From positions 328,435 to 392,434 of the forward strand of contig JAHLKD010000043.1 in the NCBI GenBank assembly GCA_025526935.1: a DNA stretch of 64,000 bases. Reading direction: 5' to 3'. The notes under the pieces were generated by a model that saw only the letters and a list, made by a program, of their open reading frames with translations, did no database searches and was not told where the DNA came from. This stretch comes from Cladochytrium replicatum (lineage: Eukaryota; Chytridiomycota; Chytridiomycetes; Cladochytriales; Cladochytriaceae). Shown here piece by piece: positions 1-64,000 of this stretch. How positions within the stretch are numbered: position 1 is the first letter of the stretch; every line of letters begins with the position of its first letter. The position numbers and the translations under genes were made by a program.

Positions 1-418
1 TCACCGCTGCGAAGAGTGCATAATTGATGGACCAGCTGACCGTTGTAATAAACGCCGCAGTAGCAGCCGACATTTCGAATCGAGGGACCTGAGCGCTCCA
101 CAGTACCGCAAAGAATACCAAATCAACAAAGCAAAAGACTCCGACCAGCCAGTAAGCAGACACTCCCAGCGGCGTTGCGCCAACAGAAATCGATCTCGAA
201 GCGAGCTGCTGAATTTGCTGATTCTGCCATGCCAGAGAGAGCGGTTTTCCCGGGAAGACAGTGGAAGGAGCAGCGACTGGGGCCGAGAACACGAGCGAAC
301 TGAGAGAAGCGTACAGCGAGTAACCGGTGGAGAGCAGCAGTTTCCAAGCGAATTCGATTGCAAAGAACACTGCAGCGATGTAGCGCTGTGTCGGCGGGTC
401 CAACAGCAGGACGGCCAT
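1..418 (-). CDS. Putative POM152-like nuclear pore membrane protein, N-terminal part (runs off left edge)
   Basis: On the minus strand an ATG at 416-418 opens a frame that stays open for 139 codons to the window edge. It begins MAVLLLDPPTQRYIAAVF and then has hydrophobic stretches (around residues 12-35 and 88-110, then again near the edge) typical of a multi-pass membrane region. Fungal POM152, the transmembrane ring nucleoporin, starts its first membrane segment with a similar QR-plus-hydrophobic motif, which is the only basis for the name. The minus-strand bases at the edge read GGTGA, so the exon may end there at a GTGA donor. An upstream open stretch at 431-670 is in the same frame but separated by a stop, and may be 5' leader. 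Membrane protein: fairly likely; POM152: tentative. Confidence 0.4.
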   Translation of the reverse strand, partial: MAVLLLDPPTQRYIAAVFFAIEFAWKLLLSTGYSLYASLSSLVFSAPVAAPSTVFPGKPLSLAWQNQQIQQLASRSISVGATPLGVSAYWLVGVFCFVDLVFFAVLWSAQVPRFEMSAATAAFITTVSWSINYALFAAV

Positions 419-1077
419 TTCACACAAATTTCACACCACAAGTTCAAGAAAGTCGCGCGACGGTCGAGAAAGGAAAAAATTGTTGACTTGCTCACCTTCA
501 CGATCGAGGATGCAGACAAAATCAATCAACATGGGAAGGAGGCTCACTTGAATTTTCCGATCAACTGTCGTCAAGGTAATGGGCTGGTATTGAGCAATAT
601 CACCAAAGTTCCCTTTTGTTTCCAGACAGGTAAGAGAAGTCCCGAGTTCCAAGAAGTTGGTGACAATCATGAACGAAATATAGCTTTGGGAAGTTGAACT
701 ACGAGAATAGCAACAGGCTTAAATAACTCGGCAGGTATGTAGTTCAGTCTGGGAGCTGAGTTATTTGGGGAGGAGCAAATTGCGCTAACAAAATAATGTT
801 ACTAGTTGAAGTGTAATCCAAATGGCGTCGTACTGTGGGAGGAGGAGGGGAATCAACAACATATTCACTTTGATATACTGAAGTGAAGTAAGTATGGTAT
901 TGAGAAAGGGGATGGGGATCAGAAGCTAAATCATTCGTATCTTGGGACAAAGAATTGGTGGGAACCTAAAACCAGAATCTCGGTCTTCACTGACGTCTCT
1001 GGTTATACCTGATTTAAGAGTATAATTTTTGAACATATTTCTAAATACAAGCATACTATTTCAGTTCATATTGAATA
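419..1077. other. Intergenic sequence, no gene seen
   Basis: AT-rich spacer upstream of the left-edge gene. Only short frames occur, none with recognisable domains. It probably contains the promoter and leader of the minus-strand gene at the edge. Confidence 0.5.
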
Positions 1078-1150
1078 GCTCTATCAGTTCAGTTGGCTAT
1101 GGCGTAGCGCTCTAAGCTGGAGATTGCAGGTTTGAAGCACTGGATCACAA
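1078..1150 (+). repeat. Degenerate tRNA-like sequence (SINE head or tRNA pseudogene)
   Basis: The stretch beginning GCTCTATCAGTTCAGTTGG, followed by GCAGGTTTGAAGC, resembles box A and box B of a tRNA gene. It aligns by eye with the better-preserved tRNA-like sequence on the minus strand at 63440-63512 (same GCTCTAT start, TATGGCG and AGCGCT blocks). Box B is mutated (GGTTTGAAGC against GGTTCGAATCC). It is therefore more likely a retroposon head or dead tRNA copy than a functional gene. Confidence 0.4.
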
Positions 1151-1329
1151 GTAGTTGCTTCTGCATCTCGGCAATTAGACCGCTGGCAAAAGGCACTGAC
1201 ACATGCATGAGAAGCACGCTCATGCGCATGTGATCAATGAATGGGTCAGGGTGTGGACTGAAGAAACTTCCAAAAAGTGACTTTGTGGGAATTGCGTTAA
1301 GGTCGGGGTAACCAAGGGTATATGTGGGG

Positions 1330-1391
1330 TTATTTATTTCAACAATATAATTATTTATTTTGGACACACAATGCAACATAATAAATAACAT
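1330..1391 (-). repeat. Dispersed repeat, retroposon 3'-tail-like copy A
   Basis: On the minus strand this reads ATGTTGCATTGTGTGTCC followed by AAAATAAATAATTATATT. The same block, about 20 bp plus an AAT-rich tail of variable length, recurs at 1690-1770 (minus) and 63591-63640 (plus). A conserved block followed by a variable simple-repeat tail is typical of non-LTR retrotransposon or SINE 3' ends. No coding part is attached here. Confidence 0.45.
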
Positions 1392-1689
1392 TTAAACTGT
1401 CTTACAAGATGATTTTTTGTAATTTTTGTTTTAAACTTGATAATATGTATTTATTTTTCACTGGTGCAATCCATATTCAAGTGTAACTATTAACTCATTG
1501 AAAGTGAATACATATCACCTGCTCGTGCACAATCCAAAGTACAAGTGTTAGTAAAAACACGTACAATGGCAGCACATGGGGACCGTGCATGCCGGGAAGT
1601 GAGATGGGTGTGGAGCAGGCCAATGCTTATTTGACGGAATTTTATAGAATATAATTGACGGTGAGGATCGGTTTTTTTGTTTCTTTTAG

Positions 1690-1770
1690 CAATATTATTA
1701 TTATTATTTATTTTGCACATACAATGCATAACAAAAAACAACACCTAGGGGGCCTTACATTATTATCTTA
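1690..1770 (-). repeat. Dispersed repeat, retroposon 3'-tail-like copy B
   Basis: On the minus strand: TTGTTATGCATTGTATGTGC, then AAAATAAATAATAATAATAATATT. It shares the conserved block with copies A and C. The AAT tail is longest here. Upstream of the block, a GGCC(T/C)TACA-like motif also resembles copy C. Confidence 0.45.
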
Positions 1771-1785
1771 GACCGGTGATCGGAA

Positions 1786-2996
1786 TTTTTTTTTTTTTTG
1801 AATGTTATAACATGTATTGACAATGCTTAATCAGTACATGTCACCCACGTGTACTTCAACCAAGATTTGGAATCTTCAGTACTTGGGGAGCCGTGCGAGC
1901 CGTAGGAAAGAGGAGCGAAGGCAATGGCGAATCGAAGGAGATGTGGCGCGGTACTTGCACGTGACACGATATTGCGAGAGATATATTTCGTAGGAAATTC
2001 GAATCCAGTCCCCTATAGGATTCGAACCGCGGAGTTTAGCTTCGAAAAGTCGCATTCGTACGGACTAAGCCACTATGAGGTCGGAATTTTTTTTTTTTTT
2101 TTTTTGAATGTTATAACATGTATTGACAATGCTTAATCAGTACATGTCACCCACGTGTACTTCAACCAAGATTTGGAATCTTCAGTACTTGGGGAGCCGT
2201 GCGAGCCGTAGGAAAGAGGAGCGAAGGCAATGGCGAATCGAAGGAGATGTGGCGCGGTACTTGCACGTGACACGATATTGCGAGAGATATATTTCGTAGG
2301 AAATTCGAATCCAGTCCCCTATAGGATTCGAACCGCGGAGTTTAGCTTCGAAAAGTCGCATTCGTACGGACTAAGCCACTATGAGGTCGGAATTTTTTTT
2401 TTTTTTTTTGAATGTTATAACATGTATTGACAATGCTTAATCAGTACATGTCACCCACGTGTACTTCAACCAAGATTTGGAATCTTCAGTACTTGGGGAG
2501 CCGTGCGAGCCGTAGGAAAGAGGAGCGAAGGCAATGGCGAATCGAAGGAGATGTGGCGCGGTACTTGCACGTGACACGATATTGCGAGAGATATATTTCG
2601 TAGGAAATTCGAATCCAGTCCCCTATAGGATTCGAACCGCGGAGTTTAGCTTCGAAAAGTCGCATTCGTACGGACTAAGCCACTATGAGGTCGGAATTTT
2701 TTTTTTTTTTTTTGAATGTTATAACATGTATTGACAATGCTTAATCAGTACATGTCACCCACGTGTACTTCAACCAAGATTTGGAATCTTCAGTACTTGG
2801 GGAGCCGTGCGAGCCGTAGGAAAGAGGAGCGAAGGCAATGGCGAATCGAAGGAGATGTGGCGCGGTACTTGCACGTGACACGATATTGCGAGAGATATAT
2901 TTCGTAGGAAATTCGAATCCAGTCCCCTATAGGATTCGAACCGCGGAGTTTAGCTTCGAAAAGTCACATTCGTACCGACTGAGCCACTATGAGGTC
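1786..2996 (-). repeat. Tandem array of four ~300-bp tRNA-derived SINE-like units
   Basis: Four near-identical units occupy 1786-2086, 2087-2392, 2393-2696 and 2697-2996. Read on the minus strand each begins GACCTCATAGTGGC, carries a Pol III box A-like TGGCTYAGTC.. and a box B GGTTCGAATCC, continues for about 200 bp, and ends ..ATAACATTC followed by 13-18 A residues. tRNA-like head, unrelated body and poly-A tail are the anatomy of a SINE; the head-to-tail tandem arrangement is unusual. Each unit also holds a ~66-codon plus-strand open frame starting MANRRRC. It reads through the tRNA-like region and poly-T and is not a credible gene. Confidence 0.75.
2932..2986 (-). promoter_or_regulatory. 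Intact Pol III internal promoter (boxes A and B) in the rightmost SINE-like unit
   Basis: Box A TGGCTCAGTCGG (2975-2986) and box B GGTTCGAATCC (2932-2942) fit the eukaryotic tRNA promoter consensus on the minus strand. The other three units carry TGGCTTAGTCCG at box A, two changes away. Only the unit next to the tRNA gene keeps the consensus and it may be the source copy; that last point is inference. Confidence 0.5.
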
Positions 2997-3002
2997 TTCA
3001 GA

Positions 3003-3076
3003 TCCCGCGTGGCGCAATTGGCTAGCGCGTTTGGCTGTTAACCAGGAGGTTGGAAGTTCGAGCCTTCCCGCGGGAG
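3003..3076 (+). tRNA. tRNA-Asn (anticodon GTT)
   Basis: A 74-nt cloverleaf can be drawn directly. Acceptor TCCCGCG pairs with CGCGGGA, discriminator G. The D arm contains GGCGCAATTGGCTAGCGC. The anticodon loop CTGTTAA lies between TTGG and CCAG stems and gives anticodon GTT. The T arm is GGAAG-TTCGAGC-CTTCC. No intron and no encoded CCA, as expected of a eukaryotic nuclear tRNA. It lies 6 bp from the SINE-like array, which runs on the opposite strand. Confidence 0.93.
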
Positions 3077-3263
3077 ATAATATTGAAATAATTGAGTTAC
3101 GACCAGCAACTTTGTATTATGCGTACTAATGCGTGATCATTCTTTTGCTGGTTCGAAGACTTTTGTTCGTTGTGGGCAGTAAATTTTCTCTTCGACGTGT
3201 ACTTAACGTGGAGTTGGTTAAAAGCTTTGCACAGCACCCAGCACCACCAGAACTTATCACCGA

Positions 3264-5448
3264 ATGAAGCGATCCCTACGCTGTGCCATCTTGCTGACCC
3301 TCATCGCAATCGCTATTGTCGGAGTGCGTGGTGATGGCCGCCCACCACCTACTGAACAACGAAAATTTGATGGCCCATATATTGGCATCGACTTGGGCTC
3401 ACTATACTCCCGTGCGGCAGTGAAAAGGGGCGGGCGATTGGAAATCATCAAGGATGTCGAGGGCAACCTCGTTACTCCATCCTACGTTGCGTACACAGAT
3501 GAGGGGCCGGTAGTAGGGCATATTGCAAAGGATCTGGCGGACAATTTCCCTTCGAACACTTTCTTCGATATGAAGCGGTTGATTGGACGTACATTCGCTG
3601 AATTGGAGAGCGAATTGGATCGTTTACCTTACTCTGTTGTCGAGAAACACGGGAAACCCATGATCCAGGCAACACTAGCCAGCAATGATACATTGATTGC
3701 GCCTGAAGAGATTTATGCGATGCTATTGAGAGCGATGAAAGAGTCCACGGAAGCGCAACTTAAGGATAGTACAATCACCCGTGCAGGTAATTCCCGACGC
3801 TATAATTTTTGACTCGCGTTCCCTAATCTCTCTCATAGTGATTGCGGTTCCAGCATATTTTGACAATAGGGTTGGGGCTGCTATAGGAGCCGGAAAATTG
3901 GCAGGGTTTACCTCCATCCGGGCAGTTTGGGAACCCGTCGCCGCTGTTCAGGCGTACAATCTCGAAAACAACGGCAATGGGCATATACTGGTCTATAACC
4001 TCGGCGCTTCGTACTTGGAGGTTACAGTGCTCGGCGTCGAAAACACGATGCTCGATATCGAGATCACAGTCAAGGACGACCTCGGCGGAAAGGATTTTGA
4101 CGATCGCATCGTAGATCATTTCGCGAATGTCTTCAAAGAAAGGCACGGAAAGGATCTTCGTGAGGACGTAAATGCCATGAGAAAACTAAGGATGGAATCA
4201 GAACGGGCGAAAATTGCATTATCCACGGACGTTTCCACCCGAGTCAAATTCGATTCGATCGTTGATGGAATCGATTTTACAGAAACCCTTACCCGAGAAA
4301 AGTTTGAGCAACTCAATGCGGACCTGTTCAAACGGACATTGCGCTCCGTCGAGAAAGCTATTGGCAAAGCAGGAGTATACAAGAGCGAGATCCGCGATAT
4401 TGTGCTCGCTGGCGGCTCATCCCATATCCCGAAAGTCGTTCAACTACTGGAGAACTACTTTGACGGCAAAAAGGCCTTGAATAGCATCAATCCGGAACAC
4501 GTAGTTGCACTCGGTGCAGCAGAAGTTGGCTACGATGTTGACCATGACGATCCATCACAGTATGCTTGCTTCTTTCACGTCCCGCTCACGCTGGGAATCG
4601 AGACCGCTGGCGGTGTCATGACACCGATTGTCCCAGTCTGGACTGAGCTCCCAATGAAGAAGAAGATGATGTTCACCACTGCCGTCGTCAACCAGACTAC
4701 GGTGACGATCAAGGTCTTTCAGGGAGAGCGTCCACTAACCAAGGATAACAACTTTTTGGGTATGTCTATGGAATGTTTTTTATTTTGCAATTTCATCTCA
4801 CAGTACTTTTCAAAAGCGGAGGTTAAGCTAACTGGGCTCCCTCCTTCTCCACGTGGTGTCCCTCAGATTGAAGTCACATTCGCAAGCGATAGCATCGGAA
4901 GGAATCTTTGGGTGACTGCGCGGGATACAGCAACGGGAAACGCCGAGTCGATTACAATAAAGGAGCGTTTATCATGGGGCGAACGATACGAGCAGATGCT
5001 TCGTGACGCGAACCAACTTCCTGATAAGGATTGGACGCTGGGAAAGACTATCGTGAAGAATCACCAGGCCGGCGGGTACGACCAGACTTATCTGGATGCG
5101 CAAAAGTTTGCGCAAGAGGATCTGGTGATGCGAGAAAAGATCACGATGAAGAATCGATTCGAGGACTACGTATACAATGTCAATTCCTGGGTGAACGACG
5201 GGAGATTGAGCGGAGTGCAGAGGAGACCGATCTCCAGTGCACTTTCAAAAGCATTGCGATGGCTTGAGTCGACAGGTCTGCAAACAATCTCGAAGGAGGA
5301 GTTTATGCTCAAAAAGGTCGATTTGGAAGAAGTCGTCACCCTCTATGTGTTCGATGATGTTTGTGATATTCCGAGAAGTGAGCTCGAGATTTGGCAAGAG
5401 CGATCGCCTCTGGAAACGTTGCCAACAATACTAGCCAAGATACTGTGA
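3264..5448 (+). CDS. Divergent secretory-pathway Hsp70 (BiP-like)
   Basis: Three exons (3264-3786, 3839-4759, 4817-5448) join in frame to 691 aa. A signal peptide (MKRSLRCAILLTLIAIAIVG) precedes an Hsp70 ATPase domain with GIDLGSLYSRAAV (canonical GIDLGTTYS), VPAYFDNRVGAAI, WEPVAAVQAY and GGSSHIPKV. The substrate-binding domain is well kept (PLTLGIETAGGVMTPIVP, NQTTVTI, PRGVPQIEVTF), followed by a helical lid. Oddities: the phosphate-2 loop DLGGGT is replaced by YNLGAS, other nucleotide-site residues differ, and the C-terminus (TILAKIL) has no HDEL/KDEL. It is probably an ER luminal chaperone relative with altered or lost ATPase activity. The second intron was set to 57 nt because the earlier acceptor would bring a stop into frame. 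Confidence 0.88.
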
Positions 5449-5648
5449 ATCATATAATCGTATGGATGCGTTCGCTTCCGAGCTTTTCGAATGCTGTGGT
5501 ATTTCTAACACAGTTAAACTACTTTGCGACAAAAGAATGGATTGTTACTCAATATATGTTCCTATTTACGTATCCGGTACACTGGAATGAAAAAAGGAAT
5601 AATGGAACGAAAGAAAAAAGCACTTTCGTGGGCGGCCCCCTATCTAGC

Positions 5649-6896
5649 TTAAAATGCATAAATGGGCAACGGAAAGTCTTCGTCTTCAGAAGTCGCATCT
5701 TTGAGAAACAGCTTGGCGTACAGCGAGGTTGCCATTACTTTGGACATCTTCCACAAGACTCCCTTCATCAGCCCAACCTCCAGCTTTCCATTCGGGTGCA
5801 TCATTCGTGGGACATACGAAGGGATATCTTGGATCTTCTCCACAAAAGGCCGAAGCATTGCTTCGTACCCATCGAGAGCTCGCGCGGGGTGTTCGCCTTC
5901 CTCGAGTAGCGAGAGCTCACCTGCAAGTGTATACGCGCCCACCAACGCAAGCGACGTGCCTTTCCCGGTGATCGGAGTGGGTGCGCAGGCTGCATCGCCG
6001 ACGCACACGATCCTGCCATTCGACCATTTCCGCATTCTGATTTGCCGAACTTCTTGAAAATAGAACTCGTCGGTTGACTCCATGCCTTGCAGAATACGAT
6101 CCGTACACCACCCAGCGTCCGAAAACGTGGCTCTCACCAGACGCATCTGAGTCTCCCTGTCGCTCCTGGATGCTTGGCGCCATTGTGCCTTCTCGTTATC
6201 ATCCGCACAGTACTTTGTTAGAGCCGCGCGGATCGTGCCATGGTTGTCCGGACGAAGGAACAGGTTGCGGGACTTTGAAGCAAGGTAGATGTTCACCCAA
6301 TCGTTGTCTTCGGGTTGGCGTGGTATGGTCGAGTATACCATGAACAAGTCTTTGTCGATCACGGTCACAACATCTGCTGGGAAACACTCAGTGCGGGTCT
6401 TGGACCATTGACCGTCGGCCGCAACAACCAAGTCGAAATCACGAACGTCGCCGTTGCTCAAATGGATCGTGACGGGTGCGTTTTTTGCCTCCGGAGTGGA
6501 AAGAATTCTTAGGATGGTCGTTCCAAATAGGTACTCCACGCCTGGAAGATCTTTGGACGATTCGTACAGCAGCTCCGCAAGGTCACCCCGCATTATTTCA
6601 TGTTCTGAGGTTGGGCTGGCGTCCTTCCCTGGGATCACGGGAAACTGTGCAAAAGGTCGGCCGTTCGAATCAACCACATACGCTCCCTTCTCCGATGTGT
6701 GACGATCGAGCAGCGCATCCAGAAGATCCATCTTTTCTAGAACTTTTAACGCGCTACCATTGATATCGACATTATGGCCTTTGTTGAGGAAATGAGATGA
6801 TTTCTCGAGAACAGTAACGGTATCTCGACCGCTTTTGGAAAGGAACCAGGCGAGGGTTGGACCGGCGATTCCAGCACCGACGATCAAGACCCGCAT
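5649..6896 (-). CDS. FAD-dependent monooxygenase (salicylate-hydroxylase/UbiH-like fold)
   Basis: A single exon of 415 aa. An N-terminal Rossmann motif (MRVLIVGAGIAGPTLAWFL), a strand ending VLEKS, a DG motif (VVAADGQWSKTR) and the C-terminal GD motif (IVCVGDAACAPTPITGKGTS) define a group A flavoprotein hydroxylase. Such enzymes hydroxylate aromatic or other small molecules using FAD and NAD(P)H; the substrate cannot be told. The internal ATG at 6896 is preferred over an in-frame one at 7154. It places the nucleotide-binding motif at the very N-terminus as usual, and a TATA-like sequence lies about 60 bp upstream. It converges on the Hsp70 gene with 200 bp between the stops. Confidence 0.85.
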   Translation of the reverse strand: MRVLIVGAGIAGPTLAWFLSKSGRDTVTVLEKSSHFLNKGHNVDINGSALKVLEKMDLLDALLDRHTSEKGAYVVDSNGRPFAQFPVIPGKDASPTSEHEIMRGDLAELLYESSKDLPGVEYLFGTTILRILSTPEAKNAPVTIHLSNGDVRDFDLVVAADGQWSKTRTECFPADVVTVIDKDLFMVYSTIPRQPEDNDWVNIYLASKSRNLFLRPDNHGTIRAALTKYCADDNEKAQWRQASRSDRETQMRLVRATFSDAGWCTDRILQGMESTDEFYFQEVRQIRMRKWSNGRIVCVGDAACAPTPITGKGTSLALVGAYTLAGELSLLEEGEHPARALDGYEAMLRPFVEKIQDIPSYVPRMMHPNGKLEVGLMKGVLWKMSKVMATSLYAKLFLKDATSEDEDFPLPIYAF

Positions 6897-6950
6897 GTTG
6901 TCGTTGGTATGTGTACTGTTGAGCCGCCTTTGAACTGAGAGATTGCTGCT

Positions 6951-6960
6951 CTTTATAAAA
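6951..6960 (-). promoter_or_regulatory. Candidate TATA box of the FAD monooxygenase gene
   Basis: The minus strand reads TTTTATAAAG 55-64 bp upstream of the chosen start codon. It supports the shorter gene model. No experimental support is available. Confidence 0.35.
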
Positions 6961-7438
6961 CAAAATCGTAGGTAACATTTATGATAACACAAACAACCAT
7001 TCCACAATGGCGGCACGGACCCGGGGGCAGCACGTGGCAGTTGCGGGTGCCAGATTAGGGTCGGTCGATTTAGAAGGGGATTATGTGCATGTAAACCACA
7101 ATGTAAAAAGACAGTAAGAAGGTCGAAACATAAATAGCCAACAATACAGAACAATGCAACTCAGGAAGTAAAGCAGCAGGATAGCTAGGTCGAACATATA
7201 AAGAGACAATGAGATCAAAAAAACGCTGAACTCATTTGCATCTATTCATTTGCCGCTCCGGGAATCGTCTTGGTTTTTTGCAAGAAACCCAGCCAGCTTG
7301 GTGGTGGCGGTTGTTGGAGCAAACCACCAGCCGGGCCACTTTGAATCCCGATACCTGCTGCTCTGAGAGAAGAAAAGTCGAGCGCCGGTCGACCCGCCTA
7401 AAGTGGAAGGAAGGATCAAAATCCAGGCAAACGAGTTA
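6961..7438. other. Intergenic sequence, no gene seen
   Basis: Spacer between two minus-strand genes. It would hold the distal promoter of the monooxygenase and the 3' end of the coiled-coil gene. An in-frame N-terminal extension of the monooxygenase reading reaches 7154 but shows no domain. Confidence 0.45.
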
Positions 7439-10400
7439 TCATTTCAGACGCTTTACCGCTCCAGCCTTTGTCAAAAACGTATGATTTAGCTTCCTCTTCT
7501 TCGTTGCCTGTGCTCCATCTTCGTTAGCCCCGTCCGAACCGCCTTGTTCCCTTGCAACTACTCTGGAACGCGCCTCTGGTGCTTTGCCTCGTGTAGACTT
7601 AGTCGCCTTCGGCTTTGCTTTTATGACCCGCGGAGCATTCTCGGCTTCACCGTCCGATTCTGCAAGTTCTGGAACCTTTGCTTTTGCTTTTCTGACCGGA
7701 GCTTTCTTCTTGACACCAGCATCCTCAAAGCCTTCATCACCTTCGTTCTCGTCCCTCACCGGCAGATTCTTGCTACCTTCATTTTTCTTTCGCTTCTCTA
7801 TCGATCGTTCCCCGCCATTTTCAGTCTCCTGAACCACACGTCCGTTGGTGCGTCTCGATACTGCGGTGATTGGTGCGTACTCTTCGACCTGAGTTTCTTC
7901 CACAACCTGCTCCCGTTGAGTTTCGAGAATGACCGATGGATCTTCTGCCCGCGATGGTCCAGAACGACCTATCTCAGCGTCACTTTCGTCGTCAGTCCGA
8001 TCTGGATCCGCCTGTTGCTGATTTTCCTGATCCTCACGCGCAAACTTTTTCGCCAGACTTTTGGCCGGTGCCCGTGGCTTCTTTGCCTCAGCAGCCTTTC
8101 TCTTCGAAGGTATGTCCACAGGTGCCTGGTCGCCATAACATTCATTCGCCGGCGCCTCTTCAGCTCGGGGTAAACCTTTCTTTTGTGCATCCTTCTTCTT
8201 TTTCTGAATCTTCTCTTTCTCGGACGCGTCAATGTGGGTAGGCCCTTCCGCACGAACATCATCTTGGGTTGACGGAGAGTTCGGAGCTGCTCGTCGTCTT
8301 TCTTCACCGTTCTTCCGAGCTGCTCGCTTCGGCCTACGGACTGCACGCTCGTCATCGTCGTCGCTAACCTCGATCTCATCGTCGTCGCGTGCAACTCGCT
8401 CGTCCTCAGACTCCACCTCCACCGCCTTTCTCTTGTTGCTCTGAGCGGGGCGTGTTTGCGCAGCTTTCGCAGCCGCTTGATCCGACTTGCTGCCGTTCTG
8501 CTTTGTCTTTTTGCGTCGAGATTCATCTGTGCGGCCAACTGCCTCCTCTGCATCCGCACGCTTCCCTATTGCTTTGGTGTGCTCTTCGCTTGTCGCAGCG
8601 AGTTCGATTTCTTCTTCTTCCCCAGCGTCACCCTGGTTGTCATTTTCGGCGCTCTCCACCTTCTTTTTTCTTGATTGAGTTTTCTTTGGAGCCGCTGTGC
8701 TGGCCGACTGGGCTTTTTGTCCATTAGCGTCCTTCTTTCGCGGATTCGATGGCAGTTTTCTAAAAGACTGTTCCGGCTCTGACGTTGGTTCGTCCAAATG
8801 TGGCTCTTCCGGAAAAGGCAACACGTGTGCACGGCGCACGTCGTCGTTGACTGGAGATCTCGAACGTTGAATTGCGGTGACCATCGTCGGTATACTTTGG
8901 TTTGGTACTTCCGCAGCTTGCGATCTAAGGACACGGAGTTCGACTCTCAACTGCTTTATCTTCTCCTGCAATGTGTGGAAAGTAAGTAGATAAATCGCCC
9001 CCCTTTGAGCTGTGTTTACCTCCAGATCTCTACATGTAGCCGAAATCTGCTCGTTTTCGCTTTGTAGAGCGTTTTCCCTCCGCTGAGCTTTTGATTGTAA
9101 TCGATGCAAGTCGGCTTCCAGTTCTGACTTAGCTTCATCAAGCTCTCGGGCTTTCGCCTAATCCGGATCAGTTCTTAAGACGGAGAAAAATAATATTAAG
9201 ATCGACAAACATACCTCCGCCTTTCTTGTTTGCTCGCGTTCTGCCTTAAGCTTCTCCTCAAGCTCCTTCCTCAATCCAACCTCCCTCTCGATGGCTTCCC
9301 TTTGTTCCCGAGCATAACGTCGCTCCTGATCCACCTCCACATCCTTTTCCCGCTCCACAATCCTTCTTTCCGCATTCAACTCCTTTCTGATATCCTTTTC
9401 TTGACCTTTTAGATGCTCTTTCAATTTCGTGTCGAATTTCTCCGCTTCGCGCTCGAGGGCTTTCGCAAGACGTTCCTCAGCCGATTTTCGCTCCGATTGA
9501 ATGGCTGCCTCGTGACCACGCTCAAGCTCTTTGCGCTGTTGCGTCAGTTGTCTCGCAGCCTCCGAATTGAAACGCTCAGTCTCTTCTTTCAGTTTGCGCG
9601 CGGCCTGGCTCTCGAGCTTGGATTTTAAGTCCGCTATGGCTAATCGATGATGTTCCAATAGTTCCGTTTCGCGAGTTTGTGCATCCTCGCTATTTTTGGA
9701 TAATTGTCTGCGCAACCCCTCACGCTCCCTGACATATTCCTCAATTGAAATGGCAAGCTCTCGTTGCAGCCGCTCCCGCTCCGAACTCATTGTCGCTAGA
9801 GCAAATTTTCCGTTTTCCCGCTCCTCATTGAGCTCAGCTAGTGCTGCATCCCTCTCGTCTGTAAGCACGGCTAAAAAAGCTATGAGATCGCGCTTTGCTT
9901 GACGATAACCAACGCATACCCAGCTTCAGATTCATTTCGTATAAATTTCTAGCAAGCTCAGCTTGCCTTTGCTCGTGCTTGCAAACTGTTTCTCTCATTT
10001 CTGTTTCGGTCCGGTCCACCACCTATTCCATAAACGAGTCAATACGATAACACCGACAATCCATTTGAAGTGCTTACTGCAGCAAGTTCGTCTTCCAAGT
10101 CCTTCTCCCACTGACGCGCACGATCCATTTCTCGACGGTACATATTTTCGAGATATCCAAGAACGTTGTTTTGACGGTTCAGTTGTGATTGCTGTTCTTG
10201 ACGTTGCCTCTGAGGTTATCCAAATATATCCGTGAGCGAAAGTAAATGAAGCGCATCAATTTCAAACCTGCAATAGATCCCTCTCGTTCTCGACACCTTC
10301 ACACCGTGTTGCCAGTTCAAATAGACGTGGGTCGGTGTGGTTAACAACCTACGATATTGAGTCAACCTGTGATCTGGAACGCTTCCATTAAGAAAATACA

Positions 10401-12152
10401 CACAGGTCGATTTCGTACTCTTCGCATGGAGCTGGATAGCCGTAGCGCAGCGCTCACAGTGCTTACATCTTCTGCAAGGGCCTTGGATGGTTTTAATAAG
10501 GATGATGACGATAATAACTCTTGAGTCACTCACATCGAGATGAACGACCACCTTGGTAATACCGTTTCCGCCGAAAAGCTCTAAATCAACAGATAAGAGA
10601 ATTAGCTCAAGCTCGACAGCTGATTAGCTTTCCGTACCAGAACATATCGCTGTGAATGGATCCTGTGCAACGGGTATAGCTCCCTCGTAATGACTCGTTG
10701 TTAAGAAACTGACTAATTTCGCTGCGAGATCAACCATCAGATTCACCGAAAATGTGGCAATAATTGCTCCATACCTATTCCCGAGAAAGATCCGGAGAAA
10801 GATAAGCTGGGATCGACACAGGCTCCGCCGCACTGTGAATGTGATTTTGATGCCGGCCGCGGCTGGTTGAGGATTGATGTGACGACCGGGAGACCCAAAT
10901 CTACCTGTAAATGCAAAAAGTAATAATCAATTGACTAAGAATTCTGACAACCAGAGTCTGCTTACCAGAAAGAGTGTTCCAACAGTCCCACTGGTCCTCC
11001 CTTTCGTCTCTATCCGGATCGCTACAATGTTAGGAATCGAGCAGCCTAGAACAGCGTGAGAGTTCGCCTGTTCTTATACAACGAGACGCACCTTTGCTAA
11101 GCACGTTGGATATTTCATCATAGTCTGATATCGGCTTCAAAAGGTTGACCCATTCTTCCTCTAAATGTTTCGCGTCTCCAGGAAGAACCTTTTCATTTAC
11201 CAAATCGATAACTCTTGATGAAGGGACGCCTATCTGACTGCAAAACAATATTCAGACCAAAACCATTCGAAGTTGTTGTCGGGCACCTACCAGAACGAGA
11301 TGGACGGATTTTCGAGGTCGTCGTGATATTCTTTGAGTATGTCGACGATTTTTGTGAAGTAATGAGTACTATAAAACCGTATTCTGTCAGTACAAAATCC
11401 TTCGCTCTCCCATAAACATCGTACGATCGGTTCTGAAAATCCCCTCTACTATCAAATTAAGAACCGTGATCAACACCAAATGAGTCAAGCCGTAATTTTG
11501 AGATCATACCCAATTCCCGTGACGAATAGTCCGGCGTTGTATCCTGGAGTGATATAGCACTTTCAGAACAGAACCTACTCAACTTCAAGAGAAAACCCAC
11601 CAAGCGATACCGCATCCGCCAGTATGTGCATCTCGGTCTCAAAAAATACATCGTCTGGTGTCGCTCCGTCACCAAAACACAGATCGAATCGAAGTCTTTG
11701 CCTGCAACAGGGACCGAGAGATTTTAATTATGCATATCGAAATCTCTTCAAGGTCTAACTCACTCATCCCGAAAACTCGGTGGAGCTGTTGGACCCGAGC
11801 GAGTGAATGTGGAAAGAATATGAACCTTAGTTTCAGCTTTTGCTGTTGTCAGAGGATAACTAAGCATCGCCATACCTGGATGGATTACGACAACGTCTTG
11901 GTCCGCATCCCTGGATATTTTCGCTCTGTCGCCTTCGCCATGAACTTGGCACACGACGTGGATCTTCGAGAGTGCCATCAATCGGGTGGGTCGGTGGGTC
12001 GCGTCGTGCCCTATTATGGCCACATTAAAAATGTTGAACTTCGTTATTTTCTTAACGTTTACGTTGGTTATATGGCACTTTACTGCTTGCCGATGGAACT
12101 CAAAATCGGCCTCAATGTCGAGGGCCGGATTATTCATAACTACGTTTCTCAT
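7439..12152 (-). CDS. Large coiled-coil protein with basic, nuclear-like C-terminus (family not recognised)
   Basis: A multi-exon minus-strand gene. The last exons are clear. 7439-8968 encodes a charged, Lys/Glu-rich, low-complexity tail ending ATKKRKLNHTFLTKAGAVKR plus LK. An intron at 8969-9022 and another near 9157-9213 separate long heptad coiled-coil exons (to about 9868, then pieces near 9921-10022, 10080-10215 and 10270-10350). Further upstream, short exons encode a globular N-terminal region with blocks such as DPFTAICSELFGGNGITKVV, VIDLVNEKVLPGDAKHLEEE and DDVFFETEMHILADAVSLGG. The start, possibly near 12152 or at an internal ATG (MALSKIHVVCQVHGEGD), and the upstream splice sites are uncertain, and two adjacent genes cannot be excluded. 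The tail suggests a nuclear or chromatin role; I do not recognise the N-terminal domain. Confidence 0.55.
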
Positions 12153-12229
12153 GCCACATTCCTCATGCAGATCACGTCGATGGCTTCTGTGCTATTTATC
12201 AGTCATCTCCAATCCCCTCTCCTTCTACC

Positions 12230-12960
12230 TGTCAAGAAACTCCACATGCATTTCATTTCAAGCCCAGACCATTTCAACCAATCGAGAACATCTCGCTTGC
12301 ATGTCGCCCGCGTAATCCATGGCTCTGGAGCTGCACCGAAGTTCCAATCCGCTCTCGAGCCACCATTGCAAGGCTTCGATGTTTCCTTATAGGAAGCAAA
12401 GTCCGTCTCCCCTTCGCACTCTGTTTTTCCACCAGTCGAACACGTCTAATCATTTTTTGGCTTCGATGGCCAAATCCATGGCATTCTCAGAGTATTTAGC
12501 TCCCAACCCGCAGACTTTCCACAATTCCAGTGCGGTGACTTGTGAGGCAAATAATTTACCTCTCCTTCCACCAATCCAGGACCTTTAGATGACCACGCAC
12601 GCTTGTGTCCACGGGTCCATTGCTGCTCTCGTCAAGCACGCCTTGCTCGTTGTAAAGGAGCCAAAAACCGCTCGACGCCCACCAGTTCAACGACTTGAGC
12701 TCACCACGCTCGCTCGTCAAGTTCATCGCGGCCGGTATAAGTATATAGCTCGAATGGCGAGGTGCTGGATGATATCATTTTAGATTTGTAGTGCTCGAGG
12801 ATGTCCAGACTTCCGAGTCCGCTGGCTTCCTCCGTGTTAGAGATTAGTAGCCCAAACTATCAAACTATGGTCAATATGCTTGAACGTGGGCAGAGAAGTG
12901 CGCATCCGAGTTGCTGCGTTGAATGCGAGAGCTGGTTATTTTCAGCAGAATGGGAACGTT
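12230..12960 (-). pseudogene. Decayed tandem paralogue of the ankyrin-like repeat gene
   Basis: Minus-strand translation gives recognisable pieces of the neighbouring repeat protein. EEASGLGSLDILEHYKSK corresponds to its DEASKLGSLDILDYYKFK. Repeats such as KVLDWWKER, DVFDWWKN and ALQWWLESGLELRCSSRAMD follow in order. The pieces fall in different frames and are broken by in-frame stops, for example a TGA inside an IEAKK*LDVFDWWKN repeat and a TAA after KVLDWWKER. At least two frameshifts and several stops show it is not translated whole. It lies directly downstream of the intact copy in the same orientation, consistent with tandem duplication followed by decay. Confidence 0.7.
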
Positions 12961-13142
12961 ATCGATCTGCTCGAGTTTTGTGCCCAGATTGTAAATTCGA
13001 TTTGTTTTTTGATATTTCTGTTGCAGAGCTAGCCAATTCCAGGAGGCTGAACTTGCCGTCTCCAAACTGAGAAGGGCCAAGAAATCACTCATGCATCAAC
13101 GATGAATCAGCCTTCCCAATGCCAACTTCCATGCTACCCCGA

Positions 13143-14294
13143 TCAATTATAATCATCAGATCTCAGCAACCCACTCTTAATCCACCATTCCAAAACTTCC
13201 GGTTTGCTCTCCTTCAACGTCCTGCGACTCCATGTCACTTCAAGTCCGCTATCTTTCCACCAATCCAACACATCCAAACGTCCTGTTGCACTTGCCCGAT
13301 CCATCACCAGATTCGTCCATTTCAACTCCAGCCCACTCCCTTTCCACCACTCCAAAACACCTAGCTCCCCTTGCCCGCTCGCATAATCCATCGCGCGAAC
13401 ACTATACTTGAGCTTCAACCCGCTCTCCTTCCACCACTGCAGCACTCCCACGTGTCCATTTCGGGATGCGAAATCGATCGCGATCTCGGTCCATCTCAGG
13501 ATCATCCTGCTGTCTTTCCACCATGACAACACACCAGTTCGTCCCTGGCTGCTCGCGTAATTCATGGCTTGGTCAGAGTATTTCAGCTCGAGCCCGCTGG
13601 ATTTCCACCATCCGAGAACGTGGATGTGACCGTTCAAGCTCGCAAAGTCGATCGCGTCGTGCGAGCCAAGAACCTCAAGCCCGCTTTCTTTCCACCATTG
13701 CAACACATCGACGTATCCGCTCCGCGAGGCACTGTTGACAGCCATCTCACTCCAGTCGAGTTTCAGTCCACTCCGTTTCCACCAATCGAGGACGTCTACT
13801 TTTCTGGTGCTGCTCGCATAGTCCATTGCGTTACAAGAGTATTTCAGTTCCAGCGCGCTGGATTTCCACCACTCTAGGACTTCGATACGGCCATTAAGGC
13901 TAGCGAGGTCCATGGCATCTTCTGTCCAGATCCGCTCGAGCCCCCTTGAAATCCACCAGTTCAGCGATTTAATCGTCGCATTCTCACTTGCAGAGTTTAC
14001 TGCAGCGACAGTATAGGCTAGGGGCCACGATCCAGAGCTCGATGATACTAGCTTGAATTTGTAGTAGTCGAGGATATCGAGGCTTCCAAGTTTGCTGGCC
14101 TCATCCATAGCGGTGTGGAGCGTTGTTCTGGGGATCAAGTCGTGGACATGTTGGAAGAGTTCTGCACGGACGGAAACTCTGCGCAAGTGAGTTGCTGCTT
14201 TGAATGCAAGTTTCGAGCCCATAGCCCATGTTCCCAGCAGGACGAGAATGTGGTCGACGATCTCGGGTGGGAGGTAAGGCATTCTAGATACCAA
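13143..14294 (-). CDS. Ankyrin-like repeat protein with F-box-like N-terminus
   Basis: A single exon of 383 aa. The N-terminus (MPYLPPEIVDHILVLLGTWA) resembles an F-box helix, PxEIvdhIl. It is followed by about ten repeats of roughly 33-34 residues, each with an AMDYAS..G....VLEWWK.SGLELKYS pattern. This is the divergent ankyrin-like type seen as large families in some chytrid genomes. Such proteins usually mediate protein-protein contacts; with an F-box they may recruit substrates to an SCF ubiquitin ligase, which is inference. It ends 86 bp before the stop of the TBC gene, and a broken paralogue lies just downstream. Confidence 0.75.
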   Translation of the reverse strand: MVSRMPYLPPEIVDHILVLLGTWAMGSKLAFKAATHLRRVSVRAELFQHVHDLIPRTTLHTAMDEASKLGSLDILDYYKFKLVSSSSGSWPLAYTVAAVNSASENATIKSLNWWISRGLERIWTEDAMDLASLNGRIEVLEWWKSSALELKYSCNAMDYASSTRKVDVLDWWKRSGLKLDWSEMAVNSASRSGYVDVLQWWKESGLEVLGSHDAIDFASLNGHIHVLGWWKSSGLELKYSDQAMNYASSQGRTGVLSWWKDSRMILRWTEIAIDFASRNGHVGVLQWWKESGLKLKYSVRAMDYASGQGELGVLEWWKGSGLELKWTNLVMDRASATGRLDVLDWWKDSGLEVTWSRRTLKESKPEVLEWWIKSGLLRSDDYN

Positions 14295-14381
14295 TGAAAA
14301 TCTTTTTAACTTTTTGGAAGGTATTTTCTTTGTTATTCGTATTCTTCTTTAAACAGAGTAATAATCGCTACAGGGACATTT

Positions 14382-15823
14382 CTAATGGAGGAAGGGAACG
14401 ACTAAGCAATGAGCATCAAATTGGGATCTCGGACCACCTTCAAGAGCCAGTGAGCGTTCTATCACATCATGGCGGATGTTTACTGCATGGCTGATCAACT
14501 TCAAAATGCAATCAAAATCCCAAAGAGACCGCGAAAAGGTTAATTTCTGTACCTGATCCATGTCGAAACGAGGGAGCCTCAACAGAAGCGCATGTATTTG
14601 CGACTGTTCGAGTTCTGCAGGGAACAGCGTTGGAGCACTAGAGAAAGTATCAACTTGCTGGAGTTCTACCTTCAAGTTCATCTTTTCTATTACTGAGAAT
14701 CGCTGTAAAATAAAGATCAGCGTTACGAATGCCACAATAATTGTCTCGATCCTCACCTAAGCACACATATACATGCAGCTCGAGCCCATCTGCTATCGAA
14801 AAGTAGGTATCCCACAGCCTCATCACGCCTGTGTTCCCGTCCAGTCAGTCCAGAAATGCGGAATTCTCTTTACATACATTCCAACGGGAGTTCCCGTGAC
14901 AACAAGTACGAGCACCACGACGACGCCCATTCCCTCCAATCGACTTCCTCCTCTTCAAAATGGTTATAAAGATCCGGCATCAGCGTTCGAAAAAGCATCA
15001 AGAAATGTGAGAGCCGCTCGTTCAGATCCCTCATTGCAAAGTGTTCCTCTAAAAACCCGAATCCAGATCAGAAACAAACAGCAAACTCAACAGAGATAAA
15101 GATTATCCTCTTATTTACCTAAAGCACTCATCAGACGCTCGAAGCAAAAGTAAATGTCCGACTCGTGCACGAGGGTATACACGAACGGTCCGCACAGGTT
15201 CACCATCGACGGGAAATAGTCCGTGTTGCTATGATGGTTCACGTACGCACACAGCACGTTCTCAAGCAGCCCACCCACGTTCTTCACCCCGCTCTTGACC
15301 ACCAACGCATTTGCACCACCCGAGTTCCGCGACGACGAGGAGGTCGAAGATGGCGAGACCCATTTGGAAGTCGATGATGGAGGCGGTGGTCTGGCACGCT
15401 GGTAGCGTTGTGCTTCGTTGCGGACCCGTTTGGCCACGTCCGAGTTTTCTTTGTCGAAGAGGAGATATTCTTCATATTTTGCTCGGGCGGATGTCAGTTC
15501 ATTGGCTGGGTATTAGTTTTGCGAAGAATCGATGGAATGATTTATTTTTTTGGTTGGCACTATGGTTTTTGAGGAGAGGAGGGCTTCAAAATGTGTTCTC
15601 ACATCTGTCTGGGGTTTGGACTTCAAGCAGATACTTCCAGACTTCGCCTCGGACCTGGAATGGGACGTCCCGCATGCATGTAAAACCAGACTCCGTATTG
15701 AAAGGCTTGCGGCATACACACCTCTTCGGGGATACCATGGCGGGCAGCCTGTCGCAACTTGTCCATGTCGATATGCACTTCCGCATTGATGATCTCGCGG
15801 AACTCTTCATTGCTCATAGACAT
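14382..15823 (-). CDS. TBC-domain protein (Rab GAP-like)
   Basis: At least seven short exons. Exon 1 (15722-15823) encodes 34 aa ending ARHGIPEE. It splices to a block reading VRGEVWKYLLEVQTPDR, the TBC start (GIP..vRgevWkyLL). Later blocks are SARAKYEEYLLFDKENSD, FPSMVNLCGPFVYTLVHESD, FRTLMPDLYNHFEEEEVDW, SYLLSRELPLEC joined to VMRLWDTYFS, and a final helix SHAVNIRHDVIERS. These follow the TBC fold in order. TBC proteins usually speed GTP hydrolysis on Rab GTPases in membrane traffic. Where active members have a glutamine finger (YxQGM), this one reads YFPSM. The arginine could be supplied by TPDR but the catalytic pair looks incomplete, so it may be a non-catalytic Rab binder. Confidence 0.82.
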
Positions 15824-16719
15824 CTTGGGTCAAGGAGAATGAATTCTCATAAATAGAACGGCATTGCAAAATAAGCCAGCTTTTCCTCACATTTTCAGAT
15901 CACAAAGTCAATGATTCAAAGGAAGGTGTGGCTTTCATATGGAATGAAGAAACCAGATGCAGTCTCTGCTGTTTCTTGCACTGCCAAAATGTGAATAAAT
16001 CAAGGAAACTGTTCCATTTCCTCCTAGCACTTATTGTTTGGTCACAGTAGTGTTAAGCTGTGTCGGTTGCCTGTCACAGTACCCAGCATTAGCAGAGCAA
16101 GGTTAGCTTGATTTTCCAGATTTCCAAACAAACTTATTATTGCTTGCTTGCTTAACATACAACCGAGTCATTTGCGCGAATAGTTAGGGACCGCATTCAA
16201 TACTAGCGCTACATTGCTATGCGCCTTCTGTACCAAGTCAATCAAGGTTTGTATTTATTCACAGACAGTCTTCGAACTATCACAAACATTCTTCCAAATG
16301 TTTCCCGCCAAGATCGTAACAAAGCCAAGCAACAACATTGATTTGTTTAGTAATCCCGACGCTCCGGAACTATGAGGCCGGGGCAGGTCGTCATTGCACC
16401 ACTGAACAACCTCCATTACTCTTGCCAGATCGATCGCCGACGGGGTAGACGATCCGCAACCCAACAGTATGGTCCATCCTCAGGCAGAGACATATAATTG
16501 CCCTAAAACTCCCATCTTCAATCCAAATCCGGTCCGTATGTTATTATCAGCCGATGTATCATTTGGTAATTATTCGCATGTCATTTTGTGAAAGTGTTGA
16601 TGAAAAAAATTAATAACATTCAGATTGGTTTTTGAACGTGATAAATTTTCACGCTGAAATCAACCGCCACAATCCTGTTCTTGTTATTCTTAGCGAGTGG
16701 CAACTGGGAGAGCAGCGAA
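15824..16719. other. Divergent intergenic region
   Basis: About 0.9 kb between the TBC gene (-) and the glycosyltransferase gene (+). It presumably holds both promoters. No convincing gene, RNA or repeat was seen. Confidence 0.5.
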
Positions 16720-18421
16720 ATGGCTGTCCTGCCGAGAAGAACCATAGGCCTCAGAGCTGCGCTTTGGTACTCGCTCCTGTCAATCTCGACCATTGTTTGC
16801 GTATACCTCGTCGGACTTTGGTCCCTTTACTCTTCAGCGGACCTCACATCACCATCCCACATCGAGCCTGAAACTCAGACCGACTCACCACCACATCAAC
16901 AGCCTCACCGCAGCAAAATCTGCCTCCTCATCCCATGGGAGAGTCATGTCCCGCCCTATGCACACCTCTGGGCAGACTCCATCCGTCGAAACGACCCGGC
17001 CATGATCCGTGCCTACTTTGTCCACCACCGCAAAGACAGCGCGTCCGTCCCTTCATGGGCCCAAACCAACTCCTCATCCACAAACCTCCACTACATCGAC
17101 CTGGAGTCCCTCGGCTCGTCCTACGCGTCCCGCGGTTTCCGAGGCTACTACGCCGACCGTCTCTGCGCCTTCCACACCCTCTACAGCCCCACAACGACCT
17201 CTCCGACCCTCTGCGCAGAGTTCGAGCAGCATATGCACGGCGCCCCGCACTACCTCGCCGACACAAAGGGGCTCATTGGCCTCGTCTTTGCACGTTGGCT
17301 GAACCCTCTCGTGTGCGACAGCTGGGCGTTTGCTGACATTGACCAGATTTTCGGCGACTTTAGCAAGTTTTTCGCTGTGGAGAGGAACCCGTTGGCGTGG
17401 AGCGCTGATGTGTGGACGATTGGAGACGGGGATGTCGAGGCGAGGTTTTTGCATGGGCAGTTTACGGCGCATGTGTTTAACCCGATTACGATTGAGGGAG
17501 ATGCACCGCCTGCGTATGGGGCGGTGAATAAGGGGAAACCGGCAAAGTCAATTGAAGAGTATGAGAATTTTGAGAATCTGGAAGCTTACACCTCATTCGC
17601 GGCATACATGCACTTCCGAACGTGGTATGTTTTGATATGGAGAGAGCGATCATCAAGTTTTTGATTGAGCCTCACGTCTTGCTTGCACAGTGGTGAAGCG
17701 GAAACTATGCAAAAGATGCGCGACGCGTACTCGTGGAACATTCGGTTGTTGTGGGACGAGGGATGCTATTCCATCGTAAGAAACATACGCAACATTGCCA
17801 ATTTTTTAAGTGTTTCTCACGTCCGCTCAGGGCATCTACACGCACAACTACCGCGTCCTCGACTTCTCCCTCCAAGCAACAAGCGGCACCCATCCCCTCG
17901 CAATCTACCGCGGCAAAAGCATCTTCGCCTGCTCCAAGCACAACATCAACTCCTGCCTCCTCGGCCTCCCCCGCAACCCAACCCCACCGATCCCCTTCAC
18001 CGCCGCCCTCTCGACCTTTCCCATCGTCGCAACACAAGATGGCTGCATGCAGTGGCTCTACCGCGTCGAATCGCGCTACTGCGCCAAAGACGTACCCGCG
18101 AACTGGAAACAGCCTCTCCGGCGGCCCGTCGCAGTGCACTTTGGAAATGGGTCCGGGGAGTTTCGTGATTTCGAAGGGGAGCGGAGGGCACCCGGGAACA
18201 TGTTAGACGTGAGGGAGTACGCGGTGTTCCACTGGCAGTATTGGAAGGCGGAGATGGTGCCAAAGTGCGATGTGGAGGATTGGGTTGTTCCAAAGGTACA
18301 AGGATGGAGGGATTGGTTGGATTTGGAGTTTTGGAGGTCGGCGATCTATGGGAAGAGGATTATTGCGTGGGGAGATCGGATTTTTGATATGAATTACGTT
18401 TGTACGGCTGCTGCCTCCTGA
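16720..18421 (+). CDS. Type II membrane glycosyltransferase-like protein (DUF6625-like)
   Basis: Three exons (16720-17624, 17691-17775, 17831-18421) give 526 aa. A short cytoplasmic N-terminus with basic residues is followed by a signal anchor (LWYSLLSISTIVCVYLVGLW), a Ser/Pro/Thr-rich stem, then a catalytic-type domain. It starts KICLLIPW and contains LADTKGLIGLVFARWL and WAFADIDQIFGDFSKFF. This resembles DUF6625 proteins, with their (Y)DFWGxxDIDxxxGDxRKF block, which are predicted glycosyltransferases with a DxD-like motif. It is probably Golgi-resident and acts on secreted glycans; donor and acceptor are unknown. The start at 16720 is the first ATG in frame and sits just before the anchor. 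Confidence 0.7.
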
Positions 18422-19649
18422 TTCCTTCTTTTTTCTTTTTTGATTAATATGAATAGAAGAACTCTCCATCACAGCGAAGCCAGTTTCGCAATGGTTGGAA
18501 TATTTTCCTCGAAATGCGGCTACTGTAATGTAATATTGCTGAGTCGAATACGAACTTCCAAGATGCTTGTTGTTTGAATCATATCCTGATGTGGTTTCAT
18601 TTTCCCTTTTCCTTTTTTAGATCATCTACGTTTACATTCCGTTTCAAATAACCAATTCCTAGAGCAACGATCGTCGCCTGAACAGAATTTCAGTCTCTAC
18701 TCGGAATTTATCACAACCTTGCAGTGAATTCGATATCTACCCTGCGCCCGGAGATCGATTTGAAACGACCGCTTAAAGATGCAGCTGTGCAATTGAACCA
18801 TCACCCGAAATACCTTACACGTTGTTCGGGGACAGAAATGGGCAATCGATGCGATGCATCTTCACGTCTAAAGGAACACATACCAACGAATCATGAATGT
18901 TTGGGCATTTTTCAGTTTTTTAGCAGTTGTTCAATGTATTAGAGCAGCTTTACGGTCTTAAATTTACCCTCTCGGTCAAATGTGTATGGTCAACTTTGAT
19001 CCTCCTGACTTTTGCAGGGAGAAAATGCAAGGAGATAGGAAAATAGAAAATAAAAGCTGAATCCCCCAAAAGATGTGCCGCTCCAACTTACGCAAAAGCA
19101 TCAATCTTGTGAAACGGGCAGATCCAAAGACAATTCTCGTTCTTCGTTTCGTAAACCCGTCTCTTCTCATTGCATCCAATCACCCCACCACGGAATTCCT
19201 GCCCAGTGTTCGTGTTTGCCGATCAGGACCAGAACTTCTTGACAATTGAGCTTGTTTTCAAAATCCGTCTCTCTCCATTTGTGGATTTAACATCTATCCC
19301 GCACAACAAAAAAAACAAAAACAAAAAATATAACCGTATTCATGACCATGAATCGCAAAACAACAACACTTGCAAAAAAGAAGTGTTCAAATCTCTGAAT
19401 CTTCATTCTCTCCAAACCAACACACAACAGGCACCAGATGGGAAACCAAAAAGATCAGGACAGAACAAAGAAATATGATTGTGTTATGCCACAGAAAAGA
19501 ACACACGTTTCACAAACCTTGCAACTTCCAATCGCCAAAAAAATAAACCGCAGAACGTTGCAAAGAAAATTAGAAACGGATAAAAGGAATGTGCTCAAAC
19601 TAAATTCATGCTACTAAAAAAGAAGGCTGCAGCCCCGCGCACATCCACC
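18422..19649. other. Convergent intergenic region, no gene seen
   Basis: About 1.2 kb between two convergent stop codons, AT-rich with A/T runs. It probably contains 3' UTRs. No open frame, RNA or repeat family could be supported. Confidence 0.5.
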
Positions 19650-22239
19650 TTACTTCTTGATGACATCGAAGTCTTTCGGCGGGAACACAATACCGTACAT
19701 CACAGACAAAGCCTCCATAATGACCGCAATGTACTGCAACACAAACGTCACCGGAATATGCAAAAGGATCAACAGCGGGTTCTTTTTCTTGTCAACGTCC
19801 TGCACGAAAATACCCAGAATATACAGGTACACAAACGTGCAGAACGTCAGGTCCTTGCACAGACCAAACCATCGTGGGGTGTCGAGCTTGACGAGGAACC
19901 CGAGCGGGACCGAGGCGATTGTGCCATACAAGGAGAAGATACCGAGAGTCCAGAAGAAGGCCCAGAGCTTGGGGAGGAAGTGGTTCAGACGCCAGATGCC
20001 CACGAACCAGCGACGACGCTGCTTGAGGAAGTCCATGAAGCCTTGGGGAGACTGCTCGCGGATGAAGCCGGGGACTTTACCGCAACGGAAACCCTTGGCC
20101 CAGGCAGCCATGGCAAACTCGTAGTCCTCAGTAAGACCTGAAAAAGAACTAGTTAAAACCTTTGTCACCCACGCCCGGGTCATATGGTTTCAACTTACTG
20201 CCAAGATCCCAAGTGACAGAGTTCTCAACCAAACCGTTGTTCATGAGGAACGAACCGTGGCAACCGAAAATGGGGCGGTGGATGTACGAGAACTGGATCT
20301 GGAAACGCGACAAGTCGTCACCGACACGGAGAGAGTCCGCAACGGTGAAGATCCAGTTCTTCCAGTACTGGTACTGATTGTACAGAATAACACCCTGGCC
20401 CATGTGGTAGTCGCTCTCGTACCAAATAAACTCGAGGCAACGCCTGACACTCTCGTCGTCAATGACACTCTCTTCGTCCAAGTGCAACACCCAGTCGTGC
20501 TCGGTGTAGCGCATCGTCTGACGGTACCACTCAAGAGCACGAGCCTTGTACTTTGATCGGGCAGTGCTGAAAGACTTGGGGCAGGTATAACAGTTGATGT
20601 TCTCAAAGAAGAACGGCTCGTCGGTCAATACGTGGACGCGCACCGAGGGGTGGAGACGTTCAAGGTGCTTGTGGCCGTTCCATGCACGGTAAACAGCCTC
20701 ACGGTTGTTACCACGGGTTACAGTAAGAATGTACAAGTTGTCGCAACGGCGCTTCTTCAAGTCATCGTGGTAGAGGAACTTTGGTGTGCGGAAGGGCAGC
20801 GCAAGACCAAAGAAGCAGATAAGAGTGTAGGGCATCGGCAAGAGCCAGCCTAAAGTAAAGCGAAACCGGCTTAGCAGATGTACGTTCACACACACACAAA
20901 GACACTGATTCTTACCGAGCTTCCAGTAGCAAGTAATGTTCCACAGCTCGTCATCCGAGTAACGGTTGTACTGAGGGAAGAAGAACGACATACCAAGCGT
21001 ACCACCAGCGATGATGGCAATGTGCAAGATCCACATCTCTGACAACAATGCCATCAGGAAAGCAGTGTTACCTGTGTTTGTTCGCTTCTTGTCGTCTTCA
21101 CCGTCAAGAGCGTACGAACGGTTAGGGATATTGGGGTTCTTCTTCACGCTCTTCTTTGCCGCCAATGCGCCAGCGGGGCCGCCGGGTGCGGCTCCGGGAG
21201 GGCCGGGGAAAGAACCCTGCTTGACCATGTGCGAGGGCTGGGGTGGCATTGGGCGAGGACCCAGAGCCGGGTTATACGGCTGGTACTGTTGCACTGCAAA
21301 GCAAATGTTAGTATTATCGTATAGAAGTACTCCACTAAGCGGTTAATATCTTGCAATCCCCCACCAGGATCCAATTACACATTCCCATCTTTTTTCTTAC
21401 TCACCGTCAGAATACTGCTGGATAGGCTGCTGGTAGACAGCATTGTGCACCTGGGGCTGGGGGTGGTGAATATTTGCCTCTGGGAGGGACGACTCCGAGG
21501 CTGAGTCTGACCAGGTCGTAGCGCCGTGGTGCGAGGGTGCAAGGTACGGGGCGTGCTTTTGGGGGGATCCGCTCACGGGCACGCCAGCGGGGATCTGGTT
21601 CTGAAGAACAGCACCATATTAGGAAATGGCTGAAATATGGATAAACGAAAAGAGTCATGCGCGCACCTGCACCATGTAATTCTGCTGGGGGGTAGACTGG
21701 TGCAGCGGAGCCTGCTGGTAGGCAGGGCCGTGGTTCTGGTGTTGGAGGGGCTGGGGCTCCTGGGGGGCAGCGTACTGCTGGTGAGAGTACCCCTCGTGGT
21801 CTGGCACCTGAGCCATTGTCTGCTGGCCCGGGTAGCTCTGCTGCTGGACGTAGGTCTGCTGCTGCTGCTGCTGGTAGTTTTGCTGCTGGTCGACCTGGGA
21901 GATGGGCTGCTGGCCCGGGTAGCTCTGCTGCTGCTGGTACATTGGCGGCTGGGAAGACGCGTAGTACTGCTGCTGGGGCGGCTGCTGGGGGTACGCTGCC
22001 TGGGTGTAGCGCGGGTCAACCCATTGCGGCGGGGCCATCGCCGAGGGAGCAGCGGCATACTGGACCTGCTGGTACTGTTGGGGCTGTGCCTGCTGAGGCG
22101 GGAGGGGAGCACGGCCCTGCTGGGGGTAGCCGTACGGAGGCAGGTTCTGCTGGTGCATTGAGTGCTGGGAGTGGTAGGACGCAGCACCGGAGCTGTTCTG
22201 GCGCACGGGCGGGTTGTTGTAGGACACGTTGCTGTCCAT
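19650..22239 (-). CDS. Egghead-like family 2 glycosyltransferase with Gln/Pro-rich N-terminal tail
   Basis: Five exons. Exon 1 (21667-22239) encodes a disordered Gln/Pro/Tyr-rich tail of 191 aa, and a second exon extends it. Two membrane helices follow (SEMWILHIAIIAGGTLGMSF; LPMPYTLICFFGLAL). The catalytic domain has ILTVTRGNN, KYKARALEWYRQTMRY, the DxD-type DWVLHLDEESVIDD, TEDYEFAMAAWAKGF and QRRRWFVGIW. Further C-terminal membrane segments follow. The block order matches egghead/BRE-3, a GDP-mannose-dependent beta-1,4-mannosyltransferase of animal glycosphingolipid synthesis. In a fungus the substrate may differ; the family assignment is good, the exact reaction is inference. The split WDLGS/LTEDYEF codon at the last intron joins cleanly. 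Confidence 0.82.
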
Positions 22240-22665
22240 TGTAGCTTGAGTCTAAGTGTTCTATGGAACAGTCTATACGATAATCAAACAGACAGCACAC
22301 CAAGAGAGGATCCTAAGCAAAGAATATCGGCAATCAGCTCACAGCTCACAGCTCCCCGGAAACACTCACCGAAGGAAAGCACTGGTGGGTGGCTGTGGAC
22401 ACACAAATTTGAGTTGACATGACAATAATAATTAACGAAAATAGAAATGTAATAATTCGATGGAGTAGTTTGTATGTTAATGTTACAAGGTTTGGTACGT
22501 CCCTGCCGAAGGGCGCCGCATATCGTTCAATGACTAACGTTCATTTTCAGTGGTTGACAAGGAGCGACAGTAGGAATGAATGTCGCAGACTTACCCATGC
22601 GGATTTGACCATATTGAGTCCCTGGATAGGATCGCTCCATTTGGTTGGGGAAACTGTGTTGCGTG
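22240..22665. other. Intergenic region between two minus-strand genes
   Basis: It contains the promoter and leader of the GT2 gene and the terminator region of the ATPase gene. Nothing else was recognised. Confidence 0.45.
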
Positions 22666-25600
22666 TTAAAAGAGTTTAGGATGGGTTAAGTACAGTAGCG
22701 AACACAGCAAACCTCTGCGGAGAATGATTTTTCGGATTGCTGAGTAGATCAGCACCAGGAACCCAAACGATACGGGAATAAGTAGAAAGATTGGGTTCAA
22801 GCGCCAAGATGTGAGAAAGAGATCTTCTCCGTGCATTAGTGGACTTCCCTCATTGTAAATTCACCTAAACTTTACCGTTGCCCAGAGGTGTGTATACCAC
22901 AACGGTGGTAAATATTACTCCCGCTAGCAATGAAAACCAAGTATTCCGATTCCTTGTGGGGTGGGGGGAGCTGTCAGACACAGCAAAACAACCCGTCGGA
23001 GAAAACTTGCAAACCTGAACATAAATCGGCCATAAGGCAGCTCTAGTCTTGCCTTGCAAGCAAAGAGGTTCCACATTTGAATGATAAATATCGAAAGATA
23101 AAATGCTGATTGTGCTTGGGCCAGGGCCTCGTACTGCTGCATTCCATCCTGCACACAATATTATCTTGAAAACTGCCAAAGACAGAAATTTATGTTCCAA
23201 GCTCACCAAGATGGTTCCACTAATAAGCTCGAGATGCGGGGAGTGTGGTTTGAAAAACCTTCCAGCTCGTTGCGCACGAACTGCGTCAAGCGCCGTGATA
23301 CCGTGGGAGGCAAGCACAACGAAGAAGGTGAGTATAGCGCCACCGGTCTCGGCCAATCCAGCCTCCAAATAGCTCCAACACAGCACTTCCACATCGACCA
23401 AGCGCTCTCCCACCGGCCCTGAAAATATGACGAATGCCTCGTTCTGTATATCTCTCCAATACCGCCTGTTGAAAGTCCTTCGTGCCTCCATAATGTATCC
23501 TTTCCATCGGGATTGCAATCTCCTTTCAACTGCCTTTTGCGCATCCAGTAATTTGGGAGACTTTGATATCCCCTTAGGAGAGCCGAATTCCTGCTCATCT
23601 AGCTCATATTGTGAGGAGAGCAAGAGATCCCCATCGTGTTCTTCTATGCTGTTGTCACTATTCTCCGTGACGTTGGGTTTGTCTCCGCTTGTTCCGAATA
23701 TTGGAAACCAATCTCTGATTCTGCGCGAAAGCGTCCGATTTTGAGGTGTGTCGTGATCATTCTGTTGGGCGCCCGCTTGGGAAACAGGAATGCTATCGGA
23801 TCTCTTGCTCCTCTGCTTTCTTTTCTGTTCAGCTTTCTTCATCTTTGCAATCGAATCAAGCGTCACAGGTCTTCTGGGTGCCATCGTCATGAGAATAGAT
23901 TCGTTCTCCGGGGGATCCCATGCGAAGCTGACTGTGGTGAACAACTCAAACCCTAGGTCTACCATCAAAACTTGGCTCGCCGTAATTGCGATTGGAATTG
24001 GGACAAGAACCGAAAGAAGATATGGAACGACTTCAGGAATGATATGGGATAGAGTGTATGCAATGCTTTTCTTCAAGTTTGTAAATATAAGTCGCCCTAT
24101 ATCAACTTTATTGAGCAAAAAATATAATCAACATTTTCCATTCATCTTTACCTTCTAATATGCCGTGAACAGTACTTGCAAAGTTGTCGTCCAATAGAAT
24201 CATCCCGGCGGCTTCCTTCGACACGTCAGATCCAGTGTGATTCATCGCGATTCCCAAATCAGCCTTCTTTAGAGCCGCAGCATCATTCACGCCATCTCCA
24301 GTAACCCCAACTATATGTCCAAGTGCTTGTGCTCTCTGCACAATCTCCAACTTGTGCTGAGGAAGAGCGCGGGCGAAAATCAATTCGTCCTGTTCGATAA
24401 GAAGGGCATCCCACTCTTCTTGCGACAGCTGAGGAATACGCGATCCCAGGACCACAGCCGCACGCCCGCATTTGAAGATGGTTGCGTTTCTTGTGTGTCG
24501 CGGAGGGGACGCTTGCAACGGTTCCCACGGTTGCATCCCTTCATCTCCCCCCGTTATCATGTTGACTCTTTTTCCTATCGACTTGAGGATTCATGTGAAC
24601 GTTCAAAAAAAGTGCTGAAGTCTTCTTTTCCAAATAAGCTCACCACAGCTGTTAGCGGGTGGTCTCCCGTTACCATCATGATTTTGATTCCTGCCGATCT
24701 AATTTTTCCGACAGCCTCACGCACGCCATGCTTTGGGGGATCCTCCAGTCCTGCTAAACCTACGAAAGTAAAGTTTTGCTGCACCATGCTTAGTCCATTT
24801 CTCAAAGTTTCACGAATGGTGCACCAACCGTTGGAAAGTTTCCCTTGTCTGCAGAGAATGAAAAATTGTCGGGAAACTTGTTACCGGGGAGAAGAACTTG
24901 GGCAAAAGCAATAAGACGAAGTCCCTTTCTCGCTAACTGCTCGTATGCTCTATCAAATGCACGTCGATGAATGTCCGATATGGGAATTGCAATTCCCTGT
25001 GTTAGGCTGGCCTTTGAAGACGCGGTGTTTCTCCCAGCTGTTGAGACTAGAATTGACGTGCATCGCTCGAGAACACACTCTGGTGCTCCCTTTATGTGCA
25101 TAGTGAGACCTCCGTCTTGGTGGGGCTTCCGATGAATCGTAATGTGAGTTTTTGTCTCGAGGTTGAATGGAATCTCAAACACTTTTGGGTAAAGATCCCC
25201 AACCTACGATCATGTTCGGATTACTTCTATAAACATTGTTAAAATCTGTGTTCACCTTATCAAAGTTCTTCAATTTATTCGCAGCAAATTTGAACAAGCC
25301 AGCGTCAGTTGCATCCCCCAATATTGACCTGTGTTCGGTTCTGTGAGTTCCAGTAATAATTTCGCATTGTTCTTCCCTTACCTTTCATTAGTAGGAACAT
25401 CCGTACGATTAAACCGTGCACTATTAAGCGTATGGATGTGAGGTCTTCGGACTTTCTCGTGGGAGTTGTGAGACCTACCGCGTACATGTTGCCGCAATGT
25501 GCAGTATCTGAGGAACACCTGCGATGTCAATCTTTAAAGGTCTTTCTTTCTCAACCCATCCATCTTTTGTTGGCAGACTGATTGGCGAAATTACAGCATC

Positions 25601-27852
25601 AACCGCTGTTTTGTCTTGCGATGCGAGAGTATCAAAGATGGTAAGATCCGTCCAAAGATTGACCACGGTCATTTCGTTTCTGGTTAGCGTGCCAGTCTTA
25701 TCCGTCGCGAGCAAGGTAATTGCACCGAGGGTCTCGACCCCGTGCAAGTCTTTCACAAGAACATTGTCGTCAGCCATTCGTCGACCTGCGATAGTAAGCA
25801 GCATTGTGACAGTAATTGGCAAGCCCTGTGGTATCCATGCAACGAGTATGCCGATACCAAAGTGAAGGGAGAGTGCGAAACTTCGACCTCGAATCATCAG
25901 CGAAATGAGGAAAAAGATCAGGGCGGTAATGGTTGCGAAAAGTGATAGATTCTTGCAAAATTTGGATATTTCTCTTGATAGAGGTGATCTACGCTTGTTG
26001 ATTTTCGAGTTGAGTTTCGTGACCCCACCAATTACTGTTCGGTCGCCAGTACGAATGACCACACCGTAACCTTCCCCTGCACTCCCTTGTTCTGTAAATA
26101 TTCAAGAATGAATTGGTTTAAGCTCACCTGTTATGACCGTGGTTCCAGAAAACACCAGATTACATGCTGAGAGAGGTCCTTGATCCTGCTGGTGCATCCC
26201 AGTGTCAGTTCCACCCAGCAACCCAATGCCTGAGCTCATAGTGGAAATGTCCTGATCTTCTTTTCGGATAGCTATCGTACTCCATTTCGAAACTGGATCA
26301 GATTCTCCAGTTAAACTCGACATATCCACCCGAAGGTCAGACGAGTTGAATATGTAAAGATCGGCAGGAACTCTGTCTCCGTATCGGATGTACACAACAT
26401 CCCCTGGCGCCAAGTCAACTGCAGGTACATCGATCAACATCTGGCCCCTCACGATTCGGCATTGGAGCGGAATTAATGACTACAAACGCATAGTTGAAGG
26501 CTCTGAAATTCCAACCAAAATTTCTACAGTGTAACCCACAGTAAACGACTTGAGTATGGCTGCAATCTTCTGAAGCTCGTAGAACTCGATCGATGCATTC
26601 AGAAACGAAACAACCAGAAGAATCATTCCAATATAGCCCTGCGGACACAAATTTGATCGCTTTGAGTTCAGAAGTCCAATCAGTATACAAAATGTCTCAG
26701 TACATTTGCAAAGTTTTCGTCTTCGTTGAAGAAATAGACTGTGATGTGTCCAATACCAGCGGCAATCAAAAGAATGTTGAACAAATTCACAAAACTCTCG
26801 AGCCACACGAAATACCACGGCTTCCTTTTCGGAGGCGAGAGCTCGTTCTTTCCAAATGGTTTACCAGGAGCTAGACCTCCAATTCGCGGCTCCGAGCTCA
26901 ACGCTCCAACACACCCCTTCTTTAAAGGTTGGTCGGTCCCAAGAAGCCCGTGAGATCGTCGGTGATCTGCTTCCTCAGAATCGATCCCTCTTGAAGACAG
27001 TGGTCGAACCGGGTCGGCATGGGTGCTATATGCCTTCATAATTGCATCCAGAGACAGTTTATGTTCGACCTATTGGAGCAACAGTTTCATCGTAATGGTG
27101 AACGGTTTCATCGTAATGGTGAATCAATACGTGAAGCTTACAATATCGATTTCGGGCTTTTGTTTCTCGCCTTGTTCTTGAGACAGATTGTTTGCACTTC
27201 CTTTCCAAATTGGCTCGGCCAGTTTGTCTTGAGATGATCGGATCGGGGAGAGTGGGATTGAGATACTGCGCGGCATTTTTTGCCCAGCGTTGGATTGACT
27301 TGATGTTCCACCCACCATCGAACCGATTGCCAGTTTCGTCGGATCCACGCTGTACACAGGAGATTGGGTAGCTTTTGGCGAGGTCTGAGGAGCATTGTCG
27401 AGGTGGTCAACATCCTTATCACAAGAAGACGACCCGTCCTGGTCCTCATTCGATGTCAAAACAGGCGGAACTTCCGGAGAGCGTCGATCAGATCCAGGTT
27501 CAATGATTCCTTTCTCATCTTCACGCTTTTCTATTGCCATTTCCGGCAGCCTCCCATTTGCTTTGTGCAGAGAATGCGACAATGGAGCATGAAGTGACGG
27601 AGCATCTGCTGGAGAGGCTATACTTATTTCCAGATCCTCGCTTTTGCGATGAGGGGAGCTACTGTGAGCATGATTTGACAATTCGGAGTTTGACCGCTTG
27701 TGTTCATCTTGACGCGGAGAGTCTTCATGTTTTTCGCCTCTGCTCACACTCTTTTTTCTGGCCAAACTTCCAGCATCCGCGCCAGTGTGTTGTGCTGTAT
27801 TGTCCCTGCTACCCTGCCTGGATCGGAACTTGTCCACAATTGCTTTCTTCAT
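22666..27852 (-). CDS. P-type cation-transporting ATPase, Na,K-ATPase-like (type IIC)
   Basis: A multi-exon gene. A Ser-rich disordered tail of about 230 aa comes first ([18 protein letters not shown]..). Then come an actuator region ([23 protein letters not shown]), the phosphorylation site ([20 protein letters not shown]), the nucleotide-binding KGAPE block, [19 protein letters not shown] with [10 protein letters not shown], and the hinge [20 protein letters not shown]. The IIC signature region ([17 protein letters not shown]), the downstream [20 protein letters not shown] and a VDLGFELF block match Na,K/H,K-type pumps. A last short exon (about 22666-22850) supplies TM10 ([20 protein letters not shown]) followed by RKIILRR, also typical of this class. 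It probably pumps Na+ or K+ at the plasma membrane; ion choice cannot be read from sequence alone. Internal splice sites are approximate. Confidence 0.87.
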
Positions 27853-28095
27853 GTGTTGTGACAGTTGGTACTAATATAATTCGCGCGAGCAAGCAGAGTA
27901 TTCTCCAATCAGCTTCGACGAAATTAAGCGATGCTTGCTATTTTACCTGAGTGTGAAATCGTATGCAAACCTCATCTCGGGGGTTGCACCTCTTTGATGG
28001 ACCTACTCATCCCATGAGCAGTTATGTTGGGTACTTCCGATACTTTGTCAAAATTGTCAGCGTAAAATACGATGTTCTGTATTAAATAGAGAGCC

Positions 28096-31028
28096 TCAAC
28101 AATCATAGCAAGCAAGCGCTGCAGCTGCTTTTGAATCCTCATTCTCATCCACACCAATCATCCATGTGATTTCCTCATTAAAGAGCTCCTGCTCCGTATC
28201 TTTGACACTGGTGCCCAGTGCTGCAGATTTCGCAACTTCAAAGTGTCCCTTAAAGGATTTCAACCCTTCAAGCTTGACAGTGGCATCCAAACATGCCCTC
28301 CTCATAGCCCCAGAAGTATCCTTAAGCTGCGTTGGAAGGTTAGCATTAGGGATAGTCAGGTGATGTTATAAAGACATACCCCTGCAATTATCCGTGTCTC
28401 GCCATTACACCTGTGGAAACACTCGAGCGCATTATCGTCGCTCAGAAATGCTGTTGCAAGAGTCGATAGGATGGAGACCCCACTTAATCGAACTTCCAGG
28501 TCCGGATCATTCAAAATTGAATCGATTGCCGAACTTTTTTAGGACTTCTAATCAGCCATCGAAATCAAAACCGTTAGTTTCAGAATGCTTACCAGAATGG
28601 TGGTGTGTCGACGGTGATTCTCCGCCAGGCTGGAGAGATCCCTATCAGCGTGTGAAAAACCGAGGCGCTTGCGCGGCGAACCAGCGCTTCCGTGTCCTTG
28701 AGACCATCTTCTGAAACAAAATGCTCGACAAGTAAAGAGACAATGCCGCTTTGTTCGAGGTATCCGACCAGATTTGCACTTCTGAGCATAAACTGCAGGG
28801 AAAACTCAGTCGAAAGGAATGCAAAGAGCAAACGATCCCGACTCACGCTAATTGCTTGCAGACTTGATGCTCGAACTTGGGGATTCGTATCTGAGATTCG
28901 CTCAATGATGGATATCACAAGTCCGCTATCGAGCATCCATTCAAGATCAGAGTTTGTATCCAATATTGAGCAAAGGAACTCGATGGTATGGTCGCGAATG
29001 TCCCAAGACTGGTCGTTCAGCCGAGCGCGAATGATGTCACCAATAGACAAATAGTTCAGAATTGCCCATTTGTTGATTACTGCATTGTAAAGTAGATTTA
29101 ACGCAAGCTTGTATGTGTGAGGCCTGACGTATTCCTGATCATTTGTCTGATCGAGAATTCGCCAGGCGTGTTCCATGATGAGCTTTTAAGTTCGAAATTT
29201 TAGCAACCCGATATTGAATTACCTCGCTGTGCGAAGCTGACCTTTTGCGCCTCTGGCATCTCCGAGATATTAGGTGAGGACACAAAGTCCACCATGCATG
29301 ATGTTATTGATTTGAGCAGGGTGGTTTCAGAGAGCCACTTCGAATTGCTGGTCATCCGAACTAATATAGCGCACCAATTTCCCAGACTCTGGGTGTACGA
29401 TATAGGCACCGCGACAATTTTTTGAATGATGTCCAAAACTCCGTGCACCAAGGACCGTCTGAGCCCCGGTTGGCGCGCCGGATTCGCTGAGAATATTTCG
29501 GCTTCGAACTTGGAACAAAGTATGACTACTTGGCACGAGTTGAACAACACATAGCCATACCATGTGTACGATATGTTGAAGGTACCCGGGCAACACCTCG
29601 CTTTCAAAGTTGAATCCGGAAGATGGGCGCTCTTCAGCAATAGACAGAAGACAATCAGAGAGCAGAGCAATCCAGTGACTGTGAGGATTGTATTTCAGAC
29701 TGGTTCTTGCAGCTTGCTGCGAGAATATGCCCAGAAATCCAACCACGCTTAAGCTGTACGAAATGCCTGTGGAAGGCTGTGGGTTGTCGGACTGTGGGTT
29801 CCCTAACACGTTCCCCAGTATCAATTCGAACGCTTGTAAAAGGTAGCGGTGAGCATAACTTTGCGAAATCCGCTCAATGTTGCCTAGGTACTTCTCTCGC
29901 ATATTTCGAATTGGCTAATGTTCCCGCATGGGTATAAGAAAAGGATAGATGGATCCACAACGCACGACTGGGCTGTACTAAGAACGTCGATACAACGATT
30001 ACGAACCACGCGGTCCACGTCCCCGAGCAACGGTACCGCAATTTGAAACTTGATACAAAATCAGCTGATTGCAATTGTTCGTAGAGCGGGTCACATTACC
30101 AATTTGTTATCGATAAGGAACTGAATCGAAAGCTGATCTTTTGAGGAAACAAGCACCCACATAAACTCGAGCACTGCGAGTTTGTCCTCCGTTGAAGCAT
30201 CGCTGTGCGATAGGGATAACTGAAGCCGCCTTACGAGACTCCCATTGAAGAGAAGATTGTTGTAAAGATCGCAATAAGCCGTGTGCTCTGTAGATTTGTC
30301 GCTGTGATTTGAAATGATGAACTGAAGGACAGAGCAAGTTGCTGAGACTACCTAATCCACTCTATTTGAATAACATTAGTTGAATTGAATACAGAATAGA
30401 CTTACGTAGACTGACGGGTCTGAGAACCCAGCAAGAACTAATTCACACTGTTGATCAACTTGCGAAAGCCTAAACGAGGCGATCAGATGAGGTCGTGCGC
30501 AAAAAAGAATAATAATCCGAGCTTCACGTTACCATTGCGCACATGGGGGTGACTCAAGCCAACATCTGAGGGCTTTCATGCATGCGAACCGAATTGTCGC
30601 AGAGACGGACGGCTGTTGGGCAAGTTCAACCCATGAGCTCAGGATTTCAGGATTCTCAGAAAATATCTGGCGAAAAACCGTGTCGTTTCCCTTGTGTACG
30701 TTGGTCTGTACGACGATTCCTGCAAGAGAATCAGTGGTGCAATAGGGGTTGTTGAAATTCTTTCGCGAACCTAGAAAACGAAGCGCTATGGAGCAGACGA
30801 AGTCGTCCTCGGATTCCAGGCATTTCTAAATAGTGTCCGTCAACTCGCAGGCATAGCACAGTTCAGAGCGACCATTACAGCTGCGGCATAAATGATATCG
30901 GTGTAATTCTGGTCATTCGTGAGACAGTTGAGAGCACTTTCCAACGCATCGAGGATCTTTTCCGCCCGCGACGGATCCACGATCGAGGCATTTGGATTAG
31001 CGAGAATCTTGAGGATCTTGAGGATCAT
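28096..31028 (-). CDS. BRAT1-like HEAT/ARM-repeat protein
   Basis: A multi-exon gene of helical repeats throughout. The strongest block is LNDQSWDIRDHTIEFLCSIL followed by GLVISIIERISDTNPQVRAS. It resembles the C-terminal HEAT region of BRAT1, where cWEVRDSALEFL is followed by a DPeSYVRASA block. The C-terminal section also matches in layout: an ATVKLEGL-type helix, an acidic stretch, then a tail ending ALACYDC. In animal BRAT1 a short Cys-containing tail binds the INTS11/INTS9 endonuclease. It would act as a chaperone or scaffold for an INTS11-type nuclease in the nucleus or cytoplasm. Assignment is by eye from two regions; a generic ARM-repeat protein is the alternative. It is divergent from IFT88 with 120 bp between starts. 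Internal exons are uncertain. Confidence 0.5.
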
Positions 31029-31148
31029 ATTTTATAATACCGATATGGCTTGGTTGGGTGTCTGACGGCCCTGGGAACTGGGGACTGGACGCGCGTTGTG
31101 ACGTTGAACATCTTAAACACGAAGAATGTTTGCGTGGGTTGCGATGAT
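31029..31148. promoter_or_regulatory. Short divergent promoter between the BRAT1-like gene and IFT88
   Basis: Only 120 bp separate the two predicted start codons, so the two genes probably share a bidirectional promoter. The segment includes a short repeated GGTATCATA element near its right side. If IFT88 has an unseen upstream exon the interval would be different. Confidence 0.4.
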
Positions 31149-34100
31149 ATGAGCTGGAGAACGGTATCATATGTAACGGTATCATACTGTAGATCTCAAA
31201 TAACGAAAGCGTCTGGTCACCCTGCATCCGATGACGAGGATCTCTATTCGTTCGACAAGAAGGTTGGCCACAATTTGCAGTTCGATCTTCTTTGTTTTAA
31301 CCAATTCACAGGGTAGTGGTGGTGATACCGGCGGATATCGCACTGCTGCCGGTCGTGGAATCGCTGGTGCTGTGAATTTCGGTGGAATGCCCCTTAGAAC
31401 TGCCGCTGGCGCAAGACCCATAGCTACCGGCATTGGCGGAGGTGATTCTGGAGTAGGTCCCCGTCCAATGACCTCTGTACGCGGTGCTGGATTTTCAAGT
31501 CGAGGTCGGGCAGGTGTCACGTCAGGAAACACGTTTGATCCTTTCAACCAAGCTGGTACTTGATAGTTTCTCGACAGGTTCTGTACAGATTGTCTTAAAC
31601 TAGTTCAAAATAGCCAGGTCAACCACTAGCGCTCAGGATCGCACACTAGAATCTCAGCCCGAAGAGCAGATCAAGCTGCTCGAAAGAAAAGTATCAGCGC
31701 TGATCGAGGAGTCTGCTATTCTTGCTGCAGATCCATCTACTCTCCACTTGGCACTTGAAAAGGCAAAGGAAGCGGGGAAAAAAGAGCGGCAGTTATCAAA
31801 GCACCGGGAGCAAGCTCAGCTCGGCGATCAAGTCAATCTTGACCTCACGTACTGTGTGCTTTTCAACCTCGCAAATCAGTATCATGCAAATAAAATGTAC
31901 CAAGAAGCTCTCAATTCTTACGCTGTAATCGTGAAGAACAAGCTATTCAACCAAAGTGGAAGGCTACGAGTGAACATGGGCAATATCTATTTTGAACAGA
32001 AGAAGTATAGCCAGGCTGTAAAGATGTATCGAATGGCTCTGGACCAGATTCCCAACACAAACAAAGAGATCAGGTAAATGAGAATATCCCATATTTACGT
32101 CAACTTAATACGAGATTTTCGGCTGAACTCAAGATTGAAGATCATGAGAAACATTGGCAACACATTTGTGCGGATGGGTCAATTTCAGGACGCTATCACT
32201 TCATTTGAGGCAATAATGGAGAATCAAGCAGACTTCCACACTGGTAAATGGAATCAGTAAAGGGACGGAGTCGACTTTTTGACTATTTGCATTCTCCCAG
32301 GGTTCAATCTCCTTCTTTGCTATTTCGCCCTTGGAGACCGGGAGAGGATGAAAAATGGATTTCAGAAATTGGTCTCAATTCGCCCACCTGCAGTTGAACA
32401 ATTTGAAGATGCCCTCACGAGTAACGTCACACATCGGATGGCCGCAGCGTCAGCAAAAGCAACACTCAGCAGCGCAGGTGCTATTCGTCCTTCAGATGAA
32501 ACTATTGAAGATCACGAGGTATTCAATGAGGATAACCTCAGGGCTATTGCACGTGAACGGTAAGCATAAAACATGAACCGCCTTTGGAAGTCTTCTTGCC
32601 CTGAATGCTTGCATTAACAGGAAAAAGTCGTCTGAACGCTACATCTTGCTAGCCGCCAAGCTCATCGCCCCTAACATTGGAACCTCGTTTTCGAATGGAT
32701 ATGACTGGATTGTTGAGACAATCAAGGCATCACCGCATGCAGACATTGCCAGCGAGCTCGAAATTGCAAAGGCAATCCAGTTTCTCAAGACCCGAGATTT
32801 TGCAAAAGCAATCGAGACTCTCAAAGCATTCGAAAAAAAGGATGAGAAACTTATTGGAACAGCTGCTACAAATCTTGCTTTCCTGTATTTCCTTGAAGGG
32901 GAGTACAAACAAGCGGAAAAGTATGCAGAGGTGGCTATCACGCACGATCGTTACAATGCGAAAGCGCAGACAAATCGCGGAAACTGCCTTTTTGTGAAAG
33001 GCAAGTTTGTTTTCTCGATCAGACTTGGGAGTTTCACTAACAATTATTCAGCTCAATATGATAAGGCGAGAGAGCATTACCTAGAGGCTGTAGGGGTGGA
33101 CGCACTTTGTACAGAAGCAATGTACAACCTTGGTGGGTTTATCAATTGATCTAACGAGTATATTTCAACTGAGTCGGCATTCATTCACCATGCAAAGGCC
33201 TTGTTAATAAACGCCTCTGCAAGTATGTTGACGCTTTGCAGTGGTTTGATAAGCTCCACAGTATACTCCGAAACAGCTCCGAAGTCATTTATCAGATAGC
33301 TGACATGTACTACCAACCGGAAGATGATTTCTAATGGAATTCAAATTGATCACAACATCTCTTTTACCAGATACGAACAAATGGGAAATTCGTCTCAAGC
33401 TCTTGAATGGTTCAATATTCTTTTGTCAGTAGTTCCCACAGATCCGGGCGTTCTCGCAAAACTTGGGGATATGTGTGCACGAGATGGAGATCGCTCACAA
33501 GCATTCCAGTACTATTCAGAGGTGAGTTAGTCTTTACCCCCGTCGTGGGAATGGTTAACCACAAAGCCATTTTTCTCAGTCCTACCGATACTTCCCCTCA
33601 AATATGTACGTCATCTCATGGCTTGGAGCCTACTACGTCGACTGTGAAGTGTACGAGCAGGCAGTGCAGTTCTTTGAGAGAGCGAGCATGATCGATCCTA
33701 CGACAGTGCGGTGGCAACTCATGATCGCCAGCTGCCACCAGCGAAGTGGGAACTATCAGCTCGCCTTTGATACCTACAAGAACAATCACGACCGCTTCCC
33801 CGATAACGTGGAATGTAAGAAAATTTCAAAAGTTTCTGCTTTGTTAGAGAGATTTAGTGGTTTCTCAGGTCTTCGTTTTCTTGTGCGGATCTGCACTGAT
33901 CTTGGCATGAAAGAGGTGCACGAATATATTGCCAAACTCTCGCGGGCTGAGAAGGCAAAAGAATCTAAGGGCGGCGAAGATTTAGTAAATGGAGAATGGA
34001 ATGCCGCTCGTAAAGAAGGCTCCACAGAAGAACTTACTCGCGAAGAGCAAGAGAAGGAGACTGTGCGCTCTTCCGTTATGTTTGGTGAGCTAGGTACCCG

Positions 34101-34288
34101 ATGTCTAATTTTGGAACTCACGCTCAATTCGTTAAGGTGTTGACCCAAACATTAAGCGAGCTAAAGGGCAGCAGGTAAAGTGAGGTTGCAGGCAGAGAGT
34201 GGTTTGTTGAGAATCTTTCTTTAAGAAACGAATTGTGCTTGAGGAGGACGACACTCCAGAAGATCTGACAAATCTCCTTCCCGACTAG
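31149..34288 (+). CDS. IFT88: Intraflagellar transport protein 88 (IFT-B TPR subunit)
   Basis: About ten exons spanning the full protein. The N-terminus has the DDEDLYS motif, then a Gly/Arg-rich stretch with RPIATG and RPMTSVRGAGFSSRGRAG, ending with NTFDPF. TPR blocks follow in the order of human IFT88: LDLTYCVLFNLANQYHANKM, MGNIYFEQKKYSQAVKMYRM, ALDQIPNTNKEIR, AKLIAPNIGTSFSNGYDW, SDGDRSQAFQYYSE-type repeats, WLGAYYVDCEVYEQAVQFFE and FLVRICTDLGMKEVHEYIAK. It ends with the acidic tail EEDDTPEDLTNLLPD. IFT88 is a core subunit of the IFT-B train needed to assemble flagella. Most introns are about 50-80 nt. The exact first codon is uncertain; the one at 31149 is the nearest in-frame ATG. Confidence 0.93.
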
Positions 34289-34417
34289 TAATTTGAATCG
34301 CCTTTTCGACGTACTCTCAACACGGAGCTTGTTTAATATAGAAATAATATGCTTTGTTTTATGTGTGAATAATTTGGCAATTGACGCAATAGGTCCAAAA
34401 CAAAAAGTAATTACGTT

Positions 34418-37400
34418 TCACAAAACCAGATCTTTGATTGCTTTAAGAGCATCAAGATATACACCATTGCTTCCACAAAAACTCAGGGTCTTTGCTATCC
34501 ACGACAGTACTGTATCAGCTTCCTTCACCAACTCCGACCTGCTCGTCTCGACTCTCACAGACGCTTCTTCGTTCGGCCCTTCAATATCTTCACCGGCAGC
34601 TCCACTTGCGGCGCCAATAAGTGCCGCCTCCGACTCCCCAAGCTCCTCCCATAAACCCCATGCCACAATTGCCATAGCGACTGCTCGCCACACAATCACC
34701 ACAGCATGCGCATTCATCGACATGGCCTGATCAACCGTGACAGCCCCCCTGCCGTTGCTCCCAAGACGAAACTGGTTTAAATGCGACATAGATTGAACTG
34801 ATGATGAGCTCGTTGCCCAACTGTCGGTGATCTGAGGTTGGTACCGTTCGAGTGAACACATGATGCCGTTTACACGACGCAACAAGGTCCGGCCTTGCAT
34901 CCAGCACAGCTGACCGCCGAACCTGGACCTTACCCAGCGGACAAGCATGCCGTATGCAGCACGATCACGCAACGCGTTGCAAACTCCACGAATGGGTCGA
35001 CCTTCGTCACAGGAATCTGTCCTGGCGCGTACCAAACACTCGAGCATGTTTGAGGGAGAGTGAGATATGACCAGAATAGATGGAATCGATATGAATGGGT
35101 ACACTCGCAGGTGTGTGTGCCAATCAGGAGTGTCCCAGAAGAAAGCAGGATCATGCCTCCGGTGCACAGCGGTCGTTCCGCTAGCATAGTACCGATCAAC
35201 TCCAGCGCGGACTGACTCGTTTGTCTCAGTGCCTTGTCCGTTAGACGGCCTCCACTCCATCTGATCGTGATGTTTTCCCCCAACAACGAGTCCACCTGCT
35301 AAACTCTCATTGTCGTAGTAAAGCGACTCGTTGTACGCAAACACCGTCTCGATAGCCCTCGTTAACTTCCGAAGCCGAGCAAGTCGGAGTGCTCCTTTCT
35401 TCCGCTCCCGCATTCGCATAACCTGCTCTCTTTGCTCTGGATTTGCACTCATGCCCAAGTTGTCCGTCTCATATTCTCCGGTATCATCGTCGAAATCGCT
35501 CATTTCAATATCATTCGTAAAATCCCCTGGATTGCCTTCCTCCATAGCACGATCCCATGCAGCCTGCTCGTCCGCGCCTTCGACTGTCCACCATTCCCCA
35601 TCTCGGAGAGCACTTTCGCGCGCTAGCGTTGCTGCCACAGCGTTAGTATGCAGAGTTATCGTAGCGCACGGAGCCCATTGCCTGAGCCGTTCGCAGGTCT
35701 GCTTCGACTTCTCGTCCTTTACGCACATTCTGTATATTCTCGCACGAAGTGCTTTCCACTTCGACCTCCCAACTGTCGTGGTATCGTAGAAGACTTGCGA
35801 GGCGAGCGGTGCGATCAGCTTTGAGTCATAGTCTGGAACTGTGTCGAAAAGGCGTAGTAGGGCACCAAAGCGCATGGGAAGATTGCGAGTTTCGTCGCGT
35901 AGTTGTGTGATTGGGAGACCCTTTCCTTGAGTTATGCCGATGGCGGGTTCGTCAAGTGGAAAGAATGCTCGCTCAAACACAAAGAGTGACCACCTTCATG
36001 AAGGAAACGATGAGGTCACCCTGGGGTTGGCCGGAGATGTTTCTTACCACAAGGTTCTGCGCTCGTCCATTTCATCGAAGATCCGTTGCTCGTCTGCTGG
36101 GTTGTTTGCGTTGGTTTCTGGTGGTCGCAAATTCTGATGTAGGCCCAGTCTCATCCCATAATCCACCACCATGCTCAACCATATCCGGCTCTGAGATTTC
36201 CAAATGATAGATGTGTCTTTGGTCGAGCCTCCAGATTCTCTTGGAGGCAGGCGAAACTGGTCAGCTTCGTGCGCGCGATTCCCAAAGAACCAAAGAGAAA
36301 CGCAAATGCCAAGGACTGCCTTTATCACATGTCGGTCGATGGCGAAAAAGTCTGACCACATTGATGGTGTAACCGTGGCGAAAACAGCCGTCGAGATTCC
36401 TCGTACGACGGTACTGGGCCTGTACGGATCAATCATGCGGGACAAACTGCGACGGACTCGCTCGAGTAATGGGAACATTACGTTTCTGGGTGACGACAGA
36501 CCTCTCTGCATACTCTCCAATTGGCTTGAACAAAAAGGAAATGCAGCTGCTTGAAGTGACCACTGTATGATTGGAGGGCATCCACGGTGGTCGAAGCGCG
36601 TAGGGTCAAAAGACGGTATCCACGCTAAAAGAACGAGTAAGAAGGTTGCAGCCTCACCTCCTTGAAGGCTTACCTCCGAGAAGCTTCACTCCATTCTGAA
36701 TAAGCAAATTTTGAACTGCCCAGTCCGGAAGTGGAGGGAGGTCGTCGTCAAATGCAATCTCCCTGTTAAAAGAAGTAGCAAACGGTTGGTGTTGGAAGCC
36801 CCAAAGCTGTCTCTGCTGTTCACTTCGCTGGTTTGGGCGCCATCCTACCCCTAAACCACCCCCATTTGGTTTAATCACTGGTTCATCTCTGCCATCAGTG
36901 TCAGATGGTCGCTGGGGGAGTGAACCGAGTGAAGATAGGGAGGGAAGACGGTGGGAAGATGGTGCACCGGTGGGCTGTGCTTGTGGAGGAGGGGCGAGTG
37001 GACCATCCGCACTCCAACGAGGAGTGGTTTCGGACGATGATGACCCGCTGTGAGCATAGCGTGAGTCGTCGAAAGTTCGAGATTCGTCAGAGTTGGCCCA
37101 CTGAACAGCAGGCGCCGCTGGCCATCGGGACGTCGTGGATTGTGGATGGTCTCGGCTCCTTTGCTCCGGCCAAAAGTTCCGTTGAGATGGTGGATGGCTG
37201 TAACTTTCGTATGGATAGCAGTAAGGATCTTGTTGATAATTCTGAGGGCGACTCGATGAGACTGGGAAGTCCCTGACTGGAACAAGAAGAGAGTTTGAAG
37301 GCATAGAAGAGTAACCCGCATAGCTTGAATGAACAAACTGAGTTGAAAGACGATCACTTCGATAAACACGCTCTGGAGGCGGATATGATCCGTCTGGAAG

Positions 37401-37939
37401 CGCCGTCCCCGGCGCATAGTGATTTCCCCAGCCATCATATACTCTCGACACACGTTGAAAGCCTGTGCGAGCAAGATCATCTTCTCTACCATCATTCGAC
37501 GTGGATGTGCTTGAACGGTTTCGCCCTTGCACCGCAGATGCAGCTGCAATAGTCTCAGCGCTTGCAGCCTTCGCTGCATCAGACTTCCGAGGACGACCCG
37601 GGCGACCAGGTGGTAAGTTGTACGTGCAGGGTCGACCCCGCTCCGTGCACGCTCCACATGGTTGACTTCCACTAAAAACGCGCTGAGCACAACAATTTCG
37701 TACGATTTCCATTTCGAAACACACCTGCAACGGGTCTTCTTGGTGATGCACTGGTCGCAAGCTCGAGATATTTTAGGGAGGCGTGATGTTCCATTGGGTG
37801 TTCGGATCGGAATGCTTGCAGCCGACAAATTCTCCTCTGGTCCTGCTAAAGAGGAGCGCTGGTTGGTATCTTCGGCTTGCTCAACATCGGAAGCACTGGC
37901 GACGTCAGGACTTGGCGTAGTGTGTGGTAGTGTGTCCAT
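34418..37939 (-). CDS. Zn2-Cys6 (GAL4-type) fungal transcription factor
   Basis: The start ATG at 37937-37939 leads into a short acidic tail, then the zinc cluster. Splicing at TGCAG|GTGTGT to TTTTTAG|T joins CDQCITKKTRC to SGSQPCGACTERGRPC. That gives the spacing C-x2-C-x6-C-x5-C-x2-C-x6-C, exactly canonical, followed by a basic linker (PGRPGRPRKS). A long Ser/Pro/Tyr-rich region follows. The middle homology region of fungal factors then appears: IIWKSQSRIWLSMVVDYGMR, LGLHQNL, DEMDERRTLW, MFERAFFPLDEPAIGIT. The gene ends in IKDLVL. It binds CGG-type DNA elements as a dimer; targets are unknown. The stop is 130 bp from the IFT88 stop (convergent). Confidence 0.85.
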
Positions 37940-39074
37940 GGTGGAATGTTGCTGAGCAGCTCGATGATGGATGTGGATAACAATTCGTGCAGCCGAGCAG
38001 TCAGCGACGCAACGAGCTCTGCAATCTGTTGCGAGAATCCCAAGTTTTGGTTGCGGAGGATATTCCACGTCCAGTTCCGCGGATGATATGGACAAAACCC
38101 AAAGCCTTCCGAGCGGCCGGGTAAACTATTTTCAGAAACAAAAAGGATATTATGTGGTAGATTTGGGTTGTCGCGTTGGTGGGACAAGATTGAAGAACGT
38201 CACCAGCAAATTCACTGTGATGCCGGACAGCTGAAAAGATACACAGCATGATTGGCTGGAAGCACAAAACGTGGACAACTGCCACCATTCATATAACCAT
38301 CATATTTTTTTATAATGGGGTCCTAAAATCTGGACTTCAAAACAAAGCACATTTTCTATTGCTCCACCTCCGTTCGGTATTTGCACCGTAACTTCTCTAA
38401 TCTGAACAGGAAGCTGCGGGTAATTCTGGGCAAAGCCATTGATATGTCTTGGAACTTCTTAAAGTTTCTTTCCTGTATGAAAGAACAGCAGAATGCAAAT
38501 CGGATCGGCAAAAGAGAAATAGGTAAAAACTCTAATCTCACATGGTTTAACACAATCGATAATTGTAATAAGCATCAAAAAGAATGCAATACACAGCCAA
38601 CTGAAACTGGCATCGTGCTGCAGCACGTCATGTCTCTTTTATCGTTATTCGTTCCTAGCAGTCGGATAGACCAGAGGATTCAAAGGATTCCGGGAAACGA
38701 AAATCCGAAAATCTTAATCGAAGGCGCGGCTTTCGGCGTGATAAGCCTGCGCAGCCACGAATCAAAGTTGGCTGGCAAATTTTGGACGAGAGGGCTGGCT
38801 CCGCTTCGAGGGAGTGTAAGTGAGCGATCCATAGGTGTGTAAAGCGTATAGCAGAACTGCTCCGATTAGCATATCCAGCAGCCCTGCTTCTCCTATCGCT
38901 GTGTGTGACTTTGCTCCACGTTGATCCATCACATGCCCGTAGATTGTCAAATTTTATGATTTTTCCCATGCTATTTTGAATAAAGTAATCGCAGGGACTA
39001 CCAGTTATTAAAATCCCCCGTCCCGCCCGCTGTGCCGTGTCTGTTTGTTGTCTCAGGTGGTGTAGCTCACAGCA
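37940..39074. other. Divergent intergenic region
   Basis: About 1.1 kb between the transcription factor gene (-) and the symporter gene (+). Several short frames occur, none convincing. It includes a run of T at about 38308 and a pyrimidine-rich stretch before the symporter start. Confidence 0.45.
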
Positions 39075-40963
39075 ATGACAAAGTTCTCAGAGTCTCCAGC
39101 CTGGAAGGCAGTCACAAAGGCGTTTCAGCTGATCGGCAAGATCCACCAGGTACAGATCGATAAAGACCATCGAATATTGTAACGAGCTGAAGACTGTTCC
39201 CATTTCTTGACTATTGGAATTTCCTCACAACCAGCTATGGTGGATTTTGATCTTCTCGGTTATTGGTATCCTTTGCGGTCTTTTTGCACAGCAGTTCTCA
39301 AAGGATTACCTGAAACTCCTTTCAACCGCCATCTTCCTGCCTATGCTCAAGATTGTCATTTTCCCGATCATCTTGTCGCTCCTGATTGTTGGAATCGCTT
39401 CGCACGCCGATGAAATCGAGCGGTTGGGAGGTCTCGCTGTTAAGGTAACAAGAGGGAGCCATAGTTCATTGCATTGAAGCTCACAGTTTTGAAAAACTTC
39501 TAGAGTTTGGTCTACTTTATTGTTATTACCATCATCGCAATGGGCGTCGGTCTTATCTGGGCCAATGTATTCAAGCCCGGGCATGACCTCCGCCTAGCCA
39601 GCTACGATCCGAAAGACTATTACGCAAAGGCGAACGGCACCTCCCCAGTCACCTTGCCGACTTTGTTGGCAAACACTATTCCCGAATCTATCATTGTTGC
39701 TGGATTTAACAACAAGAGTTTGCAGCTCACCTTCGTCGGTGTCATGTTCGGGGTCGCCATTCTCTTAATGCCCCACCCCAAAGAGCGTAAGATCCTCGTT
39801 GGCTTCTCCGACGCGGTCGTGAAGGCCACGTTGAAGGTACGTGTGAGAGACAACATGAATGGCAGCATAGCGTTGAGTACAATTTTCTGCTTCGCGTAGT
39901 ACGTTGAGCTCGTCGTTCGCTTCGTCCCCATCGCTATCGGTGGTTCGCTTGCTGCCACCGTTGCATCAAATGGAGTGAAGGCCCTCATTGCACTTGGAAA
40001 ACTCATCGGTGTGGTCTATCTTGGTCTTTTTACCTTTGTCATTGTAAGTCTTGGCTCTACATCATTGACTCATTATATTCTGAAAACTAATTCCGCTATT
40101 GCAGTGCGTTTTCCTTCCAATTGCCATTATCACAAGGCTCCCGTGGCGCGACTTCTTCAAGGCATGGTGGAAGCCTGTTACCATTGCATTTGTCACCGCA
40201 AGTTCCGATGCTGCTCTTGGTTTGGTTATGGAGAATCTTCTGGAGTTTGGTGTCCCCGCTGACATCATTGCTTGGACCCTTCCCGTGAGTTAATTGTCAA
40301 GAACAAAATTTAGGAGAAAGCTTAGCTTTCATTATCCCACCGGGACACAGATTGGATACTCTTTCAACTTGGATGGAACGACTCTCTACCTCGGTTCCGC
40401 TTTCCTTTTCGTTGCCCAGAGTGCGTATATACGATCTATGGCTTTTCTATGCAGAGAGCTAAGATATGTGCTGCTGATAAGGTGCTGGAATCGACCTGGA
40501 CGCCGGTACCCAGATCGTTTACATGTTCACCCTTCTTCTCATGAGCAAGGGCATTGCTGGCTTACCTCGTGCCTCCCTCATCACCCTCGGAGCTGCTGTT
40601 TCCCAGTGGGGTTTGCCTATTGAGGCACTCTCTGCTATCCTCGGAGTCGATGAGGTATTTAATGGCGCTCTGTAATTTGTTCCTCTTGGTTGATGTTGGC
40701 ATCACACTAGATCATGGACATGGCCCGCACCGCTGTCAATGTGACTGGAAACATGGTGAGAGAGAAAACGTTATCAACTTGAGTTCGCTAAGATCATTCT
40801 GCATTAGCTCGCTTGCTACGTCATGGCGAAATGGGAGGGTCGTTTCCGTGAGCCTCAGGTGGAGATCGACCCTGACCAGAGCCCTACCCAGTCCCGTGCT
40901 GAGGTCGAGCCTGCGCCGGTTGACGTCGTGAAGGATGGCAAGGAGGAAACGGTTGTCGCTTAA
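39075..40963 (+). CDS. Glutamate/dicarboxylate:cation symporter (DAACS family, SLC1-like)
   Basis: At least eight short exons. The ATG at 39075 follows a pyrimidine-rich leader. Diagnostic blocks are PMLKIVIFPIILSLLIVGIA (TM2-3), GNLGAS-like ANTIPESIIVAGFNNKSLQL, AFVTASSDAALGLVMENLLE (HP1 serine-rich hairpin), the TM7 motif SFNLDGTTLYLGSAFLFVAQ, PRASLITLGAAVSQWGLPIE (HP2) and MDMARTAVNVTGN (TM8, with the substrate-binding D..R). These match bacterial GltP/DctA and animal EAATs. It would import acidic amino acids or C4-dicarboxylates with Na+ or H+ across the plasma membrane. The C-terminal tail is short and acidic. Confidence 0.9.
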
Positions 40964-41408
40964 GAAGCTTCTTCATCTCATCGATCCCTATTCATTTTAT
41001 ACAATCATAAATTTTCGCCTGAATGTTGAGGAAGAAGCAGTTTGGAACGGAGTCGATGCTATGAACTATTCCTCGGAGCTTGCGACGGCGTATTTGGGTC
41101 TTTTCTTCGGTATCACTGCTTGCCACGGGTGTTGATTGTTTTCTAGTGTTTAATTGTTTTTTTTACGTCGCGGGATGACCGGACACCTCATGGATTACGA
41201 CAATGTGAAATGCTATAAATATCAACGTTATTAAATCCAACTTTCCCACACATCCGCCACATTTTCAGATCCATCCATTTTGCGGGTGAGCTAGAGCTAT
41301 TCTGCAGACTGGGTACACACCGAATGCTCACGCTGATCGGGTGCATGCCTTGTCGCTCTCGGTTCTATAGGGCGGTTCTTCTGTATTAATCTATTGTTCG
41401 AAACCAGA
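40964..41408. other. Intergenic region, no gene seen
   Basis: 3' region of the symporter and promoter of the Phe-tRNA synthetase gene. Only short frames occur. Confidence 0.45.
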
Positions 41409-43479
41409 ATGTCCCAGGAGTCTATCCAGACCGACATCCTGACCCGTCTAGACACTGACGGGTCCATTGCTGACACGGCAGTCCTCCCTTATGCCAGCGA
41501 CCTTATTCTCGGTGTTCTCAACTCTCTCCTCAGCAAAGAGGTAGCTTTGTTCGTTGCTTGTTATTCGGTTCACTCATTTTGAGTTTTCGTTGAAATCGCT
41601 ACCTGCGGATTAGATTTTGACGTACACGGCTATCAAGGGAGAGAAGTGGGTGCTAACTATCGAGGGTCAGGAGGTTGCTAGCGGTGGATCGCCTGAGGTC
41701 GCACTGTTCAACTTGATTCCGTCCGATACTGGTTTCGCCGTCGCTGATGCACAGGTATATGCACGCTGCTGGTTATACGAACAGAATCCAAGAATTCTGA
41801 TCTGACTTCTTTGCAGAAACAAATGGGTGAAAAAGCCAAAATTGCGATGAGCAATGCGATGAGCAAAAAGTGGCTGAAAAAGCAAGGCGACCAGCTTGTG
41901 CGCGCTGTACGTATCCACTTTACGGTTTTTCACTGCTCGAACTCACGCGGTGTACTAGGTGGATTCCGTTGCGGACCAAGTGCAGGCTGACTTGATCAAT
42001 ATCCAGGAGACGGGAGCTTTCGAGGATGCTCGAGCTTTGCAGGATTACAAGCGCAGAAAACTTGTGTCTGCTGAGTATGTGTTCGAAGTTCAACCTATGT
42101 TTCCCAGCTTACCTCGTGATCTATTCATCAGAAAAATCACCTCATACAGTGTCCAGAAGGGAGAACGTTTCACGACCAACGTTCAAAAGGAGGCAACTGA
42201 GATTACAGCAGAAATGCTCCGAACGTATGTTTGTTCCGCATGGAGAATCTATTTTGTCTCTTGCTGATAATTTTACTCCTAGCGGGGAATGGAAAGACCA
42301 AACTTTCAAGAAGTACAACTTCAATGCCGAAGGTATCCAGATCCGAGGTGGCCACCTCCACCCGCTCATGAAAGTGAGAGAAGAATTCCGCCAAATTTTC
42401 TTCGAATTAGGGTAAGTCTTACTCTCTTGTGAAATCTTCGTACCGACTTTCTCGATGTAGCTTCGAGGAGATGCCGACGAATCAGTTTGTTGAATCGTCG
42501 TTCTGGAACTTCGACGCTTTGTTCCAGCCACAGCAGCACCCTGCCCGCGATATGCATGACACTTTCTTCCTTAAGGACCCAGCCGTGGCAGGAGAGATGC
42601 CCAAAGACTACGTGGAGCGCGTGAAGCAGGTGCACTCTAAAGGAGGCTATGGTTCTATTGGGTCAGTGCAGAAGGACATTTCGTGGCCGTTTCTTCTTAT
42701 GTCTTCCATCTTGTGTGCAGATATGGATACGACTGGAAGTACACTGAGGCTGAGAAGCTCATCCTCCGAACTCACACAACAGCCGTCAGTTCATACATGC
42801 TGTATAAGCTTGCCCAAGAGGCACGTTACACCCAAGAACTATTGACTCGCTAATGAATGTATCATACGGATTATAGAAGGAATTCCGGCCCGTAAAGTAC
42901 TTCTCTATCGATCGGGTGTTCCGAAACGAGACTGTGGATGCCACCCATTTGGCAGAGTTCCACCAGATTGAAGGTGTCATTGCTGATCGCGGAGCTACCC
43001 TCGGAGACCTCATTGGTATTCTGTACAACTTCTTCCGGAAGCTTGGGATCGAGAAGCTTCGTTTCAAGCCTGCTTACAACCCATACACAGAACCTAGTCT
43101 TGAGATCTTCTCATGGCACACCGGTGAGCCCCTTCGGTAATAGATTTATTTAGGCTAAAAACCTATCCCTTAATCCAAGGTTTCAAAAAGTGGGTCGAGA
43201 TTGGTAACTCTGGGATGTTCAGGCCAGAGATGCTGCGACCATTGGGCTTGCCAGAGGATGTGTCGGTTATCGCTTGGGGCTTGTCCCTCGAGCGACCGAC
43301 CATGATCAAGTATAGCATCGACAACATTCGAGAGCTTCTTGGTCACAAAGTGGACCTTGAGATGGTCATGACAAATCCCATTTGCAGGTGAGTGTTGCTG
43401 CTGTTCATCATGCAGGATATTATTCTCATTTTATGAAATACCGCCCAGATTGGACAAGAAAATGGGACGAGAAATCTGA
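41409..43479 (+). CDS. FRS2: Cytosolic phenylalanyl-tRNA synthetase alpha subunit
   Basis: About eleven short exons from ATG 41409 to TGA 43477-43479. The N-terminal winged-helix region is followed by [18 protein letters not shown] and then class II blocks: [51 protein letters not shown], motif 2 [38 protein letters not shown] and motif 3 [16 protein letters not shown]. This is the catalytic alpha chain of the alpha2-beta2 enzyme that charges tRNA-Phe in the cytosol. The last exon encodes a short tail (LDKKMGREI). Human FARSA has the same order and a similar end at NPICRLD. It lies 277 bp upstream of the ABC transporter gene on the same strand. Confidence 0.95.
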
Positions 43480-43755
43480 TTGCTGCGACAGACAAAGTCA
43501 CAGCTTTTCCATGTTCATCTGCCATAATATATGATCTTCGGGTATGGTGGCCCACCCTCCACAACCAAGTTCTCTCAGATGGCACGGTCTTTGTGGAGCT
43601 GGCTCTGATAATAATTTGAGCTTTGTATGTGAAGGCACGGGCGTCCACAAGCAAAAAACACAAACTAAAAATTTGCTATTGAAGAAAGTGTTTAAGTTAG
43701 GTGAGATACGCTTTTCAGTTAGTTGCTCGCACACGTTTCTAACATCAGTTTAGCT

Positions 43756-46700
43756 ATGGAATCTATTGACAAGTACAATCGTCCTCCGCTTCCTCGGGTT
43801 TCCCTTCGACGCCAAATCGGGGCAATGATCTGGCGTTTGTCCAAGAGGGCTACTAGGGACAAGGGTCAGTTTATCTCGGAAAACCTTCAAGCGCTGTTTT
43901 TCGCTTGTATCATCATCCTTTTTGGGTGAGTAAGAGTAACTCATCCTGTTTTTCAACGTCGAATTGCTGAACGATCAATTGATAGAGTGTTACTTAATTC
44001 AAACAAGACCGCATATCCAGTTACCTTATTTCCTGCGACAGCTTTGAACCGAACTGGTCCGCCTGGGCTTGCATCTCCCTTGAAGCTCGCAGTGGTACCC
44101 TCCAGCGCACCAGATGCATTGGCAATTGTCAGCGACGCCTTTTCGAATCGCATGAATCTCTCTTCGTCGATCATTACTCCATACCAGTCGGAGAACGAAT
44201 TTTTGGCCGACTACTATGCTGCAAATTCTACGTTCTACGGAGCCATTATTTTCAAAAATCCGGTCCGTTCGCCGTATGACTACACTGTTCGCTTCCCATC
44301 TCAGTTGCCTGGAGGGGAACAGGCTCCCCAAATCTCTGCCTACTTGAATGCTCCGCAACAATGCAGAACCTCTTCGGTCGCATGTCCAACGGACCGCTAT
44401 AACACCACTGGCTTCCTAACAATTGTGAACGCCATCAACGAAGAGATTGCACAGCGGAGGCTCCGTGAAGCAACCAAGAACAACGACCTTTTGTTGGGGC
44501 CAAGTTCGATTGTGCTCGTTCCACTGTCATATCCCGCTGCGTTGCTAGGTGCCGACAGTGATGCGTGGAGGTGAGAAACCTTGTATCAATGTCCCTCGCA
44601 GTCAACTAAACTATCACAATATGTTTAGGTATGTCATTCCTCTCTACATCATCTTAGCCTTCCAAAGCCAGCTTCAGGTATTTTGAAACGAACCCGAGCG
44701 CAACTCCCTTATTGACGGGAACTGACTCGTTGCACAGTATCTGCTTGGGGGTCTGGTTAAGGAGAAAGAGCGAAAGGTACTCCACGTGAAAAATTAAGAT
44801 CGCTTGTTTAATATCTATCCTGTTCCCTTTAAGCTAAAGTACGGGATGCTGATGCAGGGCCTTAGCCCCGAGGCATTCTTTCTGGGATACATCCTGTACC
44901 ATACAATCTTCTCCCTCGTTCTCTGTATTCCGCTCATCGTGGGGCTCAGCGTCTTCGTTCTTCCGACCTCATCTCCTTTAGCAATTGCTATTTTGATTCT
45001 TCTCTTGTCGCTCGCCAACCTATCCTTTGGGGCTCTCTTCTCCCTATTCTTTACGAAGCACAAAACCGCGCTCAACATTGGTCTGGCACTTCCCATTTTC
45101 GGTACGGCCTTGTTCGTTCCACTCCAGCTATTCAACCTCAGCCGAGGCCTGCGAATTTTCCTCAGCTGTCTTATTTACCCTTTGGGTGCCACGATCGCGA
45201 TCGGTGACGAACTATTCCGCGCCAAACCTGGCGTTACTGGAAGCAGCGGAGTTGTCCCGGGCTATGGCTTAAGCTTGAATGGCTTGTTCTCGGAGAACGG
45301 TGGAGGAGTGTACATTATAGCCGTTCTCGTTTCTCTGATTTGGCAGATTCTTCTGACCATCTACCTCGATCAAGTCATGCCTGGCGAATTCGGAACCCCC
45401 CGACCGTGGTACTTTCCGATTCAGCGCCTCCTTAAGTCGAACAAGCACACGGCTGTGGACACAAATGACGATGAAGATCTGGAAGCGTTCGAGAACCCGG
45501 ATATCGAACGAGATCCCACCGGATCACCGCTTGTTGTTGACTTCCGCGGCCTCACCAAAGTGTTCGCAGGAAGTCAGAATGGCAATATCCTCGCTGTGGA
45601 TAATCTCTCGTTAAAACTTTACCAAGGCGAGGTATTCGGTTTGGTATGTCCATTCTCATACAAGGAATGTCGTATTGGCTGACCGTACATGCAGCTTGGT
45701 CCGAACGGGGCCGGAAAATCTACAATTATCAGTATCCTCACGGGACTATTCCCTCCAACTACCTGCACGTATGGAAGAATTTATGGCTACGATCTCATGA
45801 CGGAGATGGACTACATTCGCAGATTGATGGGTAAGTGGAAGATCAATTAGGCTACGACCCACTCGTCAATCTACTTTCAGGTGTTGTTCCTCAACAGAAC
45901 GTGCTTTGGGACCATCTCAATGTGGACGAACATGTCAGATTCGTTGTGCGAATAAAGTGTATCAGCAATAGTCAAAAGGAAGAGGATCAGCTAGTTCATG
46001 ATGTCATTGAGCGGGTTGGCTTGTTGGAAAAGAGGACAACCCTCGCAAAGTCTTTAAGGTGGGGATGATCCTATTTTATTGCATTCGCCACTGAACTATA
46101 TTTGAAAACATGAAGCGGGGGACAGAAGCGAAAGTTGGCTTTCGCTATGGCATTTGTCGGTAATCCTCCAATCCTGATTTGTGATGAGCCATCCACCGGT
46201 TTGGATCCCAATTCGCGAAGGTATTTGCCGATGTGCCATATTGGAAATACGCTTACCTCACAATCAAAGGGAATTGTGGAAGCTGTTGACTGACGAAGCA
46301 GATCAGCGTTTGTGCATTGTTACAACGCATTTCATGGACGAAGCGGATTTCAGTAAGTCTTTGACAAACACTACATTATTACACTGACGCATTGATGCTT
46401 AAAGTCTCTCAACGTAAGGCGATTATCAACAACGGGAAAATCGTTACGATGGGAACATCTTTGTTCTTGAAAGCGCACTACAACGTGAGCTACCAGCTCA
46501 ACTTGACGGTTGACGCAATCGCTTCAACCACGGAGCTCGATGATCTCATCACGTCCTACGTTCCCCCTGCTCGAAGGCTTCTCTCATCTACAACTGATCC
46601 TAAAAGTTCAGCCGTTGATAAGGACCTAAATTATGCGATACCTCCAACATCAGCCTCGAGTTTCCCTGGCCTCTTTGGGGCTCTCGATAACCACCAACAC

Positions 46701-49602
46701 ATTCGTGGGTTTGGGCTCTCTACTCCGGCACTGGAGGACGTGTTTCTCAAGTTGACCTCGATTGGATATGGGAAGGGCGATGATGGCAACATGGAAGCAG
46801 GGAAAATCGTTGCACCGACACCCCCGACTGCTCTCAAGCACTCCCCGCAGTTCCAAACCCAATTCGTGGGACTCTACTTCTCTCGGTACAAGTTCCTCTT
46901 GCGCCAGCCGAGATACGCTGTCATGGTGATCATAACGCCCGTTATACTTTTCATTTTGTCGATGGTTGTCTCACGGATTTCTGGAACTCCATCAGCCGAT
47001 AACGGATTGAATGTCGTGAAATACGATGGAAGCGATTATCTGTTTGACAATGTGCCCTACTTGTCAGACGTCAGTTTTTCTGGTCCCCGGGCATCGTCAA
47101 CGACACAACCTCGCCCTACTACGACTGGTGGCTTACCCGTTATTAATGCCCAAAACATTTCAGCAGCGTACTTCGACAACATTCGCGATACTACCAACGT
47201 TGGGCAGATTGGAGGGATCAAAGCTAGTATCACACAAGCAGGAAACAGGATCGACGTCACGGCACAGCTTTTCTATAACAAGACCTTCGTACATTCTCCC
47301 GGTATCGCGGTACAAGAGCTTAGTAATGCAATTGTGAGAGCTGTTGGTGGCGAGCAGATAGGGAATTCTTCTACGAGTGTCTTCTGGCAGCCGTTAGTGA
47401 ACGGGGCTCCCACAGCATCAGATACCAGCTTTTTGGTTGCGATTTTTATCATTGCGAACGCGGCAATGTTGCCGTTGAGTGGACTTGCTGTCGAGTTGAT
47501 CAGGTATGACTGAACTTACGAACAACTACGATCAATTAAAATATTGCACACAGGGATCGGAGAGATAAAATTGAGGAACAGCTCTACATCGTCGGACTAA
47601 AGCGGGCCGCCTACTATGCTTCCTCATTTTGCCTGCACGCACCGCTTGCGGAAATCTCCATCATTGTCTTGATGATCTTTGTGGCTGCTTTCCAAGTCCC
47701 TGCGTTCACGTTTAGCTCCGCCGCCATGGGCATGCTGTTCGTTGTCTTATTCGTCCACCAAGCGATGATGATGATCTTCATGTGTAAGTCAAATGACTCA
47801 ATCAACCGACTCCTTCTAACAGGACCATCGATCGTTAGACTTTTTGACTACTCTTTTTAAGAAAGTGGAAGGAATGAATGCCATTGTAGGGTTGATGTCG
47901 TTCTTCCTCGTTGTCTTACCACTTGTTGCCATCATTGTCACCGAATCATTGGGCTTCTTCTCGATTGCGAAATGGATACACATCGCTCTCTCGTTGGCCG
48001 ACCCCTTTTACACTCTCCCTGGTTCGCTCTACAAAATGTATCGGATCTACTTCATTAGCCAGCTTCGCATCCCTCTTCCCCCAGCTATGGATCCTTCGGT
48101 CGGTGTTGTCTTCGCGTCATACTGGGTCCCCGAGAATGAGGTTGTGTGGGGATTCTTCGGAATGATACTGCACGGGATACTATCAAGCGCGGGCTTGGTT
48201 CTGCGTGGAGGAAAGTGGAGGCAGGAGGTTCGGAAAGGGGAGATTCGCGCTCTGCAGAAGTTGGAAAAGCAACACGAGGAAGGTATTCAAGACACCGAGG
48301 ACGATCAGGTTGTCGCAGAGAGAGCGAGGCTATTGGATCAATCCAACACAGATGAACAGCCAGATTCATCGATCACAGAAGGGGTCAGAGAGTTCAAAGT
48401 CAAGGATGCAAGGAAGGTTTACGTGATCCCCAATCCCAACTTTAAAGAAGAGAGGGAGGTGGAAATGAAGACCAAGAAACCTTTTGCATTACCTGTGACA
48501 AAGACGAAGAAGAATATCGAATTGGGCGCCGTAGATGGAGTAACTTTCGGTGTTCGGCGAGGGGAAGTATTCGGATTGCTTGGGCCAAACGTATGTGCAT
48601 TACTTCGAATCTCTTCGCAATTATTGAATCGTATTGAACAGGGTGCGGGAAAGTCGACCTTGCTTTCCATGTCCATTGGTGTCCTTGCTCCGACCGCTGG
48701 GGCACTTGACGTTAAGCTTGCAAATCGTGAAGACGAAATCGCATCTTTCCTTCCTGTCTCGCACGAACATATGGGATACTGCCCTCAGCACGACTCGCTT
48801 TGGTCGCGGCTCACTGTTCAGGAACACCTTTTGCTCTTTGCCTCAATCAAGTTTGGAAACAAGTTAGACGCAATCAACTCGTGGGTTGACGAAGTGGTTG
48901 TTGCGTGTGGGTTAGAAAAATTTAAGAACGTGTGGGCGGAGAATCTGTCAGGAGGAAACAAGAGGAAGCTGTGTTACGCCATCAGTGTTATTGGAGAACC
49001 GACTTTGACATTCTTGGATGAGCCATCTTCAGGGTGAGTGAAACGCGAATGCTTTTTGAACCGGTCCAATTCTGTTTCATATTCGCAGCGTCGACCCAAC
49101 TTCTCGCAGACTGCTATGGAACATGATTCTTTCTGCGAGGCCCCGTCGTGCTACTATTTTAACTACGCATGTTATGGAGGAAGCCGAAGCGCTGTCTTCC
49201 CGCATAGGAATCATGGTCAACGGCCATTTGCGCTGCCTGGGGACAACACAGTATCTCAAATCCCGTTTTGGCTCCGGGTATAATCTCGAAATCTCGACGA
49301 CAGGAGAAAACGAAGAGCGCGTTCAAAATTGGGTTCATTCCAAATTTCCAAATGCAATTGCAGGCAACTCATTCAGACAGGTCTATAAATGGACTGTGCC
49401 AATGAGCGACGTACTTGCAATCGGGGGCGGAGCTCACCTTCCGATCGGACAAGCTTTGGGACGTGTTTTCGAAGAACTGGAGAGGGCAAAGGTCAATGAC
49501 GGGCTTGGAATTGCTGAATACGCGTTTGGGCAGACAAGCTTGGAACAAGCGTTCATGGACATTGCTAAAGACCAGCGTATGATTGTTGGGGCTAACAGTT
49601 AA
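43756..49602 (+). CDS. Full-size ABCA-subfamily ABC transporter
   Basis: A multi-exon gene with TMD-NBD-TMD-NBD layout. A first membrane span near residue 50 precedes a large extracytoplasmic loop with several NxS/T sites. A membrane block follows ([20 protein letters not shown]). NBD1 has [16 protein letters not shown]-loop [13 protein letters not shown], a signature reconstructed across an intron ([13 protein letters not shown]) and [13 protein letters not shown] second TM half follows. NBD2 has [16 protein letters not shown] across an intron, [27 protein letters not shown] and DEPSSGVDPTSR, with [22 protein letters not shown] transporters usually move lipids across membranes. All catalytic motifs are intact in both NBDs, so it is probably functional. 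Confidence 0.92.
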
Positions 49603-50095
49603 TCTTCCTGCTCGACAGTGAAGTTGTGAGAATTGCAAATCAGCAACAATTCCATCGGCATTGCTCCACACATGATCAGTGGCGGGACTTTCGAGAATAT
49701 CGAGTCTTTTGCCAAAACTTCAACTTGGAACGTTCGAGATAACAAAAAATGTTGTCGATGGCTAGCTGTCTTTGATGTGGTGCATACCACGGAGTTCATC
49801 AGTTTGTCAGTTTTATGTATCAGTTTATCATAGCTACTATCCAGTCCACGTCTATTGTTCTGGTGCTGAGCTAGAATCTCATCAGTGTATCTCTGTTTAA
49901 TAAAACTCCAAAAACTCCAAACACGCCGGGAAATCACATACAACGTATTGCAATCGAGCTCACATTAACTCGTGAACGTCAAAATGAGTAAAGCACAATA
50001 GTTTAGCTTTGATTTGAACAAAATCGCAGATTGCAGCTTAAGTGATCAAGATCTTGACAAGACGCGCTGTCTTAATATATGTAGCAAAGAGAGGG
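49603..50095. other. Intergenic sequence between the ABC transporter and the copia LTR
   Basis: It contains the 3' end of the transporter gene. Only short frames occur. The right edge abuts the LTR start at 50096; no 5-bp duplication can be confirmed because the other end of the element is missing. Confidence 0.45.
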
Positions 50096-50313
50096 TGTCG
50101 TAAATAGATGGTTTTTCTAACTTCACTGGATTTATTGAGAAAGACTGTTCTCCTTTTATAGAGCAGAAACGGCAAAGGAAACATCTAGAAAGTAGGAAAA
50201 GAAAAAGAAAAAGAAACTTTTAACTTTCCAAATCAGGTAAACAATCAAGTATATGAATGATTCAGTGGCAGATGAACGGTTCAGGTGTAAATGAACTTTT
50301 CCAATTTACGACA
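50096..50313 (-). mobile_element. Ty1/copia 3' LTR
   Basis: 218 bp bounded by a perfect 10-bp inverted repeat, TGTCGTAAAT and ATTTACGACA, with the TG..CA ends of an LTR. On the minus strand a TATA box (CTATAAAAGGAG) lies inside. A polypurine tract abuts the LTR, followed upstream by copia coding sequence in the same orientation. The matching 5' LTR is not in the window. Confidence 0.8.
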
Positions 50314-50323
50314 CTCCCCCCAC
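50314..50323 (-). other. Polypurine tract of the copia element
   Basis: The minus strand reads GTGGGGGGAG immediately before the LTR TG. This is the expected primer site for plus-strand DNA synthesis in LTR retrotransposons. Confidence 0.7.
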
Positions 50324-50474
50324 AACTGAACTGTGAGAAATAAACAAGTAAGAGGTTAAATGGAATCACAAAAGGTTTAAATTGAACTGAATTCCATTTT
50401 CAATAGAAAGCATAGACAGAAACAAGAGAAAGGAACAAAAACAGGTTCGAGACTCAAGGAAAAACAAGAAAACA

Positions 50475-51489
50475 TCATAGTGATCCATTCATCGTTAAGT
50501 TGAAATTCCAATGAGTGGCCGTAGGTGAGCGAATGTCGGCGGCATTGTCCTTAGTTTCCACGTAGATGGGCCCAATTGTCTCTTGCAGGATTGCGTTGCG
50601 GATAAAGTGAAGGCGAATGTCGATGTGCTTAGTTCGTCCGTGTTCTGTCGGGACTTTGAGGTGACCCATCTCGTGACGATCTCGACTTCAACTCTCCGTG
50701 GCTCTCTCGACAATGGAAGCCAAGTTCTACGCCTTCGCAACTACAGCACAAGAAGCAACATGGCTCAAGATGCTCACTACAGAAATAGCAATACCGACAA
50801 GCCAATCAGTATTTTCGAAGACAATCAAGCGTGTATTGCTCCACCGTTTGCCATGAAAACATATCCACCTGTGGACTTGTGTGTTTCCGCGTCTCCTCCC
50901 CAATCCGCGTCCGAGTATCCGACGATTTCGAATTGTGCTCTCTTGCGGTATTGTATGCCAAAGTTTTGGTACCGTTGATGTATCTGAAGATTCGCTTTGC
51001 AGCGACGATGTCGGCAGCAGTTGGTGAAGACATGTTTCGACTGACTCTGTGAGCGGCGTGCGCAATATCTGGTCGAGTTCTGAGCATCAAGAACATAAGA
51101 CTTCTGAAAGCTTCACAGTAAGGATAGTCTTCACTTGTGATCTCTGCGTTTTCGGCCTTGCTTACATCTTCTGGTGTAGAAACTGGTTTCGACTCTCCCA
51201 TTCCGAATTGTTGAAGGATCAGCCCTGTTGATCGATCCAGTATCCATCTGTTGTTCGCTCAATTCTTATTCCAAGGTATGAAGTTGCCTCGTCTTCAGTG
51301 ATGTTGAATACTTGCTTTAGAATCACTATAGCATATTTCGTCCGTTCCGCTGTTCCAATTACCAACGCGTCTTCCACAAATATTGTGGTGATGACTATTT
51401 CCGCAAATCTGTTACCAGGTAGAAGGTAAACAAAAGAATCTGACTGCAAACGTATGAATCTGTTTGAGGTAAGCCTATAGTCGAACTCT
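50475..51489 (-). pseudogene. Broken Ty1/copia pol fragment (reverse transcriptase end and RNase H)
   Basis: Minus-strand pieces, in order, match the RT C-terminus and connection (VILKQVFNITEDEATSYLGI; KPVSTPEDVSKAENAEITSE; DIAHAAHRVSRNMSSPTAAD; FRYINGTKTLAYNTA), and at the other end the last part of RNase H (EHGRTKHIDIRLHFIRNAIL; YVETKDNAADI). The YVDD box reads FVED. A frameshift and stop lie near 51205-51218. The middle of RNase H is present but inverted. No gag, integrase or 5' LTR is present; the right edge is cut by a different repeat at 51490. It is an inactive remnant. Confidence 0.85.
50680..50840 (+). other. Inverted segment inside the copia RNase H region
   Basis: On the plus strand this segment encodes SVALSTMEAKFYAFATTAQE followed, with a frame slip, by SIFEDNQACIA, the central RNase H block. 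The flanking sequences encode the preceding part (GYVFMANGGA, minus) and the following part (PTEHGRTKHID, minus). The missing middle is exactly what lies inverted between them. Confidence 0.75.
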
Positions 51490-52004
51490 TAACAGTTATT
51501 CCAAGCCGGAATGTTAATAACATTCGGACGGACCGTCCGACGCGAATTTATTAAATGCAGACGGACCATCCAACACGAATTTATTAGCCATGGACAGACC
51601 GTCCAACGCGTTTTTATTAGGCGTGGACGGACCGTCCAACCCATTTTTATTAACCATGGACGGACCTTCCAGATGCAATTTATTCTCCTCCAACTGTAAT
51701 TCATGCTACCTCAATCTCTCTTGTAGCTGGTTTTTCACTAAGTCTTTTCATTTCATGGCCCAGCGATGATGCTGTTGGGAGAGACTCCTTTCATTTCGTG
51801 GGCTAGAGCATGCTACTGGTGTAGAGAACTGATTCTTTGTATTTGTTTGTCCAAAATCTCCACCAACCATACACCTTGATAAGAAGCTTCTCTGCCACGC
51901 CGGGGGTTATCCTTTTTAGGAAACTAGAGGGCAAGACCTGGCCACAGGGTCTTCCTGCTATAGATAGTGGATCTCAACTTCCTCTCCGTCCATACCACAG
52001 CTTC
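51490..52004 (+). repeat. ~515-bp direct repeat, left copy
   Basis: It begins TAACAGTTATTCCAAGCCGG and ends CATACCACAGCTTC. The same sequence, closely similar by eye with small indels, occurs at 62182-62697 in the same orientation. Sequence on either side of the two copies differs. It could be a long terminal repeat-like end, or two insertions of one short element. On the minus strand both copies carry decayed coding-like sequence (GWWRFWTNKHKE block). Confidence 0.75.
51520..51690 (+). repeat. ~33-bp minisatellite with palindromic GGACGGACCGTCC core
   Basis: Five degenerate units of the form GGACGGACCGTCC(A/G)A.GCG.(A/T)TTTATTA lie at the start of the ~515-bp repeat, and recur in the right copy at about 62215-62380. 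The core is a near-perfect palindrome. It looks like a protein-binding or hairpin-forming terminal feature. Confidence 0.6.
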
Positions 52005-52063
52005 CACCGCTGCTATTAGTGCAACTTCCACTCTCGTCAAAGCTAGTCAACAATCTGAAGTAT

Positions 52064-52071
52064 GCTCTCAC
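52064..52071. other. Left 8-bp target-site duplication of the hAT element
   Basis: GCTCTCAC directly precedes the left terminus and is repeated exactly after the right terminus at 59182-59189. Eight base pairs is the standard duplication length for hAT transposons. Confidence 0.9.
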
Positions 52072-52245
52072 TAAGGATCGGCGGGTTTTAGGGTCTTTCG
52101 GGTCGGGTCCGGGTCCATTGACTAAATGTACCCGACCCGAGTGCCGGGTTTTCATGGAAAATTTTCGGGTCGGATCCGGGTCGGGTATCGGGTCCAGTAG
52201 GAAAACCCTTCTCGGGTCAAAAGTCAGACCCGAGTAAAACCCGAT
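52072..52245 (+). repeat. Left hAT terminus, GGGTCGGGT-rich
   Basis: After the 15-bp terminal repeat come many copies of GGGTCGGGTCCGGGT and its complement (CCCGACCC), giving a G/C-rich, hairpin-prone end. Such motifs are common subterminal features of hAT elements and can bind the transposase. Confidence 0.75.
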
Positions 52246-52280
52246 GTGATAGAGAATCTAAAACGAAGCTATTGTTCTTT

Positions 52281-53150
52281 CTGTCCACGCGGACACTTTC
52301 CAAGAAGACGCAATATAAGTTTTGTATGTATCAAACAATTTTGCATCACAACGGACATCGAGGCATGTATTTTCTGTCCACCCGGACACTTTCTCAACTC
52401 ATTGACGTACTTCAGTTATCTCTACCCAATACAACTAACCTCTCTATCAATGTTACTAGCAATAAGATTCTGTCCACCCGGACACTTTCTTAACTCATTG
52501 ACGGTACTTGAGTGATCTCTATCAAGTACAACTAACATCTCTATCAATGTTACTAGCAATAAAATTATGTCCACCCGGACACTTTCTCAACTCATTGACG
52601 GTACTTCAGTGATCTCTATCAAGTACAGCTAACCTCTCTATCAATGTTACTAGCAATAAGATTCTGTCCACCCGGACACTTTCTTAACTCATTGACGGTA
52701 CTTGAGTGATCTCTATCAAGTACAAACTAACATCTCTATCAATGTTACTAGCAATAAGATTCTGTCCACCCGGACACTTTCTCAACTCATTGACGTACTT
52801 CAGTTATCTCTACCCAATACAGCTAACCTCTCTATCAATGTTACTAGCAATACGATTCTGTCCACCCGGACACTTTCTCAACTCATTGACGTACTTCAGT
52901 TATCTCTACCCAATACAGCTAACCTCTCTATCAATGTTACTAGCAATAGGATTCTGTCCACCCGGACACTTTCTCAACTCATTGACGTACTTCAGTTATC
53001 TCTACCCAGTACAACTAACCTCTATCAATGTTACTAGCAATACGATTCTGTCCACCCGGACACTTTCCAAGAAGTCACAACGGAAGTTCTGTAACAAACA
53101 ATTTCTACCACGACAGACCTCGAGAGCTGTGCTTTCTGTGCACCTGGACA
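52281..53150 (+). repeat. Left ~96-bp subterminal repeat array (plus orientation)
   Basis: Copies of the CTGTCCACCCGGACACTTTC block start near 52281, 52374, 52470, 52568, 52664, 52763, 52858, 52954 and 53048, with a degenerate tenth near 53139. The rest of each unit reads CTCAACTCATTGACG..ACTTCAGT..CTCTATC..TACTAGCAAT. Each block carries an inverted repeat TGTCC-ACCC-GGACA. Short frames read through the array (STRTLSQ..) but have no own start context and are not genes. The first and last units differ after the core (CTTTCCAAGAAG). Confidence 0.9.
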
Positions 53151-53187
53151 TTAGAGTCGGTAACGTTCCAGCCACACCACAGCAAAA

Positions 53188-55623
53188 ATGGACGCCGCCT
53201 TTGTTAAACCAAAGCGTAAGGCAGCGTCCGACGCAAGCCAAAGACTAGTGGACAGTCATCCGCTTGACACACGGAAGCGAAGTCTGCCAGCCCCCCAAAT
53301 TTCAGAGGCGTCCAGCGAGGGGAACATCATGCAGGACAAACGCAGACGTGTATCAGGACACTGTGGCAACAACAGCGCTCGAGAGCCGAGCTCCACATCT
53401 TCTTCCAATGACTCCAGCGAGTTGGGCCCGGCTTCTCAGCATGCACCACAGCTTCCTGCCGACGTTAGTTTTGCTGACTCTTCAGTGCGACAGGAGCCTG
53501 CAGCTGGATCAGTTCAACCATCAATGCTTTCATCAGACGCAGATGTTGATAGCATGTCGGACTGTAGAGGTAGTCGAGGCGGCATAGCGAAGGATTACTA
53601 TAAGGTTGATAATGGTCTGAGAACATGTTTGGTTGCGAAATGCAAGTGGAGCCAGAAGGTCGATAAGACGGGATCAACAAAAAACTTCCTCCGGCATCTG
53701 AAAAACCACCATGGAAGTATTGCCAGGTCGCTTGGACTGTTGGACATCGTCCCCAAGGGACAACAGACATTGAATTTCGGCTCGCAGGAGAAGGAGCAAA
53801 ACTTTGTGTTCAATCCAGACGTAGCGTGGCGGTCGATTTTGGACTGGATTGCTGCAGACAATCAGGCTTTTACTGTTGTGGAGAACGAGTTCTTTGTCAG
53901 CATGCTGAAGACTTTTCAGCCAAACTATACACCAAAGACGGCAAAAGCAGTGAAGCAAAAGGAGATGGATCTTTACGATAGGCAGAAGGAGCTCATTAAA
54001 GGTCTGATTGTTGGTTCGCCTTCAAAAGTATCAATAACAGCTGACTGTTGGACATCGAAGAACCAGATTTCTTTTCTTGGAATTACTGCCCACTTCATCA
54101 CGAAAGAATGGGAGCCGCAGGACTTGCTGCTGCAGATGATTCCGATGGTTGGAAAGCATGAAGGCGTCGCCATGGCTAGTCAGCTTGTCAAGTGTCTGGA
54201 TGAATTTGGCATGCTATCGGGTGAACGCTTATTGTGCATTACAACCGACAACGGTTCAAACAACTTTACCATGAGTGCTAAGCTGGAGACGCTCTTGGAA
54301 GATAGGGATATTGCGTGGTCTGCAGAAACTCAACACATGCGGTGTATGGCACACATTATCAATCTTGCAGCAAAGGATTTTATCGATACATTCGCGCCCG
54401 CAGGGGACACAGTCGCAAATGACGATAACTCCGGCGTTAATGTCATAAACCTTCTTCGACGGCTAGTCAGAGGAATCCGGTCTTCCCCAAAACGACGAAG
54501 CTCATTTATTGATTCGTGCCGATTTGTGAAACTGGTTCCTCTATTACCAATTATCGATGTGACAACTCGCTGGAATAGCACGTTCTATATGGTCAAACGA
54601 GCCTTACAGCTACGAGAGGCAATGGACAAAATATGCTGGATTGAAGATTCTTTGAAAGATTGGTCAATAAATCCAAAGCAATGGGAGGTCCTACAGAAGA
54701 TCCGGGATGGTTTGAGTGTTTTCGAGGTTATATCAAAGGCAATCGAAGGGTCTAGATATCCAACACTTCCGCTTGTTATTCCATTTTACAACGATCTTAT
54801 CGATCAACTGGAGGACCTAGAGGATGCAGAATTAGATGAAACTTTCACCAAAGCATTTCGAAATGCACTAGATAAGCTGAGAATATATTACTCAATCGCT
54901 AAGAGCCCGTGTTTAGCAGTTGCTACGGTACTCGATCCTCGTTTTAAGGATCAATATTATCGATTTTCAAAGGCTTGGGAGAAAGATGTAGGAAGGGATC
55001 AGGTCACCCTAGTGCGGAAAGTCTGGGAGGAATCGTATAAGTCACGGAAAATCAAGAACAGTGGTGCCGATGTTTTTGGAAACACGCCAGAACGTCGACA
55101 CGATTCGAGCGGAGCTTCCGGTGATAGACAGAAAAAAACGGACGCTGAACGCTTGAGAGCCATTAGATCCGTTTTCATCTGGCAAGAAGAGATTCCTGAG
55201 GAAAAAGATGAGCTGGATCGCTATCTTGGCGATCAGGTACTCCGCGGTATTGATTCTGATGGGAAGCCAATCAATATTATGGACTGGTGGAAGACCGTTG
55301 GAAGTGTGAACTTTCCAGCCCTAAGCCAGATGGCAATGGACTATTTAGGAATACCAGCAACAAGCGCTCCAGTCGAACGAAAGTTTTCAGCCGGGGTTGA
55401 TTTGGTACCTGCAACTCGCAACCGCCTTGCTCCAAGAACAATAAATGCGTTGATGTGCCGTCATGACTGGTTGCATCAATTGAGTGCGGAAGAACCGTTC
55501 AAAAATGATTCCCTAGATTCAAAAAGTGATGTTAGTGAGGATTTTGTAAAGGTGCATAATTTTGGCGAGGATTTTGATGTGGTATTAGAGTTGGAAGCAA
55601 CTGATGATAACCCACTCTTTTAA
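53188..55623 (+). CDS. hAT-family transposase
   Basis: A single intact frame of 811 aa. After a Ser-rich, basic N-terminus comes a BED-type zinc finger at about 137-175 (C147, C152, H170, H174). The RNase H-like core has ITADCWTSKN with D286, CITTDNGSNNF with D354 and CMAHIINLAA. The D286-D354 spacing of 68 equals that of the Hermes transposase D180-D248. The C-terminal hAT dimerisation region reads PATSAPVERKFSAGV (E730 as likely third acidic residue) then NRLAPRTINALMCRHDWL. It cuts and pastes the element; all key residues are present and there are no stops. It lies 38 bp after the last repeat unit and just before the inverted array. Confidence 0.95.
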   Translation: MDAAFVKPKRKAASDASQRLVDSHPLDTRKRSLPAPQISEASSEGNIMQDKRRRVSGHCGNNSAREPSSTSSSNDSSELGPASQHAPQLPADVSFADSSVRQEPAAGSVQPSMLSSDADVDSMSDCRGSRGGIAKDYYKVDNGLRTCLVAKCKWSQKVDKTGSTKNFLRHLKNHHGSIARSLGLLDIVPKGQQTLNFGSQEKEQNFVFNPDVAWRSILDWIAADNQAFTVVENEFFVSMLKTFQPNYTPKTAKAVKQKEMDLYDRQKELIKGLIVGSPSKVSITADCWTSKNQISFLGITAHFITKEWEPQDLLLQMIPMVGKHEGVAMASQLVKCLDEFGMLSGERLLCITTDNGSNNFTMSAKLETLLEDRDIAWSAETQHMRCMAHIINLAAKDFIDTFAPAGDTVANDDNSGVNVINLLRRLVRGIRSSPKRRSSFIDSCRFVKLVPLLPIIDVTTRWNSTFYMVKRALQLREAMDKICWIEDSLKDWSINPKQWEVLQKIRDGLSVFEVISKAIEGSRYPTLPLVIPFYNDLIDQLEDLEDAELDETFTKAFRNALDKLRIYYSIAKSPCLAVATVLDPRFKDQYYRFSKAWEKDVGRDQVTLVRKVWEESYKSRKIKNSGADVFGNTPERRHDSSGASGDRQKKTDAERLRAIRSVFIWQEEIPEEKDELDRYLGDQVLRGIDSDGKPINIMDWWKTVGSVNFPALSQMAMDYLGIPATSAPVERKFSAGVDLVPATRNRLAPRTINALMCRHDWLHQLSAEEPFKNDSLDSKSDVSEDFVKVHNFGEDFDVVLELEATDDNPLF

Positions 55624-55649
55624 ATATAAATTGTTGTTTAGACTGTTCA

Positions 55650-56780
55650 TCTGTTGAAGTACCGTCCAGGAGTTGAGAAAGCGACCGCCTGGACAGAATC
55701 CTATTACAAGTAGTATTTGTAGAGAGGTTGGTTGTACTTGATCGAGATCAGTGAAGTATCAGTGAAGTACCGTCAATGAGTTGAGAAAGTGTCCGGGTGG
55801 ACAGAATCTTATTGCTAGTAACATTATTAGAGAGGTTAGCTGTACTTGATAGAGATCACTGAAGTACCGTCAATGAGTTGAGAAAGTGTCCGGGTGGACA
55901 GAATCCTATTGCTAGTAACATTGATAGAGAGGTTAGTTGTATTGGGTAGAGATCACTGAAGTACCGTCAATGAGTTGAGAAAGTGTCCGGGTGGACAGAA
56001 TCCTATTGCTAGTAGTATTTGTAGAGAGGTTAGCTGTACCTGATAGAGATTACTGAAGTACCGTCAATGAGTTGAGAAAGTGTCCGGGTGGACAGAATCG
56101 TATTGCTAGTAACATTGATAGAGAGGTTAGCTGTATTGGGTAGAGATAACTGAAGTACGTCAATGAGTTGAGAAAGTGTCCGGGTGGACAGAATCTTATT
56201 GCTAGTAACATTGATAGAGATGTTAGTTTGTACTTGATAGAGATCACTCAAGTACCGTCAATGAGTTAAGAAAGTGTCCGGGTGGACAGAATCTTATTGC
56301 TAGTAACATTGATAGAGAGGTTAGCTGTACTTGATAGAGATCACTGAAGTACCGTCAATGAGTTGAGAAAGTGTCCGGGTGGACATAATTTTATTGCTAG
56401 TAACATTGATAGAGATGTTAGTTGTACTTGATAGAGATCACTCAAGTACCGTCAATGAGTTAAGAAAGTGTCCGGGTGGACAGAATCTTATTGCTAGTAA
56501 CATTGATAGAGAGGTTAGCTGTATTGGGTAGAGATCACTGAAGTACGTCAATGAGTTGAGAAAGTGTCCGGGTGGACAGAATCGTATTGCTAGTAACATT
56601 GATAGAGAGGTTAGTTGTATTGGGTAGAGATCACTGAAGTACCGTAAATGAGTTGAGAAAGTGTCCGGGTGGACAGAATCCTATTGCTAGTAGTATTTGT
56701 AGAGAGGTTAGCTGTACCTGATAGAGATTACTGAAGTACCGTCAATGAGTTGAGAAAGTGTCCGGGTGGACAGAAATCTG
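55650..56780 (-). repeat. Inverted ~96-bp repeat array downstream of the transposase
   Basis: The same unit as the left array in opposite orientation (GAAAGTGTCCGGGTGGACAG). Cores occur near 55791, 55888, 55984, 56081, 56177, 56275, 56371, 56469, 56565, 56661 and 56759, plus a degenerate first copy near 55690. With the left array it forms a potential stem of more than 800 bp around the transposase gene, as in foldback elements. Confidence 0.9.
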
Positions 56781-56814
56781 GGAGACTGAGTGTCACTGTG
56801 TCTGTCTGGGTAGA

Positions 56815-57050
56815 ATAGGATTCTGTCCCCCCGGACACTTTCTCAACTCATTGACGGTACTTCAGTAATTTCTATCAGGTACAGCTAACCTCTCTATTAA
56901 TGTTACTAGCAATAAGATTCTGTCCACCCGGACACTTTCTCAACTCATTTACGGTACTTCAGTGATCTCTATCAAGTACAGCTAACCTCTCTATCAATTT
57001 TACTAGCAATAAGATTCTGTCCACCCGGACAGAATCCTCTCTATCAATGT
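56815..57050 (+). repeat. Three plus-oriented ~96-bp repeat units upstream of the second gene
   Basis: After a 40-bp unique joint following the inverted array, three units (cores near 56826, 56921 and 57018) return to plus orientation. The second gene starts about 150 bp further on. Each hAT gene is thus preceded by plus-oriented units, which may supply promoter elements; that is inference. Confidence 0.85.
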
Positions 57051-57198
57051 TACTAGCCAGTTTCTTCCCTAGCTTATTATTATTTTCAGATCGGGTAGAA
57101 AACTATAGTGTCAGGGAAGTATTATAGCATACATTCCTGCAACATTCCGGCTAAGAACACCGGGCCAGTATCTTCCCACGACAAACAGTACAAACACC

Positions 57199-58881
57199 AT
57201 GCCTCGAACTACAAAGAAGCGAGCGTTAAAACAATCCAGACCATCATCTGAAAGAGAATCAAGTGCAGAACCTGTGACTGCACCTGAAACATCTCTGGCA
57301 TCGGGTTCTGAAGTGGAAGCAGAAGAAGTTGGCCTTGATGTCAAATCGACAGATGTCAAATCGACAGCTCCTTCAAAGAAACCGGCGCGACGTGGTACTA
57401 AAGGGGATGCTGACTATTTGCTCATCGACGGACTCTGTCCTGCTTCAGACATACGACTTTGGTATCGAAAATTCAAAGCGAGCGGCCACAGCTACGACTC
57501 GGAGGCCTTCATCAGCAACTGTCAAACAAATCGTGATGAATGCGGCCCAAGATTTGTTCTTCAAGGGTTGATCGACCGACTTAACTCTGACAGCAAGCTA
57601 GTTCGTCAAGCCCTGAACGAAATTCACGATGAATGCAGTGGACGAACGGAGTTCATAACAGCAGCAAACGCCTATCGTATGGAGTGCTTGAAAAGCTCTT
57701 CCTTTCCGAAGGAAACAACATTTCTGGACTTTTACAGGCGGCAGGGACACAAGTACGGCATTTACAGAGGAATGCCCGTCACTGCAAAGGTTGATGAGTT
57801 CCAAGCGACCATCAAACGAGCAGATGAGGACCGTGAAAGGACAAAACAGGTCCTCAAACAGTCAGAACGACTGTTGAACATGACAAAAGATCTTGAAGAG
57901 ACTGCAATGAACGAGAGAAGGACCCGCATCGCAGCAGAAGTGCGAGAGAAGGCTCTCATTGATGAATTGGGCAGGGCGGGTGCATTGATTCAGCACGGCG
58001 AGCACGAAGAGCTAGCAAGATTCAGGGAGATCACCGCCGCAATGGAAAGGGAGAAGCAGGCAGCTTCCCAGGAGATTTCACAATGGAAATCACGTGTGAC
58101 CGCCCTGGAGGGAGAGCTTGCTGCTCTGAAACGACAGGCTGGTCATTCAGAAGCTGCAGCACCTGCGGCGCCAACATCAACAGGCGGCCTAATAAGCATA
58201 TCGTCGGCTATCAAGGGGATTGGTAGAATTCCGAAGGTACATCGAACCAGTTCTCCAACGAGTTCCCTTGCATTGCTTAGCCTGCAGCAGCATCGTCGTA
58301 CGGCTATCCTTTTGGTGAAAGAGGTCATCCAGGGTATCTGCTTCCAGATGCATAAGATCAATGAGGTTATTTATGACCTTAAATTGCCGTCTCTTCCACC
58401 AGCAATCAAGTACGTCAATGTAAACTACGAAGTCCTCTCCCGAAATGAGTTTTTACGGCCCATATTTGTTGAATCAGACGACCGCTCAAGCCGAATATCA
58501 ACTTCAAGTAGCAGTTCTCGGAGCAGCCTTACTCTTCTTAGGGTGCACATTTTGCTCGGAAACTGGATACGGCACAATAATTCGCTAAGTACGTCTGCCA
58601 CTATCTATCGCATGTTCAGGGCATTAGTGGATGCATATCCTTCTGAGTGGCTAAGGTTCTGGACGGCATACATCGGGCATCTTTCGTCCATAACGCTCCC
58701 TGAGGTGGATTGGAAACCTTGGAAGACAGGTTTAGCCAAGGATTTCATGCTTTCAAATGACGACATTGATCGGTTCATCAGGACTGGGTTGGCGAAGGAC
58801 GTAACCAGTGGTGGATGGGACTCTGACGATATGAACCAGATACAGAAGCTGATTTGGGCTGTTCCACCTATCAACTTGTGA
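57199..58881 (+). CDS. hAT-borne second gene, coiled-coil protein of unknown function
   Basis: A single intact frame of 560 aa starting MPRTTKKRALKQSRPSSER. The N-terminus is basic and Ser/Lys-rich (possible nuclear signals TTKKRALK and KKPARRGTK). A globular block follows at about 70-190 (DADYLLIDGLCPASDIRLWY). A long charged coiled coil occupies about 195-325, then a Ser/Ala linker. A C-terminal helical part includes RTAILLVKEVIQGICFQMHK and PSEWLRFWTAYIGHL. I see no transposase, zinc-finger or helicase motif and do not recognise a family. Its position inside the TIRs, same strand as the transposase, suggests an accessory function such as DNA binding, transposase partner or regulator. Alternatively it is a captured host gene. 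Confidence 0.8.
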   Translation: MPRTTKKRALKQSRPSSERESSAEPVTAPETSLASGSEVEAEEVGLDVKSTDVKSTAPSKKPARRGTKGDADYLLIDGLCPASDIRLWYRKFKASGHSYDSEAFISNCQTNRDECGPRFVLQGLIDRLNSDSKLVRQALNEIHDECSGRTEFITAANAYRMECLKSSSFPKETTFLDFYRRQGHKYGIYRGMPVTAKVDEFQATIKRADEDRERTKQVLKQSERLLNMTKDLEETAMNERRTRIAAEVREKALIDELGRAGALIQHGEHEELARFREITAAMEREKQAASQEISQWKSRVTALEGELAALKRQAGHSEAAAPAAPTSTGGLISISSAIKGIGRIPKVHRTSSPTSSLALLSLQQHRRTAILLVKEVIQGICFQMHKINEVIYDLKLPSLPPAIKYVNVNYEVLSRNEFLRPIFVESDDRSSRISTSSSSSRSSLTLLRVHILLGNWIRHNNSLSTSATIYRMFRALVDAYPSEWLRFWTAYIGHLSSITLPEVDWKPWKTGLAKDFMLSNDDIDRFIRTGLAKDVTSGGWDSDDMNQIQKLIWAVPPINL

Positions 58882-58989
58882 TTGCTCAGTGGAGTTTTGT
58901 TTCTTTTTACGATAGTGTTTCTAAAATACACACTGTCCACACAGACACAAAGTGTTCATGTAAATATCCGTGGTCTAACTCAAAATTCA

Positions 58990-59181
58990 ATCAATCCTCT
59001 CCTGGGCAGCAAAAACCCGGCGGGTCAGGGTCGGGTACGGGTTTCAACCACTTCGGGTCCGGGTATTCCCTTTGTACCCGTCAGTGACCCGGCGGGTCCC
59101 CAGACAAACACGACCCGACCCAAAGGGTTTGGTGCGGGTCGCCACTGAAACCCGGACCCGACCCGGACCCGCCGAACCTTA
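58990..59181 (-). repeat. Right hAT terminus, GGGTCGGGT-rich
   Basis: It holds many copies of GGGTC, CGGGT and CCCGACCC, ending ACCCGCCGAACCTTA. It mirrors the left terminus in composition and its last 15 bp are the terminal inverted repeat. Confidence 0.8.
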
Positions 59182-59189
59182 GCTCTCAC
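59182..59189. other. Right 8-bp target-site duplication of the hAT element
   Basis: GCTCTCAC, identical to 52064-52071, immediately follows the right terminus. Confidence 0.9.
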
Positions 59190-59230
59190 ATGGTACAGTA
59201 TACACTAGGTGCTCATGGTCCTACCGTTAG

Positions 59231-62200
59231 ATGCAATCTAGCAGCAGTGATGTTCCTGCAATGGACTGCAATGAGTTTGTTCAACCAGGTATCACTGAAA
59301 CGACTCCTAAATCTGCCCCTGGTGAGCTTCTCACTACATGTGAACATACCCAATCTCGACCTTTCTCACTAAAGGGCTCATGTTTTTTGAGTAGCTGGGC
59401 CAATCTCAATCAGGTCCATGTTAGACCAGCTGAGCAACCGCATCAAGGAACCCAGGATGGAGTGGATCACCAGAGAAGATGGCATGCTTGTGTGCACGCT
59501 TTGCACTGGCAAGGACCACAGGGAATACAAGGAGAGAGATGCTTTGAGGAAGCATTGTCGAGCTTCCCATCCCGCCAAGGAAGGGTTGGGCACAAATCCT
59601 AGAGTTCATACAGAGGAGTTCCTACGCGACGCGTTCAAGGTTGCGGGCCTCCCGGCTGCTGGCCAGTTGACATGGTTCTTCGCATTCTGCAAGGCACTGT
59701 CAAGAGAGATAAGAACAACCTCAACAATGACAGTTACGAAGAGGACGTCGCCAACGTACGTGTAGCACCCCTTCACAATGAGAACCCTGTGAACAACCCT
59801 CTGATTCAGAGCGCCATAGCTACAGGAAACCTTAGGCGTAAGCTTCCTTCATCAGGACTGCTGAAAGCATCTCACCTCTATCATTTCCTATCCTCCAGGC
59901 ATAGCCTTGGATTTCTTCATAGCAGAAGAGTTTGGTGTGCTGGTTTGTATCAGCTGTGGCATTCTCGTGGACGCGTCTTCATGCAGGGCCCATGTCCAAA
60001 AGTACCACAGTCAGGTCGACAGGAGCACCCGCCTGATTGCTTCAAGAGCACTTTTGAATCTAAACGTGGTTAACCAGCTTACACCGCTGTGGAACAACAA
60101 GGTCATTCTGGATCATATAGACAGAGACAACAAGCTTGCCACATTTACCCCAATCCCAGGAGTCTGTGTACAGGATGGTTTTCAGTGCCGACGCTGCGGC
60201 TATGTGTGTCGCACCTTATCTACCTTTCAAAACCATTGTTGCAAGTCCAATCCGGCAGCAAGAGGTACCTCTCCAAAGCAGGTCAAAGTCCAGAGTATTG
60301 TCATGCCGTACTATGGACTTCACGGTTACTGGGTCGTGCAAATGGCTCCTCTGGCACCCTATTCCCCTGATCCATCCTTGCAGCTCACTGAAATGCAGAA
60401 GGCAAGCCTGCAGATGCTGCTTGCTGACGCATTCACCTCTGTCCCTGCCTTGAAGCTATCTGAAGAGCTTCCTCCCTGGATTCTTGGTTGCGACTTTCAC
60501 CATGTGGATCCTAGGCACAGGAGCGGCCAAAAGATCAACGAGCGCATCACGTGGAAAGATGTTGTCAGGGAACAAAACCAGGACATTGGCCTGGGGTTCA
60601 ACCGCAAGGAGCTGGGGAAGACTATGGTTGCCTACCACAAGGCACTGCAATCACGGATCATGCGAATGCCCTTCATGGTCAGGCAGGAAATCATGAAGCC
60701 CAGGTTTGATCAGGAGCAGCAAGTCAACGAGAAGCAGAAATTCCGACAGCTTCGGGATGCAACACTGTCACGCTATGCACAGACATGGACCTGTGTTCTG
60801 TGGCTGACGATCTTGGTGTGGAAGCGCATTATAGAGACACCCTTTGTGCAGATCAGCAGCTCATTGGGAGCATCTTTGGAGCAGTTTGCAAGAATGTTGA
60901 AGCAGAAGGTTGGAAACTCTGGACCTGAAGAACCAACAGGAATACCACTGTTTGATCCAGTAGGGGATCAGGGGCTAGACGTGGCACAGCTGCTGTCTGG
61001 CGACACCAATCATGAGGACGAGGTGGACTCTGAAGAAAGCTCCAGTGAGTCAGGCGACGAGGATCAGGAAAGTCCAGTGGGGCCAACACATCTTCTCCCT
61101 GTTGGATCTGCGGCAGAGACAGAAGAAGAACTTTTTGCAGCTCTGCTTGCTGTTACAGAGTCTCTCTTCCAAGCAGAAACTGTCATATCAACCATCCCCG
61201 AAAAGGTGTTCAACAATCCCCTTTTCACCTGGTGGGTGATTGATTCGAGAGATGTGCTGGGGGCCTGGAGACCTGCCAACAGCGTGTCAAGGACCGGAGC
61301 TGCATTACTCAGATGGGTGTATGTCACAGGTCTGCACCGGTTTTGGCAGGATTGCAAAGTAACTGGAAGTGTGGAGCCAGAACGTTTAATGCAGATTGGA
61401 CACTTTACCTCTCGCTTCAATAGGCACACAATGTCAGGGAGGATCGGGGTAACGTTAGCTTGGATCAAAAAGGTTGCCAGCCAGACAATTGCCACCAATC
61501 GCATGCAGTTTGACTCCCAGGCATGTGCGTACCTGCTGGCGAAGGATACATACTTCAATATGACCACCATAGGGCATGCTTACAGTACCTTAATCAGGGA
61601 CCTCAGTCTACTCATGAAGAAGATCGCTTATCCTCTCCAGCCAGATCAAGAGACATGGTTAACTCTATCGTGGCTCATAGAAAATGCTCCCGATGTTACG
61701 TGTGAGACAGCGTCAGACTATGAGTGGGCGCAACACACAACTCTCTCCAGTACGCACCTGCAGCCAGCTTTGGGAGGCATATTGGCATCCTGGGTTAGAA
61801 ATATTGGGCCAGTGACGGATCACCATGATCTCTGGCAGCAGCATGGACAGCTGCTGGAATGGAACAAGAAGATTGCAGCAGCGGTTCTGCTTGGATGTGG
61901 AGCCCCGCCTCGTCTCACGGACCTAGTTGCTCAGAATGCAGTCAATTCTTCTGCAGTTCCTCGCTCTGTTTATCATAAGAATGATCGTCTGGTGCTGGTG
62001 AGCTACCGGTGCAAGACAGAACAGATAAAGGAGGAGCGGACAGTGGTTCCGCGCTTTGTTCCAAGGTCACTGGAGAGGCTGCTCATCTTCCACCTCTTTA
62101 TAGTGCGGAGGTTGCTGTTCAGTACATTCAAGTGGGTGCAGAAAAAGACATTCCCCGAAGAATGTAGGCGATCCTTGTTCCTAACAGTTATTCCAAGCCG

Positions 62201-62246
62201 GAATGTTAATAACATTCGGACGGACCGTCCGACGCGAATTTATTAA
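59231..62246 (+). CDS. Zinc-finger (OrsD/DUF3505-like) protein of a RecQ-linked mobile element, 3' end cut off
   Basis: Likely exons begin at ATG 59231 (MQSSSSDVPAMDCNEFVQPG) and splice near 59320-59426 to a C2H2-type finger (VCTLCTGKDHREYKERD..ALRKHCRASHP). An acidic exon follows, then the large exon from about 59895 with a second finger (LVCISCGILVDASSCRAHVQ) and a third Cys pair (FQCRRCGYVCRTLSTFQNHC). The rest contains an acidic linker, TGAALLRWVYVTGLHRFWQD and GCGAPPRLTDLVAQNAV. This order resembles the N-terminal half of fungal proteins that pair OrsD-type fingers with a RecQ-like helicase. The frame runs into the right ~515-bp repeat at 62182 and stops at 62246 with no helicase. It is therefore probably truncated. 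The hAT element lies 41 bp upstream of the start. Confidence 0.6.
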
Positions 62247-62697
62247 ATGCGGACGGACCGTCCACCTCGAATTTATTAGCCACGGACGGACCATCCAACC
62301 CGTTTTTATTTGGCGCGGACAGACCGTCCAACCCATTTTTATTAACCATGGACGGACCTTCCAGATGCAATTTATTCGGCTTCAACTGTAATTCATGCTA
62401 CCTCAATCTCTCTTGTAGCTGGTTTTTTCACTAAGTCTTTTCATTTCATGGGCCCAGCGATGCTGTAGGGGCGAGACTCCTCTGATTTCGTGGGCTGGAG
62501 CATGCTGCTGGAGTAGAGAACTGATTCTTTGTGTTTGTTTGTCCAAAATCTCCACCAACCTTTCACCGCGATAACAAGCTTCTCAGCCACAACAGGAGAT
62601 ATCCTTGTCAGGAAACCAGAGGCAAGGCCAGACCACAGGGTCTTCCTGCTATAGATAGGGGATCCCACCTCCCGCTCCCTGTCCATACCACAGCTTC
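62182..62697 (+). repeat. ~515-bp direct repeat, right copy
   Basis: The second copy of the repeat at 51490-52004, same orientation, with its own minisatellite of GGACGGACCGTCC units. It begins inside the reading frame of the zinc-finger gene. After 62697 the two loci differ completely. Confidence 0.75.
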
Positions 62698-63439
62698 TCG
62701 AGGGTATTTCCAAACAGCGAAGTCCAGAAAGTGGCATCCATGATCTGAGAAAGTTTCGGACAGCAGAGTAACATCTTCTTGAAGCTGAAAAAGACCACGG
62801 CAAATTCGAGCAAGCTCTGTAAACTTTTCCGTATTTTGTAGATATAGGAAGAGAAGGGACTTCATCGCTTATGCTGCATGACAATGGGTGGATGTGGCAC
62901 GAAGTAGGCAATCTTTTTCAAGTAAAGGCACGGAATTTCCCTCCTGTACGATAGGGTCAGTTAAAAGACGGACAGATTCAGACTGAACCGCGAACCAATT
63001 CCGACTCAGACAACTCAGAACGGCGCAATGTCCGCGGAATATGGATAGGGTCTGACATCGATTGCATCTGCACAGTGTAGAAGTTGATTTGGGTTCGGGT
63101 GAATGTAGAGGAAACACGGCAGTTTCAATGTGGAGTAGCTGTTCTTCTGTCCTTGCTCTTGCACCCGTATTTTTGCAACCCGTCACTGAGCCATGTGGCT
63201 TGGCTTTTTTCGAGGTCCCGCGCAAACTTTGGAGTTGGTTTCCGGCTCAACGGTACCCGTCCGCCTCTGGCACTCCTTACAACGCTAATAGAGGATGTGC
63301 ACCGCTATTGGTGTGCCAAGTTTGGCAAGCTGAAACAGATGCACAACGATTCCACTTTGAGGGTCACGTGCATTTGCGAGGTCCGTACCTCGACAACCGC
63401 CACACGACTGATCGCAATCAATTAGTAATCGCACTTAAT
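62698..63439. other. Unassigned sequence with decayed-looking minus-strand coding pieces
   Basis: Minus-strand frames (for example 62608-62865 with AMKSLLFLYLQNTEKFTELA, and 62869-63225) have plausible amino acid composition but no recognised domain and no clear splice links. They may be a remnant of a host or element gene interrupted by the repeat. I cannot support a gene model. Confidence 0.3.
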
Positions 63440-63512
63440 CGCTCTTTCAGGGGTTCGAACCTGCGTTCTTTTGCTTACAGCGCTGCGCCATAACCAATTG
63501 AGCTAATAGAGC
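63440..63512 (-). repeat. tRNA-like sequence (probable tRNA pseudogene or SINE head)
   Basis: 73 nt with acceptor arms GCTCTAT and AAAGAGC (six of seven pairs), box A-like TTAGCTCAATTGG and box B GGTTCGAACCC. The anticodon arm (GCAGC, loop containing TGTAA, then GCAAA) does not pair. It is therefore unlikely to be a working tRNA; a Tyr (GTA) origin is possible. It aligns with the more decayed copy at 1078-1150. Confidence 0.5.
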
Positions 63513-63590
63513 TGATCAAAACTTTTAGGTTTCTTGCTTCTATTTCGGCATATAAGTCGCACACTCCATCACCATCTTGTGAGGCCATTT

Positions 63591-63640
63591 GGTTTTGTGT
63601 TTTGTTATGCATTGTATGTTCAAAATAAATATTGTTAACA
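63591..63640 (+). repeat. Dispersed repeat, retroposon 3'-tail-like copy C
   Basis: It reads TTGTTATGCATTGTATGTTC then AAAATAAATATTGTTAAC, the same block as copies A and B near the left end of the window. It lies 80 bp from the tRNA-like sequence. Confidence 0.45.
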
Positions 63641-63644
63641 AAAA

Positions 63645-64000
63645 AATTGGCCCTAATTGCCATTGATTATTTTGTGACATTTCAATTGTCTATTGCAATC
63701 TATGAATTGTTCACGTTCCTTTATTTATTGTTCATTGTTCATCATTAACAATCGATTTCTATTTTTCCTCCATCAACATTAACGATTGACTTCTATTCTT
63801 CCTCCTCTATCGTATACTCCTTAATGTTCTTGCACAATTGCCCATCATTATTTTGTACGATTTCAATCGTCTTGTAATCATTATTTTGTACGATTTCAAT
63901 CGTCTTGTAATCTATGAATTGTTCATCTTCCTATGTTAATTGTTCATTGTTCATCATTAACTATTGACTTCTATTCTTCCTCCATTATCTTTAATTTCGT
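63645..64000 (+). repeat. AT-rich degenerate tandem repeat at the right edge
   Basis: Blocks such as TTGTTCATTGTTCATCATTAA, GACTTCTATTCTTCCTCC and CAATCTATGAATTGTTCA recur with a spacing of roughly 200 bp. A 33-bp piece (ATTATTTTGTACGATTTC..) is duplicated exactly in tandem at about 63846-63911. No gene was seen. Confidence 0.55.

Follow-up and report, generated by a model that had tools for sequence, protein, structure and literature searches.

The locus described here raises the question of whether a hAT transposon can carry a second gene that is its own and, if so, what that gene might do; hATs are usually treated as one-gene transposons. The window, by which we mean the whole 64-kb stretch of DNA that was analysed, covers positions 328435-392434 of contig C43, and as C43 is 392434 bases long, the window runs to the 3' end of the contig.

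The element occupies window positions 52072-59181 (7,110 bp) and is a real hAT cut-and-paste transposon. Its inverted ends, TAAGGATCGGCGGGT on the left and TAAGGTTCGGCGGGT (read inverted) on the right, agree at 14 of 15 positions, giving the short terminal inverted repeats (TIRs) of a hAT, and GCTCTCAC lies directly outside both ends, at 52064-52071 and 59182-59189, as an exact 8-bp duplication. Two open reading frames are open on the + strand, one of 811 aa at 53188-55623, which has a hAT C-terminal dimerisation domain, and one of 560 aa at 57199-58881, here called ORF2. A sequence-only reading had claimed a complete hAT with near-identical 15-bp inverted ends and an exact 8-bp duplication, with an intact transposase and a second intact gene on the same strand, and it was right on each of these points, to the base in its coordinates. 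The features of the locus are as follows.

52064..52071, no strand: target-site duplication GCTCTCAC, left copy (sequence; present once at all five empty sites fetched)
52072..52086, + strand: left terminal inverted repeat TAAGGATCGGCGGGT (sequence; 280 left ends in the genome)
52087..52230, + strand: left subterminal region rich in GGGTC/CGGGTC (motif counts)
52372..53067, + strand: left array of 96-97-bp tandem repeats with one TGTCC-N4-GGACA per unit (TRF)
53188..55623, + strand: hAT transposase, 811 aa (PF05699, Hermes match, at least 56 genome copies)
55758..56775, - strand: right array, 10.5 units of the left-array 97-bp repeat, inverted, with palindromes at 55790-56772 (TRF)
56814..57031, + strand: short direct array of 2.2 units ahead of ORF2, oriented like the left array (TRF)
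57199..58881, + strand: second gene, ORF2, 560 aa (at least 78 copies; purifying selection on internal branches)
58934..58947, + strand: near-palindrome TGTCCACACAGACA with one mismatch, at roughly the same distance from the right end as that of the palindrome at 52282 from the left end
59010..59166, - strand: right subterminal region rich in GGGTC/GACCC (motif counts)
59167..59181, - strand: right terminal inverted repeat, which reads TAAGGTTCGGCGGGT along the minus strand (sequence; 301 right ends in the genome)
59182..59189, no strand: target-site duplication GCTCTCAC, right copy (joined-flank matches and empty sites)

The first gene encodes the transposase. Its protein is matched by PF05699, the hAT dimerisation domain (E=2.2e-20), and by the Hermes transposase (E=2.3e-12); the hAT-like RNase-H profile PF14372 scores 23.6 bits, under its cut-off of 27. 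Between residues 283 and 734 the protein contains the strings D, D, CxxH, RW and E, which are candidates for the hAT transposase motifs; in the alignment with Hermes the E block is good, the first D block is weak and the second D block was placed by eye. A C..C..H..H-like string is found at residue 147, and the Pfam search gave no match to the BED-type zinc finger that hAT transposases have near the N-terminus. From what is known of the family, the transposase is expected to work as Hermes does: it would bind the ends, and probably the GGGTC-rich subterminal repeats as well, and the element would move by excision and insertion.

To judge how far the element has spread, its ends were searched for in the 50.5-Mb genome. 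The left end, searched as 22 bases with up to 2 mismatches, gave 280 occurrences, and the right end, searched as 18 bases with up to 1 mismatch, gave 301. The reversed-pattern controls for both ends gave 0, so the end pattern is beyond chance. The transposase was found at 56 or more places with 97-100% identity, 44 of the 56 without stops, and PF05699 matches at no fewer than 150 places. An exact 8-bp duplication, as in other hATs, flanks 24 of the 37 copies in which both ends could be read (the window copy, 6 of 10 others, 13 of 20 and 4 of 6). Two further copies have one mismatch in the duplication and 11 have unlike flanks, among which mispairing is possible since part of the sets of 20 and 6 end pairs were joined by the nearest end alone; the unlike flanks may well have arisen by recombination between copies. 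When the flanks of the window element were joined with a single GCTCTCAC, the joined sequence was matched with 98-99% identity by at least 40 places in this genome (175 first-look candidates, 40 of them scored). Empty sites with a single GCTCTCAC were one of the checks proposed on the letters alone, and all five that were fetched are uninterrupted with one GCTCTCAC each; these are paralogous places in the same genome rather than the same locus of another strain. Recent spread, one part of the earlier suggestion of recent and possibly ongoing activity, is borne out.

The joined-flank places also tell where the element landed. A contig end is no more than 20 kb away from at least 25 of the 40 (5 are farther from one, and 10 could not be told), so the target of the hAT is probably a subtelomeric repeat. 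The repeat beside the element, at window 59231-64000, is matched at 40 or more places and contains an ORF at 59907-62246, with a TTG start, that encodes an OrsD domain (PF12013, E=2.7e-13). Its spacing is regular, 1061 bp in C86 and 1562 bp among four places in C53, and it is possibly a telomere-associated repeat gene family.

Flanks were seen to be shared between certain copies. One of the copies with unlike flanks is C8: its element and 3' flank match C23 (99.9% over 6,691 bases), and the 5' flanks diverge exactly at the element end. These two copies, L016 (C23:464200-471700) and L017 (C8:7300-14800), also have the same internal deletion, a pattern that suggests element-mediated rearrangement. 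L052 (C11:538485) and L054 (C11:617187) have an identical 12-base 5' flank, CGTACTGGGAGT, and unlike 3' flanks.

The second gene is less easily placed. ORF2 has no significant match in Pfam, where the best hit is the DUF7310 coiled coil (E=0.072), and none in the PDB at E up to 1; no DNA-binding or other domain was recognisable in either, and no relatives were found in the viral contigs or the bacterial and archaeal genomes searched. Residues 194-321 are free of proline and contain heptad-like windows. In the genome, ORF2 is found at 78 or more places with 96-100% identity, 55 of the 78 without stops. A same-strand hAT C-terminus lies within 6 kb upstream at 50 of the 78 listed ORF2 places, versus 1, 2 and 0 of 78 in controls shifted by +20, -20 and +40 kb, which argues that ORF2 belongs to the element. 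Conversely, ORF2 lies within 8 kb downstream of 26 of the 56 listed transposases, 26 being a lower bound. Other copies with both genes, which the sequence-only reading had proposed to look for, are thus seen in the host from either side, and the claim that the second gene belongs to the element is upheld by this linkage together with the selection described below. An older ORF2, with 91.8% identity and four stops, lies inverted beside a young copy at L020:2802 (within C13:163949-166054), which gives the family a deeper past in this genome. A copy at 91-92% identity already has ORF2 attached to the right part of the element seen here, and it shows a synonymous excess.

To examine selection on ORF2, we aligned 44 copies including that of the window, dropping copies with less than 90% coverage. 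Changes were mapped by parsimony on a FastTree tree that has no support values and many near-zero inner branches, and for the null these changes were redistributed according to base and CpG context. The 66 changes on internal branches comprise 34 synonymous, 32 nonsynonymous and 0 stop changes, versus 20.0, 42.2 and 3.9 under the null (P=0.0003). On the terminal branches the 439 changes (131 synonymous, 283 nonsynonymous, 25 stop) are close to the null of 122.3, 290.6 and 26.1 (P=0.18). When the tree was rooted on the most divergent copy, the contrast between internal and terminal branches was reached in 0 of 3000 simulations; it persisted when that copy was left out (P=0.0047) and when CpG transitions were left out (P=0.0017). 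Parsimony mapping could be blurred by recurrent mutation, near-zero branches and gene conversion. The result indicates that the inner branches of ORF2 are under purifying selection, and the terminal branches look neutral; a gene that the spreading lineage needs, and that is freed from constraint once a copy has inserted, would leave such a pattern. Tests made copy by copy, on the 18 of 28 ORF2 rows with at least 12 differences, are weaker, with a synonymous excess at P<0.05 in 4 of 18 and a ratio above 0.92 in 6 of 18. The transposase, taken as a control, is a weak one: 18 copies gave 12 internal changes (5 synonymous, 7 nonsynonymous; P=0.13), and 21 copies, with three added, gave 10 (5 and 5; P=0.047). 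All considered, we are highly confident that the family is a selected hAT element with two functional genes, a cut-and-paste transposon that has recently spread to high copy number.

After insertion, copies appear to decay neutrally, with many C-to-T changes at CpG. CpG transitions make up 169 of the 439 terminal-branch changes of ORF2 (38%; copies among L009-L039 and L080-L103), and such CpG-biased decay suggests cytosine methylation of repeats by the host.

According to the sequence-only reading, copies with the same ends and no second gene would count against the two-gene element. Such copies do occur: C23 and C8 are without element stretch 4577 to 5777 and C1 without 5945 to 6377, each loss taking part of ORF2; C24 is without the first part of ORF2, with no match between about 4704 and 5943; and L037 lacks ORF2 entirely, together with part of the transposase. 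The loss is thus partial in the first four and total in L037, but the mapped copies are internal-deletion derivatives and not an ancestral one-gene form. C1 (C1:1018245) and C23 (C23:465000) combine a stop-free transposase and a broken ORF2 with an exact duplication. The reverse case is provided by transposase-free elements, of which L023, L032 and L039 retain an intact ORF2, with exact duplications at L023 and L039 (the 3' flank of L032 was unread), and L035 and L036 have ORF2 broken or cut. The deletion in L023 joins points inside 97-bp repeats (near element positions 413 and 4847) and leaves the outer ends unchanged. The short derivatives L023, L037, L038 and L039 all have exact duplications and just 3-9 palindromes; from these and from C1 it follows that the long arrays or an element's own ORF2 are not needed in cis.

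The noncoding part of the element is rich in repeated motifs. The outer 250 bases contain 9 CGGGTC/GACCCG motifs at each end (7 CGGGTC and 2 GACCCG at the left), and the transposase ORF contains none and ORF2 one. The motif TGTCC-N4-GGACA occurs in perfect form 23 times in the element and 0 times elsewhere in the 64-kb window, mostly in the 97-bp arrays before both genes and behind the transposase, with an extra palindrome at 52282 just outside the left array. With one mismatch allowed, the window count rises to 27, of which 25 fall within the element; shuffles lead one to expect 2.1. The 97-bp repeat is found in equal orientation 121 bases before the start of the transposase and 168 bases before that of ORF2. 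In the 13 other long copies fetched, some of which carry deletions or are truncated at a contig end, the palindromes number 17-30, and seven short derivatives have 2-9.

Given this layout, we tentatively propose, short of calling it probable, that ORF2 is an accessory factor without catalytic activity, which probably dimerises through a coiled coil. It would bind the TGTCC-N4-GGACA arrays ahead of both genes and serve there as a transcriptional activator, an anti-silencing factor or a transposition helper, much like VANC for VANDAL elements or TnpA for En/Spm. A dimer is suggested because it suits the symmetry of the palindrome and the proline-free, heptad-like windows of residues 194-321, and co-occurrence is the sole tie of the protein to the palindromes. 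Since the CpG-biased decay suggests methylation, a VANC-like anti-silencing role would be a reasonable sub-hypothesis.

ORF2 could instead be a repressor, a self-limiting regulator of transposition, with the ORF2-only derivatives serving as dampers. Three of the five mapped transposase-free, ORF2-bearing elements do keep it intact (L023, L032 and L039, not L035 and L036), which might be read in this way; however, an intact ORF2 is to be expected in young deletion derivatives even if it had no role, and a repeat common to both genes fits activation equally well. We consider such a repressor unlikely.

Still less likely is that ORF2 began as a host gene which one hAT copy captured through transduplication and has been carried since as a passenger without function. 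Capture of host genes by transposons is established, and ORF2 has no transposon domain known to Pfam or the PDB; C1:1018245 and C23:465000, with broken ORF2 and a stop-free transposase, still have exact duplications, and 14 of the 18 single-copy selection tests were non-significant. On the other hand, the internal branches of ORF2 took no stop where 3.9 were expected, 55 of the 78 listed copies have stayed free of stops, and the 91-92% copy already had ORF2 on the same right part with its synonymous excess. The selection on inner branches thus disfavours a passenger, despite the mixed copy-by-copy tests. That ORF2 and the transposase are two elements, one nested in the other, as the identical 97-bp repeat before each gene (as if two units had been joined) and the ORF2-only elements with intact ORF2 (L023, L032, L039) and exact duplications (L023, L039) could suggest, is so improbable that we reject it, because the two-gene arrangement recurs at 26 or more of the 56 listed transposase copies and the copies fetched have a single pair of ends, while the ORF2-only L023 arose by deletion between 97-bp repeats with its outer ends kept.

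How does the accessory-factor proposal compare with known elements? Ac/Hermes/Tol2-type hATs have 8-bp duplications, short TIRs, a dimerisation domain, subterminal short repeats and a single transposase gene. The present element resembles them in its 8-bp duplication, short TIRs, dimerisation domain, Hermes-like transposase and subterminal short repeats, and we know of none of this type that combines a conserved second gene with palindrome arrays of 97-bp units. Outside the hATs, En/Spm TnpA and MuDR mudrB are second, non-transposase transposon genes.

The earlier inference that a second gene by itself would define a distinct hAT lineage was too strong, since a two-ORF hAT group, Shanks/hATv, has been published (PMC10138859). 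Shanks, from Tisochrysis lutea, is about 6,768 bp long with 26-bp TIRs and 7-bp duplications, and its ORFs of about 793 and 580 aa have no Pfam or HHpred predictions; the Repbase group hATv comprises 16 elements from three haptophytes (PMC10138859). Shanks has 1,429 annotated copies, 30 of them potentially autonomous, and strain-specific insertions point to recent movement (PMC10138859). The likeness lies in two ORFs (811 and 560 aa here, about 793 and 580 there, close but not equal), in length (7,110 bp and about 6.8 kb) and in high copy number, and it is one of gene number and size. The termini differ, with a 7-bp duplication and 26-bp non-identical TIRs in Shanks versus 8 bp and 15 bp here, and so does the coding part: for both Shanks ORFs Pfam and HHpred gave no prediction, and the transposase here has a clear PF05699 match. 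The accessible portions of PMC13317346 and PMC8504770 mention no two-ORF hAT, and the literature searched (open-licence papers, by simple word matches; other reports may exist) yielded no two-gene hAT in a fungus. A two-gene hAT is already known from haptophyte microalgae (Shanks/hATv).

VANC of VANDAL MULEs recognises short noncoding motifs in related elements and causes hypomethylation (PMC13317346). VANDAL/VANC, En/Spm TnpA and MuDR mudrB are like the present element in that a transposon has a second, non-transposase gene; they belong to other superfamilies, and the likeness is one of gene make-up, the role of ORF2 being putative. The specific likeness to VANC consists in the motif arrays and the CpG-decay signature alone, with binding and demethylation by ORF2 putative. 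By this analogy it is possible, if doubtful, that we are dealing with a two-component hAT, in which a transposase is accompanied by a selected dimeric protein that would recognise the TGTCC-N4-GGACA arrays and either counter CpG methylation or switch both genes on.

If true, this second protein would be to a hAT what VANC or TnpA is to its own element, and its origin may be a separate one. Branch-wise selection indicates that the second gene matters to the element, and the 23 perfect palindromes beside it offer a possible cis target, so that the layout of ORF2 and palindromes opens the role of second genes in hATs to direct tests. The same two-gene solution may have arisen separately, or been shared, in distant eukaryotes.
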